A stretch of DNA of 64,000 nucleotides from Bacteroidaceae bacterium (GTDB taxonomy: Bacteria > Bacteroidota > Bacteroidia > Bacteroidales > Bacteroidaceae). Shown in pieces: positions 1 through 64,000 of this stretch. Where the stretch lies: positions 62,001 to 126,000 of the forward strand of contig JAFTVE010000030.1 of assembly GCA_017465905.1 (NCBI GenBank), written 5' to 3'. Position 1 is the stretch's first letter. Each line of letters starts with the position of its first letter. The position numbers and the translations under genes were made by a program. The notes beneath the pieces were generated by a model. That model worked only from the letters and a program-made list of their open reading frames with translations. It was not told the origin of the DNA and made no database searches.

Positions 1-234
1 CCACATATAATCCAACGGTGCCATCGACTCGTCGGTCACAAGCTCACCCTCAAAGTAGATGTTGGGAGCCAGACGAAGGCTGTCGTAGCGCATGATGGCA
101 TACTCGGCCTGCATGGTGGTACCAGCGGTGTCGATGAGCACCTCTTCCAATTCGTGGTAATCGTAGTTGCCCTTGTCGTCGTAGCAGGCAGAGAACGCCA
201 CGAGGCTGATGGCAAATATAAGTAGCTTTTTCAT
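1..234 (-). CDS. PKD-like family lipoprotein, N-terminal part (runs off left edge)
   Basis: Only the first 78 codons are present. They encode a lipoprotein signal with a lipobox ending FSAC (Cys17) followed by YDDKGNYDYHEL, the usual opening of the PKD-like lipoproteins that close SusC-SusD-DUF4843 operons. The start ATG (232-234) is 12 bases after the upstream DUF4843 stop, so it is the fourth gene of the operon. The role is inferred to be a surface-exposed accessory lipoprotein of the outer-membrane importer; the substrate is unknown. Family assignment rests on this short N-terminus and the gene order. Confidence 0.75.
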   Translation of the reverse strand, partial: MKKLLIFAISLVAFSACYDDKGNYDYHELEEVLIDTAGTTMQAEYAIMRYDSLRLAPNIYFEGELVTDESMAPLDYMW

Positions 235-246
235 ATTGTCGGAACA

Positions 247-1029
247 TTAAAAGATTACAACATCGCCATTCTCATCGGTGAGCGGGGTATCGTGCTGGGC
301 ATTATACTCGGCCAGCTTCTCCTGCATCAGCTGCTGCAGGTATACGGCATAGGCAGGCGATACGGTATTGGTGGTCTCGTCAATAGCTGTGGAAGCCGAG
401 TAGGAGATGATGAAGTCGATGAGCCCGAGGTGCTCAATCATAAACTGGTACTTCACCCTGCTATAGCTACCGAAATATTTGCTCAGGGCCACCTGTGGAT
501 AGTTGGCGCTGTCCCAATTGTCGGGCTTGGCTATGCGGTTGCGTAGCACGACGGTAAACGTCTGCATATTCTCGCTGCCTGCTTGAAAGTTTTCGTTGGG
601 TATCATACGGAACGATACGGTGCCGTCGGTCTCGGAAAAGAGTTCCTTGGAGGGTAGCTTCTGAGAGTTGAAGTAAACCTTGTACTCGCCGAATACGGCA
701 CCGGCAGGCATCACATACTCCTCGGTACGGATGGTGGGGGCTATCTGTTCCAGATTGTCACCAAAGGGCTCAAGCGTAAAGGTGCGGTCATAGTCGACAG
801 GCATGCCGTAAACGCGGGCATAGAAGGTGACACCACCCTCTTCGTAGGCGTAGGAGTAGTTGTAGGTAGTTTCCTCATATACGGCACCAGCAGGAGTGCC
901 TACCCAAATGTTCAGTCCGGTGCGCGAAACATCGAACTTGAGCACCTCCTCCTGTTCACATGCCATTACGGACACGAGGCAGAGAGCACAGGCGCATGCT
1001 TGGAATATCTTGCAAATCTTTTTCATCAT
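247..1029 (-). CDS. DUF4843 family lipoprotein of a SusCD operon
   Basis: The 260-residue protein has a lipoprotein signal with Cys24 in VMAC, followed by EQEE, an acidic stretch like the surface-export signals of Bacteroidetes lipoproteins. The rest is beta-rich with no catalytic motif that I recognise. Position directly after a SusD gene (11-base gap) and before a PKD-like lipoprotein matches the standard order in which DUF4843 proteins occur. It probably sits on the cell surface as an accessory subunit of the TonB-dependent importer. Assignment depends on context and general resemblance; the ligand cannot be told from sequence. Confidence 0.75.
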   Translation of the reverse strand: MMKKICKIFQACACALCLVSVMACEQEEVLKFDVSRTGLNIWVGTPAGAVYEETTYNYSYAYEEGGVTFYARVYGMPVDYDRTFTLEPFGDNLEQIAPTIRTEEYVMPAGAVFGEYKVYFNSQKLPSKELFSETDGTVSFRMIPNENFQAGSENMQTFTVVLRNRIAKPDNWDSANYPQVALSKYFGSYSRVKYQFMIEHLGLIDFIISYSASTAIDETTNTVSPAYAVYLQQLMQEKLAEYNAQHDTPLTDENGDVVIF

Positions 1030-1040
1030 AGTAACTGTCC

Positions 1041-2477
1041 TTATTTGTTAGGTTCACGTTCGGCCGACTGTGTCTCTGACAACGGCAATGGGAAGGTGTA
1101 GCTACGGGTAGCTACGGGGTCGATATCGGAGAAGGCTATCACCGGATGGTTGAGGCGCTTGTAGAGGAAGAAGAGCTGTCCCTCGCCCAGGAACTCGCGA
1201 CGGTACTCATTGACCAGCTCGGTGTTGAAGTCCTTGGGTAGCTCCTGCAGGGCAGGCAGGTTGCGATTGGCACGTAGCTGGTTGAGTGTAGCCAAGGCGG
1301 CATCGGTCATCCCGGTGCGGTACTCGGCTTCGCTCTTGATGAGGTACATCTCGGGCAGGCGCATCAGCGGCATCTTGTAGTTGTAGTAGCTGTCTGACGA
1401 GGCCGAAGGATCATACTTCGTGATGTAGCGATTGTCGAAAGTGGTACCCGTACCCGCCTTGAACAGGAAGGTGTAGCGGTAGTCCTGCGTGGCATTGTCG
1501 TAGTAGGTGAGCAGGCGCTCGCGGTTGACGGCAAAGCTGGTGGCACTACCCTCATCGAAATAGATATCGGCCACATCGGCAGTGAGGGTCAGGTGGTTGA
1601 GTGCGAAGAGATGCTCGTCGGCCATACAGCGGTCGTAGCCACGGCTCATATTCTCCACCGTGCTCCAACTGAAGGCTTCGCTACCAATGACCTCCCCGGC
1701 TGCAGCCAATGCCTCGGCATACTGGCCACACCACATATACACGCGGGCCTGTAGTCCCTTGACAGCGTAGTAGTTGAGATGTACCTGACGGTTGATGAGG
1801 TAGCCATTGTCGTCCAACTCAGTGATGACACGCCCCGTAGCAATGGGGTCGCTCTCTCCAAGGAGCGAATCGGCCACGTGGAGGTCGGCAAGGATGCGGT
1901 CGGCCACTTCACGCACCTTCAGCTGAGGGAATACGTGATAGTCGAGCGCCGTGCTGTAGGGGATGGCAGGCATATCGGGATTGACCGCAAAACTGACACC
2001 GAAACAGCGCAGGAGGTCGAAATGAAGCATCGCACGCAAAGCCAGCGCCTCGCCCTTGATGACGTTGTAGTTGTCTGCCGAGAACAGGCTGACACCGTTG
2101 TCGATATGGGCCAAGAGGTTGTTGACATTGGCGATGCCGCTATAGTTGGTGCGCCAGATGCCATTGATGTAGTTGGTTGGCAATGCCGCCTCGTAGTCGT
2201 AGGAAGCAACGGCATCATACTGTGCCGATGAGTAATAGTCCCACTCCTGCCCCAGCACACCCATGAAGCCAAAGGTCATCTCCTTGGAATAAGTTGCAGA
2301 GGTCACCATAGAGGAGTAGACACCTGCCAGCGCCTCCTTGTAGCCGCTCTCGGTGGTGAAAAGCTCTGTATCTTCGATCTGCGAATGGGGCTGCACATCG
2401 AGCCATTCGTTACACGAGGTGGCCATCAGTGCCATCAGAGCAGCAGCTATGTAATATCTTGTTTGTTTCATTGTCAT
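1041..2477 (-). CDS. SusD/RagB family nutrient-binding outer-membrane lipoprotein
   Basis: The 478-residue lipoprotein has a lipobox ATSC (Cys22) followed by NEWLDVQPHSQIEDTELF, the standard SusD opening, then the alpha-helical TPR-like body of the family and a C-terminal region with the usual arrangement (LPEMYLIKSEAEYRTG, RREFLGEGQLFFLYKR). SusD proteins form a lid over the SusC pore and bind the substrate outside the cell. The ATG overlaps the SusC stop by one base (TGATG), so the pair is translationally coupled. Length is normal. The substrate is unknown; no polysaccharide enzymes lie in the visible part of the operon. Confidence 0.93.
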   Translation of the reverse strand: MTMKQTRYYIAAALMALMATSCNEWLDVQPHSQIEDTELFTTESGYKEALAGVYSSMVTSATYSKEMTFGFMGVLGQEWDYYSSAQYDAVASYDYEAALPTNYINGIWRTNYSGIANVNNLLAHIDNGVSLFSADNYNVIKGEALALRAMLHFDLLRCFGVSFAVNPDMPAIPYSTALDYHVFPQLKVREVADRILADLHVADSLLGESDPIATGRVITELDDNGYLINRQVHLNYYAVKGLQARVYMWCGQYAEALAAAGEVIGSEAFSWSTVENMSRGYDRCMADEHLFALNHLTLTADVADIYFDEGSATSFAVNRERLLTYYDNATQDYRYTFLFKAGTGTTFDNRYITKYDPSASSDSYYNYKMPLMRLPEMYLIKSEAEYRTGMTDAALATLNQLRANRNLPALQELPKDFNTELVNEYRREFLGEGQLFFLYKRLNHPVIAFSDIDPVATRSYTFPLPLSETQSAEREPNK

Positions 2478-5400
2478 CAGAATGTAGTGGTTACAGATAG
2501 TGAATAGGTACGTGCATACGGGTAGTTGAGTCCACGCTCAGTCTTGATAGTAGAGAGGTGGAACACATCGTTCATATAGAGTGTCACACGCATGCGCTCA
2601 ATGTTGGCTCGCTTCAGCCAGTCGCAATACTTGAAGTCGTAGTAGGCAGAGAGGGAGGTGAAGTCAAGCGTATTGTCGCGCTGCACGAAACGGGTAGAGG
2701 CATACGTCGTGGTAGGATTGCTGGAGATGTGCTTGTACAAAGCCACATCGCCCACCTTCTGCCAGGTATCGCGGAAGATACGGCTGTCCACGTTGTGGGC
2801 CACATTGGCATTCTCCACGCGGTCCACCAAGGTCTGGTTGTAATAGTCGCCACCCCACTGATAGCTGAAGAGGAGGTTGAGACCGATGCCCTTCCACTCG
2901 CCGTTGAAGCCGAAGGTACCGTGCACAATCGGATTGCTGTCGCCAGCGATGATATAGTCGTCGGTGGTGTAATCGTAGGTGGTGGTCACGCCATCCTTCT
3001 TCAGGAACATCTCCTTACCGGTGGCGGGGTCGATACCCAGTGAGCGCACTGCCCAGATGGCTGTCATCGACTGTCCCTCTTCGTAGCGGATGATAGGCGA
3101 CTTGGTGGAGTTGGCATCCTGCTCGCTGTTGTAGTTCTTCAGCGCCTCGCTAATCTCCGTCACTTGATTCTTGTTGTGGCCAATGCTTCCGCTCAAGCTC
3201 ATGTAGGACTGTCCCTTGTGGAGGAAACGCCAGTTGAGCATGGCCTCAGCACCGCGGTTGCGCACATTACCCATATTCTCCATATAGGTGGTGAAACCTG
3301 TTGAGGTGGGAATGGACATGGCGATGAGAGCATCGCGAGTGCGGCTGTCGTAGAGGTCGACGCGCAGATTCAGGTCGTTGAACAGGCCGAGGTCGAGACC
3401 GACGTTGAAGTCGCCCGTCTGCTGCCACTTGAGGTTCGAATTGGGCATACCCATCAGGTAGGCTCCCGAGATATTGTCGTAGATGATGTTGTCGTAGAAC
3501 TTATAGGTTGCCTTCGACTGGTAGGGCGAGAAGTTCTGATTACCAGTCAAGCCATAGGTGACGCGGAACTTGGCCAGTGTAAGCCAGTCGGCATCCTCCA
3601 TGAATGCTTCGTTATGGAGGTTCCATCCCGTACCGGCACTCCAGAAGGTACCCCAACGGTTGTTGCTACCAAACACCGAAGAACCGTTGAAGCGCAAGCT
3701 GGCATCAAACAGGTAACGCTCATCGTAGCTATAGTTGACCGCACCTGTGATACCCAAGCTGCGTGTGGTGCTCTCCGAGCCTGAGGGCTTGCCTCCTTCG
3801 GCATATTGCTTGGCAAAGGTGATGTAGTCCACATGATTGTTGAGGAAACCCCATGCCACCATGCCCTCGGACAGCGAATTGGTGCTCTGCAGCGAATAGG
3901 CGGCATTGCCCAAGAGCTGATGCTTGCCCCACTGGTGCGAGTAGTTGGCGGTAAGGTCTATGTTGAGGTTATTGGACTCGCCATTGGTGATGGAGTAGCT
4001 TCCGCGCTGGAAGTAGCGGTCGCCCGTCCAGTCATTGAAGTTAGTGTGGTCGCCAGGATAGAAGTCCTCTCGACGGTTGTCCTTGAAGGTATATCCCAAG
4101 CGGGCCGTGAAGCGCAGGTCATCAATGGGGCGGAACTCGATGTAAAAGTTCTCCACGATTTCGGTATACTTGGAGAAGTTCTTCGTGCCCAGCGTAGCAT
4201 TGTAGAGCGGGTTGTAATAGGTGAGCACGCTGCCATTGTAGCCAGGTGCAGTGTAATAACCCAGCACCTTGCGTATGTTGCCATTCGCATCGTAGGGCGA
4301 GAAGTAGGGATTCACACTGACGTAATCGCTGAACGAGCCGAAGGGACTGTCGTCGGCCTGGTTACGGGTGACGCTGAGAGAGTTGCGGAACATCCACTTG
4401 CCATAGCGGTAAGAAAGGTTGATATTTCCTTGTACGTTACGACGGCCCGACTGCTTCATCACACCAGCCACATCGTTGTAACCGATCATGGCCGAATAGC
4501 GCATCTCCTCGGTACCGCCCTCAAAAGAGGCCGAGTGTTTCTGTCCCACGCTGGTACGCAAGGGTTGCGACAGCCAGTAGGTATCAACACCACGGGCTAT
4601 ATCGGCTGCGATAGCGTAGTATTGTTCATCGAGCAATGCCTGGTAATAGGGCGACGATGAAGAGTAGCGACCGGCATTCAGTTCGACCTGAAGTTTCTCG
4701 GCAGCATTTGTCAAGTTGTAGCTGGTAAGGTCAGGGGTCTCCACACTGAGGTCACCGGTATAGGTCACGCGCAGACGGCCGGCCTCGGGCAGAATGGTTT
4801 CTACCACGATAACACCGTTTGAGGCTTTAGAACCGTAGATGGCCTTGGCTGCACCGTCCTTGAGGATGGTCACCGACTTCACGCGATTCATATCCAAGTC
4901 GAAAATCTGTTCCTGTGACGCTTCGAAACCATCGAGGATAAAGAGCGGAGCATTGGGATTACCCGAATACTCACCCTGCAGACCTCCGAACGAAGCGTTA
5001 CCACGCAGCGTGATATCGGCCATGTGGTTAGGGTTAGAGCCATTGATACTGTTGGTCTCTACGATGAAGGCAGGGTCGAGCGACTGGATAATCTTCAGTA
5101 CGTTATTGTTACCGATGGACTTCAGATCCTCTTGTGTATACGACACGGCACTACCGGTAAAAGTACGGGAGTTATAATCGAAAAGGCCTGTTACCACCAC
5201 TTCCTCAAGCTCCTCACCACTGTTCAATACGATTACCTGCTTCACGTGATTCTTGGTACCATCATACACCTTAGTCAACGTCTGCATACCGATAAAAGAG
5301 AACTCTACCGTCGCCTGCTGTCCCTTGGGGAGCAGGATTGTGAACTCACCATTCTCGTCGGAAGCCACACCCGTTTGAGTCTCCTTCACAATAATATGTA

Positions 5401-5605
5401 CACCTGGCAGTGGGAATTTATCCGTATCGGTCACCACGCCCTGCAGCAACACTCCATCGACTGGGCGCTGCGATGTCTGGCTCGCCATCATCCTAGCCGC
5501 TGGCACCGAAGCCACAGTGTCATTAACCTCACTACCCTGAACAGGAATAGCAGCAGGAAGAAGGAGTGCCATTATGCCTATAAGTTTTTTACAAATTCGC
5601 CCCAT
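2477..5605 (-). CDS. SusC/RagA family TonB-dependent outer-membrane transporter
   Basis: The 1042-residue receptor has a signal peptide, a carboxypeptidase-regulatory-like beta domain at about 53-135, a TonB box region (EELEEVVVTG, about 133-142), a plug with ITLRGNASFGG and ILKDGAAKAIYGSKASNG, and a 22-strand-type barrel ending in TTTF with a terminal phenylalanine. It imports a ligand across the outer membrane using TonB energy together with the SusD protein encoded next. It is the first gene of a minus-strand operon with a clear promoter at 5645-5676. No ECF sigma/anti-sigma or hybrid two-component regulator is visible nearby, so regulation is unknown. Confidence 0.95.
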   Translation of the reverse strand: MGRICKKLIGIMALLLPAAIPVQGSEVNDTVASVPAARMMASQTSQRPVDGVLLQGVVTDTDKFPLPGVHIIVKETQTGVASDENGEFTILLPKGQQATVEFSFIGMQTLTKVYDGTKNHVKQVIVLNSGEELEEVVVTGLFDYNSRTFTGSAVSYTQEDLKSIGNNNVLKIIQSLDPAFIVETNSINGSNPNHMADITLRGNASFGGLQGEYSGNPNAPLFILDGFEASQEQIFDLDMNRVKSVTILKDGAAKAIYGSKASNGVIVVETILPEAGRLRVTYTGDLSVETPDLTSYNLTNAAEKLQVELNAGRYSSSSPYYQALLDEQYYAIAADIARGVDTYWLSQPLRTSVGQKHSASFEGGTEEMRYSAMIGYNDVAGVMKQSGRRNVQGNINLSYRYGKWMFRNSLSVTRNQADDSPFGSFSDYVSVNPYFSPYDANGNIRKVLGYYTAPGYNGSVLTYYNPLYNATLGTKNFSKYTEIVENFYIEFRPIDDLRFTARLGYTFKDNRREDFYPGDHTNFNDWTGDRYFQRGSYSITNGESNNLNIDLTANYSHQWGKHQLLGNAAYSLQSTNSLSEGMVAWGFLNNHVDYITFAKQYAEGGKPSGSESTTRSLGITGAVNYSYDERYLFDASLRFNGSSVFGSNNRWGTFWSAGTGWNLHNEAFMEDADWLTLAKFRVTYGLTGNQNFSPYQSKATYKFYDNIIYDNISGAYLMGMPNSNLKWQQTGDFNVGLDLGLFNDLNLRVDLYDSRTRDALIAMSIPTSTGFTTYMENMGNVRNRGAEAMLNWRFLHKGQSYMSLSGSIGHNKNQVTEISEALKNYNSEQDANSTKSPIIRYEEGQSMTAIWAVRSLGIDPATGKEMFLKKDGVTTTYDYTTDDYIIAGDSNPIVHGTFGFNGEWKGIGLNLLFSYQWGGDYYNQTLVDRVENANVAHNVDSRIFRDTWQKVGDVALYKHISSNPTTTYASTRFVQRDNTLDFTSLSAYYDFKYCDWLKRANIERMRVTLYMNDVFHLSTIKTERGLNYPYARTYSLSVTTTF

Positions 5606-5644
5606 ATTTTTGACAAACTAAAATTTATTTTTTACAAAATCGCG

Positions 5645-5676
5645 CAAATTTAAGACAAATACCTCGAAGCTACAAA
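5645..5676 (-). promoter_or_regulatory. Bacteroidetes-type promoter of the susCD operon
   Basis: On the minus strand TTTG (5676-5673) is followed 20 bases later by TAAATTTG (5652-5645), matching TTTG-N19/20-TAnnTTTG. The susC start codon lies 40 bases downstream. A divergent TATATTTG box (5686-5693, plus strand) sits only about 10 bases away, so the two transcription units share a compact control region. Confidence 0.7.
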
Positions 5677-5685
5677 TTTAATTAG

Positions 5686-5693
5686 TATATTTG
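5686..5693 (+). promoter_or_regulatory. -7 box (TATATTTG) for the calycin/DUF4859 gene
   Basis: TATATTTG fits TAnnTTTG and lies 75 bases before the ATG at 5768. No clear TTTG element is found 19-20 bases upstream, where the divergent susC promoter overlaps. Confidence 0.5.
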
Positions 5694-5767
5694 CGCCCGA
5701 TTTACAGTTGGAATTCACACGCGAATCGCATCTTTTATTTACTTAACATATTATAATAGGTATTATT

Positions 5768-7735
5768 ATGAAGAAATTTACTTTATTTGCATTGATGCTT
5801 GTCGGTGTCGTTACCGGCTTCGCACAAAGCGCCATTGTAGGTACTTACAATGGTGACATCAACCTTACCCACCTTACTGGGCAAGAGGCTTCATTGGAAG
5901 CACAGGCAGTAACCATCTCTGAAACCGAAGATGGCAAGTTCAACGTTACCTTCCCCTCATTCGCCATTATGACGGGCACTGAACTTGGCGAGTTCACCGT
6001 AGAAGACGTAGCCGTATCAGCTGAAGCAGATGGTTCGTACACTCTTACCAAAGAGGTATTTGCTATCACTCCCCCCCCTGCAGCCAATGGCATGACCAGC
6101 AGCTATCCTAACTGTACTTTCTCTGGCACCATATATGCTGACGGCGCAGCAGAGATGATTGTTGAGGTTAAGCAAAACCCCGCCATGGCACTCACCACAG
6201 CCTATTTCTATGCAGAGGCAGGTAGCAATGAGCTCCCCTATCTTGGCGAGCACAAGGGCAACTTGAAGCTCACACACGTTGATGGTTCTGAAGTAGATGC
6301 AGGCGAGAAGACCGCTACTGTATCTGAAGTCGACGGCAAGGTTAACGTACTCTTCCCCTCATTCGCACTTGTGATGGGTATGGAAACAGGCGACATCACG
6401 ATTGAGGATGTTACTGTTACCGACAACGGCGATGGCTCTTATAGCTTGGCTAAAGAGGCTTTTAATATCACAGCAGGAATCATGTCTTTCCCCAACAGTT
6501 CTTTCTCTGGCACCGTATCTACCGATGGCGCAGTAGAGATGAAAGTTGCAGTACAGCAACAGCCCGGCATGGCGCTGACGACAGCGACCCTCACCAATGG
6601 CAGTAGCGACGAAGAGCCCGGTGGCGATCCTACTGTATTTGAATGGGGTACCGCTACATGGAACACCGAGGATGGTGTAGTTTACGATGGCATCGCCGAG
6701 TTCAACGCTGCAGGTCTCGCCCTCACCTATCCCAACCCCACAGGTTTCAACCTCACCTTCCTCCACATCATTGCCGTAGAGTTCGACATATTCGTCGATG
6801 GCAACGAGACACCTGTAAAGAGTGTTTCCACTGCTCAAGGAAGCAACATCGTCACCGTTGAACACCCCTTCGTAGAGGGCCACACCTACAAGCTGGTATC
6901 TACCCGCTCACTCTTGGCACAGGCCAACCTTGCCACATACACCACCGACACACTCTCTATCAATACTGATTCGTACAGCATCTCATTCACCATCAAGGGT
7001 CCCGAGCTGCAGAAGACCATCGACGTGGAAGCATACATGAGCCTTGCCATCACCGACCAGGAGTACAACAAGACTGTATCAAAGGTTGACGTGGCCGACA
7101 TCTGCGCCACCCTTGGCATCAACAATATCAGTGAAGCCGTGATGCATCCGCTCAGCCCCAACGACAGTTACTGCGACCACATGGAGACATTCGACTGGTG
7201 GCGTGATGCTGATGGAGAGTTCACACTCTACAATGGTGGTTGGAACCCCATCTTCGGCCATAACGCTTACCCCGCAGTATATTGCATCAAGACCAATGCT
7301 GCTGCCGACAGCGTAACATACTACTTCTACGACTACTGGACAGAGTATGTGCCCGAGGAGGAGGGCGAAGTAGAGGGCGGCACCGTCACAACCCGTGCAC
7401 CCGAGACCTCACGCAACTCTGTCATCTGGGATTGGACCAACGAGGATGGCAGTGTAACTCAGTATAAGCGCAACTACCGCGTTGACGAAGGCAAGGACTA
7501 CCAGTCACGCGTGATGTATGTAGCCAATGGCAAGAGCGTTATCGTACGCGCCACACTGCACTTCGTGTCTATCGAAGAGTACGAGAAGCTCACATCCATT
7601 GAGCAGGCCACTGCAAACAGCACTGAAGCTGTAGCCTACTACACAATCTCAGGCGTACGCCAAGCCACATTGCAGCCCGGCATCAACATCGTACGCTATG
7701 CCGACGGAACCGCTCGCAAGGTATACGTGAAATAA
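5768..7735 (+). CDS. Secreted two-domain calycin-like protein with DUF4859-like region
   Basis: The 655-residue protein has a signal peptide (1-19, ending GFAQ). Two related repeats follow at about 22-150 and 155-272, each opening with a YNGDI/HKGNL-type strand and ending in PG/NPAMALTTA; they look like calycin-like lipid-binding beta-barrel domains. An Ig-like stretch (about 285-400) and a DUF4859-like region (about 400-515, with DNA-encoded motif ETFDWWRDADGEFTLYNGG) come next. The C-terminus (YYTISGVRQ...GINIVRYADG...KVYVK) resembles the short terminal modules common on secreted Prevotella proteins. It is divergent from susCD. Function is unknown; binding of a hydrophobic or glycan ligand at the surface is a guess. 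Confidence 0.7.
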   Translation: MKKFTLFALMLVGVVTGFAQSAIVGTYNGDINLTHLTGQEASLEAQAVTISETEDGKFNVTFPSFAIMTGTELGEFTVEDVAVSAEADGSYTLTKEVFAITPPPAANGMTSSYPNCTFSGTIYADGAAEMIVEVKQNPAMALTTAYFYAEAGSNELPYLGEHKGNLKLTHVDGSEVDAGEKTATVSEVDGKVNVLFPSFALVMGMETGDITIEDVTVTDNGDGSYSLAKEAFNITAGIMSFPNSSFSGTVSTDGAVEMKVAVQQQPGMALTTATLTNGSSDEEPGGDPTVFEWGTATWNTEDGVVYDGIAEFNAAGLALTYPNPTGFNLTFLHIIAVEFDIFVDGNETPVKSVSTAQGSNIVTVEHPFVEGHTYKLVSTRSLLAQANLATYTTDTLSINTDSYSISFTIKGPELQKTIDVEAYMSLAITDQEYNKTVSKVDVADICATLGINNISEAVMHPLSPNDSYCDHMETFDWWRDADGEFTLYNGGWNPIFGHNAYPAVYCIKTNAAADSVTYYFYDYWTEYVPEEEGEVEGGTVTTRAPETSRNSVIWDWTNEDGSVTQYKRNYRVDEGKDYQSRVMYVANGKSVIVRATLHFVSIEEYEKLTSIEQATANSTEAVAYYTISGVRQATLQPGINIVRYADGTARKVYVK

Positions 7736-7761
7736 CGTACGGCTCACAATAGCCACATAAA

Positions 7762-7802
7762 AATTGTCCCTGGCTCCATCTCGAGTCGGGGACAGTTTTT
7801 TA
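7762..7802 (+). terminator. Rho-independent terminator after the calycin gene
   Basis: A hairpin with arms ATTGTCCC and GGGGACAGT is followed by a run of six T, 27 bases after the stop codon. Confidence 0.8.
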
Positions 7803-7865
7803 AGAGGTTGATAGATCTCATTGAAAATTTTGCGCCGAAGTTAGTGATTTTTTTCAAAAACACCT

Positions 7866-7873
7866 TATATTTG
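7866..7873 (+). promoter_or_regulatory. -7 box (TATATTTG) of gdhA
   Basis: TATATTTG followed by GCATAC lies 60 bases before the gdhA ATG. The upstream TTTG element is not in the usual place, so the promoter may need an activator. Confidence 0.5.
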
Positions 7874-7932
7874 CATACAAAATGCGAACGAATCGCGTTT
7901 ATACATTGTAATAACTAATAAAACGCAGTGTT

Positions 7933-9270
7933 ATGAAGATTCAAGAAATCATTCAGGATCTTGAGCGCAAGCACCCGAACGAGCCCGAGTATATTCAGGC
8001 TGTGACCGAAGTGCTGCACTCTGTTGAGGAGGTTTATTACCAGCACCCCGAGTTTGAAAAAGCAAAGATTATTGAGCGCATGGTAGAGCCCGATCGCATC
8101 CTTACTTTCCGCGTCACATGGGTTGACGACAAAGGTGAGGTGCAGACTAACCTCGGCTATCGTGTGCAATACAACAACGCTATAGGCCCCTACAAGGGAG
8201 GTCTCCGTTTCCACGCATCAGTGAACCTGAGCATCCTGAAGTTCCTCGGCTTCGAGCAGACCTTCAAGAATGCCCTCACATCGCTCCCCATGGGTGGCGG
8301 TAAGGGAGGTTCGGACTTCTCGCCCCGTGGCAAGAGCCAGAATGAGATTATGCGCTTCTGCCAGGCCTACATGACGGAGTTGTGGCACAACCTTGGCCCC
8401 GACACCGACGTGCCTGCCGGCGACATTGGCGTAGGTGGACGTGAAGTGGGCTACCTCATGGGCATGTACAAGAAGCTCACCCGCGAGTGTACCGGTGTGA
8501 TGACGGGTAAGGGCCTCGACTTCGGCGGCTCACTCATCCGTCCCGAGGCTACCGGCTATGGTGGTCTCTACTTCGTGAACCAGATGCTCGCTACCCGCGG
8601 CCTCGACATCAGTGGCAAGACCGTTGCCATCAGCGGATTCGGTAACGTGGCATGGGGCGCTGCCCTCAAGGCTACCGAGCTGGGTGCCAAGGTGGTGACC
8701 ATCAGTGGCCCCGACGGCTACGTGTACGACCCCGACGGCATCAGTGGCGAGAAAATTGACTACATGCTCGAACTGCGCGACTCGGGCGACGACATCGTGG
8801 AACCCTATGCAGAGAAATACCCCTCGGCAACCTTCTATCCCGGTCGCCGTCCTTGGGAGCAGAAGGTAGACATCTGTCTCTGCTGCGCTACACAGAACGA
8901 ACTCGATGGCGAGGATGCCCAGCGCATCATCGACAACGGTGTCATCTGCGTAGGCGAAATCTCCAACATGGGATGTACCCCCGAGGCTATCGAACTCTTC
9001 ATCGAGCACAAGATGCTCTATGCACCTGGTAAGGCAGTAAATGCAGGTGGTGTAGCAACTAGCGGACTCGAGATGAGCCAGAACGCTTGCCACATCTCTT
9101 GGAGCGCTGCCGAGGTGGACAAGAAGTTGCAATACATCATGTACTCCATCCACGAGCAGTGCGTGAAGTATGGTCGCCAGCCCGACGGATACATCAACTA
9201 CGTCAAGGGTGCCAACATCTCAGGCTTCATGAAGGTGGCCAACGCCATGCTGGCACAGGGTATCTATTAA
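7933..9270 (+). CDS. gdhA: Glutamate dehydrogenase, hexameric class I
   Basis: The 445-residue enzyme catalyses reversible reductive amination of 2-oxoglutarate with ammonium, the main nitrogen assimilation route in gut Bacteroidales. The glutamate-binding and catalytic segment is intact (YKGGLRFHASVN at 87-98; PMGGGKGGSDF with Lys124), followed by DVPAGDIGVGGREVGY and the Rossmann segment around GFGNVAWGAA (about 236-245). Length equals the class I NADP-type family. The gene stands alone between a promoter box and a terminator. Cofactor preference (NADP or NAD) is not settled by eye. Confidence 0.96.
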   Translation: MKIQEIIQDLERKHPNEPEYIQAVTEVLHSVEEVYYQHPEFEKAKIIERMVEPDRILTFRVTWVDDKGEVQTNLGYRVQYNNAIGPYKGGLRFHASVNLSILKFLGFEQTFKNALTSLPMGGGKGGSDFSPRGKSQNEIMRFCQAYMTELWHNLGPDTDVPAGDIGVGGREVGYLMGMYKKLTRECTGVMTGKGLDFGGSLIRPEATGYGGLYFVNQMLATRGLDISGKTVAISGFGNVAWGAALKATELGAKVVTISGPDGYVYDPDGISGEKIDYMLELRDSGDDIVEPYAEKYPSATFYPGRRPWEQKVDICLCCATQNELDGEDAQRIIDNGVICVGEISNMGCTPEAIELFIEHKMLYAPGKAVNAGGVATSGLEMSQNACHISWSAAEVDKKLQYIMYSIHEQCVKYGRQPDGYINYVKGANISGFMKVANAMLAQGIY

Positions 9271-9325
9271 TACCGAGATTTAGCATTGACGTTATACTAA
9301 CGCTTACATTTTTATTTAAGAGAAT

Positions 9326-9365
9326 AGAGGGCTTTGCTTCACACAAGCAAAGTCCTCTTTGTTTT
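9326..9365 (+). terminator. Terminator after gdhA
   Basis: Near-perfect hairpin with arms AGAGGGCTTTGCTT and AAGCAAAGTCCTCTTT, followed by GTTTT, 55 bases after the gdhA stop. Confidence 0.85.
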
Positions 9366-9393
9366 ACCCAAACGTATAAAAAACATCAATTCG

Positions 9394-9424
9394 TTGGCAA
9401 AACGGGATATAATCATTAATTTTG
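9394..9424 (+). promoter_or_regulatory. Promoter of the isopropylmalate/citramalate synthase-type gene
   Basis: TTGG (9394-9397) is 19 bases before TAATTTTG (9417-9424), close to TTTG-N19-TAnnTTTG. The TTG at 9422 that could be read as a start codon is the end of this -7 box, so the ATG at 9461 is the real start. Confidence 0.65.
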
Positions 9425-9460
9425 CAGCCCTTTAAGGTAAAAAGACAGGATTATTTATAT

Positions 9461-10981
9461 ATGACAACCCGACAGATTGAGATAATGGACACTACGCTGC
9501 GCGATGGCGAGCAGACCAGCGGCGTATCGTTCGTACCCCACGAGAAACTTTCCATTGCACGTTGCTTGCTCGACGACCTCCGCGTAAACCGCATCGAGGT
9601 GGCCTCGGCCCGCGTATCGGACGGTGAGGCCGAGTCGGTCAAGGCTATCTGCGACTGGGCCACCCGTGCCGGACATATCGACAAGGTGGAGATTCTCGGC
9701 TTCGTCGACGGCACTACCTCGGTCGACTGGATACGCCGTTGCGGTGCCCGTGTGATGAACCTCCTCACCAAGGGTTCGCTCAAGCACTGCACCGAGCAGC
9801 TTAAGCGCACTCCCGAAGAGCACATTGCCGATATACGCCGCACCGTGGCCTACGCCACCGAGCAGGGCGTAGCGGTGAACGTGTACCTCGAGGACTGGAG
9901 CAACGGCATGAAGAACTCGCCCGACTACGTGTTCCAGCTCATGGACGGTCTGCAGGGTTGTGGCATACGCCGCTTCATGCTCCCTGACACCCTCGGCGTT
10001 CTCAATCCCATGCAGGTACAGGAGTTCATGGGCGTGATGGTGCAGCGCTACCCAGATACACACTTCGACTTTCATGGCCACAACGACTACGACCTTGCCG
10101 TGAGCAATGTGTATGCCGCCGTGCTGGCCGGTGCCAAGGGGCTCCACACCACCATCAACGGACTGGGCGAGCGTGCGGGCAATGCCCCCTTGGCCAGCGT
10201 GCAGGCCATCTTGCGCGACCACTTCGGTGCCGAGACCTCCATCAATGAGGAGCGTCTCAACGACGTGAGCCGCCTCGTGGAGTCTTATTCGGGTATCACC
10301 ATCCCCGCCAACAAACCCATCGTGGGTGAGAACGTCTTTACCCAGGTGGCAGGCGTGCATGCCGATGGCGACAATAAGAACAACCTTTACTGTAACGAGC
10401 TGCTACCCGAACGCTTCGGCCGCAAGCGCGAGTATGCGCTGGGTAAGACCAGCGGCAAGGCCAACATACGCAAGAACCTCGAAGCCTTAGGGCTCGAACT
10501 CGACGATGAGGCCATGCGCAAGGTAACCGCGCGCATCATCGAGCTGGGCGACAAGAAGGAGGTAGTAACTCAAGAAGACCTTCCCTACATCATCTCCGAT
10601 GTGCTGAAACACTCCGTGGAGGATGCCCGCGTGAAGCTCCTGAGCTACTACGTCACCCTCTCGCAGGGCCTCAAGCCCATGGCTTCGCTCAAGCTGAGTA
10701 TCGGCGACCAGGTGTACGAGCAGAACGCCAGTGGCGACGGACAGTACGACGCCTTCGTGCGTGCCCTGCGCAAGATTTATAAGGAGACGCTAGGCCGCAA
10801 ATTCCCCATGCTCACCAACTACGCCGTCTCCATCCCCCCTGGCGGCCGCACCGACGCATTCGTGCAAACCATCATCACGTGGGAGCACGAGGGCAAGACC
10901 TTCAAGACCCGTGGCCTCGATGCCGACCAGACGGAAGCAGCCATCAAAGCCACCATCAAGATGCTCAACATCATTGAGTGA
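9461..10981 (+). CDS. 2-isopropylmalate/(R)-citramalate synthase family protein
   Basis: The 506-residue enzyme of the DRE-TIM metallolyase family starts with MDTTLRDGEQTSGVSF (DTTLRDGEQ at 10-18), has the metal-binding HFDFHGHNDYDLAVSN segment at about 205 and NGLGERAGNAPLASV, and ends in a LeuA dimer/allosteric domain (about 370-500). These condense acetyl-CoA with a 2-oxo acid, 2-oxoisovalerate for LeuA or pyruvate for CimA, in leucine or isoleucine synthesis. Sequence alone does not tell which. It stands apart from any leuBCD genes here. The start is placed at the ATG 37 bases after the promoter; an upstream TTG lies in the promoter. Confidence 0.88.
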   Translation: MTTRQIEIMDTTLRDGEQTSGVSFVPHEKLSIARCLLDDLRVNRIEVASARVSDGEAESVKAICDWATRAGHIDKVEILGFVDGTTSVDWIRRCGARVMNLLTKGSLKHCTEQLKRTPEEHIADIRRTVAYATEQGVAVNVYLEDWSNGMKNSPDYVFQLMDGLQGCGIRRFMLPDTLGVLNPMQVQEFMGVMVQRYPDTHFDFHGHNDYDLAVSNVYAAVLAGAKGLHTTINGLGERAGNAPLASVQAILRDHFGAETSINEERLNDVSRLVESYSGITIPANKPIVGENVFTQVAGVHADGDNKNNLYCNELLPERFGRKREYALGKTSGKANIRKNLEALGLELDDEAMRKVTARIIELGDKKEVVTQEDLPYIISDVLKHSVEDARVKLLSYYVTLSQGLKPMASLKLSIGDQVYEQNASGDGQYDAFVRALRKIYKETLGRKFPMLTNYAVSIPPGGRTDAFVQTIITWEHEGKTFKTRGLDADQTEAAIKATIKMLNIIE

Positions 10982-11102
10982 TAGATAAAAGGAACCTCCC
11001 CCGCCCTTTCCAAAGGGAGAGGGAGCTTGTTGGCATAGCGACTTAGATGATTGCCTCTCTCCTCGGGGGAAAGGCGTTGTACCTCTTTAAGCGGAAGGAT
11101 AT

Positions 11103-11393
11103 TCAAGATTCGGAATTATCCTTCCCTTCCTTTTCTTCTTTGAAAACCTCGCTCAACCCTTTGGCGCCCAGTATGGCAAGGCCGCCATACTGGAACGTCT
11201 TGGCCAATCCGAAGAAGACAAACCATAGTACCCCCTTCAGCGCAGTACTGATGGGGAGGGCCATCTGTGCGAATGAGATAATGTAGCAGGGCAGGCAGAG
11301 TGCTGTCACCACTATGCCCGTTCGGTAGGGTAATCGGGCGAGGCGAGCCTTTACTTCCGAAATCATTTGCCGTATCACTTGACCTGTCTTCAT
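11103..11393 (-). CDS. Small conserved-looking inner-membrane protein
   Basis: The 96-residue protein has a basic amphipathic N-terminus (1-22, VKARLARLPYRTG) and two hydrophobic segments at about 23-45 and 51-78, followed by a charged tail rich in Glu and Lys. It is likely a two-helix inner-membrane protein with both ends in the cytoplasm. No motif shows a function. It is convergent with the upstream synthase gene and divergent from the glutathione peroxidase gene, with a 20-bp palindrome (11466-11485) in the shared upstream region. Coding is supported by the hydrophobic pattern and the clean frame. Confidence 0.6.
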   Translation of the reverse strand: MKTGQVIRQMISEVKARLARLPYRTGIVVTALCLPCYIISFAQMALPISTALKGVLWFVFFGLAKTFQYGGLAILGAKGLSEVFKEEKEGKDNSES

Positions 11394-11465
11394 AGGTGCG
11401 AAGATACTGTAAAAGTTTGACTTATCTGCATCGGTGCCGCAAGAATAATTCTCCGTCTATGCAAA

Positions 11466-11485
11466 AATCCTCATTTATGAGGATT
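11466..11485. promoter_or_regulatory. Perfect 20-bp palindrome, possible operator
   Basis: Arms AATCCTCAT and ATGAGGATT are separated by TT. The downstream arm overlaps where a -33 element would sit for the TTACTTTG box at 11507-11514 preceding the peroxidase gene. A repressor or activator site is inferred. Confidence 0.4.
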
Positions 11486-11547
11486 GACCGCCGTAGCGAT
11501 TTGCGCTTACTTTGCACCGCGAAAACAAAAGAAACTCCTGTGGCGTT

Positions 11548-12093
11548 ATGAAGTCCATCAAGCGAATACTCCTTTTGATTATAACTTTAACACCTATATA
11601 TATTATGGCTCAAAGCATTTATGACTTCACGGTAGCCGACATCAAGAAGAATCCCGTGAGCCTTGCCGCCTACAAGGGCAAGGTGCTGCTCATCGTCAAT
11701 ACGGCCACGCATTGCGGCTTCACTCCCCAATACGAAGGCCTGGAGATGCTCTACAAGCGATACCGCGAGCAGGGCTTCGAGGTGCTCGACTTCCCCTGCA
11801 ACCAGTTTGGCCATCAAACGCCCGAGGTCGAGAGCGAGATAGCCTCGTTCTGCCAGCTCCACTATGCCGTGTCGTTTCCCCAGTTTGCCAAGATTGAGGT
11901 CAACGGCGAGGGCGCATCGCCTCTCTATGTGTGGCTCAAGCAGCAGAAAGGCGGCACATTCGGGTCGGCCATCAAGTGGAACTTCACCAAGTTCCTCGTC
12001 GACCGCAACGGCCACGTCGTAGCACGTTACTCACCCACCACCAAGCCCGAGAAGATAGAGAAAGATATTGAGAAATTGCTGAAAAGTCAGTAA
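11548..12093 (+). CDS. Exported glutathione peroxidase family thiol peroxidase
   Basis: The 181-residue protein has an N-terminal signal (1-21, ending IYIMAQS) and a complete Gpx fold. The catalytic tetrad is visible: peroxidatic Cys56 in NTATHCGFT, Gln86 in FPCNQFG, and Trp144-Asn145 in KWNFTKF. It is a cysteine, not selenocysteine, enzyme and probably reduces hydroperoxides with thioredoxin-like donors in the periplasm; bacterial Gpx proteins usually do not use glutathione. The start is the ATG at 11548; an earlier TTG belongs to the likely promoter box. The exported location is less common for the family, which is often cytoplasmic. Confidence 0.9.
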   Translation: MKSIKRILLLIITLTPIYIMAQSIYDFTVADIKKNPVSLAAYKGKVLLIVNTATHCGFTPQYEGLEMLYKRYREQGFEVLDFPCNQFGHQTPEVESEIASFCQLHYAVSFPQFAKIEVNGEGASPLYVWLKQQKGGTFGSAIKWNFTKFLVDRNGHVVARYSPTTKPEKIEKDIEKLLKSQ

Positions 12094-12262
12094 ACTTCAG
12101 GAGTTAGTAGTTAAAGGGAGATATCGCTTCGCTCCTTTGGGAGATAAAGCCAATTGCTTTTTTCACGCGTAAGGACATTCGGCCTTTATCTCCTTCTATC
12201 TCCATTTATCTCCTTATCTCCATAAATCCAACTAGCAAAGTTGAAATAACAGACATACCACT
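12094..12262. repeat. Intergenic spacer with repeated TATCTCC / GGAGATA words
   Basis: GGAGATA occurs twice (about 12117 and 12140) and TATCTCC four times (about 12187-12222), giving several alternative hairpins between the peroxidase gene and the next small gene. It may act as a terminator-like structure; there is no long T run. Confidence 0.35.
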
Positions 12263-12454
12263 ATGACCGAAACAAAGACTTACCCTTGTGCCACGTGTAA
12301 GCTGCGTGCCAAGTACGACAATGCTCCCCGCTCACTGGCCGGACGCTTCTGGCGCTGGCATATCGGCTTCTGCCCCGGATGGAAAGCCTACTACACCCAT
12401 CTGCCCGAAGCCGAGCGCAATACTCTGCGCGAGCGTTATGGGCTGAAGAAATAA
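12263..12454 (+). CDS. Small Cys-containing protein of unknown function
   Basis: The 63-residue protein has CATC (Cys9, Cys12) and a second possible metal pair in HIGFC (His33, Cys37), with an aromatic core (RFWRWHIGFCPGWKAYY) and a charged C-terminus. The spacing could hold a zinc ion as a small CCHC-type fold, which is inference. I do not recognise a named family, although the sequence looks like a well-formed, conserved small protein. It is followed by a 12-bp inverted repeat and the LuxR-type regulator gene. Confidence 0.6.
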   Translation: MTETKTYPCATCKLRAKYDNAPRSLAGRFWRWHIGFCPGWKAYYTHLPEAERNTLRERYGLKK

Positions 12455-12519
12455 CAACCTGACCATGAAGAGACTATTGTAGCCCGCCGCCTGGTCATTG
12501 GGAAATACTTGGCGGCCAA

Positions 12520-12555
12520 TGTAGTTTTGCATTCACTTTGTGGTGCAAAACTACA
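12520..12555. promoter_or_regulatory. 12-bp perfect inverted repeat carrying a -7 box on each strand
   Basis: Arms 12520-12531 (TGTAGTTTTGCA) and 12544-12555 (TGCAAAACTACA) are exact reverse complements with a 12-base spacer. Each arm contains TAGTTTTG, a TAnnTTTG box. It lies 33 bases before the LuxR-type gene and may be its operator and first promoter. Confidence 0.5.
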
Positions 12556-12575
12556 ATTGTATAATGAGAATATCG

Positions 12576-12583
12576 TAACTTTG
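12576..12583 (+). promoter_or_regulatory. -7 box (TAACTTTG) immediately before the LuxR-type gene
   Basis: TAACTTTG ends four bases before the ATG at 12588, so a transcript from it would begin at or within a few bases of the start codon. Confidence 0.45.
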
Positions 12584-12587
12584 CAGC

Positions 12588-13205
12588 ATGAGAGACTATA
12601 CGGCACCAATATCTGGCGAGAGCCCTGTAGAAGTAGCCATCATCGATGCCAACACGCTGGCGCGCATCGGCCTGCAACGCATCATCGAGGAGGTGATGCC
12701 CACGGTCGTGGTGCGCGGCTTCGGCTCGTTGGAAGAACTCATCGACGACACTCCCTACGCCTATGCCTACTGCTTCGTCTCGGCCAGCATATACCTGTCG
12801 CGCATCAACTACTTCCGCAACCATCATCTCCGTGCTATCGTGCTGGTGGGCGACGACACCAATCCCACCCTGCAAGGCATCCCCACGCTCAACACCATGC
12901 AGGGCGAGCAGGCCCTGGCGCGAAGCCTGATGGCACTGCAAGGCTACGGAGATAGCCTGCAAGCACTTCCCAAGCCCCCTCAGGGCCAACGCACGCAGCA
13001 CGAACTCTCGGCACGCGAGATCGAGGTGCTGGAACTCATTGCCCGCGGACTGATGAACAAGCAGATTGCCGACCGCCTGCACATAAGCCTCACCACCGTC
13101 ATCTCGCACCGCAAGAACATCACTGAGAAGCTGGGAATAAAGTCCGTACCCGGACTCACCATCTACGCCGTCCTCAATGGCTACGTTGATGCCGACGACA
13201 TCTGA
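12588..13205 (+). CDS. LuxR-type DNA-binding regulator with degenerate receiver domain
   Basis: The 205-residue protein has an N-terminal receiver-like domain (about 14-120) beginning VEVAIIDANTLARIGL, and a C-terminal LuxR/FixJ helix-turn-helix at about 140-200 (LSAREIEVLELIARGLMNKQ, then QIADRLHISLTTVISHRKNI). The position where the phospho-accepting aspartate should be reads YCFVSASIY, so the receiver probably is not phosphorylated in the normal way. No histidine kinase is adjacent. Two TAnnTTTG boxes lie upstream, one inside a perfect inverted repeat, suggesting autoregulation. No better start exists because the receiver begins at residue 14. Confidence 0.85.
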   Translation: MRDYTAPISGESPVEVAIIDANTLARIGLQRIIEEVMPTVVVRGFGSLEELIDDTPYAYAYCFVSASIYLSRINYFRNHHLRAIVLVGDDTNPTLQGIPTLNTMQGEQALARSLMALQGYGDSLQALPKPPQGQRTQHELSAREIEVLELIARGLMNKQIADRLHISLTTVISHRKNITEKLGIKSVPGLTIYAVLNGYVDADDI

Positions 13206-13846
13206 TGAGGCCCAGACAGACTATCACATCTTTGCAATCCAACTCTATTTCCCCTCTACGAGACGAAACGTGAGGAAATCTTGTACAAAAATTTTGTGGC
13301 AAAATGTAAGGTAAAAACTGAGATTTGCTTACACGGCGCAGAAATCGAAAGTACGCATTTACAAACTCAGCAACTCAAAAACTTATAAACTCACTTTTAC
13401 GCTTACTATTTGAATTTCCCTAATCGCTCATGGCTGCGTTCTTTTCGTCCGCCTCGGGGATTGGGCAGGATGAAGACAAGGACGAAGCGGTATATAACAT
13501 TTGGGATAAGTCCCCAACGCTCTATAAGCAAAATCCACAAAGCCTTCAATATACGCCTTCGCCTATTTCTTGAAGACTTTGTGGAGTTGATTTGTGAATT
13601 GGAGCTAAATCTCTTACACATCATAGCTATGTACACTTCGGGAAAGAGTGTAAATTCCATGCCTATGAGGTCAGGATTCAATACTCCTGAATATTATTGC
13701 AAATTCTTTTCGGTCCATAGACCCTGATATTTAAACACGGGGATAGGATATGTCCACCGTGAAGATATAGTAAAAGCTCCGGCTTATGATAGTCAGAGCT
13801 TTATTGTGATATGAGAGAAGGACCGAATGGCACGCCCTCTCTCCGA
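13206..13846. other. Mostly noncoding accessory stretch
   Basis: No recognisable gene. It is AT-rich at the left, and contains one uncertain minus-strand reading frame (13406-13681) and a hairpin with arms AAAGCTC and GAGCTTT at about 13776-13804 that may end the small minus-strand gene at 13847. Confidence 0.4.
13406..13681 (-). CDS. Doubtful small basic ORF
   Basis: The frame gives 91 residues with an Arg-rich centre (SSRNRRRRILKALWILL) and a hydrophobic stretch (NVIYRFVLVFILP). No family is recognised, no promoter box is obvious and a plus-strand frame of similar length covers the same bases. It may be the remains of a mobile gene or noncoding RNA. Listed so that it is not lost; more likely not a real gene. 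Confidence 0.2.
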   Translation of the reverse strand: MNPDLIGMEFTLFPEVYIAMMCKRFSSNSQINSTKSSRNRRRRILKALWILLIERWGLIPNVIYRFVLVFILPNPRGGRKERSHERLGKFK

Positions 13847-14026
13847 TTATTTCAGCATATGCTTATCCATAATCTCCTGTAACTTGACGCCATTCTCTTC
13901 TTCATAAATGATTTCACCATTCTCAAATCTTGCCAGTCCCAACTCTTCAACTTCCTGCATGAATGCTTCAAATGCAACTGCATCAAACTTCGCAGGGTCA
14001 ATAACTGCTCTACTTCTTTTTTCCAT
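13847..14026 (-). CDS. Small acidic protein of unknown function
   Basis: The 59-residue protein starts at the ATG at 14026 (MEKRSRAVIDPAKF) and ends MDKHMLK. It is predicted mostly helical, with acidic patches (MQEVEELG, YEEENG). A TTG 51 bases upstream would add an AT-rich, implausible leader, so I chose the ATG. No domain is recognised. It could be an antidote-like or regulatory peptide, but there is no partner gene. Moderate confidence that it is coding because composition differs from the surrounding noncoding DNA. Confidence 0.4.
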   Translation of the reverse strand: MEKRSRAVIDPAKFDAVAFEAFMQEVEELGLARFENGEIIYEEENGVKLQEIMDKHMLK

Positions 14027-14309
14027 AAGTTTAAATTTTAATAAATTGAACAATAAATTATTATCTCGTCTCAGCAACGAATTCCATATATCATAATCAG
14101 CAAAGCTCCAAATATTCAGACTCCAATTGGATGTAAATAGTCACCGCGGGTGTTCGTCTTGCAATATCGTTAATATCTGTGGCATTTCTATATTTTTTTG
14201 CCCGCTTTGCGGGTATTGGTCCGTGGGACCCTTTTATGCCCCACGGGAATAAATCAAATAAATCAAATTGTCGAATACGTCGCTTCGCGCCTTTTTATTG
14301 CCTTCGGCG
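14027..14309. other. Intergenic region with several short hairpins
   Basis: No gene. Small perfect hairpins occur in a row: CCCGC-TTT-GCGGG (about 14200-14212), CCGTGGG with CCCCACGG (about 14221-14248), CGCTTCGCG and GCCTTCGGC (about 14280-14309). They resemble intergenic palindromes or could reduce readthrough from the lipoprotein gene. Confidence 0.35.
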
Positions 14310-14373
14310 ATAATGCCAACGCTCGCTGTGTAACCGCAAACAAGTTTGCGTTACGCTCGCTCAATGGCATTAT
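14310..14373. repeat. Nested palindrome at the 3' end of the variable lipoprotein gene
   Basis: Outer arms ATAATGCCA (14310-14318) and TGGCATTAT (14365-14373) enclose two direct copies of ACGCTCGCT (14319-14327, 14353-14361) and an inner hairpin CGCAAA-caag-TTTGCG (14335-14350). The structure starts at the stop codon of the gene on the minus strand. A hairpin/cruciform just after the variable repeat is a known requirement for target recognition in the Bordetella phage DGR; the link here is inference. Confidence 0.6.
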
Positions 14374-15722
14374 TCTGTGACGGGGCGAACGGTGAGGCCC
14401 TTGGAGCGGCTTGCGCTGGAGTAGCAGCCCCAGCCCCAGTCGCCGCTGTCGAAGCAGTAGAATTCGATCCAGCACGCATTGAGGCTGTTGCTCTCGCTCA
14501 GCGTGCCGGACCAGTAGTCGCCGTACGAGCCACGGCCGTAGACCTCCGTGCGGTAGCGGCTGCCCGCAGCGGGAAGAAAGATAGAGTTGCCATTAGGACC
14601 GGTAACCATATAGCCGTTAACACCGTTTAGGGATATCCAGCTCCAAGAACACTTGTTGCAGAGTTCCTTGATTTCATCCAAAGTAGGCATACGCCAACTA
14701 CCGCCCCACTTAACACGGGCAACATCGTAGGAAGTACCGCTGATGTTGAAACCGATATGCTGAAATTTGACTTCATAATCACCATCATCTAAATAATATT
14801 TATAGGTATCCCAATAATAGTCACTCTTCTCCTCAGTCTCCCCCCAAGCATAGTAGCTACCGTAACCCTCGGGGACATCGGCACCAACATTGCATACGGC
14901 CCACTTAATACTCAGGCCGAGGTCAACAGCACCGATTTCTAAAGTAGTGAATTCCTTCACCGATGAGAGTACCTGCACACCACCGACCTCAGTGAACGAG
15001 GCATAGTAGTAGGTAATACCCGGAAAAAGATTACTGAGCGCAACAGAATAAACACCATCGGAAACACTCTGAGCAGACACCTTACGGCTTTCAAAACCGC
15101 CATTAGGAAAAAGATCATCACGGGTAACAGACCAAGCTAGACCCACATGAGCCAAGTCCTTAGGGTCTACACCCTCGGTCTGCACCGAGACATTGACAAC
15201 GGCAGAGTTATGGGTAATTTCAGAAACCTCAACCGCGGAATCTATATTCACCACCTTCTTTGTGGTAAGGGCATTAAACTTGTTGCCATAATAGGTAATG
15301 CCGCCGTAAGTCACGAACGAGCGGTACTTATACTCCGTGCCAGGCTCCAAGTTGCGGAACGATACGGTAAAGAGATTGCCAATGAGTGAAGTTGCAGTAG
15401 ACTGGATAGCATCGTCATTGTTATCTACATCGGCCTTGACGATCTCCACACCTATCAAAGGATTACCACTTCCAGCAGGCAACAGGTCAAGGTTGGCATA
15501 GCCGCTGACATCGGCATAGGTGCAGCCATAGACATCCACCGATCCCGTAACGGCAATCTCCGTAGTGGTATCCTCAGAATCAACGCCCTAATTACCGCCA
15601 CCTTCATTGGCATCTCCATTCTCAGGTTCGCAAGAGAGCAAACTCAAAGACAATGTTGGCATAATGGCTACGCACAAAAGCATATGGTAAGCCTTTAAGC
15701 AAAATGTAATAAACTTTTTCAT
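14370..15722 (-). pseudogene. FISUMP-type lipoprotein with in-frame TAG; DGR-target-like C-terminus
   Basis: Translation from the ATG at 15722 gives a lipoprotein signal (LLSC, Cys31), a Gly/Glu linker, then TAG at codon 45 (15588-15590) and, in the same frame, an uninterrupted 405-codon remainder. That remainder has two Ig/fibronectin-like segments and a C-terminal Fibrobacter-major-paralogous (C-type-lectin-like) domain with WGGSWRMPTLDEI and YWSG...LTVRPV. The last 60 codons are about 65% GC, against 25-53% just upstream, and rich in NNC codons for Tyr, Ser, Gly, Asp and Cys, as in DGR variable repeats. The surface protein is probably not made unless the stop is suppressed. No reverse transcriptase is in the window. 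Confidence 0.7.
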
Positions 15723-15747
15723 AAATATCCAAATTTAAGATGAAATA

Positions 15748-16053
15748 TCAGAATCTAAAATCAGAAGGAATAGCAATTTTGTTTCTCATTCGATTTATCA
15801 CATCGTATGCAATTTCAAGCGTTTTAATGTATTCGAAATAATCTTTTTCAAATCTTTCTTCATTAAGATTTCTTTCAATCAACGCTTTTTCAAACTCTTC
15901 TCGCATTTCTTCATAAGGAACACCTGAATTGCTCAAACATGCAAACAATGCAATGTCATAAAGTCGCCTCATATCATTTGGATGATGCAGTTCATTTACC
16001 GCTTCCAAATTATCCATAAAATAATGGATCGCTTGTAGCATTTTCTCTTTCAT
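15748..16053 (-). CDS. Small helical protein upstream of the DGR-like target
   Basis: The 101-residue protein is predicted almost all helical and charged (MKEKMLQAIHYFMDNLEAV ... DVINRMRNKIAIPSDFRF). It ends 26 bases before the lipoprotein start, so the two probably share a transcript beginning near 16379. The AT-rich codons differ from core genes, in keeping with an acquired region. No family is recognised. An Avd-like accessory role for DGRs is possible given size and helix content, but I see no Avd-specific motif and do not claim it. Confidence 0.55.
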   Translation of the reverse strand: MKEKMLQAIHYFMDNLEAVNELHHPNDMRRLYDIALFACLSNSGVPYEEMREEFEKALIERNLNEERFEKDYFEYIKTLEIAYDVINRMRNKIAIPSDFRF

Positions 16054-16379
16054 AATTGTAATATTTTACTTTGCCTACAAGTCTCCCGAAATCAGCGTTA
16101 ATAATTTGTACCTGATTATACCATACAAGAAAAGCGTAGAGACTTGTCGCGTTCATCGTATAACTGGTATCGGCAAACACCATTGTAGAAATGAACTGAG
16201 AAACAAATACCCCACGCTGTCGTATATACCTTGTGAGGTACAGCGAGGGCTGTACACGGGATATACAAACAGAATGAGCGTCGCATTGTCCTCACCCCTC
16301 TACCTGAAATTTTGCCGATTTCGTTATACGGGATAAAGCAAGAAACGCATTCTTGACCCGAGGATTTCTCCCCTCGGAT
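16054..16379 (-). ncRNA. Structured 5' leader or small RNA upstream of the small helical protein
   Basis: A strong promoter at 16384-16415 predicts a transcript starting near 16379, about 325 bases before the first gene. The leader opens with a hairpin CCGAGG/CCTCGG (16377-16358), has GTACAGC-CCTC-GCTGTAC (16255-16238) and long-range arms GAGACTTGT/ACAAGTCTC (16139-16147 with 16077-16085). Open frames here look spurious. Its length and structure suggest a regulatory leader or independent RNA; no known riboswitch class is recognised. Confidence 0.45.
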
Positions 16380-16383
16380 GCTG

Positions 16384-16415
16384 CAAAGATAGTGCAAGGC
16401 GAGCGAGAAGCCAAA
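16384..16415 (-). promoter_or_regulatory. Strong Bacteroidetes-type promoter
   Basis: Minus strand TTTG (16415-16412), 20-base spacer, TATCTTTG (16391-16384). Confidence 0.75.
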
Positions 16416-16721
16416 TTTATTTGAACTTTTTTCAGCGAGCCGCAGCCTATCTTCAGATTGCGCAGCAAGCTAAAGGTATAAAATAATTAGGAATTATTTT
16501 CCTACACCACCCCAAAATCTTTCTCACCTCTAATTTAGCAACCTCGCAAACAATGCAAACGCTCAGAGATATTCGTTTCTCAGGAGCAAAGAAACAGCTA
16601 TTAGACTTATCGTAAAAGTGAATAAGAAGAAACAGACGGAACATGCTTAGACAGCCTTTGGCTGTACGATAGCGGTTAACGAAAATTTTGGGCAATTACA
16701 TGGTAATTCGCTTTCACAAAC
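16416..16721. other. Noncoding stretch with one short hairpin
   Basis: No convincing gene. A hairpin GACAGCC-TTT-GGCTGT lies at about 16651-16666. The minus-strand frame across 16453-16695 has a poor residue pattern and no promoter. Confidence 0.35.
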
Positions 16722-16765
16722 AGGTAAAAAGAAAACACACTCCCGACCTCGGAGAAGTCGGGAGT
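16722..16765 (-). terminator. Terminator of the DUF1016 gene
   Basis: On the minus strand, arms ACTCCCGAC and GTCGGGAGT (16765-16739) are followed by GTGTGTTTTCTTTTT. It lies 44 bases after the stop of the YhcG-family gene. Confidence 0.8.
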
Positions 16766-16808
16766 AGATGAAAGGGATTTGAAACCAAACTTTATCGGCC
16801 TGTATGAG

Positions 16809-18032
16809 TTATTTATCTTTTTGCCAGCTCATCAATCTCTTCGTTTCTCGCAATTCCTTTTGCAGAAGTTCCATACGCTCTTTCAGCTGTTCGCGAGTGG
16901 GGAGTGCATCTTGAATGCGGATATTGTTGTAGGTGGCCACTCCCATTGGAGTGTTGATGCCGCGGAACGACCATTGTACATCAGTCTTATTCATGTCGGA
17001 GCACACGAGCAATCCTATGGTGGGGTTATCGTCGCTCGACTTTAACAAATCATCGACAGCATTTACATAATAGTTCAACTTGCCAGCGAACTCGGGTTCA
17101 AAGGAGCGTGCCTTCAGTTCACAAACGATGTAACATCGCAAACGTATATGATAGAACAGCAAGTCTATCTTGCGCGTACGCCCTCCAACGAGGATCTCCT
17201 TCTGTCGACCTATGAAAGCGAAGCCTGTACCCATTTCCAGCAAAAGAGCGGAAACATTCCGCGTAAGGGCCTCTTCCAGTTCTGCCTCATCGTAAACTTC
17301 GTGCCCCACCGCGGCAAAGCCAAAGTCGTAATTTTCCTTTAGCACTTCCTGCACTAGTTTACTCTGTAAGGCTGGTAAGTGGTCGGTAAAGTTATTGAGG
17401 ATTTTACCTTGATGCTCGTAAAGGTTTGCTTTGATGCAATTGATGAGGGCGTCGCGACTCAGTCCCTGCTCGATTGTTTTCTCGATATAGAACAACGCTT
17501 CGTCAACTCCTTTGCATCTGGTGGTTATCTCTACATGGTGTCGCCAAGGAACGAGGGCAAACAGCAATGGAAAATCCTCCCCTACTCGGTGTTGCTTTAG
17601 GTTCATTAATTCTGCACCGAGCAGGTGCAGTTTTGTTTTATGCTGTTCTTCAATCCTTTGAAATTCTGCACCAAGCTGGTGCAGAATTTCATTGTCACTT
17701 TGGGCATAAAACATATACCATTGCTTCATATACCAAAGATTACGCGTAGAGAAGCCATCGGCATCAGGAAACTCGCGTTTTAAGTCAAGACTGACCTGCT
17801 CTACTACTCCCGCTCCCCATCGTTCCTCAACTTTCTTCTGTACCAAATCACGCCCGAGTTGCCAGTTGAACAGAAGTTTCTCTGCATTTACTTTTATAGC
17901 AGCTTTTACTTGCGCCGAGCGATATCGGTGTTTTATTTCGGCAATCCACGCTGCATATTCGGCATCGGTACAAACATCGTGCGACCTTACTATACGTTGT
18001 TCGCCCATTTTGGGGGCTTGCGCATCTTGCAT
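16809..18032 (-). CDS. YhcG/DUF1016 family PDDEXK nuclease-domain protein
   Basis: The 407-residue protein has the DUF1016 N-terminal helical domain (about 20-190, with LLFNWQLGRDLVQKK and FSTRNLWYMKQWYMFY) and a C-terminal PDDEXK-type domain (about 215-370), where KIDLLFYHIRLRCYIVCELK supplies the acidic residue and the E-x-K pair. Related proteins are DNA-associated nucleases found in defence islands and near mobile elements; the exact activity here is unknown. An insertion at about residues 115-143 is encoded by two copies of a palindromic DNA unit (17608-17631 and 17660-17690). It has its own promoter box (TAAATTTG, 18062-18055) and terminator. Confidence 0.88.
   Translation of the reverse strand: MQDAQAPKMGEQRIVRSHDVCTDAEYAAWIAEIKHRYRSAQVKAAIKVNAEKLLFNWQLGRDLVQKKVEERWGAGVVEQVSLDLKREFPDADGFSTRNLWYMKQWYMFYAQSDNEILHQLGAEFQRIEEQHKTKLHLLGAELMNLKQHRVGEDFPLLFALVPWRHHVEITTRCKGVDEALFYIEKTIEQGLSRDALINCIKANLYEHQGKILNNFTDHLPALQSKLVQEVLKENYDFGFAAVGHEVYDEAELEEALTRNVSALLLEMGTGFAFIGRQKEILVGGRTRKIDLLFYHIRLRCYIVCELKARSFEPEFAGKLNYYVNAVDDLLKSSDDNPTIGLLVCSDMNKTDVQWSFRGINTPMGVATYNNIRIQDALPTREQLKERMELLQKELRETKRLMSWQKDK
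17608..17690. repeat. Two palindromic units inside the DUF1016 coding sequence
   Basis: Unit 2 (17660-17690) is a palindrome with 14-bp perfect arms and a 3-base loop. Unit 1 (17608-17631) shares the core CTGCACC/GGTGCAG with a 5-base loop. Both stay in frame and encode related peptides ILHQLGAEF and LHLLGAEL. Confidence 0.75.
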
Positions 18033-18054
18033 AATCTTAAAATTTTATTTACTG

Positions 18055-18062
18055 CAAATTTA
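18055..18062 (-). promoter_or_regulatory. -7 box (TAAATTTG) of the DUF1016 gene
   Basis: TAAATTTG on the minus strand lies 22 bases before the ATG at 18032. Confidence 0.5.
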
Positions 18063-18180
18063 ATAATTATCCCTGAAAAAGCCTATGGTAGGCAGCAAAA
18101 AATAGTTTTTGTGGAGTTGCTTGTATAGCCTTTACCCTCTCGATAGTGTTCTCTGGCGATAGCAACAGCTGTTCCAAAAT

Positions 18181-18256
18181 AGGCTGTCAGGTTGTCCTTG
18201 CAAGACATAATCAAATGAATGTCAATAACTAAGCAAGGACAGCCTGGGCTGTCCTT
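18181..18256. repeat. REP-like palindromes with GGACAGCC/GGCTGTCC core
   Basis: A perfect palindrome with arms AAGGACAGCC and GGCTGTCCTT (about 18235-18256) follows a related half-copy (AGGCTGTCAGGTTGTCCTTGC, read 18181 on). The same GGACAGCC word recurs at 20142, 20210, 20218, 23817, 25463 and 25471, around the RAYT transposase gene. Confidence 0.55.
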
Positions 18257-18303
18257 GGGTTATCCCTGAAGATGTACGTTATGAGTGAAGCGCAGCTATC
18301 CTT

Positions 18304-18441
18304 CTATCCCTTCTTTTTCTTTGGCTTAGGATAAGGTAAGGCCTGCTCCAATGCTCGGAGCACTTTCACGGCCTCCCTCCTGTGCTCAATGTCGAGGATG
18401 TAGTGCTCCTTTGCACCTTCGTAGGGAAATCCTCTCCTCAC
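18304..18441 (-). CDS. 45-residue protein coupled to the HU-like gene
   Basis: A GTG start overlaps the HU-like stop codon by four bases (GTGA, 18441-18438). The frame encodes VRRGFPYEGAKEHYILDI, a helix-like middle (REAVKVLRALEQALPYP) and a basic tail (KPKKKKG), ending in TAG. Codon choice matches the neighbouring core-like gene and the overlap predicts translational coupling. The Lys-rich tail could bind nucleic acid. No family is recognised; start with GTG lowers confidence. Confidence 0.4.
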   Translation of the reverse strand: MRRGFPYEGAKEHYILDIEHRREAVKVLRALEQALPYPKPKKKKG

Positions 18442-19061
18442 CCCTTCACATAAATCAAGCTGCTTCCCCGCCCGATGGCACGGATGCCCGAAGCCTCCTC
18501 CTTGCGCACCTTGCGCAGTTCCACGGTGGCGGTCGACAGGGACAGCTCGTTCAGCTCGGCATAGTCGCGAGTGCGCATATAGCCGTGCTCTTCGATGAAG
18601 GCAATGGCGCGACTGATGCGCTCCTCCAGCGTGTAGGGCGAGCGCTTGATGCGGCTCTGCCGGCCACGCTCGAGCGTGCATTGGCTGCGTACGGCCTTCA
18701 CCAGTGCCTTGTCGGCCCGGTAGTGCACGCCGTTCACCTTGATGCTCTGCGCATTGCGCTGCGGCTCGTTCTCCACAAACGCGTCCTGCTCCTTGTCTTC
18801 GCACACGCCTATCGTGGCCTTGAAGGTGCCAATGCCGTCAATCGTCACGGCGCAGCCATGTGCCATGAGGCGGGCCAGTGATGTGGCGGCCTGACTGAGC
18901 ACCTGCACTGCCGTGGCCTCGCTGATGCCATAGCCCGGGATAGAGATTTCCTTGACAAACTCGGCCATCGTCACCCGACGCGACGTCTCCATGCGGTAGT
19001 ATGCCTTGTTCTCACTGTCGTCATTGATGCTCTTGAATTCTTGTTTGATGTATTTTGCCAT
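18438..19061 (-). CDS. HU-HIG family DNA-binding protein with C-terminal winged-helix-like domain
   Basis: The 207-residue protein has the Bacteroidetes HU-HIG domain (about 1-122: ETSRRVTMAEFVKEIS, GCAVTIDGIGTFKATIG) and a C-terminal segment (about 140-205) beginning SPYTLEERISRAIAFIEE and reading as a winged helix (MRTRDYAELNELSLSTATVE). HU-HIG proteins are usually single-domain, so the extra DNA-binding domain suggests a sequence-specific architectural protein. It faces away from the palindrome array at 19162-19261, which lies about 100 bases upstream of its start and could be its own binding site (inference). Confidence 0.8.
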   Translation of the reverse strand: MAKYIKQEFKSINDDSENKAYYRMETSRRVTMAEFVKEISIPGYGISEATAVQVLSQAATSLARLMAHGCAVTIDGIGTFKATIGVCEDKEQDAFVENEPQRNAQSIKVNGVHYRADKALVKAVRSQCTLERGRQSRIKRSPYTLEERISRAIAFIEEHGYMRTRDYAELNELSLSTATVELRKVRKEEASGIRAIGRGSSLIYVKG

Positions 19062-19161
19062 AAGATGAGAGGTTTAAGTTCTTTTTTTTGTTTACTCCGT
19101 AAAGTTACGAAATATTTGCCCGAAAAGCAAGTTTTCAGTATAGAAAAACTCGCGTAACCGT

Positions 19162-19261
19162 GGATACGTAATGAAATATCCGCGGATACGTGATGAAATA
19201 TCCGCGGATACGTGATGAAATATCCATGGATACGTAAGTAAATATCCGTGGATATTTGAAG
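19162..19261. repeat. 22-bp tandem repeat array with a palindrome at each junction
   Basis: Units start at 19162, 19184, 19206, 19228 and 19250, each GGATACGTGATGAAATATCC-like. Each junction forms a 12-bp palindrome or near-palindrome: TATCCGCGGATA twice, TATCCATGGATA, TATCCGTGGATA. The 22-bp spacing equals about two helical turns, placing all sites on one face of the DNA. The array lies between the divergent HU-like gene and the membrane protein/xre operon. Confidence 0.8.
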
Positions 19262-19376
19262 AATTGGAGAAGCAGCGCAGAACTTTCCGCACCATCGGCT
19301 GAAAGTAATCAGCTCGCCTATTCCACTTATTCAGAAAAGAAAAATATAAAGTTTGCGCGATAAAATGTAAAATATA

Positions 19377-19407
19377 TTTGTCATTACGGAAAATATACTT
19401 ACCTTTG
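19377..19407 (+). promoter_or_regulatory. Promoter of the membrane protein-xre operon
   Basis: TTTG (19377-19380), 19-base spacer, TACCTTTG (19400-19407). It fixes the gene start downstream of about 19413. Confidence 0.75.
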
Positions 19408-19467
19408 CGGCGTGAATCTTACGTAAGAGAGTTTTATTTAATGTACAACCTCAAAAAAATGTATGCT

Positions 19468-19920
19468 ATGAAGAAGAGTTATTTGTTGCCCGTAGGCTTT
19501 AAGAAAGCAGGGCTTTGGATGGTGGTGCCGTTCTTGGTGCTCAGTGCGCTGTGCCTGTGCGAGGTGTTGGACGATACGGCCATTAGTCTTCCGATGCCGG
19601 CCTTGTGCTGTTGGGATGGTTGGTTCTGTATGACAAATACAGGTATCATGATCGAAATTGCAATGTTGGGACTGCTTCTTTCGCTTGTTTTCATCGCCCT
19701 TTCACGCGAGCAGGACGAGGATGAGATGACAGCGCACATCCGTATGCAGTCGTTTGTGTGGAGCACTTGGGCTACATCAATCATTATCGCTCTAAGTATC
19801 CTCTTTGTGTTTGATGGACATTTTCTGTATTTTATGTTCTTGGCGATGTATCTCTACCTGATGCTGTACATCGTGAAATTTAACCTCGCCATGCATCGCG
19901 AGAGAAAGGAGCAGCGATGA
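19468..19920 (+). CDS. Four-helix membrane protein paired with an Xre regulator
   Basis: The 150-residue protein has four hydrophobic segments (about 11-35, 50-78, 90-112, 115-140) with a short acidic cytoplasmic loop (REQDEDEMTAH). It overlaps the following xre gene by four bases (ATGA), a common arrangement of small membrane proteins with Xre regulators. The first in-frame ATGs are 19441, 19459 and 19468; I chose 19468 (MKKSYLLP) as the most typical N-terminus, and the earlier ones remain possible. Upstream codons lie within the promoter. Function is unknown, perhaps sensing or signalling to the regulator. Confidence 0.65.
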   Translation: MKKSYLLPVGFKKAGLWMVVPFLVLSALCLCEVLDDTAISLPMPALCCWDGWFCMTNTGIMIEIAMLGLLLSLVFIALSREQDEDEMTAHIRMQSFVWSTWATSIIIALSILFVFDGHFLYFMFLAMYLYLMLYIVKFNLAMHRERKEQR

Positions 19921-20117
19921 AGAATACCATCCGTGTAGAGCGTGCCATCAAGGACATCACGCAGCAGGACCTTGCCGTAGCGGTAGGCGTGAGCCGCCAG
20001 ACAATCAACTCCATCGAGGCTGCCCGCTACGTACCCTCCACCGTACTGGCACTGAAGATTGCCCGCTACTTCGGCAAGTCCGTCGACGACATCTTCACGC
20101 TCGAAGAGGGGGACTAA
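19917..20117 (+). CDS. Xre family transcriptional regulator, minimal HTH
   Basis: The 66-residue protein is a single HTH_3 domain: VERAIKDITQQDLAVAVG, VSRQTINSIEAARYVPS, then ALKIARYFGKSVDDIFTLEEG. It belongs to the YozG-like short regulators typically paired with a membrane protein, here translated by ATGA overlap. It probably represses its own operon and could bind the 22-bp palindromes upstream (inference). Its last 16 codons plus downstream sequence recur, diverged, at 23748-23824 and 25390-25470. Confidence 0.9.
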   Translation: MKNTIRVERAIKDITQQDLAVAVGVSRQTINSIEAARYVPSTVLALKIARYFGKSVDDIFTLEEGD

Positions 20118-20225
20118 GTGCGACAAGCGCCATCTATCATAGGACAGCCTCGGGACATCCGAGGCTGTACTTGTTTATATGCTGAGGCTCATCTACTTAC
20201 AAGAGGCAAGGACAGCCGGACAGCC
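20071..20225. repeat. Copy A of the xre 3'-end repeat plus GGACAGCC words
   Basis: The 3' end of xre and following bases (GTGCGACAAGCGCCATCTAT, AGGACAGCC) match copies B (23748-23845) and C (25390-25490). Relative to B and C, this copy holds about 70 extra bases between the two GGACAGCC words. Confidence 0.7.
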
Positions 20226-20322
20226 TAATCGGGGAGACTGCTATATTGCAAAAAACAGAAAAGGATTAGGATATTTGGAATACAATTCGTTCCTTTGCAG
20301 CAAATTAATTTATCTATTAGCT

Positions 20323-21495
20323 ATGAAAAGAATAGCATTCTTACTATGTGTTATTAGCATAGCTTTGTCCTGTTATGCACAAAACCAAACATTGGATGAT
20401 TATGTATCAAGCGTGAAGGAGAAATCCTGCGCTCCTATAGACTATATATTCAATTTGTTTGAGAACTCAGACATCGTAGTGATTGGAGAGCGTGACCATA
20501 GGGACACCACGCAATACGAACTGATATTAGACTTGTTGAAAGACCCGCGATTTGCCCAAGAGGTAGGTTATGTGTATACTGAGGTAGGGTGTGTAAACAG
20601 GACAAAGGATGTAAACAAGCTGCTCTGTGGAAGGTACAAAAGCGACAAAGCATTCAACAATGCCCTCTACACATATCTTCGCAACGAAGATTTCAACCCC
20701 TTGTGGGATAAGTACAATCGTGTGCAGTTCTTGCGTGGACTCTATGAAATCAACCGTAATAGCAAGCATAAGATTACGTTAGGACTGACGGATTGCAACT
20801 TTTCGTGGAAGAGAATCAAGACTGCTGAGGAATACAAGAATTTTGACGACTCTCCCGCTTGTGCATATCGTGACTCGACAATGTGCCTCCATTTCTCCAA
20901 AATGTATGCAAAGCAGAAGCTTAAAAACGGCAAGCGTAAGGCTTTGATCATAACCAATCATCCTCACGCTCTAAACGCCACTTTTGAAGGGAGTGACTAT
21001 CACCGTCAAGGCAAATGGCTCAAAGAGCGGTATGGCAACGACAACGTAAAAATCGTAATGCTAAACTGGACAGAGTACACGAATTCTAACGACCAACAGA
21101 CCTCATTGGTGGCTGACGGCCTATGGGATGCAACTTTTGAAGTCGTGGATTGCCAACCTTTTGGAATGGATATAAAGGGAACCCCGTTTGGCCATACTCC
21201 TTACTTTAATGACCGATATGGAAAAATGAAATGGGAAGATGTTGCAGATGGCGTTATCTATTACAGGCCATGCTATGAGACAGTACTGACTATAGGAATT
21301 CCCGGTATCGTGAGCGCAGACTTTGAAGAAGAGTTTATGCGTAGAATCAAGATATATTTCGAAGCGATGGAATTGTCCGTTCCCACATTAGAAGAAGCAA
21401 AGCCCGCATACGACAGGTTTGTATCTTTTCCAGGCACCTATCCACAATCACCAGATAGCGTAAGAGAATCTATTCGCAAATTATTAGCTGAATAG
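20323..21495 (+). CDS. Exported protein of the EreA/ChaN/Tiki-like fold, unknown function
   Basis: The 390-residue protein has a signal peptide (1-20, ALSCYAQ) and a body that begins with SDIVVIGERDHRDTTQYEL. The early GE-x-x-H pattern, plus later ITNHPHAL and FGHTPYFND histidines, recall the erythromycin-esterase/ChaN/TraB superfamily, whose members bind metal or heme or act as hydrolases. The match is by motif impression only. Base composition is lower in GC than core genes and it sits between xre copy A and the RAYT gene, so it may be cargo of a repeated cassette. Start chosen at ATG 20323; earlier codons read through the repeat. Confidence 0.55.
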   Translation: MKRIAFLLCVISIALSCYAQNQTLDDYVSSVKEKSCAPIDYIFNLFENSDIVVIGERDHRDTTQYELILDLLKDPRFAQEVGYVYTEVGCVNRTKDVNKLLCGRYKSDKAFNNALYTYLRNEDFNPLWDKYNRVQFLRGLYEINRNSKHKITLGLTDCNFSWKRIKTAEEYKNFDDSPACAYRDSTMCLHFSKMYAKQKLKNGKRKALIITNHPHALNATFEGSDYHRQGKWLKERYGNDNVKIVMLNWTEYTNSNDQQTSLVADGLWDATFEVVDCQPFGMDIKGTPFGHTPYFNDRYGKMKWEDVADGVIYYRPCYETVLTIGIPGIVSADFEEEFMRRIKIYFEAMELSVPTLEEAKPAYDRFVSFPGTYPQSPDSVRESIRKLLAE

Positions 21496-21561
21496 ACAAG
21501 GCAGTCTTGGTTTATTTACCGAGACTTAATCAGAAAGACCGCTATATATAGGTAAAGCATT

Positions 21562-22623
21562 TCAGTCGCCCTCGCAAATGGCCCGAGCCATATCATTGAG
21601 TGAGAGGCATTGGCTGCGGTTGATGGCAAGTCGCTGATTGTGATGCTTCCATGGAGCAAGGATGAGCAGGCGGCCTTCGGCGCAGGCGTCGAAGCGGGCA
21701 CCGCCTGGCTTGGCCAGTTCGGTGAAACCATTCTCCTGCAGGAGGATGAGTGGGTAGCCTGCATCGAAGGCGGCACGCATGATGGCTTTCTCGCCGGGCG
21801 AGATACTGGGCGACACGAGTACTGCCCCACGCTTGGCCAATCCTAAGTAATGGTTCATCTGCTGCACAATCTCCTCTTGGGTGAGGCGGCGCGAGCATTG
21901 CACCTGCAGACGTACGGGATGCGACAGCAAGTAGCGGTTGCCGATGGCAGAAAACTCATAGCTGCCTACCTGCACATTGCGCTGCACGCGGAAGTACTCG
22001 GGATGCAGGCGCTTCATGAGTAGGCGACGAGGGTTGTCGCGTAGGTAGGCAAGCCAGTTGTTGAGCTGGCCTTTGCGGCCAAGGATGCCGTCGGTGTAGC
22101 CAATGCTCCAGAGCAGGCCGTGCTTGCGGTCGGGCTTGGGTCTTCCCGTTCGCTGCGACGGCGTCGCAGCCGAGGAGACAACAGGAACGGCACTCGAAGG
22201 AGCGGGAGCTATGAGCCGCCGGTACTCCTTATTGGTGCTGGCCTTGAAGCCTTTGATGATATGTCCTAAGTGCTGCGGCATGCGCTCCTTGACGAAGAGG
22301 ATGCTATGCAGATGGTCGGGCATCATCTGCAGGGCAAGCACCTTCACTTCAGGGTGGTAATGGCTGATGGCTATCCACTGCTGCTCTACCGCCTTCCCAA
22401 GAGGCGACAGCTCGATGTGCGGAGCATCGGGGGCTCCTTCGGCAGCTTCAGGATTGCCCACCACACGCCCAAGCAAGGGCCTACGCCCCTCCACCGTGAT
22501 AGTGATGAGGTACATCTGCCGCGCCTCGTAGTCGTGCCCATCGCGACGGCGTGTCATCGAAGGTATCGCCTCGCCAGCGAAGCGCAGCTTATCTGCCAGT
22601 TGCTTGGGAGTCATCTTGGCCAT
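21562..22623 (-). CDS. REP-associated tyrosine transposase (RAYT) with C-terminal extension
   Basis: The 353-residue protein has an N-terminal Y1 HUH domain: MPDHLHSILF (His104, His106), then GYTDGIL and a helix with the likely nucleophile Tyr193 in WLAYLRDNPRR. RAYTs act on REP palindromes by single-strand cleavage. After about residue 230 comes a second region (ISPGEKAIMRAAFDAGYPLI, LQENGF, FDACAEGRLLILAPW) that resembles a small Rossmann-like fold as in DprA/LOG proteins and is not part of classic RAYTs. The gene lies among GGACAGCC palindromes, which may be its substrates. Catalytic residues look intact. Confidence 0.82.
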   Translation of the reverse strand: MAKMTPKQLADKLRFAGEAIPSMTRRRDGHDYEARQMYLITITVEGRRPLLGRVVGNPEAAEGAPDAPHIELSPLGKAVEQQWIAISHYHPEVKVLALQMMPDHLHSILFVKERMPQHLGHIIKGFKASTNKEYRRLIAPAPSSAVPVVSSAATPSQRTGRPKPDRKHGLLWSIGYTDGILGRKGQLNNWLAYLRDNPRRLLMKRLHPEYFRVQRNVQVGSYEFSAIGNRYLLSHPVRLQVQCSRRLTQEEIVQQMNHYLGLAKRGAVLVSPSISPGEKAIMRAAFDAGYPLILLQENGFTELAKPGGARFDACAEGRLLILAPWKHHNQRLAINRSQCLSLNDMARAICEGD

Positions 22624-22659
22624 TTGTGCTTCTTCTTATTATTCGATGTGGTTACATGT

Positions 22660-23685
22660 TCAAGGTATATAGCCCAGCCACAATTCAAGTTCCTTATCTA
22701 TTAGTGCTCTCACGGCTGGGTCTTCGATATAGTCTTTCGGATAGATGATTTCAGAATCTCCACTCTTTCCAAGGTCGTCATACACAGTCATGACGAATTT
22801 GATTTCCCAATAATAAGCACCACCATCAAGAACCACACGATAGGTATCATCACCTATGCACTCTGGAAACGCTTCATAATGCTCCAAAAAGTCAATATTA
22901 TCAAGATCCGCTACATGAATGATTAAACGCTTGAGCCTCGCAGATTTGAACACAACTTCCACCCTTTCATTTACCAAGAAGAGCCAATTCTCAGGGGTGT
23001 ATCCGACACTGTCATACCGATATGTTATCTGTTCAATTATCGGACTTGGATGACTATTCTGCAAAACTGGAACCAAAACTTCCATCTCTTCATTCCGCAA
23101 TATGAGCGTGTCTTCACGGTTGTGCGTAGAGTTATTCTCCGTTGCTGAGACGATGAGCATATCTCCATCGTCACCATCAGAAGAAGAGACGGAAAGCCAT
23201 TCGGGCTGTCTGTCTATCCACCACGCCCCTTCTGAATGGATTGTCAAGGTATCAACACCACCCTCGTATCCGAAGAAGAGTTTCTGAGAGGGCGAAACAG
23301 AGAGCTCACGACGTTTTCTTTGCGAAACGGCCAACTCACACTTTGCCTCGCCACTATACAGATAGTAGCTCACCTTGCGCTCATCCCCCGTGGTGTTTGC
23401 ATCGACAGACACAATCAACGTATCACCATTCTTGCCGCTCTGTGGCGATACTGACGCCCAGTAGGCATACCCATAGATGTTCCACGTATCATTACAATGC
23501 ACTACCACCGTGTCGGTAGAAGATGCACCTGTGAAAGCCAAAGCGCCATTAGGCGATATGGATACGGTATCGTTGGGTAGTACCTCTTCCCCACCACCAA
23601 GAGGAGTATCCTCATTACAAGCAACAAGTAATAGGGAGCATAGTCCCATCACAAACAAACCTATACGAAGCTGCAGGCTTTTCAT
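22660..23685 (-). CDS. BACON-domain lipoprotein
   Basis: The 341-residue lipoprotein (lipobox LVAC, Cys23) has two BACON-type beta domains at about 38-122 and 128-212, each with the W-x-x-S/WLSVS and NGDTLIVSV-type strands, followed by a unique C-terminal domain (about 215-341). BACON domains bind carbohydrate or mucin in Bacteroidetes surface proteins. It stands alone between the RAYT gene and xre copy B. No enzyme domain is seen. It is likely exported to the cell surface; the ligand is unknown. Confidence 0.8.
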   Translation of the reverse strand: MKSLQLRIGLFVMGLCSLLLVACNEDTPLGGGEEVLPNDTVSISPNGALAFTGASSTDTVVVHCNDTWNIYGYAYWASVSPQSGKNGDTLIVSVDANTTGDERKVSYYLYSGEAKCELAVSQRKRRELSVSPSQKLFFGYEGGVDTLTIHSEGAWWIDRQPEWLSVSSSDGDDGDMLIVSATENNSTHNREDTLILRNEEMEVLVPVLQNSHPSPIIEQITYRYDSVGYTPENWLFLVNERVEVVFKSARLKRLIIHVADLDNIDFLEHYEAFPECIGDDTYRVVLDGGAYYWEIKFVMTVYDDLGKSGDSEIIYPKDYIEDPAVRALIDKELELWLGYIP

Positions 23686-23747
23686 AGTATACCATTATTT
23701 ATAGATATAACGTAGAGGTTCCCGCATTATTGCTTACTCAGCCGAAG

Positions 23748-23845
23748 GACAAGTCCGTCGACGACATCTCCACGCTCGAAGAGGGAGATTAAGTGCGACA
23801 AGCGTAATCTATCATAGGACAGCCGGGCATCCTAATCGAGGAGAA
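23748..23845. repeat. Copy B: truncated xre 3' end and downstream sequence
   Basis: About 76 bases match the end of xre: KSVDDISTLEEGD then a stop, then GTGCGACAAGCG, ATAGGACAGCC and CCTAATCGAGGAGA. There is no upstream xre coding sequence, so it is a remnant. Confidence 0.7.
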
Positions 23846-23859
23846 TGCATAGGTTCTTG

Positions 23860-25209
23860 TCATCGCTGCAAGATTACCACTTCCATATCCGTAGCAAGAC
23901 GCACGCGTAGCCACTCGGAGAGTTGGGACATCTCGGCTGGAGTAAACACCGAGTCGCGATGCACCACGACTGAGAGGCAAGGAGCGGCATAGAGAGAGTC
24001 GGCACTGACCGTTGCGCCACGAGCCAGCACCACATCTTTTACAGAGGGATAGATGCCCATAATCTCGCGGGCAAGCTGCACGTAGGGAAGCTCCTCCTTC
24101 TCAGAGGCGGCCAGTTGCTGACGCAAGCGGCTGATCTCGGCATCGCGGCGCGAGACCTCCGTGTCCATCCTATCGTAAATGCTTTTCACGAGTTCCACAT
24201 TGTTGTCCTGAATGGTAGTGCTATACTCGTTGATGAGCACCTGCTCCTCCTTGATGCCATACTCGGCGGCTTGTGTGAGAAGGTCGCGCCGCGTCTGCTC
24301 ACTCAGCGGGTCGCCCGAGAAGAAGAGGCTGATGACGGAGCCGTCGGCATGGTCTATCTTATAGTCGTAGAGGATGGTGCGCCCATACACCTTGCACTGC
24401 TCGGCAAAGGCAGTGGCGTTGCCCTCAAAGTTGTTTTGACGGATAAAGGTGACGGCCGACCATATGCTGGGTACGATGAAAAGGATGATGAGTGCCGTGC
24501 TGAAAGTGCGCGTGCGGCGCTGCACGAGGGCATCGGCGAAGGTCACCTCGCGGAAGCCGAAGTACTTGACACTGATGTAGGTGGCCAGCATGATGAAGAT
24601 GCAGTTGATGACAAACAGGTAGGCAGCTCCCAGGAAATAGCCGAAGTTGCCGCTGGCCAGACCGAAACCGGCCGTGCAGAGGGGCGGCATAAGGGCGGTA
24701 GCGATGGCCACACCGGCAAACACGGTGCCCTTCTCCTTACGGCACTGCTCAAGGATGCCGGCAAAGCCACCGAAGAGAGCTATCAGCACATCATAGATGG
24801 TGGGGTTGGTGCGGGCAAGCAGTTCGCTGGGATTGGTGAGATTGAGCGGAGTGATGAGGAAGTAGACAAACGATGCCACCAAGCTGATGCTCACCATCAC
24901 CAGGAGGTTCTTTCCCGATGACTTAATGAGCTGCATGTCATTGATGCCCAGCCCTAAGCCTACGCCAAAGATAGGGCCCATGAGCGGCGATATGAGCATG
25001 GCGCCAATAATAACCGGGATGGAGTTAACATTGAGACCCACCGAAGCGATAATCGTAGCGATGGCCAGAATCCATGCATTGGGTCCACGGAAGTAGATGT
25101 TGCTACGGATGGACTTCTCGGCAGCCGAGGTGTCTATATAATCGGTCAGGCGTATCGTCTCGCGAAACAATGTGGTAAATCTCTGCGCCAGCCTTTGTCT
25201 CAGTCTCAT
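23860..25209 (-). CDS. DUF389 family membrane protein
   Basis: The 449-residue protein has a short cytoplasmic N-terminus, the DUF389 membrane core with repeated NSIPVIIGAMLISPLMGPI and VAIATALMPPLCTAGFGLA motifs and about six helices (about 45-260), then a long soluble C-terminal region with a coiled stretch (RRDAEISRLRQQLAASEKEE). DUF389 proteins are probable transporters or channels of unknown substrate. The promoter box TATCTTTG (25249-25242) precedes it. It lies between xre remnants B and C, so it may have been moved with them. Confidence 0.88.
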   Translation of the reverse strand: MRLRQRLAQRFTTLFRETIRLTDYIDTSAAEKSIRSNIYFRGPNAWILAIATIIASVGLNVNSIPVIIGAMLISPLMGPIFGVGLGLGINDMQLIKSSGKNLLVMVSISLVASFVYFLITPLNLTNPSELLARTNPTIYDVLIALFGGFAGILEQCRKEKGTVFAGVAIATALMPPLCTAGFGLASGNFGYFLGAAYLFVINCIFIMLATYISVKYFGFREVTFADALVQRRTRTFSTALIILFIVPSIWSAVTFIRQNNFEGNATAFAEQCKVYGRTILYDYKIDHADGSVISLFFSGDPLSEQTRRDLLTQAAEYGIKEEQVLINEYSTTIQDNNVELVKSIYDRMDTEVSRRDAEISRLRQQLAASEKEELPYVQLAREIMGIYPSVKDVVLARGATVSADSLYAAPCLSVVVHRDSVFTPAEMSQLSEWLRVRLATDMEVVILQR

Positions 25210-25241
25210 AGTCGCGTGCTTTTACGGTTAATACTCAGATG

Positions 25242-25249
25242 CAAAGATA
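25242..25249 (-). promoter_or_regulatory. -7 box (TATCTTTG) of the DUF389 gene
   Basis: TATCTTTG on the minus strand is 32 bases before the ATG at 25209; no clear -33 element. Confidence 0.5.
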
Positions 25250-25344
25250 GTAAAATCAAACAATTATCGGCAAGACGACAGACGCACATACTTCTTTTTA
25301 TGATATTTTAACTAAAACTACAACAATCAGATTATTACGGATAT

Positions 25345-25490
25345 TCACTCCCCCTTGCAAATGGCCCAATCCATATCATTGAGCTGCGGTTTGGAAAAGT
25401 CCGTCGATGATATCTTCACGCTCGAAGAGGGGAATTAAATGCGACAAGCGCCATCTATCACAGGACAGCCGGACAGCCTAATCGGGGGGG
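25345..25490. repeat. Copy C: RAYT 3'-end remnant joined to an xre 3'-end remnant
   Basis: Bases 25345-25383 match the 3' end of the RAYT gene (21566-21602) at 34 of 39 positions by eye. They are joined to FGKSVDDIFTLEEGN-stop (about 25391-25439) and the GGACAGCC tail. Several differences from xre are silent, so the source was a related xre gene and not a recent copy. Confidence 0.7.
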
Positions 25491-25587
25491 TGATGCTCTA
25501 TTGTTCAAATTCCCTTTAAGACATTTTGAAGATAATGCATCGTGTACAATTATCCAGTAAGTACTTGTGCTTTAGCCAAGAATTAAA

Positions 25588-25595
25588 TATATTTG
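25588..25595 (+). promoter_or_regulatory. -7 box (TATATTTG)
   Basis: TATATTTG with a CTTG element 20 bases upstream (25564-25567). Confidence 0.55.
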
Positions 25596-25617
25596 CAATC
25601 TAAATGACTAAAGCGCT

Positions 25618-26091
25618 ATGAAGAGACAGAATGACACAAATACCTTAAGAGACAGACTGGTCGCATTTCTGTCTCGACATTGGGCGGAAGAGAAAAGGAC
25701 GCTAAAAATTCACATCGAAGATATGAAATACAAAGGACAACATGTTGTAGCATTGCTATTCATAACTATCTTTTGCTTTATCGTCATTCGGAGAGAATAC
25801 AACTTTTGTGAATTAGCTAAATATGGCAAAACCACAAAAGCTGTAATTGTTTGTTTTCATGAATACACAAAGCCTATGGGGCGTCGTCGTGTTAGAACTA
25901 ACAATTATGCTATATATGAGTATTACGTTGACGGCATTGCCCATGCCGACAAAATATTGGCAGAAGAATACAAACTCAATGATTCTATAGTAATACGATA
26001 TCTACCTAAGAAACCGGAAGAAAATTGTCTTCAAGAAGAAGTAGACGAAATTCCAGATTGGGAAATGGCTATATTCGAATTCTTTAATTGA
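25618..26091 (+). CDS. Single-helix membrane protein, DUF3592-like, unknown function
   Basis: The 157-residue protein has a cytoplasmic N-terminus, one hydrophobic segment (about 43-58, VVALLFITIFCFIVI) and an exported beta-rich part (KTTKAVIVCFHEYTKPMGRR ... YAIYEYYVDG ... IVIRYLPKKPEENC). The pattern of a helix followed by a small SH3-like beta domain resembles DUF3592-type proteins. The gene is AT-rich compared with neighbours, which suggests acquisition. The promoter box TATATTTG (25588-25595) is 22 bases upstream, so the mRNA leader is short. Confidence 0.55.
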   Translation: MKRQNDTNTLRDRLVAFLSRHWAEEKRTLKIHIEDMKYKGQHVVALLFITIFCFIVIRREYNFCELAKYGKTTKAVIVCFHEYTKPMGRRRVRTNNYAIYEYYVDGIAHADKILAEEYKLNDSIVIRYLPKKPEENCLQEEVDEIPDWEMAIFEFFN

Positions 26092-26223
26092 CGAATTGTA
26101 TTTTTTTACACCATTTGCAACTTTTTAGGCTTTCGTTACGTCTAATAGAAGGATGCACGTAGTTTTTGCAGACGACGTGCGTCTAAACAGGCAAAACGAA
26201 TACAAAAAAGAATAAAAACAAAA

Positions 26224-28539
26224 ATGAAAAGATGGATGATGGTGGCCATGCTGGCCACAAGTATGCTTGGCAGTGCACAGGCACAGCAGATTAGTGGAAA
26301 GGTAGTAGATGCAGAGGACAACCCCGTAGCGTACGCCAATGTGGTGATGCACACGGCCGACTCGGCCTATGTGGCTGGCACGGTGACCGACGAAGCGGGG
26401 CGGTTTGCTCTCGAAGGCCAGGGCAACGGGGCGTTGCTGCACGTGTCGTACATAGGATACACCCCCGTGTGGCAAGCACTGAGGGAGAGCGGCACCATGG
26501 TCGTACGCCTCACGGCAGACAATCAGCTACTCGACGAGGTGGTGGTGAAGGGCACTCTGCCCAAGACGCAAATCAAGGGCGACGCCATGGTGACGAGCGT
26601 GGAGAACAGCGTATTGGCCACGTTGGGCTCGGCCAACGATGTGCTGGGGAAGATTCCTGGCGTGATATACAAGGGCGAGTCCATCGAGGTGCTGGGCAAG
26701 GGTACGCCGGTGGTGTATATCAACGGACGACTCGTGCGCGACAATGCCGAGCTGGAGCAGCTCAACTCCGACGAGATAAAGCACGTGGAGGTCATCCACA
26801 ACCCCGGTGCACGCTACGATGCCACGGTGAGTGCCGTTATCCGTATTCAGACCATCCGCAAGCAGGGCGACGGCTTCGGATTCAACCTGCGCTCGTCGGT
26901 GTTTCAGAGCGACTACAACACCGACCTTATCGATCAGCTGAGCTTCAACTACCGTCACGGCAATCTTGATGTATTTGGCAACCTTGATTATCGGCTGATG
27001 AATGATATTCAAGAAGGCGAGCTCACCCAATCGCTACAATCCGTCCGATTGCTCGAACTGAACAACATCCTCACTGCCACCACGCACTTACAAGTGCTGC
27101 TCCCCACGTTGGGCGCCAACTACCAGTTCAACGATAACCACTCCATGGGCGTGAAGTATACGGGCAAGGCATTGACAGATTATCGGGGCACCACCGATGT
27201 GCACAGCATAGCCACATTAGATGGCGTACTGGACGACGACCTGCGTACTCAGTCGACCATGCTCTATGACGACTACGCCAACCATCAGGTCAACGCCTAT
27301 TACAATGGTACGGCAGGCAAACTGAACATCGACTTCAATGCCGACTGGCTGATGCAGGATGAGGACGGACACGACATGTACGACGAGAACAGCACGAACG
27401 ACGAGGACCGCATCGTGAACTCATACAGCAACACGCGCAACCGAATGGGCGCCGGCAAGCTCGTGCTCACCTATCCCGTGTGGGGCGGTAGCCTATCGGC
27501 AGGTAGCGAATACACCTATACCTATCGCAAGGATGTGTACCTGAACCCCGAGAACTATCTGCCCTCGTCAAATAGCACCATCCGCGAGCAAAACGCCACG
27601 GCCTTCGCCGAGTACAGCCATGCGCTGCCCTTCGGTGCCATAGGAGCAGGCCTGCGCTACGAGCACGTGGCATTCGACTACTATATCAACGATGCGTGGC
27701 AGGCCGACCAGAGCCGCGCCTTCGACAACTTCTTCCCCAACGCTTCGCTCACGGCCTTGCTCGGCCCTGTGCAGGCACAGCTCTCCTATGCGGTGAAGAC
27801 GCAGCGCCCCTCGTATCACCAGTTGCGCAACTCGGTGACCTACATCGACCGCTACTCACTGGACAAGGGTAACCCTACGCTACGCCAGCAGATTACCCAC
27901 AACCTCTCGCTCAGCGGCGCCTGGCAGTTTTTCCAGCTATCGGCCTCATACAGCCTGCTGAAAGATGCCTTCGTGCAGTGGGGCACCGCCCAACCCGAGA
28001 ATCCCGATGCCATGATGCTCACTACCATCAACTACGCCAAGCCCATCCCCCAGATGAGTGCTTTCCTCGTGGCCTCACCCCAGATAGGATGCTGGATGCC
28101 GAGCCTCACGGTAGGATTGCAGAAACAGTGGTTCGATATGGATTTCCGTGGAGAGACAATCTCCATGAACAAGCCCATCTGGGTCGGCTACCTCACCAAC
28201 ATCATCCAACTGCCCAAGAACTACATGATACAGCTCGACATGAGCTACCAGGGCAAGGGCCACACCTTGGTGTATGAGACGCTTTCGCACAACTACGCCC
28301 TTGGTCTTTCGGTGCGCAAGTCATTCTTGAACGATGCCCTCACCGTCGAACTTGAAGGCACCGACCTGCTCGACTCACGACGTGACGGTGTGCGACTGCG
28401 CTCAGGCGACTACAGCATCGTGCAATACAACCATTTTGACACTCGCCAAGCCGCACTCACCGTGCGCTATAAGTTCAACACCACGAAGAGCAAGTACAAA
28501 GGAACCGGTGCGGGCGAGAGCGCGAAGAGTCGTATGTAA
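26224..28539 (+). CDS. TonB-dependent-receptor-like outer-membrane barrel (OMP_b-brl_3 family)
   Basis: The 771-residue protein has a signal peptide (1-20, GSAQAQQ), a carboxypeptidase-regulatory-like domain (21-100), a plug-like domain (about 105-220; GKIPGVIYKGESIEVLGKG, HNPGARYDATVSAVI) and a large barrel. It ends with a tail (KSKYKGTGAGESAKSRM) after the last strand, typical of this receptor subgroup and unlike SusC. It has no SusD partner. Such proteins probably import peptides, metals or siderophores; the ligand is unknown. It is monocistronic. Confidence 0.88.
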   Translation: MKRWMMVAMLATSMLGSAQAQQISGKVVDAEDNPVAYANVVMHTADSAYVAGTVTDEAGRFALEGQGNGALLHVSYIGYTPVWQALRESGTMVVRLTADNQLLDEVVVKGTLPKTQIKGDAMVTSVENSVLATLGSANDVLGKIPGVIYKGESIEVLGKGTPVVYINGRLVRDNAELEQLNSDEIKHVEVIHNPGARYDATVSAVIRIQTIRKQGDGFGFNLRSSVFQSDYNTDLIDQLSFNYRHGNLDVFGNLDYRLMNDIQEGELTQSLQSVRLLELNNILTATTHLQVLLPTLGANYQFNDNHSMGVKYTGKALTDYRGTTDVHSIATLDGVLDDDLRTQSTMLYDDYANHQVNAYYNGTAGKLNIDFNADWLMQDEDGHDMYDENSTNDEDRIVNSYSNTRNRMGAGKLVLTYPVWGGSLSAGSEYTYTYRKDVYLNPENYLPSSNSTIREQNATAFAEYSHALPFGAIGAGLRYEHVAFDYYINDAWQADQSRAFDNFFPNASLTALLGPVQAQLSYAVKTQRPSYHQLRNSVTYIDRYSLDKGNPTLRQQITHNLSLSGAWQFFQLSASYSLLKDAFVQWGTAQPENPDAMMLTTINYAKPIPQMSAFLVASPQIGCWMPSLTVGLQKQWFDMDFRGETISMNKPIWVGYLTNIIQLPKNYMIQLDMSYQGKGHTLVYETLSHNYALGLSVRKSFLNDALTVELEGTDLLDSRRDGVRLRSGDYSIVQYNHFDTRQAALTVRYKFNTTKSKYKGTGAGESAKSRM

Positions 28540-28733
28540 AGAAGATGAGAAATTAGACGGACCTCAGAAAATTGCAAGTAAACCTGCTTTTTCGCTCGCC
28601 TTGATTTTAATCTGCTTCGCAGCTTGAAATTAGGCGGCGGCTCGGAAAACTACAACTGACGCAGGAACGAGTGCAGAGATAAGTTTACTTAATCTCAGCC
28701 GAGTGACAAGGAAGAAAATATAATTAAATAAAT
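28540..28733. other. Noncoding spacer with degenerate repeats
   Basis: No gene is seen. It contains short GC words (GGCGGCGGCTCGG, TGCTTCGCAG hairpin at about 28611-28620) between the barrel gene and the ilvE promoter. Confidence 0.35.
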
Positions 28734-28764
28734 TTGCGTTTTCTCTCGCCTTGCACTAATTTTG
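28734..28764 (+). promoter_or_regulatory. Promoter of ilvE
   Basis: TTTG (28734-28737), 19-base spacer, TAATTTTG (28757-28764), 43 bases before the ATG. Confidence 0.8.
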
Positions 28765-28807
28765 CGCCTATTAAATTAATAGGTATATAAACATAGACTG
28801 TATAGTT

Positions 28808-29836
28808 ATGGAAAAAGCATTGGATTTGGATTGGTCGAACCTCTCGTTCGGCTACATGAAGACAGACTATAACGTGCGCTGCTACTACCGCAACGGTGAG
28901 TGGGGCGAGGTGGAAGTGTCTGACAGCGAGAACATCACCCTGCATATGGCTGCTACCTGCCTGCACTATGGCCAAGAGGCCTTCGAGGGTTTGAAAGCCT
29001 TCCGTGGCAAGGATGGCAAGGTACGCATCTTCCGTCTCGAAGCGAACGCCGAGCGCCTGCAGAGCACCTGCGACGGCATCTTGATGCCTCAGCTGCCTAC
29101 CGAGAAGTTCCGCGAGATGGTAACCAAGGTGGTGAAGATGAACGAGCGCTTCGTGCCTCCCTACGAGAGCGGTGCATCGCTCTACATACGTCCGCTGCTC
29201 ATTGGCACCGGAGCACAGGTGGGTGTACACCCTGCCGACGAGTACCTGTTCATGGTGTTCGTAATGCCCGTAGGCCCCTACTTCAAGGGCGGCTTTGCAG
29301 CCAATCCCTACGTGGTGATACGCCAGTACGACCGCTCGGCACCGCTCGGCACAGGTATCTATAAGGTAGGTGGCAACTATGCCGCATCGATGAAGGCCAA
29401 CAAGCTGGCTCATGACTTGGGCTACTCATGCGAGTTCTACCTCGATGCCAAGGAGAAGAAGTACATCGACGAGTGCGGTGCGGCCAACTTCTTCGGCATC
29501 AAGGACAACACCTACGTGACTCCTAAATCAACCTCTATATTACCCTCCATCACCAACAAGAGCCTCATGCAGCTGGCCGAGGATATGGGAATGAAAGTGG
29601 AGCGCCGTCAGATACCCATCGAGGAACTCGACACCTTCGAGGAGGCTGGTGCATGTGGCACAGCGGCTGTGATATCGCCCATCGAGCGTATCGACGACTT
29701 GGAGATGAAGCGCAGCTACATCATCGCCAAGGACGGCAAGCCCGGTCCCATCTGCCGCAAGCTGTACGATACGCTGCGTGGCATACAGTATGGCGACATC
29801 GAAGACCGCTATGGCTGGGTGACGGTGTTGGAATGA
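28808..29836 (+). CDS. ilvE: Branched-chain-amino-acid aminotransferase
   Basis: The 342-residue class IV PLP enzyme catalyses the last step in Leu, Ile and Val synthesis, transferring the amino group from glutamate to the branched 2-oxo acids. The PLP lysine is Lys186 in GIYKVGGNYAASMKAN, as in the KLGGNY motif of type II BCATs; DECGAANFFG (221-230) carries the conserved glutamate and phosphate-binding part, and GTAAVISPI is near the C-terminus. Length and start are standard. It is monocistronic with a good promoter and a strong terminator shared with the convergent M64 gene. Confidence 0.96.
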   Translation: MEKALDLDWSNLSFGYMKTDYNVRCYYRNGEWGEVEVSDSENITLHMAATCLHYGQEAFEGLKAFRGKDGKVRIFRLEANAERLQSTCDGILMPQLPTEKFREMVTKVVKMNERFVPPYESGASLYIRPLLIGTGAQVGVHPADEYLFMVFVMPVGPYFKGGFAANPYVVIRQYDRSAPLGTGIYKVGGNYAASMKANKLAHDLGYSCEFYLDAKEKKYIDECGAANFFGIKDNTYVTPKSTSILPSITNKSLMQLAEDMGMKVERRQIPIEELDTFEEAGACGTAAVISPIERIDDLEMKRSYIIAKDGKPGPICRKLYDTLRGIQYGDIEDRYGWVTVLE

Positions 29837-29842
29837 TATGAT

Positions 29843-29882
29843 AAAAAAGAAAGAGGGAACCGCGGTTCCCTCTTTCTTTTTT
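29843..29882. terminator. Bidirectional terminator between ilvE and the M64 peptidase gene
   Basis: Palindrome with arms GAAAGAGGGAACC and GGTTCCCTCTTTC, flanked by A on the left and T on the right, serves both convergent genes. Confidence 0.9.
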
Positions 29883-29886
29883 ATTT

Positions 29887-31230
29887 CTACTTCACATACA
29901 ATTCAATCGTCTGCTTTATCTCCTCCACACATACGGGGCAGTAGAGGTCGATGCGGTGAAACCAGTTCATCATGCAGTTGGGCCAGGGACGATAGATATC
30001 TTTCTGTAGATAGCCGCCACCCTCATAGATGCCCAGTGCCCACGGTTTCTTGGGGTTGAAGTCGGGTGATTGCGGATTCTGCGGATTGAGGTCCCAGCCA
30101 CTATGGTCGGTAGCCTTGGCTCTGTCGGCCTCGGGCAAGAGTTGCCCCCAAAGTTTGGAGTCGAGGTTGGTAAGCGTGGTGATGTTGCCCTCCCAAGGCT
30201 CCACATCGGGAAAGTAGAGGTCGCTCATCTCTGAACCGCCCACATACTCGTCGGCCAAGCCCACGAAGAGGTGCCCGAACTCATGGCTATAGGTCTTACG
30301 GGTAGAGGCACCGGGAATATTGGCCGCGCTGATGCCGTAGAAGTTGTAGATGCCGCCACCACCATACTTCTGCGAGTTGGTGAGCACGTAGATAATCTCA
30401 TAAGGTACGTTAGCAGCGATATCGAGCACACGCTGGTAGTCCTCAAACATCTGATAGCGCTCTGAGTCGAAGGTGTAGTAGTGTGCATCGAGGGCGGTGC
30501 TGCGCCACAGGTGTTCACCGGGGATGCTTATGCCCGACTCCTCGCTGGGGGCCCATACGGCACGGAAGTTAAACTTATCGGCATACTCCGTATAGGGATG
30601 GTAGCTGAGGACATCCTTGGCAAAGGCATTGGCGGCAGCCACGAACTTGTCCTTCTCGGCCTCGGTGTAGCCTTCGGGGATGATGACTACATCGACACGT
30701 TGGGTGGGATTGCCCGTGTAGTGTATGTCCATGGTGCTGAGCGTGGGGCGCGAGCGGCGCACGAAATAGCTGTCGGCATCCACCTCGTAGCTCCATTTCT
30801 TGTGCATCTTACCGGTCCTGTTTTCGCGAGTGTAGAACTCCACGACGACATCGTTCTTGGGATAGGGAAATACTACGCCCTCGGGCATCGCCTTGGAGGT
30901 GATGCGTGCTTCGGGCGTGCACTGCCACTCGTTGAAGAGCGTATTGAAGCCACGTGAGTAAATCACCTTGCCCGTGGCCTTGTCCTTCACTTCGAAACGG
31001 TGGTTGCCCACGTTGCGGTCGTCTACAAGGTAGTGTTTGTTGCCAGCCCAGTAGGGTTCCTCGATAACCTCGTCGAGGAAGAAATGTTCGTTTTTTGCAT
31101 CGCCTGCATGGTAGTAGTCGAGGCGCATGGTCTTGGGGAGGAAGTAATCCTCAAACTTTATCTGCTCTTGGGCAGTGGCAGCCATGCCAACAGCAAAGGC
31201 TGCACATAGAATAGTTTTTATTCGCTTCAT
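29887..31230 (-). CDS. Exported peptidase of family M64 (IgA-peptidase-like)
   Basis: The 447-residue protein has a signal peptide (1-20), an N-terminal M64 prodomain-like beta domain (about 25-150) and a metallopeptidase domain with zinc site HEFGH at 316-320 followed by LADEY. QRVDVVIIPEGYTEAEKDKF marks the family start. M64 was named for an IgA-cleaving clostridial enzyme, but targets of Bacteroidales members are not known. The start is the ATG at 31230; the longer frame would begin inside the promoter at 31258-31288. It is divergent from the acyltransferase operon. Confidence 0.92.
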   Translation of the reverse strand: MKRIKTILCAAFAVGMAATAQEQIKFEDYFLPKTMRLDYYHAGDAKNEHFFLDEVIEEPYWAGNKHYLVDDRNVGNHRFEVKDKATGKVIYSRGFNTLFNEWQCTPEARITSKAMPEGVVFPYPKNDVVVEFYTRENRTGKMHKKWSYEVDADSYFVRRSRPTLSTMDIHYTGNPTQRVDVVIIPEGYTEAEKDKFVAAANAFAKDVLSYHPYTEYADKFNFRAVWAPSEESGISIPGEHLWRSTALDAHYYTFDSERYQMFEDYQRVLDIAANVPYEIIYVLTNSQKYGGGGIYNFYGISAANIPGASTRKTYSHEFGHLFVGLADEYVGGSEMSDLYFPDVEPWEGNITTLTNLDSKLWGQLLPEADRAKATDHSGWDLNPQNPQSPDFNPKKPWALGIYEGGGYLQKDIYRPWPNCMMNWFHRIDLYCPVCVEEIKQTIELYVK

Positions 31231-31257
31231 ATCATCAAAATTTATTGTTTGAAGAGG

Positions 31258-31288
31258 CAAAGTTAGAAAAAACGAACGAAAAATCAAA
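31258..31288 (-). promoter_or_regulatory. Promoter of the M64 peptidase gene
   Basis: Minus strand TTTG (31288-31285), 19-base spacer, TAACTTTG (31265-31258). Confidence 0.8.
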
Positions 31289-31294
31289 TAGTTT

Positions 31295-31325
31295 TTTGTT
31301 CTACACATAACTTGTTATATCTTTG
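31295..31325 (+). promoter_or_regulatory. Promoter of the acyltransferase-acyl-CoA ligase operon
   Basis: TTTG (31295-31298), 19-base spacer, TATCTTTG (31318-31325). It is back to back with the M64 promoter, six bases apart. Confidence 0.8.
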
Positions 31326-31364
31326 TACAATAAATTTTGTTATTCAAGAAAAAGAAGGAACCTT

Positions 31365-31919
31365 ATGTGGAAAAAATTTTGCGGCTGGCTACTCAAGCGC
31401 ATGGGATGGACGGTAGATAACGACACCATCATCCCCGAAGACAAGTGCATCATCCTTGGAGTGCCGCACACCTCGGGCTGGGATTTCATCATCTCATACC
31501 TATTTTATAAATCATTAGGCGGCGACGCCAAGGTGATGATCAAGAAGGAGTTCTTCTTCTGGCCATTGGGCGGACTGCTGCGTAAGCTGGGCGGACTACC
31601 CGTTGACCGCAAGAATGCCGTGTCAATGGTACTCAGCACCATACATCAGATGAAGGAGGCCAAGACATGCCACCTGGCCATAGCTCCCGAAGGAACACGC
31701 AAGCCCATCAAGCGCTGGAAGACAGGCTTCCATACGATTGCTCGCGAAGTAGGCTGCTCCGTATATATGGGCTACTTCGACTGGGGCACCAAGCACGTGG
31801 GCTGGGGCAAGAAGGTAGAACTCACCGATGATGCCCGTGCCGACATGAAGCGCATCCAGGAGATGTATGAGGAGATGCACCTCACGGGAAAGCATAAGGA
31901 GATGTATGTGACAAAATAA
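31365..31919 (+). CDS. PlsC-like 1-acyl-glycerol-3-phosphate acyltransferase family protein
   Basis: The 184-residue protein has the acyltransferase motif I H-x4-D as HTSGWD (35-40) and motif III PEGTR (108-112), with a hydrophobic GGLLRKLGGLPVDR segment between. It likely transfers an acyl group in phospholipid synthesis at the inner membrane. It is followed after 22 bases by an acyl-CoA ligase gene, so activation and transfer of fatty acids are probably joined. The ATG at 31365 follows AGAAGGA, one of few Shine-Dalgarno-like sites here; the upstream TTG is inside the promoter. Confidence 0.9.
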   Translation: MWKKFCGWLLKRMGWTVDNDTIIPEDKCIILGVPHTSGWDFIISYLFYKSLGGDAKVMIKKEFFFWPLGGLLRKLGGLPVDRKNAVSMVLSTIHQMKEAKTCHLAIAPEGTRKPIKRWKTGFHTIAREVGCSVYMGYFDWGTKHVGWGKKVELTDDARADMKRIQEMYEEMHLTGKHKEMYVTK

Positions 31920-31941
31920 TGGCCGAAAACAACAAAAGAAT

Positions 31942-33648
31942 ATGATCCAACTCTACAAGCGCATGCAGCGTATGCGAGAGAATTACGTTGACACGATTGC
32001 CAAACTGTACGAATACGCTACTACGGCATACGCCAAGAACCAATATACTCAGTGGTACGACACCAAGGAGGGCGGTTACACCTACCAGTCATTCAAGGGT
32101 AAATGCGACAGCCTTTCCAAGAAGCTCACCCAATATGGCATCGGTGCCGGCGACAAGGTAGCCATCCTGTCGCAGAGCATGCCCAACTGGTCGGTAGCCT
32201 TCTTCAGCATCGTACCTTTCGGCCGTATCGCTATACCTATCCTGCCCGACAGCTCGGAGAACGAGGTGACCAACATCATCAACCACTCAGAGAGCAAGGT
32301 ATTGTTCGTATCACAGCGCCTCATCGGCAAGGTGAGCCAGGAGGTAAAAGACAAGATGACACTCATCTTTGACCTCGACACCTTCGAGATGCTCAAGTCT
32401 GACGACGACAAGTTCACCTGCGACGGCCGCACCACCAACCCAACTCCCGACGACATTGCCACCATCATCTATACATCAGGCACCACTGGCAGTGCCAAGG
32501 GCGTAGTGCTGAGCCATCGTAACCTCTCATCGAACGTCATCACCTGCTATCACTCGTGCAAGCGTACCGAGAAGGATCGCTGGCTCTCTGTATTGCCCAT
32601 GGCCCACACCTTGGAGATGACACTGAGCATGCTCTATCCCATGTATTGCGGAGCTACCGTATACTACCTGCCCAAGCCCCCTGTGGCATCGCTCCTGATG
32701 AAGGCTCTCAAGATCGTGAAGCCTACCACCATGCTCACCGTACCTATGATTATAGAGAAGGTATACAAGGGCAGTGTGCTCCCCACCATCAAGAAGAGCC
32801 GCACGCTCACCTGGATGAACGAGCACATGAACGGCCTGATGTGCAAGATTATCGGCATGAAGATTAAGAAGACCTTCGGCGGACACATGTCGTTCTACGG
32901 CATCGGCGGTGCCAAGCTCGACCCCGAGGTAGAGCGCTTCCTCCTCAAGGCCGGCTTCCCCTATGCCATCGGCTACGGACTCACCGAGACCTCTCCCCTG
33001 TTAGGCTACTCGATGAACCGTTGGCGTGCAGTAGGCTCGTTCGGCTACCCCGTATACAACGTCAAGCTGAAGCTCCACAACGTTGACCCGCAGACAGGCG
33101 AAGGCGAAGTGGTAGCCAAGGGTCCCAACGTGATGCTCGGCTATTATAAGGATCCCGTGCGCACGAAGAGCGTGTTCACCGAAGACGGATGGTTCCGCAC
33201 CAGCGACATCGCCGTACAGGACGAGAAGGGTCGTTTCTACATCAAGGGCCGCAACAGCAACATGATACTCGGCCCCTCGGGCGAGAACATCTACCCCGAA
33301 GAGATTGAGAACGTTATCAACAACGTGGAGGGTGTGAGCGAATCTATCGTCGTAGAGCGCGACGGACGTCTCGTAGCACTCGTACAGCCGATGGAGAACT
33401 ACATCGACTGGGACAGCGAGTTTGAAGACAAATTCTACGAGAAGCTCGACTCCTGGAAGGCCAAGCTCCTTGGCGACGTGAACAAGAGCGTCAACAAGTC
33501 ATCACAAGTAAGCTCCGTAGAGGTGATGAAAGAGCCTTTCGAGAAAACCGCCACACAGAAGATACGCCGCTTCAAGTACAAAGATTCGGCACCTACCGTG
33601 GAGCAATACAGCAAGAATGAGAAGAAAGAGCAGGAGAAGAAGAAATAA
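31942..33648 (+). CDS. AMP-binding acyl-CoA ligase (long-chain fatty acid type)
   Basis: The 568-residue ANL-superfamily enzyme has the P-loop-like IIYTSGTTGSAKG motif (about 174-186), YGLTETSPLLG, the DGWFRTSD motif and NMILGPSGENIYPEEIE near the C-terminal domain, and a Lys-rich tail. It activates fatty acids to acyl-AMP and acyl-CoA with ATP. It shares a transcript with the PlsC-like gene, suggesting salvage of exogenous fatty acids into phospholipid. The catalytic C-terminal lysine region looks present (KTATQKIRRFKYK). Confidence 0.92.
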   Translation: MIQLYKRMQRMRENYVDTIAKLYEYATTAYAKNQYTQWYDTKEGGYTYQSFKGKCDSLSKKLTQYGIGAGDKVAILSQSMPNWSVAFFSIVPFGRIAIPILPDSSENEVTNIINHSESKVLFVSQRLIGKVSQEVKDKMTLIFDLDTFEMLKSDDDKFTCDGRTTNPTPDDIATIIYTSGTTGSAKGVVLSHRNLSSNVITCYHSCKRTEKDRWLSVLPMAHTLEMTLSMLYPMYCGATVYYLPKPPVASLLMKALKIVKPTTMLTVPMIIEKVYKGSVLPTIKKSRTLTWMNEHMNGLMCKIIGMKIKKTFGGHMSFYGIGGAKLDPEVERFLLKAGFPYAIGYGLTETSPLLGYSMNRWRAVGSFGYPVYNVKLKLHNVDPQTGEGEVVAKGPNVMLGYYKDPVRTKSVFTEDGWFRTSDIAVQDEKGRFYIKGRNSNMILGPSGENIYPEEIENVINNVEGVSESIVVERDGRLVALVQPMENYIDWDSEFEDKFYEKLDSWKAKLLGDVNKSVNKSSQVSSVEVMKEPFEKTATQKIRRFKYKDSAPTVEQYSKNEKKEQEKKK

Positions 33649-33676
33649 TACCACTCCCCTGATTCCTTAAATACAA

Positions 33677-33710
33677 CCTCAGAGCACGCTGAGTGCTCTG
33701 AGGCTTTCTT
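33677..33710 (+). terminator. Terminator of the acyltransferase-ligase operon
   Basis: Arms CCTCAGAGCAC and GTGCTCTGAGG with a 5-base loop, then CTTTCTT. Confidence 0.85.
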
Positions 33711-33731
33711 AATAATCAACAACTACCAACT

Positions 33732-34349
33732 ATGAAAAAAATCTACAGACTGAGCAGAATGCTCACCCTCATCGCCCTGCTCTTGGCAGGTAGCCAAGCC
33801 ATGGCAACCGACAGTAACAACAAGCGCCTCATCCGCGGCTACGACGGTGGCATGATGCTTCACGCCGGCTACCTCAACGGCAACATCGCTCCCCTCGCCC
33901 ACCAAGCCACTGGAGTGACAAAAGGCATAGGCGGAGTCATCCGCTTGCGTTTGGGCGACCATTGGCGCGTAGGCACCGAGGGCTACACCTCCTCGATGGG
34001 CCAGCTCGACAACGGCAGCTACGTGAAAACCTTCTGGGCAGGCCTCCTGGCCGACTACACCTGGACCTGGGGACGCTTTGCCCCCTACCTCGGCGTTACT
34101 GTAGGTGGAGGTACCACCACCGACTTCCTCATGTTTGAAGGCAGCAAGCAAGACTGGGCTGCAGAGCCAGAAGCCTACTTCCACAAAGAGCCTTTCGTAG
34201 CCATCGACCCCTTCATCGGGTGCGACTACATCGTGAGCTCCAAGCTGCACCTCACGCTAAAAATTGATTTCCTCAACGGCATCGGAGGTCCTGACCTACA
34301 CCTCCCCATAGGGCCAAGAGCCTACATCGGATTCATCTTTTGTCACTAA
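33732..34349 (+). CDS. Small outer-membrane beta-barrel protein, unknown function
   Basis: The 205-residue protein has a signal peptide (about 1-26, AMATDS) and alternating hydrophobic strands ending GPRAYIGFIFCH. The pattern suggests an eight-stranded barrel. It begins 22 bases after a terminator and is followed by another, so it is its own unit, perhaps reading through from the previous operon. No family is recognised with certainty. Confidence 0.6.
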   Translation: MKKIYRLSRMLTLIALLLAGSQAMATDSNNKRLIRGYDGGMMLHAGYLNGNIAPLAHQATGVTKGIGGVIRLRLGDHWRVGTEGYTSSMGQLDNGSYVKTFWAGLLADYTWTWGRFAPYLGVTVGGGTTTDFLMFEGSKQDWAAEPEAYFHKEPFVAIDPFIGCDYIVSSKLHLTLKIDFLNGIGGPDLHLPIGPRAYIGFIFCH

Positions 34350-34368
34350 GACACCATATATATAGGAT

Positions 34369-34404
34369 AAAACGGAGTCAAATGGCTCCGTTTTTCTTTT
34401 TTTT
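34369..34404 (+). terminator. Terminator after the small barrel gene
   Basis: Arms AAAACGGAG and CTCCGTTTTT followed by a long T run. Confidence 0.85.
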
Positions 34405-34438
34405 ACTAAAATATTATCGAAGATAAAAAAACAATCAC

Positions 34439-34446
34439 TAAATTTG
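34439..34446 (+). promoter_or_regulatory. -7 box (TAAATTTG) of the patatin gene
   Basis: TAAATTTG lies 36 bases before the ATG at 34483. Confidence 0.5.
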
Positions 34447-34482
34447 AAGCATTAAACAAACTGGAAACGACACCATGCTGAT

Positions 34483-36780
34483 ATGAAACGTGCTCTTATA
34501 ACCCTGCTATCCCTACTGCTACTGATCGGCACAGCGAATGCCCAGTCAGTAGGCCTCGTGCTGAGCGGAGGCGGTGCAAAAGGCATTACTCACATTGGCA
34601 TCATACAGGCTCTTGAGGAGAACGACATACCCATCGATTACATCACAGGCACCTCAATCGGCGCTATCATTGGTGCGCTCTATGCTATGGGCTATACCCC
34701 ATTGGAGATGCTAGATCTCATCAGTTCCAAAGAGTTCCAGCAGTGCTACACGGGCGAGGTAGACAAGGACAACATCTATTACATCAAGCAAAACGACCCC
34801 ACGCCAAAGCTATACTCCATCAAGGCGAATGTCGGGGATTCCATCACCGACGTGCAGGCTCTCCCGGTCAGCCTCATCGACCCCATCTTCATGAACATGA
34901 AAATCCTGGAGCTATGCATGCAGGCTACAGCAGCGTGCGGAGAAGACTTCAATAAGCTCCTGGTACCGTTTCGGTGCGTTGCATCGGATGTATACAACAA
35001 GCGCGAGATAGTCTTCGACCATGGAGATTTAGGGAATGCCGTACGCGCTTCGATGACCTTCCCGCTCGTATTCCGTCCCATCAAAATAAACGGTGTGCTC
35101 GCCTATGACGGAGGCATCTACAACAACTTCCCTGCAGATGTCATGAAACGTGACTTCAACCCGGATTACATCATAGGAAGTGTCGTATCAACACAAAACG
35201 AGCTGCCCAACGAAAACGACATCATAGCACAGGTGGAGAGCATGATTATGCAGGCCAGCAACTACACCTTACCCGACGAGAACGGCATACTCCTCAACTT
35301 TGATCTGCAGGATGAAGCCGGCCTGCTCGACTTCGACAAGGCACAGTATCTCTTCGATTTAGGGTATACCACAACCATGCAATACATTGACTCCATCAAG
35401 CAAAGAGTACAGCGTACCGTCCCTGCCAAGAGATTGGCCGAGCGACGTGAAGCCTACAAAAACTCCTTGCCCGAACCTATTTTCAAGAGCATCAGCGTAA
35501 GTGGAGTCAATGAGGCCCAACGCCGATTCATAGTCAACGAGATACGCCCCGCCGGACATCGCTACATACGTCTCCGAGAGTTCCGCAGAGCCTATTTCCG
35601 ACTCATGTCTGAGAATGTAATCAATGAGATACGCCCTACGGCAACATACAACCCCAAAAGCAAGACATTCGACCTGCACCTCGACGTCTCAATGAAAGAT
35701 AACGTATCTTTCTCATTCGGTGGCGCGCTGTCCACAAACAACATCAACCAGGTATACTATGGTCTTGACTTCAACCACCTCAACCGCTACTCCACAGAGA
35801 TACAGCTCGACGGACAATTCGGCCGCATGTACAACAATGTACAACTCATGGGACGCCTCAACACCACGACGAAGATTCCTATGTCCATACGCCTCATAGG
35901 TTCCCACTCCACCATCAACTATTTCAAGCAAAGCTTCCTCTTCTCCGACAACACCATGCCTGCGCTCAACAAGCAAGCCGAATCATTCGGAAAAATTAAG
36001 CTTGCCCTCCCCTTCATCACGCAGTACAAAGCAGAGTTCGGCATCGGTATCGGACAGATAACAGATAGCTACCTACAGGGCAACACCATCGACCTGGGCA
36101 ACATAAGCTACACCACCAACCGTTATCGCCTGTTAGGCGGTTCAGTACTCTTCAAGCAGAACTCGCTTAACGCCATCCAGTATGCCACCAAAGGTGCATC
36201 ACAACAAATCCTTGCACAGATTTTTACGGGTACAAACACCTATACTCCAAGCCGCTTTCATGGCACAGGCACCTCAAAGGAAGACATCTCATGGCTGCAA
36301 TTGACCTTCAAGGACCAGCGTTACCTGCCCTTCACCGAGAAGTTCATCATAGGAACCCACGCAGAGGGCTACTCCTCCTCACGCAACCTCGCACAAAACT
36401 ACACCGCATCCATGATGCAGGCTGGCGCGTTCTCACCCACGCCCAACACGGTATTCTCCTACAACACCGCTTTTCGCGCCAACCAATATCTCGCCGCAGG
36501 CATCAAGCCCATCTATCAGTTCAACTCCTACCTGCAAGTTCGGTTCGAGGCATACGCATTCGTCCCCATATACCCCATCCTCAGGAACAATGAGGGTGAA
36601 GCACACTATGGTCGTGCATTCAGCACCCTATCCCACCTCGAAGAACTCTCCTTAGTCGGGCGTTTCTCCACAGTTGTCGTCAGCGCCTACCTAACCCACA
36701 ACAGCTCCACTCCACGCTCAGCCAGCGTCGGCATTTCCATCGGTTGGTACATGTTCAATAACCGATTTATTGAGCAATAA
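34483..36780 (+). CDS. Patatin-like phospholipase fused to an outer-membrane barrel (type Vd-like)
   Basis: The 765-residue protein has a signal peptide (1-20), a patatin domain with oxyanion loop GGGAKG (29-34), nucleophile Ser58 in GTSIG and the dyad aspartate Asp209 in [10 protein letters not shown], then a POTRA-like segment (about 330-410) and a C-terminal BamA/Omp85-type barrel (about 415-765). This is the layout of PlpD-type autotransported phospholipases (type Vd), where the barrel exports or anchors the lipase. The active site is intact. Likely a surface or secreted phospholipase; whether the passenger is released is unknown. Confidence 0.92.
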
Positions 36781-36888
36781 CCCTACCTTATATACTATTA
36801 AGGCAAGCCCCAAAGGAGAAAATACAGTTTTTTTTGAAAAAAATCCGCCTTATTTTTTGCAGATTCAAAAAAAGGCCGTACCTTTGCA

Positions 36889-36896
36889 TCGCAATT
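36889..36896 (+). promoter_or_regulatory. -7 box (TACCTTTG) of tRNA-Arg
   Basis: TACCTTTG followed by GCATCG lies 11 bases before the tRNA 5' end. Confidence 0.55.
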
Positions 36897-36907
36897 GAGA
36901 AAACAAC

Positions 36908-36981
36908 GGCTCCTTAGCTCAACTGAATAGAGCATTTGACTACGGATCAAAAGGTTATAGGTTTGAATCCTATAGGAGTCA
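36908..36981 (+). tRNA. tRNA-Arg (anticodon ACG)
   Basis: The acceptor stem GGCTCCT pairs with AGGAGTC, the anticodon stem TTTGA/TCAAA encloses loop CTACGGA with anticodon ACG, and the T arm TATAGGTTTGAATCCTATA is complete. CCA is not encoded. Read as I34, it decodes CGN codons. Confidence 0.95.
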
Positions 36982-36994
36982 CTCAGAAGCACGA

Positions 36995-37032
36995 AAGCGA
37001 ACAATCATTGATTGTTCGCTTTTTTGTTTTCA
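36995..37032 (+). terminator. Terminator after tRNA-Arg
   Basis: Arms AAGCGAACAATCA and TGATTGTTCGCTT with a short loop, then TTTTTTGTTTT. Confidence 0.85.
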
Positions 37033-37126
37033 TATAGAATCTGAAGTGATGACCATGAGCCTCATTATGACTCAGCAGAAAATCCCCAAGCATTTTCCTA
37101 TATAAACAGAAGAAGGAGTACTAGAC

Positions 37127-37592
37127 GATGAAATCGGCGATTTTTGAGTGTTCCCTATATGGCGAAAGTTCATAAATCGGTTGGCTTTGGCAGCGCGGAG
37201 CGCTGCAACGATAACATCAAGTCAATAAAAAAGACATAACTATCAGTACTTCCCTGCAAGTACTGCAGTACTTAAGGCCAAGTACTCGAGTACTTACGGC
37301 TCAACACTGGAGTACTGACGGGGAAGTACTGGATTTATTGTCTTTTTTGTGTGACTTGAGATTATCGTTACAGTGTGAGTCGTGCTAAAGAAGTTTACAA
37401 TATAGGACCTTATATACTGAAAAGGTTGACAATTATTCTTTTATTCCTATTGGCGATAGTATTAAAACAAACTCTTAATATCCGTCAAGAAGTTTTCGTT
37501 ATCGTCATCGTTGCAGCGCTCCGCGCTGCCAAAGCCAACCGATTTATGAACTTTCACCAATAGGGGACACCTAAAAAATAGCCGATTTCATC
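37127..37592. mobile_element. Nested inverted-repeat element without a gene (MITE-like)
   Basis: Outer arms 37127-37212 and 37507-37592 are 86-bp inverted repeats; the inner 49 bp (37164-37212 with 37507-37555) are identical. A second, diverged inverted repeat pairs 37203-37250 with 37325-37373, so the right arm is split by 133 bases (37374-37506). The centre holds seven AGTACT palindromes. No frame looks coding. It could be a nonautonomous transposon or other palindromic repeat; target-site duplications are not evident by eye. Confidence 0.75.
37245..37330. repeat. Seven AGTACT palindromes in 86 bases
   Basis: AGTACT starts at 37245, 37259, 37267, 37281, 37289, 37311 and 37325. Pairs form larger palindromes (AAGTACTGCAGTACTT, AAGTACTCGAGTACTT), and CAGTACTTCCC (37244) is the exact complement of GGGAAGTACTG (37321). 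Confidence 0.85.
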
Positions 37593-37725
37593 GGGAATAA
37601 TCAAGCCGCACCTCTACTCAATAGCATTACGCGCTGTCCGCGTCCCCCGAAGAGAAATAGTGATTCTTTGTTAGTAAATACACTCTTTAGAACTATTCAA
37701 AGAGAGTTATCGCCTTGCCAGCTTC
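37593..37725. other. Noncoding spacer
   Basis: No gene or clear signal between the inverted-repeat element and the end of the barrel gene. Confidence 0.4.
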
Positions 37726-38424
37726 TTAGAAATGGTAATTGAGACCTATCGACACGCCATAACCAACGATACCTTCCCAATCTTCTTCATCATCGTCAGG
37801 CTTATCATAATGCTCCATGTCGTGCAATTTCACAAACAAGCCAGCTTTGGGAGAAAAACGATACTCATACTCCAAAGAGAGATAGAGGCTCAACCCATTT
37901 ACTTCATCTTCTTCTCGCTCTATCTCTACTCCATTCATCTCCAATTTCTCAACTTCCGCCAAAGTCTCTGAGTATATATAGCCAACACCTGCAGCAATCT
38001 TGAATGCATGCTTACCCCATTCCCAATGTCCACCAACAGTAGGAGTCATGTTGTGCACATAAAAATCAACAGGCAGAGAAGCGTCAATAGGCAAGGAAGT
38101 GGTGATAGGAGTATACTTATCCATTCCCCCTGAATGATGGAATGTATAGCTAACACCTACGCTCCAATGGCTTGCAGGAAACAAGTATTCATAGCCAGCA
38201 CTTAGCCCAATACCGCTATTTACGCTTCCAATGGACATAGCAGCTTTATACACATATACTCCTGGAATATATGAATAGCCAAGACCTGCATGCAATACGT
38301 GAGGTCGCACTTGTTGTTTCTCTTCAACAGCTTCTGTTGAATTAGATTTAGCCAAAACGATTTGCAAGGGAAGAACGGCAGCAACTATCAGCGCCAACAT
38401 CTTCGATGTAACATGTGATTTCAT
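37726..38424 (-). CDS. Outer-membrane beta-barrel protein, unknown function
   Basis: The 232-residue protein has a signal peptide (1-25, QIVLAKS) and amphipathic strands with periplasmic turns and acidic loops (EIEREEDEVNG, DDDEEDWEG), ending in the aromatic motif GLNYHF expected for BAM recognition. It resembles an eight- to ten-stranded OmpA/OprF-like barrel without a periplasmic domain. The promoter box TATCTTTG (38461-38454) is 29 bases upstream. Function is unknown. Confidence 0.65.
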   Translation of the reverse strand: MKSHVTSKMLALIVAAVLPLQIVLAKSNSTEAVEEKQQVRPHVLHAGLGYSYIPGVYVYKAAMSIGSVNSGIGLSAGYEYLFPASHWSVGVSYTFHHSGGMDKYTPITTSLPIDASLPVDFYVHNMTPTVGGHWEWGKHAFKIAAGVGYIYSETLAEVEKLEMNGVEIEREEDEVNGLSLYLSLEYEYRFSPKAGLFVKLHDMEHYDKPDDDEEDWEGIVGYGVSIGLNYHF

Positions 38425-38729
38425 AGTTTATACGTTTTTCAAAGTTCTCGGGACAAAGATATGAATAAATCTCCAACATTGGCATAGAGCAACTCGTTTT
38501 TTACATTATCAGTCGCAAACAAAAACACCAAGACCGCAAATTGCAAACCCACTGTGACTTAATTTTGCCTTAATCACAAAAGTAGTAAATATCACCCCAA
38601 AAAAACATATGGATAAAATTCGCAACCATTCATCCTGAGACGTGGTAAAAGCGAGTAGCTTTATTATAGGTTATTTGGTTAGCAACAAAGTTTTTACTAT
38701 TTTTACACCATCAATACCAAGATACATCT
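38425..38729. other. AT-rich divergent intergenic region
   Basis: It holds the promoter box of the minus-strand barrel gene near its left end. No TAnnTTTG box is clear for the glycosidase gene on the right, suggesting an activated promoter. Confidence 0.4.
38454..38461 (-). promoter_or_regulatory. -7 box (TATCTTTG) of the barrel gene
   Basis: TATCTTTG on the minus strand; no good -33 element. Confidence 0.5.
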
Positions 38730-41700
38730 ATGAAAGTACCACGAATCATCCTCACCTGCTGTTTGGCATTAGCCACAGCATCGGCAAGCTATGCTCAGAG
38801 CAAGCTCTACCCTCACCTGTTCGACCTGCAGGAAGTAACCCTCACCGACGGCATGTTCAAGACGGCCCTCAACCTCAACAACGACCTGTTGCTGCAGTAC
38901 GATGTTGACCGTCTGCTCACCCCCTACTTCCGCCAGGCTGGTATCAAGGGTTGGGAGGAAGAGCATCCCAACTTCCCCAACTGGGGCTCGGGCAACTTCC
39001 GCCTCGACGGACATGTGGGCGGCCACTATCTCTCGGCACTTGCCCTGGCCTACGCCGCCACCAAGGATGAGGATATGCGTACCCGACTGAAGGAGCGTAT
39101 GGACTACACCTTGGAGAAGATGGCGCAGTGCCAAGCCGTATTCGATGACAACACCGATGGACTCTACGGCTACATTGGCGGCCTCCCCGACAACGGTGTG
39201 TGGACAGGCCTCTACCGTGGCGACCTCACGAAGTTCAACCAAAACCGCGGCAACGTACCCCTCTACGTTGTTCATAAAATGTTTGCCGGTTTCCGCGATG
39301 CCTGGCTCTATGCCGGTAGTGAGAAGGGGCGCGAGTGTTTCCTCAAGATGTGCGACTGGGGCGTCAACCTCATCAGCAACCTCACCGATGCCCAGGTGCA
39401 GGACGTGCTCAACACCGAGCATGGCGGTATCAACGAGATGTTTGCCGATGCCTATCAGATGACTGGCGAAGAGAAATACCTCATCGCAGCCCACCGCTAC
39501 ACCCACAAGACAATGGTGGACAACATGCAGACCGTCAATACCACCTTCCTCAGCAACAAGCATGCAAACACGCAAGTACCCAAGTATATCGGGTTCATTC
39601 GCCTGGCACAACAGGGGAAGACAATCGACAATTCACAATTCATAATTCAGAATTCAGAATTAAGAGCATCAGCTCATAACTTCTGGACCGATGTAGTAGA
39701 GAACCGCACCGTAGCCCTGGGCGGCAACAGCGTGAACGAGCACTTCGTGCAACACAGCAACGCCCACCACCACATCACCATGACCGACGGTCCCGAGAGC
39801 TGCAACACCAACAATATGCTCAAGCTCACCGAGGACCTCTTTGCCGACGGTGCTCATGGCAAGTATGGCGACTTCTACGAGATGGCCATGTTCAACCACA
39901 TCCTCTCCACCCAGCACCCCGAGACAGGCGGCTACGTATACTTCACCTCGCTGCGCCCACAACACTATCGCATGTATTCACAAGTCAACCAGGGCATGTG
40001 GTGCTGCGTAGGCACCGGCATGGAGAACCACAGCAAGTATGGCGAGTTTGTCTATAGTCGCGACCCCGAGAGCGGTACCCTTTACGTTAACCTCTTCGTA
40101 CCCTCGGTACTCACCGACGAAACCTATGCCCTCACACAGCAGACCCGCTTCCCTTACGAGCCGGGCACAAGACTCACCATCGACAAGGCTGGCGACTACA
40201 CCATCGCCATCCGCAAGCCCTCATGGTGCGGCGGCTTCGGCATCGCCATCAACGGCACATCCAAGAGTGTAGAGGAACTGGACGGCTATATATATTTAGA
40301 AGGTAAGTGGCAAGCAGGCGACGAAATCAGCGTATCACTGCCCATGCAGCTCAACTACCTCCCCTGCCCTGGCTACGACGACTACATAGCCCTGCGCTAT
40401 GGTCCCATCCTGCTGGGCGCCATCACCAGCACCGAGAACCTCACTGGCCAGCATGCCGGCGAAGGCCGAATGGACCATGCTCCTGGACTTGGTGCCCAGA
40501 TGAGCCTCACCTCGGCCCCTATGCTCATCGGTGACCGTGCCCATGTGCTCGACTCCATCTATATGGTCGATGCCGAGAAGCTCCACTTTAAGATACGCCC
40601 CGGCCTCTACAACAGCCAGCGCTGGGCCGACCTCACCCTACAACCCTTCTACACCATCCACGAAGCCCGCTACATGACCTATTGGAACCAACTCACCGCC
40701 AACGAGTGGGAGAAGATACGCCAGCAGGTGATGGCCGAGGAGGAGGCCAAGCAGCGCCTCAACAACCGCACTCTCGACTTCGTAGCCACGGGTGAGCAGC
40801 AGAGCGATGCAGGCCATGTACTACAAGGCACCTTCGGCAAAGGCAGCTACGACGGCGAGTTTTATGTGGACTGCCAAAGCGGACAGTCGTTCAGTTACCA
40901 ATTGGCCACCCAAGGCATCAAGGAGAACGTATCACTCATGTGCCGTTTCCACTCGGCCGATGCTGGGCGCGTAGTCACCATCTACGTCAACGACAAGAAG
41001 CTCACCACGATGACCTTGGAGAAGAAGTCCTTCAGCGGCCACTACAACTGGGAGCACCCCGTGAGCGAAGAGCTGTTGCTCGTCGACGGCCTCCTGCCCG
41101 ACAGCATCACCGTGCGTTTCCATGCCTCGGGCAATACTCCTGCCCCTGGCCTCTACTACCTCCGTCTGCTCAAGGACTATGCCATGAAGCCCCTCTACGC
41201 CTTCGTTAACTACCAGTGGATATCGGGTGATGACAACCGCGTCAACCGCGTCACCTACCACGATGACAACACCATCACCATCTACGGCAAGCAGGGGCTC
41301 AACAACATCGCCCTGCAGTATGCCACCTACTACGACGACTTCTACGTCCTCACTTCAGAGCATAAATATCTTACCGTATGTGGCAGTCCCTTAAGCCACA
41401 CTAACGGGGCCTCGTACCTATGGTGGTTAGGCGGCTCCAATCACGGGAGCCAAGTATCACCCACCTATACCACAACGATTGCCGACGGGCAATCGTTGTT
41501 TGTATGGGATATCACCCAAAGCGGCCTCAACGAGAACATGATGGACGAAATCTTCAGCTACTCTTCGAACGGACAAGCCATGAACACTGTCTTCGGGCTG
41601 ACCACCACACGCAACGATGGCATAGCCACCATCAGCGACATCAATTTCTACACCCGCGACTCGCTCATCACCCATTACCCTGAGATGCAGCAATACCTCG

Positions 41701-41846
41701 GTGCTCCCGACAATGCTATCCGCAACATAGAAAACCCTCTTTCACCCAAAGGCACATACACCCTAAACGGAGTCAAAGTTACCAATCAAGCATCACTTCC
41801 AGGCGAAATCTATATCATTAATGGCATGAAAAAGATCAAGCAATAG
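38730..41846 (+). CDS. GH127/GH146-type beta-L-arabinofuranosidase
   Basis: The 1038-residue exported protein has a signal peptide (1-22), an (alpha/alpha)6 catalytic domain (about 30-450), beta domains and a C-terminal module (TYTLNGVKV...GEIYIINGMKK) like those of Prevotella secreted proteins. The zinc-cysteine site of GH127/146 is visible: Glu356 and Cys358 in GPESCNT, Cys425 and Cys426 in WCCVGTG, with Glu337 as likely acid. Such enzymes release L-arabinofuranose from arabinan or glycoproteins. A 34-base AATTCA-type run (39622-39662) adds an in-frame DNSQFIIQNSELR segment. It ends in TAG. GH105-PL22 genes 12 kb away fit a pectin-using lifestyle. Confidence 0.88.
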   Translation: MKVPRIILTCCLALATASASYAQSKLYPHLFDLQEVTLTDGMFKTALNLNNDLLLQYDVDRLLTPYFRQAGIKGWEEEHPNFPNWGSGNFRLDGHVGGHYLSALALAYAATKDEDMRTRLKERMDYTLEKMAQCQAVFDDNTDGLYGYIGGLPDNGVWTGLYRGDLTKFNQNRGNVPLYVVHKMFAGFRDAWLYAGSEKGRECFLKMCDWGVNLISNLTDAQVQDVLNTEHGGINEMFADAYQMTGEEKYLIAAHRYTHKTMVDNMQTVNTTFLSNKHANTQVPKYIGFIRLAQQGKTIDNSQFIIQNSELRASAHNFWTDVVENRTVALGGNSVNEHFVQHSNAHHHITMTDGPESCNTNNMLKLTEDLFADGAHGKYGDFYEMAMFNHILSTQHPETGGYVYFTSLRPQHYRMYSQVNQGMWCCVGTGMENHSKYGEFVYSRDPESGTLYVNLFVPSVLTDETYALTQQTRFPYEPGTRLTIDKAGDYTIAIRKPSWCGGFGIAINGTSKSVEELDGYIYLEGKWQAGDEISVSLPMQLNYLPCPGYDDYIALRYGPILLGAITSTENLTGQHAGEGRMDHAPGLGAQMSLTSAPMLIGDRAHVLDSIYMVDAEKLHFKIRPGLYNSQRWADLTLQPFYTIHEARYMTYWNQLTANEWEKIRQQVMAEEEAKQRLNNRTLDFVATGEQQSDAGHVLQGTFGKGSYDGEFYVDCQSGQSFSYQLATQGIKENVSLMCRFHSADAGRVVTIYVNDKKLTTMTLEKKSFSGHYNWEHPVSEELLLVDGLLPDSITVRFHASGNTPAPGLYYLRLLKDYAMKPLYAFVNYQWISGDDNRVNRVTYHDDNTITIYGKQGLNNIALQYATYYDDFYVLTSEHKYLTVCGSPLSHTNGASYLWWLGGSNHGSQVSPTYTTTIADGQSLFVWDITQSGLNENMMDEIFSYSSNGQAMNTVFGLTTTRNDGIATISDINFYTRDSLITHYPEMQQYLGAPDNAIRNIENPLSPKGTYTLNGVKVTNQASLPGEIYIINGMKKIKQ

Positions 41847-42134
41847 CATTCTAAGCTAATACAAATAATCTATGCTGAAGACATCAAGCGCTACTACACC
41901 TATACTGCTCAACATTTTTATCCTCACAAAAGCCACTTTTCTTTCCACGCAATAGAAAAGAAATAGCGACAAAGCCATCAAGGAATCACTCTATTAATTT
42001 CTTTTCGGGAGAACTTTCTCTTCGTTTTCTCCATGAAAGTTGACATTTTAATACATTTTTCGAAAGAAAAAATGTATTTTTCTTGTTTAAATTACACAGA
42101 CCTATTACCTTTGTAACAGAAAGAGTTAACCAAG
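41847..42134. other. Intergenic region with promoter of the methyltransferase gene
   Basis: No gene. A CTTG element (42082-42085) with 20-base spacing to TACCTTTG (42106-42113) precedes the ATG by 21 bases. Confidence 0.5.
42106..42113 (+). promoter_or_regulatory. -7 box (TACCTTTG) of the methyltransferase-symporter unit
   Basis: TACCTTTG with a near-consensus CTTG 20 bases upstream. Confidence 0.6.
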
Positions 42135-43070
42135 ATGGCAGGAATGAATATTGGAGGCCAACCATTTATTAAATGGCCAGGATCAAAGAGTCAGCATATA
42201 CACATACTGACACAGGCATTACCCGCCAACTTCGCTGAAACGCCCAATGTCACCTACATAGAGCCATTCGTTGGTGGCGGTGCGCTACTCTTTCACATGC
42301 TGCAAACCTATCCTAACATCAAGCGTGCAATTATCAACGACAACAACCTTGACTTGATTCGTGCATACAACACCGTACGCGACCGCGCAAAAGAGCTAAT
42401 TGCTGAATTAAAGAAAATTCAAAAAGAATTTCTTCCACTCGACGAAGAGGAAAGGCATGAATACTTCAACGAATTACGCGATGAGTTTAACACACGGCTT
42501 TCAGGAGGTTTGCGTCACACGGCACTTTTCATTTTTTTGAACAAGACATCCAACGCAAACTACCGAACAAATAGCAACGGTAAATTCAATGGCGCTTACA
42601 ACCATCTGCAAAGTCCTACAATTTGCGATGAACGCACCATTCTTGCGGATAGCAAACTGCTACAACGTGTAACCATCCTATGTGGCGATTATGAAAAAAC
42701 ATATAACGAGGCTAGCGGAAACACGTTCTTTTTCCTAGACCCTCCCTATCGTCCCACAGGTAAGCGACACGGTAGCACCGAGTTCAACGACAAGGAACAG
42801 ATACGATTAAAGAAGTTCTGTGACTTGCTGACTTTCCGTCATTTCCAATGGATGCTGACCAACAGCGATGGTAAGAGTCAAAATCCAGACGACACATTCC
42901 TAGAGCAGCTCTATAACAACTATAATATTGAGCGTATTTGGTCAAAGAATGCGATTGTAGCCAAGCCTGAAAAGCGAGAGAAACTCTCAGAATTACTTGT
43001 CCGCAATTTCCAACGTGAAATTCTCTCTTTGCGCGATGTACATTGCCGACAATTATCACTTGCATTCTGA
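42135..43070 (+). CDS. Dam-type N6-adenine DNA methyltransferase (D12 class)
   Basis: The 311-residue protein has the D12-class order: FIKWPGSKSQ (11-20, AdoMet-binding N-terminus), EPFVGGGALLF (43-53, motif I) and catalytic DPPY (202-205), followed by the target-recognition region. It transfers methyl from S-adenosylmethionine to adenine; the recognition site is not deducible, though GATC-type sites are common in this class. No restriction endonuclease gene is adjacent, so it appears solitary. Composition is AT-richer than core genes. The symporter gene starts 19 bases after its stop. Confidence 0.9.
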   Translation: MAGMNIGGQPFIKWPGSKSQHIHILTQALPANFAETPNVTYIEPFVGGGALLFHMLQTYPNIKRAIINDNNLDLIRAYNTVRDRAKELIAELKKIQKEFLPLDEEERHEYFNELRDEFNTRLSGGLRHTALFIFLNKTSNANYRTNSNGKFNGAYNHLQSPTICDERTILADSKLLQRVTILCGDYEKTYNEASGNTFFFLDPPYRPTGKRHGSTEFNDKEQIRLKKFCDLLTFRHFQWMLTNSDGKSQNPDDTFLEQLYNNYNIERIWSKNAIVAKPEKREKLSELLVRNFQREILSLRDVHCRQLSLAF

Positions 43071-43089
43071 CACTTACAAAGAAAGCGAC

Positions 43090-44466
43090 ATGAGCAACAA
43101 CAATACACGAGAAAACTTTGGAAGCAAGATTGGAGCCATACTTGCAGCTGCCGGCTCGGCAGTAGGATTGGGCAACATTTGGCGCTTCCCCATCGAGACT
43201 GGACAAAATGGAGGAGCAGCCTTCATCCTTATATATATAGGTTGCGTACTATTATTAGGCATACCTATCATGATGAGCGAGTTCCTTATAGGTCGTCACA
43301 CACAAGCCAACACTGCAGGAGCCTATCGAAAGTTAGCCCCAGGCACACCTTGGCGCTGGGTTGGTCGCCTTGGAGTGCTCTCCGGCTTCGTCATTCTCAG
43401 CTACTATTCTGTAGTTGCAGGTTGGACAGCCGAATACACCATACTTGCCATAGGTAATGCTTTTGAAGGAAAGACGACTGAGGACTTCCCTGCCATCTTT
43501 ACAGAATTCGTCAGCGACCCTTGGAAGTCTGTGTCTTGGATGCTGGCATTCATGATTATCACCCACGTCATTGTTACGCGAGGTGTCAAAAGTGGCATAG
43601 AGAAGTTTTCCAAGCTGATGATGCCGGCTCTCTTTATCATCATGATAATACTGGCAATCTGTTCCGTAGCACTACCTGGTGCATCCCAAGGACTTGAATT
43701 CCTTCTCAAGCCCGATTTCAGCAAGATTACAGGATCGACCATTCTTAGCGCAATGGGACAGGCATTCTTCTCACTCAGCCTTGGTCTTGGCTGCCTATGT
43801 ACCTATGCCTCCTATTTCAACCAAGAGACAAATATCGGGAAAACAGCTCTAAGCGTATCAATCATAGACACTTTTGTCGCGATTATGTCCGGTTTCATCA
43901 TTTTCCCTGCTGTATTCAATGCTGGTTACACGCTTGACAGCAGCGACATAGGCCCCTCATTGCTCTTCATCACCATGCCCAACGTGTTCGGACAAGCATT
44001 CGGGAGCATCCCTGCATTGGCCTATATTGTATCAGCCCTATTCTATTCCCTTTTAGTATTGGCAGCCCTCACATCTACCATCTCAATGCACGAAGTTGTA
44101 ACTGCCTACGTTAGCGAAGAGTTTTCCATGAGCCGCCGTAAGGCAGCTACAATAGTAACATTGTCATGCTCAATTGTAGGCATAGTATGTGCATTATCAT
44201 TTGGTCCCTTCAATGAAGTCAAGATTTTCGGCATGACCATCTTTGATTTCTTCGACTACACCGCATCCAACTTCATGCTACCTATTGGAGGCATGTTAAT
44301 AGCCATCTTCACAGGCTGGTATCTGGACAAAAAGATTGTTCGCGATGAAATCACCAACAATGGCACTTTACGTGCACCCTACCTCCCTCTAATCATATTC
44401 ATATTAAAGTATATAGCACCTATAGCAATTGCTTGCATCCTGCTAGGCCAGATAGGTATATTCTAA
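43090..44466 (+). CDS. Sodium-dependent neurotransmitter-symporter (SNF/NSS) family transporter
   Basis: The 458-residue protein of the LeuT fold has about twelve helices. The family signature lies in helix 1 (AGSAVGLGNIWRFPIETGQN), with GGAAFILIY following and FFSLSLGLGCLCTYASYF in helix 6. These transporters import amino acids with sodium. The start is the ATG at 43090; the longer frame reads back into the methyltransferase gene. A methyltransferase with this downstream gene is not a functional pairing I recognise, so co-transcription may be incidental. Confidence 0.93.
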   Translation: MSNNNTRENFGSKIGAILAAAGSAVGLGNIWRFPIETGQNGGAAFILIYIGCVLLLGIPIMMSEFLIGRHTQANTAGAYRKLAPGTPWRWVGRLGVLSGFVILSYYSVVAGWTAEYTILAIGNAFEGKTTEDFPAIFTEFVSDPWKSVSWMLAFMIITHVIVTRGVKSGIEKFSKLMMPALFIIMIILAICSVALPGASQGLEFLLKPDFSKITGSTILSAMGQAFFSLSLGLGCLCTYASYFNQETNIGKTALSVSIIDTFVAIMSGFIIFPAVFNAGYTLDSSDIGPSLLFITMPNVFGQAFGSIPALAYIVSALFYSLLVLAALTSTISMHEVVTAYVSEEFSMSRRKAATIVTLSCSIVGIVCALSFGPFNEVKIFGMTIFDFFDYTASNFMLPIGGMLIAIFTGWYLDKKIVRDEITNNGTLRAPYLPLIIFILKYIAPIAIACILLGQIGIF

Positions 44467-44541
44467 TAGTTTTGAAAAGATTTTATTAGCGCCACCACAT
44501 TAAAGTAAAGAAAAGAACCACCCTAGTAAAAAAGCAGACCT

Positions 44542-45417
44542 ATGAAGAAGCATTTATTATTAGCAATGACAATCCTATGCAGCATCCTATTAGCTGCCTG
44601 CCAGAACACAAAGAAAGAAGCTCAGCCTGCTGAGCCTGAGGATACGGACACTGTGATTGTAGATGCTGACCAGTATCTGCTTATGGAGACGAGTGAAGGT
44701 AATATAACCTTAAAGCTCTACCGCGAGACTCCGTTGCATCGACATAACTTTGTAAAGCTGGCACGTAAGGGCTATTACGATGGACAGCAATTCTATCGCA
44801 TACAGAACAATTTTACCGTACAGGCCGGAGACCCCAAATCGAAAGGTGCCACACGCGAGACCCCATTAGGAGAGAATGATTTGGACTACAGTATCCCCGA
44901 GGAGATACAGCCAAAGAAGTTCATCCACAAGCGAGGCGCATTGGCCATGGCCAGCTACTATAAAATGGAGAAATCATCGGGAGGTCATTTCTACTTCGTA
45001 ACAGGATTCAAGTATTCAGACACAAAGCTTTTCAATGCCGAGGATGCTTATAACAAGCGTTTACGAAAGGAGGTATTTGACTCACTCACAAAGCCTTATT
45101 CGCCACAACTAAGAGAGTACACCAAAGACACCAAGCGTAACATGGCGAAAATACGCGAAATCAAAAAAGCGATTTCTGAAGAGACGGACAAGGTAATGGC
45201 CACACGCCAGCAATTCCACTACACGCCCGAACAACGCAATCTCTACAAGACGCTTGGCGGTGCTGCCGACCTCGACGGCTACTATACCGTATTCGGCGAA
45301 GTCATTGAGGGAATGGATGTAGTTACCAAGATAGAAAAGCGTGCCGTAGATGCCAAGCTTCGCCCCATCGATCCTGTAACCATCAAGAAGGTGAGAGAGA
45401 TTGAGAAACCCCTATGA
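44542..45417 (+). CDS. Cyclophilin-type peptidyl-prolyl isomerase lipoprotein
   Basis: The 291-residue lipoprotein (LAAC, Cys20) has a cyclophilin domain from about 45: LLMETSEGNITLKLYRETP, HNFVKLARKGYYDGQQFYRI and RGALAMASYY with SSGGHFYFVTG. A helical insertion of about 75 residues (KLFNAEDAYNKRL ... QFHYTPEQRN) interrupts the domain before the final GGAADLDGYYTVFGEVIEGMDVV strand pair; such inserts occur in Bacteroidales homologues. It probably assists folding of envelope proteins. The stop overlaps the M16 peptidase ATG by four bases (ATGA). Confidence 0.9.
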   Translation: MKKHLLLAMTILCSILLAACQNTKKEAQPAEPEDTDTVIVDADQYLLMETSEGNITLKLYRETPLHRHNFVKLARKGYYDGQQFYRIQNNFTVQAGDPKSKGATRETPLGENDLDYSIPEEIQPKKFIHKRGALAMASYYKMEKSSGGHFYFVTGFKYSDTKLFNAEDAYNKRLRKEVFDSLTKPYSPQLREYTKDTKRNMAKIREIKKAISEETDKVMATRQQFHYTPEQRNLYKTLGGAADLDGYYTVFGEVIEGMDVVTKIEKRAVDAKLRPIDPVTIKKVREIEKPL

Positions 45418-46679
45418 TAAATCGCTACACCCTAGCCAACGGCCTACGTATCATACACCACGAAGATACCACCACACAAATGGTGGCAGTAAACTTATTA
45501 TATAATGTAGGCGCACGAAACGAGGATCCCGAGCATACTGGCTATGCACATTTGATAGAGCACTTGATGTTTGAGGGTTCAGTGAATATTCCCGACTACG
45601 ACACTCACGTGCAACTTGCAGGAGGAGAGAATAACGCTTGGACCAACAACGACCTCACCAACTACTACATCACTCTACCAAAAAGCAATGTAGAGACAGC
45701 TTTTTGGCTTGAGTCAGACCGCATGCTTGGCCTGGCCCTTACGGAACAGAGCGTAGAGGTGCAGAAGGGTGTGGTGATAGAGGAGTTCAAGCAGCGTCAC
45801 CTCAATCGCCCTTATGGCGATGTACAGCATCTTATACGTCCAATGGCATATAAGCAGCACCCTTATCGCTGGCCAACCATAGGCATCACTCCCAAGCACA
45901 TCGAACAAGCGACACTAGCAGATGTCATGGGCTTTTACCATCGTCACTATACTCCCGACAATGCCATACTTTCTGTTGTGGGCAACATCAGTTTCGACGA
46001 GGTGGTAAGGCTGAGCGAAAAATGGTTCGGCCCTATCAAGAAGGGAAAGTATGCAGCAACGAGAACAGAAGCTCTCCCCCATTCCACATGCACGGAGAGC
46101 TTCCATGAGCCACTCCAAACACGCATACGCCGTAGAACGGTATACCGCAACGTTCCATCAGACATGCTGGTGATGGCTTTCCACATGGGTGACCGCAAAA
46201 GTAAGGAATACCACGTATGTGACCTCATCACCGACATTCTTGCAGCAGGTCAGTCGAGCCGCCTCATACAACACCTCATACACCGCGACAGGCTGCTCAC
46301 CTCGGTAGATGCCTACATACAGGGAAGCCTCGACACTGGCCTGCTCAACATCATGGGACGCTTGGCCGAAGGTGTCACCTGCAAAGAAGCCGAAGATGCA
46401 GTATGGAGTGAACTGAAACGACTAAAGATGACACACGTACCCAGCGAAGAGTTCAACAAAGTGCGCAACCGCTCCGAGTCAGAGCGCACATTCAACAACA
46501 TCAACTACCTCAACCATGCCATCAACCTTGCCCAGATGGAGTTAATAGGTCAAGACAACAGCCTCACCGACGAACTAAACCGCTATTGTTCCGTGACGGC
46601 TGAGGATGTCAAGCAAGTTGCAAACAGAATATTTCTGAAAAAGAACTGTAGCGTCCTATACTACAAGAGGAAGAAGTAA
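45414..46679 (+). CDS. M16 family zinc peptidase
   Basis: The 421-residue protein has the inverted zinc motif HLIEH (46-50) with the downstream glutamate region (EVQKGVVIEEFKQR, about 115-128), and a second, inactive-type M16 domain (about 200-400). No signal peptide is visible, so it is cytoplasmic or uses the lipoprotein partner's context indirectly. The start overlaps the cyclophilin stop. M16 proteins of this length usually act as dimers or with a second subunit on peptides; the substrate is unknown. Confidence 0.92.
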   Translation: MINRYTLANGLRIIHHEDTTTQMVAVNLLYNVGARNEDPEHTGYAHLIEHLMFEGSVNIPDYDTHVQLAGGENNAWTNNDLTNYYITLPKSNVETAFWLESDRMLGLALTEQSVEVQKGVVIEEFKQRHLNRPYGDVQHLIRPMAYKQHPYRWPTIGITPKHIEQATLADVMGFYHRHYTPDNAILSVVGNISFDEVVRLSEKWFGPIKKGKYAATRTEALPHSTCTESFHEPLQTRIRRRTVYRNVPSDMLVMAFHMGDRKSKEYHVCDLITDILAAGQSSRLIQHLIHRDRLLTSVDAYIQGSLDTGLLNIMGRLAEGVTCKEAEDAVWSELKRLKMTHVPSEEFNKVRNRSESERTFNNINYLNHAINLAQMELIGQDNSLTDELNRYCSVTAEDVKQVANRIFLKKNCSVLYYKRKK

Positions 46680-46683
46680 AGCA

Positions 46684-47367
46684 TCATTCTCCCTGCAAAG
46701 CCTCAGCGCTGTGCCACAAACGGTCGTTGGGTACGGGAGCTACAACATCAATCATTACTTTAGATACAGGATGTTCGAAGCGTATGCGGCGAGCATGAAG
46801 ACTGATGCTACCATCTGGATTTGACCGCTCGGCGCCATACTTCAAATCCCCTTTGATGGGTGAGCCCATCTTGGCCAGCTGGCAACGTATCTGATGATGA
46901 CGTCCAGTTTTCAACTCCACTTCGAGCAGATGGTAATTGTCCATGCTGCCTAAAAGACGATAGTTGAGCACCGAACGCTTGGCTCCGCTACGCTCCGAGG
47001 AGTAAGCATATGATTTGTTCTGCTGTTCATTGCGCACAAGATAGTGCACCAGTTCTGCCTCCGGCTCCATGGGACGATTACGCACGATTGCCCAGTAGGT
47101 TTTCTGAATGCGTCCTCCCTCACGGAACATGGCATTGAGGCGTTCCAGGGCCTTGCTCGTACGGGCAAACACTACGACACCACTCACAGGGCGGTCGAGC
47201 CTATGCACCACTCCAAGAAACACTGCCCCCGGCTTGGCATACTTTTCCTTAATGTATGCCTTCACCATCTCCGAGAGGGGCACATCGCCCGTCTTGTCGC
47301 CTTGCACAATCTCCGAAGAGGCTTTATTGACTATAATGATATGATTGTCTTCGTACAGAACCTCCAT
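46684..47367 (-). CDS. RluA family pseudouridine synthase
   Basis: The 227-residue enzyme has the catalytic motif HRLDRPVSG (55-63, Asp58), the KTYWAIV strand and TGRHHQIRCQLAKMG. There is no S4 domain, as in the short RluA/TruC-like branch. It isomerises a uridine in rRNA or tRNA; the site is unknown. I chose ATG 47367 (MEVLYEDNH). A TTG at 47394 overlapping the tetR stop would add nine residues and would imply coupling with tetR upstream. Confidence 0.88.
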   Translation of the reverse strand: MEVLYEDNHIIIVNKASSEIVQGDKTGDVPLSEMVKAYIKEKYAKPGAVFLGVVHRLDRPVSGVVVFARTSKALERLNAMFREGGRIQKTYWAIVRNRPMEPEAELVHYLVRNEQQNKSYAYSSERSGAKRSVLNYRLLGSMDNYHLLEVELKTGRHHQIRCQLAKMGSPIKGDLKYGAERSNPDGSISLHARRIRFEHPVSKVMIDVVAPVPNDRLWHSAEALQGE

Positions 47368-47390
47368 CGTTCCTGATATTGCTTTACGTA

Positions 47391-47984
47391 TCAAACATTC
47401 ATGCCCAAACCGCGTAGTATGACCTGTCGGGCATGGCGCTCAAGCGTGCGCACATCCACATTTCCCGTCACCTGACCACGCACATAGGGCGACTCCAAGC
47501 CTTTGATGCTATAATGAATCAGCGTAGCCATCACATCGGCATTGTCGAATCGGAAAAGACCCTGCGCACGTCCTTCCATGAGAATTCCACGGATGAGATT
47601 AATCTCTATCTTGTCATATTTACGGCGGATGCTGTCTATAGTAAGGTAGAAGCGAGTGAAATCGGCACGGAGCGAACCGTTGCGAAAGACGGTGTGGCGC
47701 ACATTATTAAGACGACTGATGACAAACTCCATAATCTTCCTATCTGCCGAGACATCCTTTTCGGCAATGGCACGGAGCACATCAAGAATCTTATTCAACT
47801 CCATCTCGATGACACGACGCAACAATGCCTCCTTACTCGGGAAATGCACGTATAGGGTACGACGCCCCTTCTTGGCTTCACGGGCGATATCAGTCATCGT
47901 CGTATGGTCATAGCCATTACGAGTGAAGAGCACACGCGCAGCCTCAATCAGAATATTTCTAGTCTTACTTACCGTAGCACTCAT
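47391..47984 (-). CDS. TetR family transcriptional regulator
   Basis: The 197-residue protein has a TetR N-terminal HTH at about 8-55 (ILIEAARVLFTRNGYDHTTM, TDIAREAKKGRRTLYVHF) and a helical ligand-binding domain of unknown specificity. The ATG at 47984 follows the -7 box TACTTTTG (48001-47994) by only nine bases, so the mRNA would have almost no leader. It is read into the pseudouridine synthase gene. No efflux gene is nearby. Confidence 0.9.
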   Translation of the reverse strand: MSATVSKTRNILIEAARVLFTRNGYDHTTMTDIAREAKKGRRTLYVHFPSKEALLRRVIEMELNKILDVLRAIAEKDVSADRKIMEFVISRLNNVRHTVFRNGSLRADFTRFYLTIDSIRRKYDKIEINLIRGILMEGRAQGLFRFDNADVMATLIHYSIKGLESPYVRGQVTGNVDVRTLERHARQVILRGLGMNV

Positions 47985-47993
47985 AATCGATTG

Positions 47994-48001
47994 CAAAAGT
48001 A
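47994..48001 (-). promoter_or_regulatory. -7 box (TACTTTTG) of tetR
   Basis: Nine bases separate the box from the ATG, predicting a nearly leaderless transcript. Confidence 0.5.
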
Positions 48002-48194
48002 CAAAAATTTATCTACAATACACTTTTATCCCCATTTATTTTAACATGAGTTGAACTCATGGCACATTCTACTCAGTACCAGTCGAGCTGATTACATACA
48101 AAAAAGCTCAAAATCGGCCGTATATGTATGCAGATATACGCTTGCAACTAAAAATAAATGTTAAAAACGGAAGGTTTACTGCAAATTCCTAAAC

Positions 48195-48250
48195 TTTTAG
48201 TTGGACGATTACGGAGAAACGTTTTCCTTTGTCGCAGAAATCAACTAAAA
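48195..48250. promoter_or_regulatory. 9-bp inverted repeat upstream of blaI-type gene
   Basis: TTTTAGTTG (48195-48203) and CAACTAAAA (48242-48250) are exact complements flanking TTCCTTTG (48224-48231), a -7-like box. Possible BlaI operator halves; they do not match the classic TACA/TGTA site. Confidence 0.35.
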
Positions 48251-48261
48251 CTTTAAGAGAT

Positions 48262-48630
48262 ATGAAACGTACGAACGAACTGACCCGTGCCGAACTGCAA
48301 GTGATGAATATCCTGTGGGATATGGGGAAGGGCACGGTGAGCGAGATACTGGAGAAGTTTCCCGAGCCCCAGCCAGCCTACAATACGGTGCTCACCTTCC
48401 TGCGCATACTGAAGGAGAAGAAGTTCGTGGCCAGCGAACCCATAGGCAAGCAGCACCGCTTCTATCCGCTGGTGCAGCACGGCGAGTACACCCGCAACTA
48501 CATGCGAAGCGTCAAGGACAACCTCTTCCGTGGCTCGGCTGCCAGCCTCGTCAACTTCTTCGTCAAGGAGGAGAACCTCTCGGCTGAGGAAATAGAGGAG
48601 TTGATAGCGTTGCTGAGAAAGAACGAATAA
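48262..48630 (+). CDS. BlaI/MecI/CopY family repressor
   Basis: The 122-residue winged-helix protein (LTRAELQVMNILWDMGKGTV, then AYNTVLTFLRILKEKKFV) matches the penicillinase-repressor family, including the C-terminal dimer helices (VNFFVKEENLSAEEIEELI). These repressors are cleaved when the M56 membrane partner, encoded 93 bases downstream, senses a signal. In Bacteroidales the pair usually regulates itself and envelope functions and not beta-lactamase. The start is the ATG at 48262, after the inverted repeat. Confidence 0.93.
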   Translation: MKRTNELTRAELQVMNILWDMGKGTVSEILEKFPEPQPAYNTVLTFLRILKEKKFVASEPIGKQHRFYPLVQHGEYTRNYMRSVKDNLFRGSAASLVNFFVKEENLSAEEIEELIALLRKNE

Positions 48631-48635
48631 TTTAA

Positions 48636-48705
48636 TTCTCCGAGGACTCCGAGGACTCGGAATTATCCGAGAACTCTGAGTGCTCCGAGAACTCCGAAAA
48701 CCATG
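48636..48705. repeat. Degenerate 9-bp tandem repeat between blaI and the M56 gene
   Basis: CTCCGAGGA-type units repeat about seven times. CTCGGA-ATTA-TCCGAG forms a hairpin at about 48657-48672. Confidence 0.6.
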
Positions 48706-48723
48706 AACTTATAATTTAGAAAG

Positions 48724-50715
48724 ATGATTGCATTCTTATCCTATATCCTAAAAGTCTCGCTCAGCCTGGCGGCATTCTATATGTTCTACAAGCTGCTGTG
48801 CAGTCGCGACACGCTGCATCGGTTCAACCGCTGCTTGCTGCTGTTCATCCTGGCTCTCTCGGCCGTGGTGCCCTTCATGTATATCGACCTTGGCATCATC
48901 AGCCACGAGGCTGCTGTGGAGATTGGCGAGCTGGGCGCTGCGCTTGAGGCGGAGCCTGTGGAAATGATAGCGATGGAAGATGCTCCTGTATCGCTGTGGC
49001 AGCGCGTGCCTTGGCAACAGATACCGTGGCGAATGATACTGGGTGGCATCTACTGTGCCGGTCTCCTCGCGTGTCTGGCCCATTTCGTAGGTTCGCTCCT
49101 CTCCATCGCCCTGCTCATACGCCGAAGCAAACGCCGCGTGATGGTCGATGGCACCATCCTCGTCACTCATAACAAGGCATACGGACCCTTCTCGTGGATG
49201 CGCTACATCATCGTCTCGGAGCAGGACCTCAGCGACAACTTCGATATGATACTCGCTCATGAGCGTGCCCATATACGCCTACACCATTCGTGGGACCTGC
49301 TCTTCGTACAGCTCTGTGCCACGGCGCAGTGGTTCAACCCCGCAGCCTGGCTTCTCAAGCGCGAACTCGAAGCCATCCACGAATTTGAGGCCGACAGCGA
49401 CACCCTGCGCCAAGGATTCGATGCCCGCCAATACCAGCTACGCCTTTTCGAGGAGGCCGTGGGCGTGAAGTTCAATACGATCACTAATAATTTCAACAAT
49501 TGTTCCACTAAAAAACGTATTATTATGATGATGAAAAGACAAACCAGTCCGTGGGCACGGATGAAAGCTCTGTTCGTGCTCCCAGTAGCCTTCGTGGCGG
49601 TAGCCGTAATCTCCTGCACTTCGCCGAAGGAGCAGGGTCCCTATCCTGTAAGAATAGGGAAGAACGACGTGAAACATTACGATATCAGCGACTTTGGCAA
49701 GTATCCCGAAGTCAAGATTATCTGCGAGCGAGATGGTCTGATGGGTAGCCAAAGTTATAGTGCATCAAAGGCCGGCGCAGAAATAGCTCAGGGAATAGCT
49801 GATTTCTTGAAAGGGGAAGGGAGAGATGAATTTTTGGCAAACTTTAATCTGACTGAAGCCGACATTGATTCCGTACGGATGTTCTTCCCCGGAGAGTCAG
49901 ACCTTTGTGGCAATATTGGTAACAATGGAGTAATGGCGATTTATGTGTCATCGCGTGCCATCAGACAACTTCAAAAGAGCTCTGAAGAAGCAACTGCAGT
50001 GGCCTACAAGAACGACAAACCTGCCGAAGAGGGCGAAATCTTCCAAGTCGTAGAAGAACAACCCATGTTCCCCGGAGGTATGCAGGAAATGATGAAATTC
50101 TTGCAGCAGAATATCAAGTACCCGAAGGAGGCTCAGGAGCAGGGCAAGCAGGGCCGTGTCATCGTGCAGTTCGTAGTAAACAAGGATGGTAGTATCAGCA
50201 ACGACTCTGTCGTTCGCTCCGTAGATCCCTTGCTCGATGCCGAGGCATTGCGCGTAGTGTGTAGTATGCCCAACTGGACGCCTGGCAAGCAGCGCGGTAA
50301 GGAGGTACGAGTGCGCTTCACACTACCCGTATCATTCCGCTTGGATGGTGGCACCGATAATCCCGTCATGATACAGGCCACAGTAGAGAAATCTGGCGAC
50401 GAAATCTTCCAAGTCGTAGAGGACCAACCCGAGTTCCCAGGCGGCATGGAAGCCTTGATGAAACATCTGAGCAAGGAAATCAAGTACCCCAAGGAAGCGC
50501 AGGAAAAAGGTACACAGGGGCGTGTAATCGTGCAGTTTGTTGTGAGAAAGGATGGTAGCATCACCGACGCCAAGATAATGAAGCCCGTAGACCCACTGCT
50601 CGATGCCGAGGCGCTGCGCGTAGTGAGCGAAATGCCCAACTGGACTCCCGGCAAGCAGAGAGGCGAGGCCGTCAACGTGCGCTTCACCCTTCCCGTAACG
50701 TTCAGATTGAAATAA
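48724..50715 (+). CDS. M56 (BlaR1-like) membrane metallopeptidase with two TonB C-terminal domains
   Basis: The 663-residue protein has three or four helices (about 3-22, 36-54, 105-132) and a cytoplasmic M56 peptidase with zinc site HERAH (179-183) and EADSD further on. A further helix follows (about 285-302). The exported C-terminus carries two near-identical TonB C-terminal domains (about 440-545 and 560-662), each with FPGGMxxxMxx, IKYPKEAQE and GRVIVQFVVxKDGS. Paired with BlaI, it is probably a sensor-protease; TonB domains could bind receptors or peptidoglycan-linked partners. The duplication is unusual in its similarity and may be recent. Confidence 0.92.
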   Translation: MIAFLSYILKVSLSLAAFYMFYKLLCSRDTLHRFNRCLLLFILALSAVVPFMYIDLGIISHEAAVEIGELGAALEAEPVEMIAMEDAPVSLWQRVPWQQIPWRMILGGIYCAGLLACLAHFVGSLLSIALLIRRSKRRVMVDGTILVTHNKAYGPFSWMRYIIVSEQDLSDNFDMILAHERAHIRLHHSWDLLFVQLCATAQWFNPAAWLLKRELEAIHEFEADSDTLRQGFDARQYQLRLFEEAVGVKFNTITNNFNNCSTKKRIIMMMKRQTSPWARMKALFVLPVAFVAVAVISCTSPKEQGPYPVRIGKNDVKHYDISDFGKYPEVKIICERDGLMGSQSYSASKAGAEIAQGIADFLKGEGRDEFLANFNLTEADIDSVRMFFPGESDLCGNIGNNGVMAIYVSSRAIRQLQKSSEEATAVAYKNDKPAEEGEIFQVVEEQPMFPGGMQEMMKFLQQNIKYPKEAQEQGKQGRVIVQFVVNKDGSISNDSVVRSVDPLLDAEALRVVCSMPNWTPGKQRGKEVRVRFTLPVSFRLDGGTDNPVMIQATVEKSGDEIFQVVEDQPEFPGGMEALMKHLSKEIKYPKEAQEKGTQGRVIVQFVVRKDGSITDAKIMKPVDPLLDAEALRVVSEMPNWTPGKQRGEAVNVRFTLPVTFRLK

Positions 50716-50880
50716 AGAACAGTTCCACCAATCAAGCGACATTGCGGACAACAATACTTTCTTCATGATGCAATGTCCAATTGAGCGGGCACTCCCTTAA
50801 AGGAGCGTCCGCTCCATCTTGTCTATCATTCATTTAGGCTCATTCAAAGTACAAAGAAGAAGTCTTTGTCAAGAATTTTC

Positions 50881-50976
50881 ATAGGCTTGACAAAAAATTA
50901 TCACTATAGTGACAAAGAATTGTCACAGGTGTGATAAATAATTATTACAGGCTCGACAATGTTTTGTCAAGCCTAT
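50881..50976. repeat. 15-bp inverted repeat enclosing two further palindromes
   Basis: Outer arms 50881-50895 (ATAGGCTTGACAAAA) and 50962-50976 are exact complements. Inside are TTATCACTATAGTGACAA (50898-50915) and TTGTCACAGGTGTGATAA (50920-50937), which are also near reverse complements of each other. Confidence 0.75.
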
Positions 50977-51034
50977 AAAAAACTTCTCTGACGGTTTCAA
51001 GGCATTCGGATAGCTGTAGAAAAGCTGTGCGTCA

Positions 51035-51066
51035 CTTGTTGGGATTGATGATTTTAGTTATTTTTG
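51035..51066 (+). promoter_or_regulatory. Promoter of the channel-Nudix gene
   Basis: CTTG (51035-51038), 20-base spacer, TATTTTTG (51059-51066), 43 bases before the ATG. Confidence 0.55.
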
Positions 51067-51109
51067 CACACAAAAGCATATACAACCCACAAAATAGTAC
51101 ACCAACCCG

Positions 51110-52471
51110 ATGAGACTCCTGAGCAATATCAAAGCTGCATGGCGCAAGCTGATGCACAACGAGCAATTAAAAAAGAAACTCTATACCATCATCTTCGAGA
51201 GCGATACCCCGATGGGCAAACTTTTCGATGTGGTGCTGATGGTGTGTATCCTACTTAGTATCTTCATTGTCATAGCCGAGAGCATCCAAGAGTGGCAACC
51301 CTATGTTGGTCCTTATCTGCGTGTGTTGGAGTATGTGTTCACTATCATCTTCACTGCCGAATACCTGCTGCGTCTCTACTGTGCACCGCGGGCAAGGGAC
51401 TATGCCTTCAGCTTCTTCGGTATCATAGACTTGTTGGCTACGTTGCCCCTCTACATCACCTGGATATTCGGTTCGGCACGCTACCTGCTTGTCCTGCGCA
51501 CCTTCCGCCTCATCCGCGTGTTCCGTGTGTTCAAGCTGTTCAACTTCCTCACCGAAGGGCACCTGCTGCTGCGGTCGCTCTATATGAGCAGCCGCAAGAT
51601 AGGCGTATTCTTCCTCTTCATTGTCATCCTTGTCATTGCTATCGGTACACTGATGTATATGATTGAAGGGCAACGCCCTGGCACTCAGTTTAACAACATC
51701 CCCAACAGCATCTACTGGGCCGTAGTGACGATGACTACCGTAGGCTACGGCGACATTACTCCCGAGACACCCCTGGGACGTTTCCTTTCCGTGGTGGTCA
51801 TGCTCATCGGATACACCGTCATTGCCGTACCTACAGGTATCGTCTCCGCTTCGATGATGCAGAGCAGCCGCGATGCACATAAGGAAGATGACGACGATGA
51901 TGACGCGTTAAAAGACTCATCGGACAATGGAGCCGACCGCAAATGGGAGACCATAGACAGCCGCTACATCATAGAACGGCCCTGGCTGACTGCCCGATGC
52001 GACCATGTGAAACTGCCCACCGGTGCCGAGATTCCCGAATACTATGTGTTGGAATATCCCGATTGGGTGAACGTGATAGCCCTGACCAAGGAGGGCAAGT
52101 TCGTCATGGTGCGCCAATACCGTCACGGATTGCAGGAGACACGCTACGAGCTTTGTGCCGGAGTGTGTGAGGAGGGTGAAGACCCGATGGAGGCCGCCAA
52201 GCGCGAACTGTATGAGGAGACGGGCTATACAGGCGGACAATGGAAACTGTGGATGACCGTTAGCGCCAACGCCAGTACCATGACCAACCTTACCCATTGC
52301 TATCTGGCCACAGGCGTGGAGCGCATCACCGGGCAACACCTCGAGGACACCGAGGACCTGAGCGTGCACCTGCTCACCAAGAAAGAGGTGAAGCGACTGC
52401 TACAAACAGATGAGGTGCGCCAATCATTGATGGCGGCACCGCTATGGAAATATTTTGCCAAACATTATTGA
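51110..52471 (+). CDS. Voltage-gated-type potassium channel fused to a Nudix hydrolase
   Basis: One uninterrupted 453-residue frame. Residues 1-255 are a six-helix ion channel: S4 with regularly spaced basic residues (Arg130, 133, 136, 139, Lys142), pore helix and potassium filter TTVGYGD (209-215), then S6. A strongly acidic linker (KEDDDDDDALKD, 258-269) leads to a complete Nudix domain (about 285-450) with the box G-x5-E-x7-REL-x-EE-x-G-Y at 351-373, preceded by YELCAG as in ADP-ribose pyrophosphatases. Human TRPM2 likewise joins a channel to a NUDT9-like domain. Gating by ADP-ribose or turnover of such a nucleotide is inference. Confidence 0.92.
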   Translation: MRLLSNIKAAWRKLMHNEQLKKKLYTIIFESDTPMGKLFDVVLMVCILLSIFIVIAESIQEWQPYVGPYLRVLEYVFTIIFTAEYLLRLYCAPRARDYAFSFFGIIDLLATLPLYITWIFGSARYLLVLRTFRLIRVFRVFKLFNFLTEGHLLLRSLYMSSRKIGVFFLFIVILVIAIGTLMYMIEGQRPGTQFNNIPNSIYWAVVTMTTVGYGDITPETPLGRFLSVVVMLIGYTVIAVPTGIVSASMMQSSRDAHKEDDDDDDALKDSSDNGADRKWETIDSRYIIERPWLTARCDHVKLPTGAEIPEYYVLEYPDWVNVIALTKEGKFVMVRQYRHGLQETRYELCAGVCEEGEDPMEAAKRELYEETGYTGGQWKLWMTVSANASTMTNLTHCYLATGVERITGQHLEDTEDLSVHLLTKKEVKRLLQTDEVRQSLMAAPLWKYFAKHY

Positions 52472-53008
52472 GTGGGCTACAGCGTGATGAAGAAATAATA
52501 TAATTCCCTTTATGATGCGATGCAAGCAAACGAGCGAGTCCTGAACAGATGTGCGTTCCGCCTATTTGTGCTATAGGCGGTAAGTAAGTTGTTTGCTGAA
52601 AACAAAAAGGAGGGTGCACCAACAGTTACAAACTGAAGTTTGAACAAATATACGGTGAGCTTAACGGACAAATCCAAACGCGAGATTGCCTTTAGCCCCT
52701 CCGGCGGCAAACACGTATCTTCACCTTCGGTTCTGAGTGACACATCGATGGTCATCCAAGATAGTAAGTGGAACGTAGGGAACGGATTCTCATAAACGCG
52801 TGCGCCAAATCATTACCCAGCGAAGATAGGCGTAAATTATAATATTACAAAAGAAACAACGATAACGAACATAAAAAAGCAATTCATATAATACCTATCC
52901 CGCTCGTTTCTTGCCTTCTTTTCTCTAAAAACAATCCTTTTTTATCAAACTGGCCTAAAAAACCACTTTTTTTATGTAAGTTTGCACATATATCAAATAC
53001 TTTAAGTC
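52472..53008. other. Intergenic region, no gene seen
   Basis: 537 bases with no convincing frame. The only signal is TAAGTTTG (52977-52984), a -7 box 24 bases before the glycosidase ATG. No -33 element, so pectin-dependent activation is possible. Confidence 0.5.
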
Positions 53009-54406
53009 ATGAAAAGCAGATTTTTCTTCTATGCGTTCCCGCTATTGATGGGTGCCCCCTCGGCACTCTGTGCACAGCAAATCAACGACAACAACACTCC
53101 GTTGCATCTGATGAAGCCAGCCTACAAGCTCGACTATGGCTTGCCTGCCGTGCAGGACGTGAAGGCCACGATGGACCGCGTACTCGGATACATTGACGAA
53201 CAGACACCCGCCGTGCTCGTCGACAAGCAAACGGGCGAAGAGGTGAAGGACCTGACAAAAATCAATAAAGACACGCAGCTCAAGCAGGGTGGATTCCGCC
53301 TGACAAGCTATGAATGGGGAGTGACCTACTCGGCCGTGCTGGCCGCTTATGAGGCTACCGGCGACAATAGCTATCGCGACTATGTGCACAAGCGCCACCG
53401 CCTGCTGGCTGATGCCGTTCCCTACTTCAAGGAGGTGTATAGCAAGCACGGAAAGATTGACGGTAATGTGCGCCGCGTCATCGACCCTCATGCCCTCGAC
53501 GATGCTGGCGCCGTATGCGCCTCAATGATAAAAGCGCTGCTCGGTGACAAGAAATTACCACTGCGCCCACTTATCGACAACTATGCCGACTATATCGTCA
53601 ACAAGGAGTTCCGCCTCGAAGACGGAACGTTCGCACGCATCCGTCCGCAGAAGAATACGGTATGGCTCGATGACATGTTCATGGGAATACCCGCCGTGGC
53701 CTATATGGGCAAGCTCACCGGCGATACCAAATACTATGACGAGGCAGCACGCCAGGTACTGCTGTTTGCCGACAAGATGTTCGTACCCGAGAAGGGCCTC
53801 TTCCGCCACGGATGGGTCGAAGCCATGCAGCCACATCCTGCATTCTTCTGGGGCAGAGCCAACGGATGGGCACTGCTGACCATGAGCGAGGTGCTCGACG
53901 CTCTGCCCGAGAGTCATCCCCAACGTGCCGAGATAATGGCATTGTTTAAGGCCCACATACAGGGACTTGCCGTACTGCAGCACCACGACGGTTTTTGGCA
54001 CCAGTTGCTCGACCGTAACGACACCTACCTGGAAACCTCAGCAACGGCAATCTTTACCTATTGCATAGCCCATGCCATTAACAAGGGTTGGGTCGATGCC
54101 AAGGCCTACGGCCCCATCGTGTTACAGGGATGGCATGCCGTAGAGTCTGCCGTGAACGAGCAAGGACAGGTCGAGGGAGTATGCGTAGGTACTGGCATGG
54201 GATTCGACGCGGCTTTCTATGCCTACCGCCCCGTACATGTGATGGCAGCCCATGGCTACGGTCCTGCAATATGGGCGGGAGCCGAGGTTATCAAGCTCTT
54301 GCAGCAACAGCATCCCAAGCTCAACGATAGCGCCGTGCAGTTCTACGACGAAGAGGTGAAGACCAAAAGTCCCATCTTCAACTATGACGGTAGCATCAGA
54401 TTCTAA
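53009..54406 (+). CDS. GH105 unsaturated rhamnogalacturonyl hydrolase (GH88/105 family)
   Basis: The 465-residue exported protein (signal 1-22) is an (alpha/alpha)6 barrel with catalytic aspartate in HALDDAG (Asp164/165), WLDDMFMG (219-226) and WGRANGW (281-287), the pattern of YteR/YesR enzymes. They remove the unsaturated uronic acid from the end of pectin fragments made by lyases. It is followed after 20 bases by an oligogalacturonate lyase gene, giving a two-step pectin-fragment pathway in the periplasm. Confidence 0.93.
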   Translation: MKSRFFFYAFPLLMGAPSALCAQQINDNNTPLHLMKPAYKLDYGLPAVQDVKATMDRVLGYIDEQTPAVLVDKQTGEEVKDLTKINKDTQLKQGGFRLTSYEWGVTYSAVLAAYEATGDNSYRDYVHKRHRLLADAVPYFKEVYSKHGKIDGNVRRVIDPHALDDAGAVCASMIKALLGDKKLPLRPLIDNYADYIVNKEFRLEDGTFARIRPQKNTVWLDDMFMGIPAVAYMGKLTGDTKYYDEAARQVLLFADKMFVPEKGLFRHGWVEAMQPHPAFFWGRANGWALLTMSEVLDALPESHPQRAEIMALFKAHIQGLAVLQHHDGFWHQLLDRNDTYLETSATAIFTYCIAHAINKGWVDAKAYGPIVLQGWHAVESAVNEQGQVEGVCVGTGMGFDAAFYAYRPVHVMAAHGYGPAIWAGAEVIKLLQQQHPKLNDSAVQFYDEEVKTKSPIFNYDGSIRF

Positions 54407-54426
54407 CCTTACAATTCATTAAAGCC

Positions 54427-55758
54427 ATGAGAAGAGCAACAAGAACCTTAGCATGCATCATCACATCCATGATGCTCGCATTGCCCGTTTCTGCACAGAT
54501 TGGGCGACGCTTCCCTTCTGAGCGGAAAGTTATCAACGACCCCAAAACTGGAGTGGAGCTCATATTCCTTACCAGCCAAAGCGGTATGGGCGACACTAAG
54601 ATATACCAGACTCACAACCAATGGACCTCGGACGGGAAATGGGTGGTCTTCCGTTCAAACCGCGTACGTGGCGAAGCAATGGCGGTGAATGAGGAGACAG
54701 GCGACATCGTACAGGTTACCGAAGGAGGTTACTCGGGAATGCTCTGCGTAGCCCGCAACTCGATGTACCTCTATTATATGCGCCCCAAGCAGGCCGCGAA
54801 GCCGAAGGAGAAGCAGAAAGAGTACGACATGGAGGTGGTAGAGATAGACCTCGAGCGCCTGTTTGCCGACTCCGAGGCCAACACCCTAAAGAAGAAGAAA
54901 CACTACGAGCGCATCTGCGGCACCATCCCTGCCGAGATGGGCGCACGAGGCGACATGGCTCTAGACGGCAGTGAGACGTTCGCCTACTTCCGCTTGGGCA
55001 AAGAATATGCCGGACAATTCCCCATCAAGGAGGAGATATCAGGCACGTTCGGCCCCCGCAATATGGGAGCAGGGCCATCGGGCATAGGCAAGATAGACCT
55101 CACCACGGGCAAGGTGGAGCATGTGGTAAGCGTACACTTCCAAGTAGGACACATACAGGGAAACCCCTGGCATTCCGGCGAGGTAATTTTCTGTTGGGAG
55201 ACGGGTGGAAAGGCTCCTCAGCGCACATGGATGGTCAATGCCGACGGTAGCAACCTACGCCCTATCTACCGCGAGACAGAGTATGACTGGGTGACTCACG
55301 AAGCCGTCATCAGCGAAGACGAGCTGGCCTTTGCCGTCATCGGGCACCGTCCCATCTGTGAAGATGAGCAACCAACCGATTTTACCAAGGACTGGGGCCC
55401 TGCAGGCACCAAGGCCTATGCCACCGGATTGGCTGTAGTGAATATGCGCACACGTGAATTCACACTCGAAGGGCAGGTCGATGGCGACAATTTCTGGCAC
55501 GTAGCAGGCTCGCACGACGGACATTGGGTAGCAGGCGATACCTTCGCACGTGAGCTTTGGCTCATCGACCGCCACACCAAGGAGCGCATACTGCTCACGG
55601 CAGGGCACAAGACCACAGCCCGCGACCACGTGCATCCTACGTTCAAGCCCGACGGCACAGCCATAGAAATACAGTCCGCTATGCTATCGGAAGACGACCG
55701 CTCGATGAACATCTGCATCGTAAAACTCCCCAAACACTTGCTTGAACGCTACAAATAA
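54427..55758 (+). CDS. Oligogalacturonate lyase (PL22 family)
   Basis: The 443-residue exported protein (signal 1-23) is a seven-bladed propeller with the PL22 signatures: THNQWTSDGKWVVFRS early, HIQGNPWHSGEVIFCWETGG (metal-binding histidines), and TEYDWVTHEAV. PL22 enzymes split digalacturonate or short oligogalacturonides by beta-elimination with manganese. The product, unsaturated galacturonate, and related fragments fit the GH105 partner upstream. A strong terminator follows. Confidence 0.93.
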   Translation: MRRATRTLACIITSMMLALPVSAQIGRRFPSERKVINDPKTGVELIFLTSQSGMGDTKIYQTHNQWTSDGKWVVFRSNRVRGEAMAVNEETGDIVQVTEGGYSGMLCVARNSMYLYYMRPKQAAKPKEKQKEYDMEVVEIDLERLFADSEANTLKKKKHYERICGTIPAEMGARGDMALDGSETFAYFRLGKEYAGQFPIKEEISGTFGPRNMGAGPSGIGKIDLTTGKVEHVVSVHFQVGHIQGNPWHSGEVIFCWETGGKAPQRTWMVNADGSNLRPIYRETEYDWVTHEAVISEDELAFAVIGHRPICEDEQPTDFTKDWGPAGTKAYATGLAVVNMRTREFTLEGQVDGDNFWHVAGSHDGHWVAGDTFARELWLIDRHTKERILLTAGHKTTARDHVHPTFKPDGTAIEIQSAMLSEDDRSMNICIVKLPKHLLERYK

Positions 55759-55762
55759 GACA

Positions 55763-55792
55763 AGAAGCAGCTCTCACGAGCTGCTTCTTTTT
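55763..55792 (+). terminator. Terminator of the GH105-PL22 operon
   Basis: Arms GAAGCAGCTC and GAGCTGCTTC with loop TCAC, then TTTTTC. Confidence 0.9.
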
Positions 55793-55826
55793 CATTCCAT
55801 TAGTCACCATCGATGCACTGCACTGC

Positions 55827-56510
55827 TTATAGCCTCCCCTCATCGGCATAGCTGTAATAGCCATTATCGGTAAAGATGATATGATCGAGCAGACTGATAT
55901 TAAAGAGCTTGGCCGCCTCCTGTACCTGGCGTGTGAGGCGGTCGTCATGTGTGCTGGGGTGTAGCGTGCCCGACGGGTGGTTGTGGCAGAGGATAAGCGA
56001 GGTGGCCCGCTTGAGCAGGGCTTCGCGCAGGATGATGCGCACATCGACTACCGTCTCTGTGAGCCCGCCCATACCAATACGCATGGAATCGATAACCGTG
56101 GACGATTGGTTGAGCAGCACTACATGACACTCCTCAACGGCCAAATCGCGCATGAGAGGGTAAAAATAATCGTATGCCTGTGCTGCCGAACGTATCTGCC
56201 TGCGCTCGGGCTGCTCCACGGCACGTCGACGACCCAGTTCGCAGGCGGCGAGTATGGTTACCGCCTTGGCGGGGCCTATGCCCTTGAAGCGACACAATTC
56301 GTCTACACTGAGGCGTCCCACCTGGTCGATGCTGTTGTTATACGCCGCCAGCACCTTCTGCATGAGCCCTACGGCCGAATCCTCATCGTTGCCCGACCCT
56401 ATAAGAATAGCAAGGAGCTCAGCGTTGGTCAACGCCTGAGCTCCTTTGCTTATCATCTTCTCGCGTGGACGGTCTTCTTCGGCCCAGCGATTGATTGTCA
56501 GTTTGTCCAT
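55827..56510 (-). CDS. radC: RadC family JAB/MPN-domain protein
   Basis: The 227-residue protein has an N-terminal helix-hairpin-helix-like part (FKGIGPAKAVTILAACELG, about 76-93) and a JAMM domain with zinc ligands His176 and His178 in HNHPSG and Asp189. The family is annotated in DNA repair, but its biochemical role is unsettled. It begins two bases after the efp stop, so the two are co-transcribed from the efp promoter. Confidence 0.95.
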   Translation of the reverse strand: MDKLTINRWAEEDRPREKMISKGAQALTNAELLAILIGSGNDEDSAVGLMQKVLAAYNNSIDQVGRLSVDELCRFKGIGPAKAVTILAACELGRRRAVEQPERRQIRSAAQAYDYFYPLMRDLAVEECHVVLLNQSSTVIDSMRIGMGGLTETVVDVRIILREALLKRATSLILCHNHPSGTLHPSTHDDRLTRQVQEAAKLFNISLLDHIIFTDNGYYSYADEGRL

Positions 56511-56512
56511 TA

Positions 56513-57079
56513 TTACATCTTCACACGACCTACGTATGAGCCATCGCGAGTGTCAACCTCAACAAACTCACCTTCTGTGATGAAGAGGGGCACGCGAATC
56601 TCGGCGCCAGTCTCCAGTGTAGCGGGCTTGAGTGTGTTGGTAGCGGTGTCACCCTTGAGGCCAGGCTCGGTGTAGCTGATCTGGAGCACTACCTTGGTAG
56701 GAAGTTCGGCATAGAGCACAGTGTCGGTAGAAGCATCAGATACCACCTCAACGGTCATACCCTCCTTGAGGAAAGCAACGCCTGTGATGAGTTCCTTGGC
56801 GATGGGAGCCTGGTCGAATGTCTCGTTGTTCATGAAGATGAAGTCCTCACCCTCCTGATAGAGATACTGGTAGGGACGACGCTCTACGCGTACATCCTCG
56901 AGCTTCTCACCGATGTTGAAGCGACGCTCCAGCACGTAGCCGTCAACCACGTCCTTGAGTGTAGTACGCATGAAGGTGTTACCCTTACCGGGCTTTACAT
57001 GGAGGAAATCGATACAGAAGTACAGCTTTCCGTCCATACGGATGCAAGTACCTTTCTTGATGTCTTGTGCATTAATCAT
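56513..57079 (-). CDS. efp: Translation elongation factor P
   Basis: The 188-residue protein has three beta-barrel domains; the tip of domain I reads HVKPGKGNTF with Lys32 at the site that enters the peptidyl-transferase centre. EF-P relieves stalling at proline runs. The EpmA/YmfI modification type cannot be told here. The C-terminal domain ends DGSYVGRVKM as expected. It is the first gene of efp-radC with a good promoter at 57138-57169. Confidence 0.97.
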   Translation of the reverse strand: MINAQDIKKGTCIRMDGKLYFCIDFLHVKPGKGNTFMRTTLKDVVDGYVLERRFNIGEKLEDVRVERRPYQYLYQEGEDFIFMNNETFDQAPIAKELITGVAFLKEGMTVEVVSDASTDTVLYAELPTKVVLQISYTEPGLKGDTATNTLKPATLETGAEIRVPLFITEGEFVEVDTRDGSYVGRVKM

Positions 57080-57137
57080 AACTTTGTCTCGTCTTTTATT
57101 TATACTTATTTATTACTTTTCTGCTGTTTTCCGAGTG

Positions 57138-57169
57138 CAAAATTACAAGAAAACGACAAAATGCCCAAA
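57138..57169 (-). promoter_or_regulatory. Promoter of efp-radC
   Basis: Minus strand TTTG (57169-57166), 20-base spacer, TAATTTTG (57145-57138). Confidence 0.8.
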
Positions 57170-57194
57170 TCTTTCGTATAAAAACAGCACATTT

Positions 57195-57226
57195 TTTGGT
57201 GATTTCAAAAAAAGTCCCTACTTTTG
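57195..57226 (+). promoter_or_regulatory. Promoter of rpmH
   Basis: TTTG (57195-57198), 20-base spacer, TACTTTTG (57219-57226), 78 bases before the ATG. Confidence 0.8.
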
Positions 57227-57304
57227 CAACCCGATTACGCAGCCTAACGACGAAAAGGGCGCTAAGACAAAGAAAAGAAAGAACAATAAAAATAGAACAG
57301 AGCA

Positions 57305-57466
57305 ATGAAAAGAACATTTCAACCTTCTCTGAGAAAGAGAAAGAACAAACATGGTTTCCGTGAGAGAATGGCTACCGCTAATGGTCGTCGTGTATTGGCT
57401 GCCCGTCGTGCTAAGGGTCGCAAGAAATTGACAATTTCTGACGAGTTCAACGGTCTGAAGAAGTAA
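57305..57466 (+). CDS. rpmH: Ribosomal protein L34
   Basis: A 53-residue, very basic protein starting [18 protein letters not shown] and continuing [20 protein letters not shown], the universal L34 signature. It sits in the exit-tunnel region of the large ribosomal subunit. Unlike many bacteria, it is not next to rnpA and dnaA. It has its own promoter and terminator; the C-terminal extension ([14 protein letters not shown]) is typical of Bacteroidetes. Confidence 0.97.
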
Positions 57467-57489
57467 TTTCTCTCCGCAGGACAAAACTA

Positions 57490-57528
57490 TAAAGAGATGA
57501 CGGTGCAAAATCGTCATCTCTTTTTTCA
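57490..57528 (+). terminator. Terminator after rpmH
   Basis: Arms AAAGAGATGACG and CGTCATCTCTTT with a 9-base loop, then TTTT. Confidence 0.9.
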
Positions 57529-57547
57529 TTTATCCGCGGATTATTAG

Positions 57548-57555
57548 TACTTTTG
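57548..57555 (+). promoter_or_regulatory. -7 box (TACTTTTG) of the PASTA-rluD-ddl operon
   Basis: TACTTTTG lies 23 bases before the ATG at 57579. Confidence 0.55.
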
Positions 57556-57578
57556 TCCGTCAATATTATCGCAGGACT

Positions 57579-58196
57579 ATGACCAAGCAAAAAGAAAGCA
57601 ATAAAGGAAAGAAGAAAGCATCGCTTCGCTTCATTCTCATTAACCTCGCAGCAATGGCCGCAGTGGTGGTGGCCGCAGTGCTCATCACCTTCCGCTGGAT
57701 AGACAGCTACACGGAACACGGAGTAGCCATCATGGTACCCGACATCACTGGAATGCAGGAGGAAGAGGCCGTGCAGATACTCGGGAAGCATCACTTGACT
57801 GGAGTGGTCGACGACTATACCTATATAAAAGGAGTGCCCGTAGGAGAAATCATCAGCCAGCGCCCCGCGCAGAATGCCAAGGTTAAGCGAGGCCGCAAGA
57901 TATACCTCACCGTGAGTTCGGGCAACCAGCCCATGATTGCTGTGCCCGACGTTGCCGACAACAGTTCATTGCGCCAAGCCGAGTCGCGTCTCCGTGCCGC
58001 TGGCTTCAAGCTAGCCCCACACGACACGATTGACGGTGAGCTTGACTGGGTATACGGCATACGCTACAACGGACGCGAGCTACAAGGGCAAGAAAAAGTC
58101 CCCGAAGGATCCGAGCTGACACTCATCATCGGTGGCGGAAGCAAGGAAGAGGCCGACACTTTGGGCATAGCAACCGTAGAGGAGGGATGGTTCTAA
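57579..58196 (+). CDS. PASTA-domain membrane protein
   Basis: The 205-residue protein has a basic N-terminus, one helix (about 17-40) and two PASTA domains (about 52-113 and 118-190: VPDITGMQEEEAVQILGKH and VPDVADNSSLRQAESRLRAA). PASTA domains bind peptidoglycan or muropeptides. No kinase is attached. It heads an operon with rluD and ddl, consistent with a cell-wall link through D-Ala-D-Ala synthesis. Confidence 0.92.
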   Translation: MTKQKESNKGKKKASLRFILINLAAMAAVVVAAVLITFRWIDSYTEHGVAIMVPDITGMQEEEAVQILGKHHLTGVVDDYTYIKGVPVGEIISQRPAQNAKVKRGRKIYLTVSSGNQPMIAVPDVADNSSLRQAESRLRAAGFKLAPHDTIDGELDWVYGIRYNGRELQGQEKVPEGSELTLIIGGGSKEEADTLGIATVEEGWF

Positions 58197-58222
58197 ACTA
58201 TTTGTATTCATAGAAGACTGTT

Positions 58223-59314
58223 ATGACCCATCTTGACGAACTCGACGAACTACTTACCGAAGGAACCGACAATCCCTATGCTGACCTTGACGCTTCGCTC
58301 GACGAGGAGGCATCGCTCTACGAGCACTTCCGCATCGTGGTAGACAAGGGACAGGAGCTGTTGCGTATCGACAAGTTCCTCTTCGACCATCTGCCCCACG
58401 TCTCGCGCAACCGCATACAGAAGGCGGCCGAGGCAGGCTTCATCCATGTGAACGGCAGGGCCGTAAAGAGCAACTACCGCGTGAAGCCCTGCGACATCAT
58501 CACCATGATGATGGACCGCCCGCGTTACGAGAACGACATCACCCCCGAAGACATCCCCCTCGACATCGTATACGAAGACGACGATCTCATGATCATCAAC
58601 AAGCCTGCCGGTATGGTCGTACACCCCGGCTGCGGCAACTATAGCGGCACCCTCGTCAATGCCATTGCCTGGCATCTGCGCGACAACCCCAACTACGACC
58701 CCAACGACCCCAGCGTAGGCCTCGTGCACCGCATCGACAAGGACACCTCGGGATTGCTCGTGGTGGCCAAGACCCCCGACGCCAAGACCTCACTGGGCAT
58801 GCAGTTCTTCAACAAGACCACCAAGCGACACTACAACGCCCTCGTGTGGGGCTCCTTGAAGGACGACACCGGCACCATACGTAGCCAGATAGCCCGCAAC
58901 CCGCACGACCGTCTGCAGATGGCCGTCTTCACCGACCCCGCGATAGGCAAGCACGCCGTCACCCACTACCGCGTATTGGAGCGCATAGGCTACGTCACCC
59001 TCGTGGAGTGTATCCTCGAGACAGGGCGTACGCATCAGATACGTGTCCACATGAAGCACCTCGGCCACCCGCTCTTCAACGACGAGCGCTACGGAGGCAG
59101 CGAGATACTCAAGGGCACTACCTCGGGCACCTACCGCAAGTTTGTGGCCAACTGCTTCGACACCTGCTCCCGCCAGGCCCTCCACGCCCGCACCCTCGGA
59201 TTCATACATCCCCGCACCAAGCAGGAGATGTTCTTCACCTCTGAGCTCCCGATGGACATGACCTCCCTAATCGACCGCTGGCATACCTATGTAGCGGGAA
59301 AAATTGAAAACTAA
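58223..59314 (+). CDS. rluD: RluD-type ribosomal large subunit pseudouridine synthase
   Basis: The 363-residue enzyme has an acidic N-terminus, an S4 RNA-binding domain (about 46-105) and the RluA-type catalytic domain with HRIDKDTSG (169-177, Asp172), LETGRTHQIRVHM and LHARTLGF. It likely makes the three pseudouridines of helix 69 in 23S rRNA, as RluD does, from overall layout. It is in an operon between the PASTA protein (26-base gap) and ddl (57-base gap). Confidence 0.9.
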   Translation: MTHLDELDELLTEGTDNPYADLDASLDEEASLYEHFRIVVDKGQELLRIDKFLFDHLPHVSRNRIQKAAEAGFIHVNGRAVKSNYRVKPCDIITMMMDRPRYENDITPEDIPLDIVYEDDDLMIINKPAGMVVHPGCGNYSGTLVNAIAWHLRDNPNYDPNDPSVGLVHRIDKDTSGLLVVAKTPDAKTSLGMQFFNKTTKRHYNALVWGSLKDDTGTIRSQIARNPHDRLQMAVFTDPAIGKHAVTHYRVLERIGYVTLVECILETGRTHQIRVHMKHLGHPLFNDERYGGSEILKGTTSGTYRKFVANCFDTCSRQALHARTLGFIHPRTKQEMFFTSELPMDMTSLIDRWHTYVAGKIEN

Positions 59315-59371
59315 CCATCCGAATGGTTCGCTAAACACTGGACACTAAACATTAAATCATAACTAAAGCAT

Positions 59372-60352
59372 ATGACCAAACGCACCATAGCCATTGTCGC
59401 AGGAGGCGACTCAGGCGAATATGAAGTATCGCTGCGCAGTGCAGCAGGCATCGACTCCTTCCTCGACAAGGAGCGCTACATCGTGTATACCGTAATCATC
59501 CGCGGCACCGACTGGCACGTACAGTTGCCCGATGGCGCCACTGCACCTATCGACCGCAACGACTTCAGTTTCACCTACGAGGGCAAACACGTAACCTTCG
59601 ACTACGCCTACATCACCATCCATGGTACACCAGGCGAGAACGGACTCTTGGGTAGTTACTTCGAGCTTATCCGTATGCCCTATTCCACCTGTCCACCCCT
59701 CATCTCGGCCATGACATTCAACAAATTCGTGCTCAACCAATATCTGCGCAGCCTTGGCGTGCGCGTGGCCGAATCGCTCACCCTGCGCCGTCAGGATGTC
59801 ATCACCGCGGATGATGTAGTGAAAGCAGTAGGACTTCCCTGCTTCGTGAAGCCTACCTGCGGAGGCTCCAGCTGCGCCACCACCAAGGTGAAGGCTCCCG
59901 AGGAGTTGCTCCCCGCCGTAGAGGCCGCCTTTGGCGAGGCCGACGAGGTGATGATAGAGGCCTTCATGCAGGGCACCGAGATTACCTGTGGATGCTACAA
60001 GACACGTGCGAAGAGCGTCGTCTTCCCTATCACTGAGGTAGTGGCGAAGAACGAGTTTTTCGACTACGATGCCAAATACAACGGTCAGGTGGAGGAGATT
60101 ACCCCTGCCCGCATCGATGAGAGCATTGCCGAGCGCGTGCGTACGCTCACTTCGCTGCTCTACGACATCCTGCGCTGCCACGGTATCATCCGCATCGACT
60201 ACATCATCACCGAGGGCAACAAGCTCAACCTTCTGGAGATAAACACTACTCCCGGCATGACCGCCACCAGCTTCATCCCTCAGCAAGTGCGTGCCGCAGG
60301 ACTTGACATCAAGGAGGTGCTCACCGAGATAATCGAAGAGAGCTTCACCTAA
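59372..60352 (+). CDS. ddl: D-alanine--D-alanine ligase
   Basis: The 326-residue ATP-grasp enzyme joins two D-alanines for peptidoglycan precursors. Visible signatures are GGDSGEYEVSLRSA (N-terminal substrate loop), HGTPGENGLLGSYFE, KPTCGGSSCATTK (ATP loop, about 165) and INTTPGMTATSF (metal and D-Ala2 site). Length is standard. It is the last gene of the operon; a GC-rich hairpin follows at 60364-60396 without a T run. Confidence 0.96.
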   Translation: MTKRTIAIVAGGDSGEYEVSLRSAAGIDSFLDKERYIVYTVIIRGTDWHVQLPDGATAPIDRNDFSFTYEGKHVTFDYAYITIHGTPGENGLLGSYFELIRMPYSTCPPLISAMTFNKFVLNQYLRSLGVRVAESLTLRRQDVITADDVVKAVGLPCFVKPTCGGSSCATTKVKAPEELLPAVEAAFGEADEVMIEAFMQGTEITCGCYKTRAKSVVFPITEVVAKNEFFDYDAKYNGQVEEITPARIDESIAERVRTLTSLLYDILRCHGIIRIDYIITEGNKLNLLEINTTPGMTATSFIPQQVRAAGLDIKEVLTEIIEESFT

Positions 60353-60363
60353 GCCAAAGAGAA

Positions 60364-60396
60364 CTCCTGCCGGCGAAATCACTTCGGCGGCAGGAG
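60364..60396 (+). terminator. Probable terminator hairpin after ddl
   Basis: Arms CTCCTGCC and GGCAGGAG, no T run; weak candidate. Confidence 0.45.
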
Positions 60397-60438
60397 ACAA
60401 GAAATGGCATTTATCAGAAAAACAGAACAAGAAAAACA

Positions 60439-61770
60439 TTAGAAGCTAAACTGTGTCATCAAACTGACGCGCTGTGCCCAGCGATGCTGTCCGCCGACGT
60501 TTTGGCGCTTGCCCAGATTATACTCGCCACCCACCTGTATACGAGGCGTGATATTCCAGAAGAGGTTCAACGCACTATACAATCCGTATTTATACTCCGT
60601 CGGTGCCTGCTTATAATCAGGCAGGTAGCGCAGCTGCCCGAAGGTGAAGCCAGCAAACAAACTTGGGGTAAAATGATATTGTGCAGCTCCGTACCAGCCA
60701 AAGAGGCGTGGTGTATACATCTCGCCGGGTTTCTCAGGATTGTCCACAAGATCGTAGTTCCCCATAATGAGGTCACCCGTAAGGCTACTGATGCCACGTC
60801 CGTAGTTACCCATGAAATAAAGCGTAAGCGGCTTGAAAGGATGCATCACCGAGCTAAGCTGCACACCCCATCCCATCTCATTACGGTTCTTGCCATCCAC
60901 TAGGTCACGATAAGGAAGAGTACGCAATATACCAGCAAGGCGCACATGCTGGTTAGGAGCCCATTCATACTGGCTGAAAGCAGCTACATTGGGCATCCAA
61001 TCATCAATACTCTGAGTCGTAGTACCATTGGCTCCCACGAATGACTGAGGCATCTCTACCGAGGCAGCCACAATCCAATCCTTGCGCAAGTTATGCATCC
61101 AGCGCACCAGTACAGCCGTTGTGCTCACATAAGCATTCGGACCCTGTCCGTCGACCAAGAGCGGCTCGGCAAGCGGGTCACTGAAGGTAGAGTGGGCATA
61201 TCCGACAGTCCAGTCATTGAGCGTGGCATACGCCTTTTTCAGCAGAAATCCGCGTTGGTTATACCCATCAAAGTTAGCCTCAATATAAAGCTGATAATCA
61301 CCCACTCGGGCGTTCGTGCCCAGCACACGGAAGTATAATGCCGTACCGGCAGGAGTAGATCCCAACCACTTGCTACGCGCGGGATTCATCGGAATGGCTA
61401 TGTTATAAGGTATGAATCCATTATTAGGCATAGCCCCATCCCAATCATACCAACCACGCATACGCACCACACCGCCAAGCCCCATCACGAAGTTGGCGTC
61501 ACGGCTCATGAAGAGAAAGTAGGGCGCACGGGGATCCTGCGCATTGCGAAACTGATCGTAATAGAAAATATCCAGCAAGGCACGCTCATCGTCGACCGAA
61601 GGCTTCTCCCCCTCACCAAGATATTCTATACGATGCGTACTCTTAAGCGAATCGATATACTGCTCCACACGGTTTTGAGGACGCTCCTGAGCCTCAAGCT
61701 GTGTAATCATAACCATTGCAAGGAAAGCAAAGACTGATATTCGATAATTCATAACTGCAATATTTTTCAT
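60439..61770 (-). CDS. DcaP-like outer-membrane porin
   Basis: The 443-residue protein has a signal peptide (to about residue 27, QLEAQE), a periplasmic segment and a barrel ending SLMTQFSF with a terminal phenylalanine. MGLGGVVRMRGWYDWDGAMPN and the strand pattern resemble DcaP trimeric porins, which take up small acids. The first ATGs are 61770 and 61752; I took 61770. Upstream codons are unlikely because they continue into AT-rich DNA. Confidence 0.75.
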   Translation of the reverse strand: MKNIAVMNYRISVFAFLAMVMITQLEAQERPQNRVEQYIDSLKSTHRIEYLGEGEKPSVDDERALLDIFYYDQFRNAQDPRAPYFLFMSRDANFVMGLGGVVRMRGWYDWDGAMPNNGFIPYNIAIPMNPARSKWLGSTPAGTALYFRVLGTNARVGDYQLYIEANFDGYNQRGFLLKKAYATLNDWTVGYAHSTFSDPLAEPLLVDGQGPNAYVSTTAVLVRWMHNLRKDWIVAASVEMPQSFVGANGTTTQSIDDWMPNVAAFSQYEWAPNQHVRLAGILRTLPYRDLVDGKNRNEMGWGVQLSSVMHPFKPLTLYFMGNYGRGISSLTGDLIMGNYDLVDNPEKPGEMYTPRLFGWYGAAQYHFTPSLFAGFTFGQLRYLPDYKQAPTEYKYGLYSALNLFWNITPRIQVGGEYNLGKRQNVGGQHRWAQRVSLMTQFSF

Positions 61771-61880
61771 ATCGAAGAAAACGCACCACCAAATAAATTG
61801 TTCACACATGCCCAAAAACTTCCTCAAACAAGCCCCTGAACATAAAAATGAAAAATATTAGCAAAAAAAACGCATTTATA

Positions 61881-61912
61881 TTTGGCAGTTACAATAAAAC
61901 ATGCTACCTTTG
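61881..61912 (+). promoter_or_regulatory. Promoter of tRNA-Phe
   Basis: TTTG (61881-61884), 20-base spacer, TACCTTTG (61905-61912). Confidence 0.8.
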
Positions 61913-61928
61913 CACTCGCAAAACGAAA

Positions 61929-62004
61929 GGTGCCATAGCTCAGTTGGTAGAGCAAAGGACTGAAACTCCTTGTGTCCCCGGTTCGATTCCTGGTGGCACC
62001 ACCA
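61929..62004 (+). tRNA. tRNA-Phe (anticodon GAA), CCA encoded
   Basis: Acceptor GGTGCCA pairs with TGGCACC; anticodon stem AAGGA/TCCTT encloses CTGAAAC with anticodon GAA; T arm GGTTCGATTCC is complete; discriminator A then CCA. A short hairpin terminator (about 62008-62052) follows. Confidence 0.96.
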
Positions 62005-62007
62005 AGA

Positions 62008-62052
62008 AAATCGCTAATAGCTAAATAATCAAGCTGTTAGCGATTTTTCTTT
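62008..62052 (+). terminator. Terminator after tRNA-Phe
   Basis: Arms AAAATCGCTAA and TTAGCGATTTTT followed by CTTTTT. Confidence 0.75.
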
Positions 62053-62071
62053 TTATTCCTTTTGGCGAAAT

Positions 62072-62133
62072 GTCACCACATTGTCACCACATTTATTTCC
62101 TTTTCATCACGTTAAATAAAGTTGTCACCACAA
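62072..62133. repeat. Three TGTCACCACA direct repeats next to tRNA-Phe
   Basis: Copies start at 62072, 62083 and 62124. They may be recombinase arm sites of an integrated element; no core duplication is proven. Confidence 0.45.
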
Positions 62134-62429
62134 TTTTCAAAATAAGGGAAAGAAAATACACTAATACAATTTAAATCGTATTTTTCATATATAAACGAAA
62201 CCCGGCAGCATTTTTATGCTGCCGGGGAAAGGTAGTTATTTGAAAAGGTTTATCAAAAAAGTTATAATTCCTCTGATACTTATTTCAATTTCAAAAGTTA
62301 CTTTTTTAACCTATGACTGTGACTACTCTTTTTTTGTAGTCTCAGTCTAATACATAAATTTAATCATAAAATTTTAATTTAGTTATTTTAAATGAGTTCA
62401 TCTATATATTTAGTGAATCTAAGAACTAC
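62134..62429. other. AT-rich intergenic region with two hairpins
   Basis: No gene. CCCGGCAGCAT/ATGCTGCCGGG (about 62201-62225) and GTGACTAC/GTAGTCTC (about 62319-62343) are hairpins that may end the 5S transcript on the minus strand. Confidence 0.45.
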
Positions 62430-62534
62430 TTGGCAAAAACTTACTCTCCCACAATGTAGTACCATCAGCGTAGGAATGCTTAACTTCTCTGTTCGGAATG
62501 GCAAGAGGTGTTTCCATTCTACTTAATCACCAAT
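62430..62534 (-). rRNA. rrf: 5S ribosomal RNA, isolated and AT-rich
   Basis: On the minus strand the conserved core CCATTCCGAACAGAGAAG then TTAAGC, followed by GATGGTACTACA and GGGAGAGTAAG, identifies 5S rRNA. The terminal stem TTGGTG/TGCCAA forms with G-U pairs. A TACCTTTG box (62543-62536) lies just upstream, so it has its own promoter. No 16S or 23S gene is adjacent, and the helices are weaker than usual, so it may be a divergent extra copy. Ends are approximate. Confidence 0.75.
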
Positions 62535-62535
62535 G

Positions 62536-62543
62536 CAAAGGTA
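62536..62543 (-). promoter_or_regulatory. -7 box (TACCTTTG) of the 5S gene
   Basis: TACCTTTG on the minus strand ends about two to five bases before the 5S 5' end. Confidence 0.5.
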
Positions 62544-62549
62544 GCGAAT

Positions 62550-62876
62550 TTATACATTAAAACCACCGCTTTTTCTCCTTTTGTAACGGAAAATACTCTT
62601 TTCTTTCACCGCCTCGTCAATCTCGGCAGCATCATAAAGTATTCGACCTCCTATTTTCTTTTCGCGGATTTCTCCACGCTTCACCATCTCTATGACAGTA
62701 GGATTCGTCACATGCAATATTTCACACAATTCTTTGCGTGTATAATACTTCGGCTTGCTCGAATCCTCTTCCTTAATTCTTGCCACCACTTTATCAGCTA
62801 TCGTCTCTGCCAGATTCTCCAGCATAACATTCAACGGAGTCTGTATATCGCCTAATGTTTCCAATCCTTTTATCAT
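62550..62876 (-). CDS. Excisionase-type helix-turn-helix protein
   Basis: The 108-residue protein has a helical N-terminus and an HTH_17/MerR-like excisionase domain (about 43-95: YYTRKELCEILHVTNPTVIE, MVKRGEIREKKIGGRILYD). Such proteins are common in Bacteroidales integrative elements, where they regulate excision or mobilisation genes. It is located between a 5S gene and further element-type genes and is AT-rich. The start at 62876 gives a normal length. Confidence 0.8.
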   Translation of the reverse strand: MIKGLETLGDIQTPLNVMLENLAETIADKVVARIKEEDSSKPKYYTRKELCEILHVTNPTVIEMVKRGEIREKKIGGRILYDAAEIDEAVKEKSIFRYKRRKSGGFNV

Positions 62877-63156
62877 ATTATCGAGTGCAAAATGTATACT
62901 TTGTTTTCAATCACACTGCAAAATTATATCTCATTTTACCATTCGCATAATAAATGCAGTGGCATGTATCGGCTGTCCGATAATTGCCAAAAAACGAGGT
63001 AGAAACTGCGTTCAAAGTATGATTTTAGAGTATGATTTATCTCCAAATGCAAAATAACTATAAGATTTAGCATTAGTCTAGTACTGTTTTATATCTGTTT
63101 GTAAAATCCATTATAACTTTGACTTGCAACAATGCCAAAATCAGAAGGAATTTAAT
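62877..63156. other. Divergent intergenic region of the element
   Basis: No gene; TAACTTTG (63114-63121) is the -7 box for the gene at 63157. Confidence 0.45.
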
Positions 63157-63819
63157 ATGGATAATATGCTTATTGACGAAACGACAATCAACAAAAATAT
63201 TCAGTATGCACTTTCGGTTATAGCCGAGAATGTTGATAAAGACGGTAACCTGATAGTATCCGAGCCTACTTCTATGAATGAAGCCACAGAACTTTTTGCT
63301 AAGATGGTAGGTAACCCACAAAAGTCATTTGCAGATATGGCGAAGTCTCCCAAAGTGGCGATGATAATTAACAACCTAATCATTCAAGGGGCGCAGATGT
63401 TTCAGAAAGTGCAAGAGCAAACAAAAGTCGAGGATATGTCATCTGAATTTGTATCACAGATAGAAGAATTGATAGCAGAACTTGATGATGGCATACTATG
63501 TAACCCAAAAAACAAAACGTCCAAAGCAGAGCCTCTATTCTCCACCTATATCATAGACCAGTCATATAAAGGAGAGATAACAAAAGTCATGCACGATGTC
63601 ATTGCTGACAGACGAGGTAAAGATGCTATCCTTGTTATCGTGTGCGCTATGGAGCTTGGCATTATAACCCGTTTGCCGTACCTTACAGCCAAAAAGGAGT
63701 TCCCATCCGTGGGAGGTCGCTCCAATTATAACAAATATCTCTCTGATGGTTTTCTGGATTCAGAGAAGAAGCCGATAAAACAACTATTCAAAAAGCGCTT
63801 ACCACAGCTCTTTTCGTAG
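63157..63819 (+). CDS. Element-associated protein of unknown function
   Basis: The 220-residue soluble protein, mostly helical, starts MDNMLIDETTINKNIQYALS and ends KRLPQLFS, with GGRSNYNKYLSDGF near the C-terminus. Proteins of this kind are seen beside mobile-element genes in Bacteroidales, but I cannot name the family with confidence. ATG 63157 follows AGAAGGA and a TAACTTTG box at 63114; the earlier TTG frame start lies by the promoter. AT-rich like its neighbours. Confidence 0.6.
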   Translation: MDNMLIDETTINKNIQYALSVIAENVDKDGNLIVSEPTSMNEATELFAKMVGNPQKSFADMAKSPKVAMIINNLIIQGAQMFQKVQEQTKVEDMSSEFVSQIEELIAELDDGILCNPKNKTSKAEPLFSTYIIDQSYKGEITKVMHDVIADRRGKDAILVIVCAMELGIITRLPYLTAKKEFPSVGGRSNYNKYLSDGFLDSEKKPIKQLFKKRLPQLFS

Positions 63820-63900
63820 ATTCTTTACCTCAAATAATGGTATTTAACGGTACGCCAATACATACCAGTCGGATTTTTACCTCTTCTAACTGTGACTGTA

Positions 63901-63908
63901 TAATTTTG
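63901..63908 (+). promoter_or_regulatory. -7 box (TAATTTTG)
   Basis: TAATTTTG lies 33 bases before the ATG at 63942, with AGAGGAGG in between as a ribosome site. Confidence 0.5.
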
Positions 63909-63941
63909 CAGCATTAACAGAATTAGAGGAGGCAAAATTAT

Positions 63942-64000
63942 ATGAACTACATCAATATCATAGAAGGATTTTGGAAGATGAATGCCTACGACAGGTTTTC
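63942..64000 (+). CDS. Start of an element replication-type gene (runs off right edge)
   Basis: Only MNYINIIEGFWKMNAYDRF is present. This opening resembles the N-terminus of DnaD/replication-initiation-like proteins of Bacteroidales mobile elements, which begin with a similar MNYIN...FW segment. It follows AGAGGAGG and a TAATTTTG box. The rest is outside the window, so the identity is tentative. Confidence 0.4.
   Translation, partial: MNYINIIEGFWKMNAYDRF

Follow-up and report, generated by a model that had tools for sequence, protein, structure and literature searches.

A voltage-gated-type K+ channel and a complete Nudix hydrolase are encoded together, in one frame, as a protein of 453 residues in a Bacteroidaceae bacterium, and comparison with other genomes points to a channel-Nudix fusion conserved within a narrow set of related gut species. 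The gene lies in the window, the whole stretch of 64,000 nucleotides that was analysed, and has the following features, all on the forward (+) strand:

51036..51066, +: candidate promoter of its own, TTG, 20 bases, TATTTTTG; a direct reading of the letters
51110..52471, +: gene of the channel-Nudix fusion (453 aa), from the ATG at 51110 to the last base of the stop at 52471
51218..51862, +: Ion_trans domain of a six-helix Kv-type K+ channel, residues 37-251 (Pfam E 1.7e-38)
51497..51535, +: S4-like segment R130-K142, RTFRLIRVFRVFK; five basic residues, one per three positions
51737..51754, +: selectivity filter TVGYGD, T210-D215; identical in 9/9 fusions
51857..51940, +: linker of 28 aa, residues 250-277; acidic in the window lineage only
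51941..52468, +: Nudix domain (residues 278-453), with NudF/ADP-ribose pyrophosphatases as nearest relatives
52160..52228, +: intact Nudix box, G351-Y373; fits GX5EX7REUXEEXGU
52262..52288, +: X-loop after the box, S385-N393, SANASTMTN; the ADPRase proline position is Ala388

The first-pass annotation had described a K+ channel and a Nudix domain in a single frame, with an S4-like segment, a TVGYGD filter and an intact Nudix box at G351-Y373, and the ORF, Pfam and motif reading bore out its coordinates, frame and motifs exactly. Ion_trans scored 132.7 bits in the fusion protein against a cut-off of 25, and NUDIX matched residues 320-427 (E 4.4e-13), so that both domains exceed their curated Pfam cut-offs. 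The channel half combines the sequence features of the Kv superfamily, namely Ion_trans, spaced S4 charges and a T-V/I-G-Y-G filter, and an arginine or lysine stands at each third S4 residue in 9/9 fusions. Its best solved relatives are voltage-gated K+ channels (KvAP, Kv1 and Kv2); these share the plan of voltage sensor and pore with the fusion and, to our knowledge, carry no C-terminal Nudix enzyme. The strict box pattern was found in 7/7 aligned fusions and in 23/29 separate relatives, and in two further loci (L060 and L061) the box is intact by eye. The candidate promoter, whose letters presumably represent the Bacteroides-type motif, is kept in the same two loci; farther upstream, L061 diverges.

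To establish where the fusion occurs, several sets of genomes were searched. Nine distinct genomes carry the open frame, with no stop inside it: the window's own and two near-identical ones of its genus, and six others at 69-74% identity. Full-length fusions at 99-100% were present in G000, G013 and G007 (3/61 genomes, the window's own and relatives). A scan of named genomes gave 20 loci, of which four were full-length fusions: RGIG8693 from water deer and RGIG6335 from sheep, which are the same records as G013 and G007 and were counted once, and two 'uncultured Mediterranea sp.' MAGs (72% and 69%). The search of 99 genomes around G423 added four fusions at 69-73% (G861, G856, G837 and G859) to that of G423, five in all. 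Among the matches listed, wider searches contained at least 3/399 fusions in family genomes, at least 1/393 in order genomes, at least 1/395 in phylum genomes and at least 3/81 in genomes around G856; these four counts come from E-value limits of 1e-10 to 1e-100 and partly from best-ranked matches, under which close fusions would rank at the top and a distant, independent channel-Nudix fusion could escape. The nine open fusions and the low counts in the family, order and phylum searches indicate a narrow but conserved group. Two outcomes that would have counted against the first-pass annotation, homologues that are always split and a stop or frameshift between the domains, thus both failed to appear in the nine genomes. 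An apparent distant fusion in a reindeer MAG (L073), where a tblastn match spans residues 21-426, was rejected: the channel ends with a zinc ribbon and the Nudix gene lies on another contig. Searches of plasmids and phages gave 136 and 31 records with a match, respectively, and in none did one place cover 80% of the query. One phage record (MT837403.1, 835-1377; 6950 bases, 'Bacteriophage sp.', human faeces) holds a 57% relative of the Nudix half.

The two halves have not drifted freely. In the codon comparison of the window with L061, the channel differs by 12 synonymous changes and a single non-synonymous one, the Nudix part by 12 synonymous and 7 non-synonymous changes, and the linker is unchanged; against L062, dN was 0.16 for the channel and 0.22 for the Nudix part, with dS above 1. 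In each pairing of the window with one of the six distant fusions, some 190-245 synonymous changes have left the frame open. Because dN is low despite synonymous saturation, the codon comparison indicates that channel and Nudix halves are both constrained, with the frame kept. The linker behaves differently between lineages, in that its sequence shows no conservation among the fusions; between the window and the six distant fusions dN was at least 1 and dS at least 1 or saturated, a crude estimate from 21 window residues in an uncertain alignment. Its length is 25-28 aa in 8/9 fusions and 37 aa in the ninth. The description of this segment as acidic held for the window lineage, to which a run of six aspartates is confined, and not for the six distant fusions, whose linkers are basic or mixed. 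By sequence, then, the linker looks like a spacer. Two methionines, M249 and M250, stand at its beginning, and more start candidates are present in L063, L095 and L097, so a start at M249/M250 could in principle yield a Nudix-only product; after residue 250 and before the Nudix domain, the window contains no in-frame ATG, GTG or TTG.

We compared the Nudix part with solved structures and curated models. The nearest structures (8zr8 at E 1e-18 with the single sequence; 8wv3 and 5c7q at about 1e-28 with a profile) bear the labels methanol dehydrogenase activator, ADP-ribose pyrophosphatase or NudF, and more ADP-ribose pyrophosphatases come after them. These relatives (8wv3, 9jax, 8zr8 and NudF 5c7q) differ from the fusion in having no fused channel. 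NCBIfam scores were far below the cut-offs for TIGR00052 (27.4 vs 79.55 bits), for NF008003, ADP-ribose diphosphatase (18.7 vs 248), and for the NudE model (52.3 bits vs 169). Since the Nudix box is intact, hydrolase activity is likely. The suggestion of an ADP-ribose-type enzyme, as far as it concerns specificity, drew no support from the loop after the box, where a proline marks ADP-ribose diphosphatases (Dunn et al. 1999, as cited in an excerpt of PMC5389931). In alignment, this position is alanine in 7/7 fusions and proline in 14/29 of the separate, single-domain Bacteroidota hydrolases of the same family. The solved chains 8zr8, 8wv3 and 9jax carry the loop proline at the place of Ala388, and their Asp-Glu pair farther along the loop aligns with Thr392-Asn393 of the fusion.

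The only channel-enzymes with a Nudix part known to us are those of TRPM2, and the first-pass annotation had likened the fusion to them. In choanoflagellate srTRPM2 and sea anemone nvTRPM2, as in the fusion, a single chain runs from a six-helix, tetramer-type channel into a Nudix enzyme at the C-terminus with a canonical catalytic box. The two differ in almost everything else. TRPM2 is non-selective and Ca2+-permeable, has a melastatin region at its N-terminus and carries a Nudix domain of the NUDT9 type, whereas the fusion has a K+ filter, no such N-terminal region and a Nudix domain nearest to NudF and ADPRases. Pfam detected no melastatin-type domain in the fusion, where the channel domain begins at residue 37 of 453, and TVGYGD is by its letters a filter of the K+ type, which speaks against a non-selective cation pore. 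No TRPM2 or NUDT9 label occurred among the 47 PDB matches to the Nudix profile at E<=0.001, nor in the best 60 of 158 at E<=10, in a sequence-based comparison where each row is one chain with up to three molecule names. For these reasons the fusion is probably not a TRPM2: TRPM2 looks like a convergent analogue rather than a relative, and the comparison stands as an analogy of plan (channel plus C-terminal Nudix) and falls as kinship, both halves being closest by sequence to other families. We rate the channel-enzyme as a kind already known, found here in a prokaryote and on a K+ pore. Among the matches listed, open-access titles and abstract starts contained no earlier report of a prokaryotic channel-Nudix fusion, a scope that leaves subscription papers and bioRxiv aside.

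Outside the nine fusion genomes, the channel and Nudix families were separate genes in the genomes searched. The separate channel, a Bacteroidota 'ion transporter' of the same Kv-type family (e.g. Phocaeicola vulgatus NC_009614), has ~290 aa, and the Phocaeicola protein is ~75% identical over residues 1-254. At the C-terminus these channels have a CxxC...CxxC zinc ribbon, with no enzyme attached, whereas the fusion has its Nudix domain there. The ribbon was present at the C-terminal end of 72/74 distinct separate channels, which are the best-matching loci fetched rather than a random sample, and in 0/8 distinct fusion channel sequences; Pfam Zn_ribbon_3 fell under its cut-off in both separate channels scanned. 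Judged by these sequences, the Nudix enzyme has replaced the C-terminal zinc ribbon of the channel, which places it where C-terminal modules act. The separate Nudix enzyme is a free protein of ~190 residues, up to 79% identical to the fusion Nudix, and at E<=1e-20 its family was found in 68/201 family genomes, a count that includes three fusions.

The first-pass annotation had offered fusion from an adjacent gene as a possible origin, of which we found no trace. Separate channel and Nudix genes were never side by side in the loci compared, most of them with 1.5 kb flanks, and the nearest pair noticed among the matches listed was ~19 kb apart (G321). In the 94 non-fusion genomes of the G423 circle, a close channel was counted in 28 and a close Nudix gene in 46, of which three were partial; both occurred in 12 genomes against 13.7 expected of the 94 (Fisher p 0.50, one sample). 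As the genes neither adjoin nor co-occur above expectation, no partnership before the fusion is visible in these genomes. Five same-genus MAGs (62-82% complete) carry a 72-76% relative of the Nudix half and no close channel, and the channel half may have been lost in these sister species. Conversely, at the thresholds used, 8/9 fusion genomes showed no match of either family besides the fusion. The exception is G423, with an additional Nudix gene (51%), and a second channel of the family was found in none of the nine at these thresholds. The missing second copies are provisional, because the completeness stated for three of the fusion genomes is 80-87%. In domain trees, the channel half adjoins Phocaeicola and the Nudix half falls among Phocaeicola and same-genus sequences. 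The fusions formed one clade in no domain tree and in 0% of 200 bootstrap trees for either domain, these being built from 28/82 channel rows and 24/46 Nudix rows picked after larger, unfinished quick trees had been seen. The bootstrap thus leans against a single fusion origin, which the AU test did not reject (p 0.126 for the channel, 0.184 for the Nudix part).

What the fusion does was weighed against these observations. The reading we prefer, at somewhat less than an even chance, is a prokaryotic K+ channel-enzyme in which nucleotide binding or hydrolysis modulates the pore. Four subunits would form one tetrameric K+ pore, and the four cytosolic Nudix domains would pair into two dimers under it, as related dimeric enzymes that share active sites do. 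The substrate bound and cleaved by the dimers would be a nucleoside-diphosphate-X compound, whether similar to ADP-ribose or not; occupancy of the dimers would alter the ease with which the S6 gate opens, hydrolysis would end the signal, and dimers beneath a four-fold pore could act as a natural lever. Such coupling is favoured by the position of the enzyme in place of the ribbon, by a linker length kept at 25-28 aa in 8/9 fusions despite drift in its sequence, and by the lack of any other match to either family in 8/9 fusion genomes. The constraint on both halves, the kept S4, filter and Nudix box, and the nearest solved Nudix structures also speak for the reading as a channel-enzyme. There is also a precedent: in the TRPM2 chanzyme of S. 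rosetta, according to an excerpt of PMC11479946, ADP-ribose binding leads to NUDT9-H tetramerisation and favours the open state, and the channel is then closed by slow hydrolysis. In sea anemone TRPM2, an excerpt of PMC6461439 describes an active enzyme whose disruption leaves currents unchanged. This uncoupled catalysis counts against coupling, as do the lack of a prior partnership, the unconserved linker, the five channel-less same-genus MAGs and the possible start at M249/M250. A more specific form, which we consider doubtful, is a K+-selective, self-terminating chanzyme that arose independently of TRPM2 by a swap of ribbon for enzyme: binding by the Nudix pair would open or close the voltage-sensing channel and its own hydrolysis would reset it, so that membrane potential would read a nucleotide such as ADP-ribose.

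Nearly as likely as coupling, because the separate genes neither adjoin nor co-occur above chance, is a passive fusion in which the two activities are independent, a housecleaning Nudix enzyme being tethered to the channel and the join persisting as harmless while each half is needed. It would fit with the lack of linker conservation between lineages, with the wide occurrence of the Nudix family free of a channel in family genomes and with the uncoupled catalysis of nvTRPM2, as far as the excerpt of PMC6461439 goes. It accounts less well for a channel that gave up the ribbon retained by nearly all separate channels, for the nearly constant linker length and for fusion genomes that have, at the thresholds used, no second channel of the family. 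If the two halves are instead coupled, the fusion works like a TRPM2 chanzyme though not a TRPM2. The two TRPM2 studies consulted differ on the link between hydrolysis and gating (PMC11479946, PMC6461439), and a bacterial protein of 453 residues that lacks the N-terminal region would offer a minimal and separate system in which to ask whether a Nudix enzyme can gate a pore. It would also tie membrane potential to nucleotide turnover in gut Bacteroidaceae.

The Nudix domain could also serve mainly in assembly or stability of the channel in the zinc ribbon's stead, with catalysis incidental to the channel. We consider this improbable. The absence of the ribbon from all eight distinct fusion channels and the dimeric state of the related E. 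coli ADPRase, whose two active sites each involve the X-loops of both monomers (excerpt of PMC5389931), would suit such a role; the catalytic residues, however, are kept in 7/7 aligned fusions, against a Nudix box that is vestigial in vertebrate TRPM2 (excerpt of PMC6461439).

Phage defence, raised in the first-pass annotation, found no support in the window. As a defence or stress-suicide effector, the channel would be opened by NAD breakdown products and would depolarise the cell, a role suggested by analogy to ADP-ribose signals and one we hold to be very unlikely. PADLOC gave one weak, generic match among eight window proteins, that of the Nudix part to PDC-S07 (25.9 bits), and none for the other seven; moreover, the separate halves are common in the family, as ordinary cell genes are. 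A Sir2 deacylase gene, whose products are ADP-ribose esters, follows a separate Nudix gene by 24 bases on the same strand in one genome (L158 of G008, 7776-9176). This pairing was rejected as a pattern, as that Sir2 was found only in copies of the G008 locus among the loci compared. Finally, an assembly chimera or sequencing error that joined two genes, to which the metagenomic origin of the four carriers with a readable title might point, is refuted by the multi-genome comparison: nine genomes (the titled four from water deer, sheep and two different sequencing runs), differing gene neighbourhoods, 69-100% identity and a frame kept through all the synonymous changes counted above.

The fusion is located in several different gene neighbourhoods. 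In the window, a BlaI-type regulator of the penicillinase-repressor type (48229-48630) precedes a BlaR1-type M56 peptidase gene with two TonB_C stretches (48724-50715). A BlaI-type repressor and an M56/TonB_C gene also lie upstream of the fusion in L060. In G423, a gene of the NADH pyrophosphatase NudC type precedes the fusion on its strand at a distance of 22 bases (L157, 7772-10022), and a NudC gene lies ~1 kb from the channel on the other strand in one M. massiliensis MAG (L069); the link was discarded as a pattern. A TPR protein overlaps or directly precedes the fusion in G424, G856, G837 and G859 (L154, L155, L156 and L063). It is fast-evolving (24-49% identity between these four loci), and the two copies scanned had no PADLOC match. 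It was not retained as an operon partner: since its family occurs in 173/201 family genomes and on another contig than the fusion in G000, G423 and G861, its position beside the fusion is local. Separate channels also show an unusual context in four loci (L052, L053, L055 and L058, from G199, G225, G345 and G331), where the channel lies within one frame of 1520-1578 codons. In the two inspected, L053 and L055, this frame passes the zinc-ribbon motif of the channel into an F5/8-type and CotH kinase protein, which points either to the loss of a stop codon or to another channel fusion, unrelated to the first.
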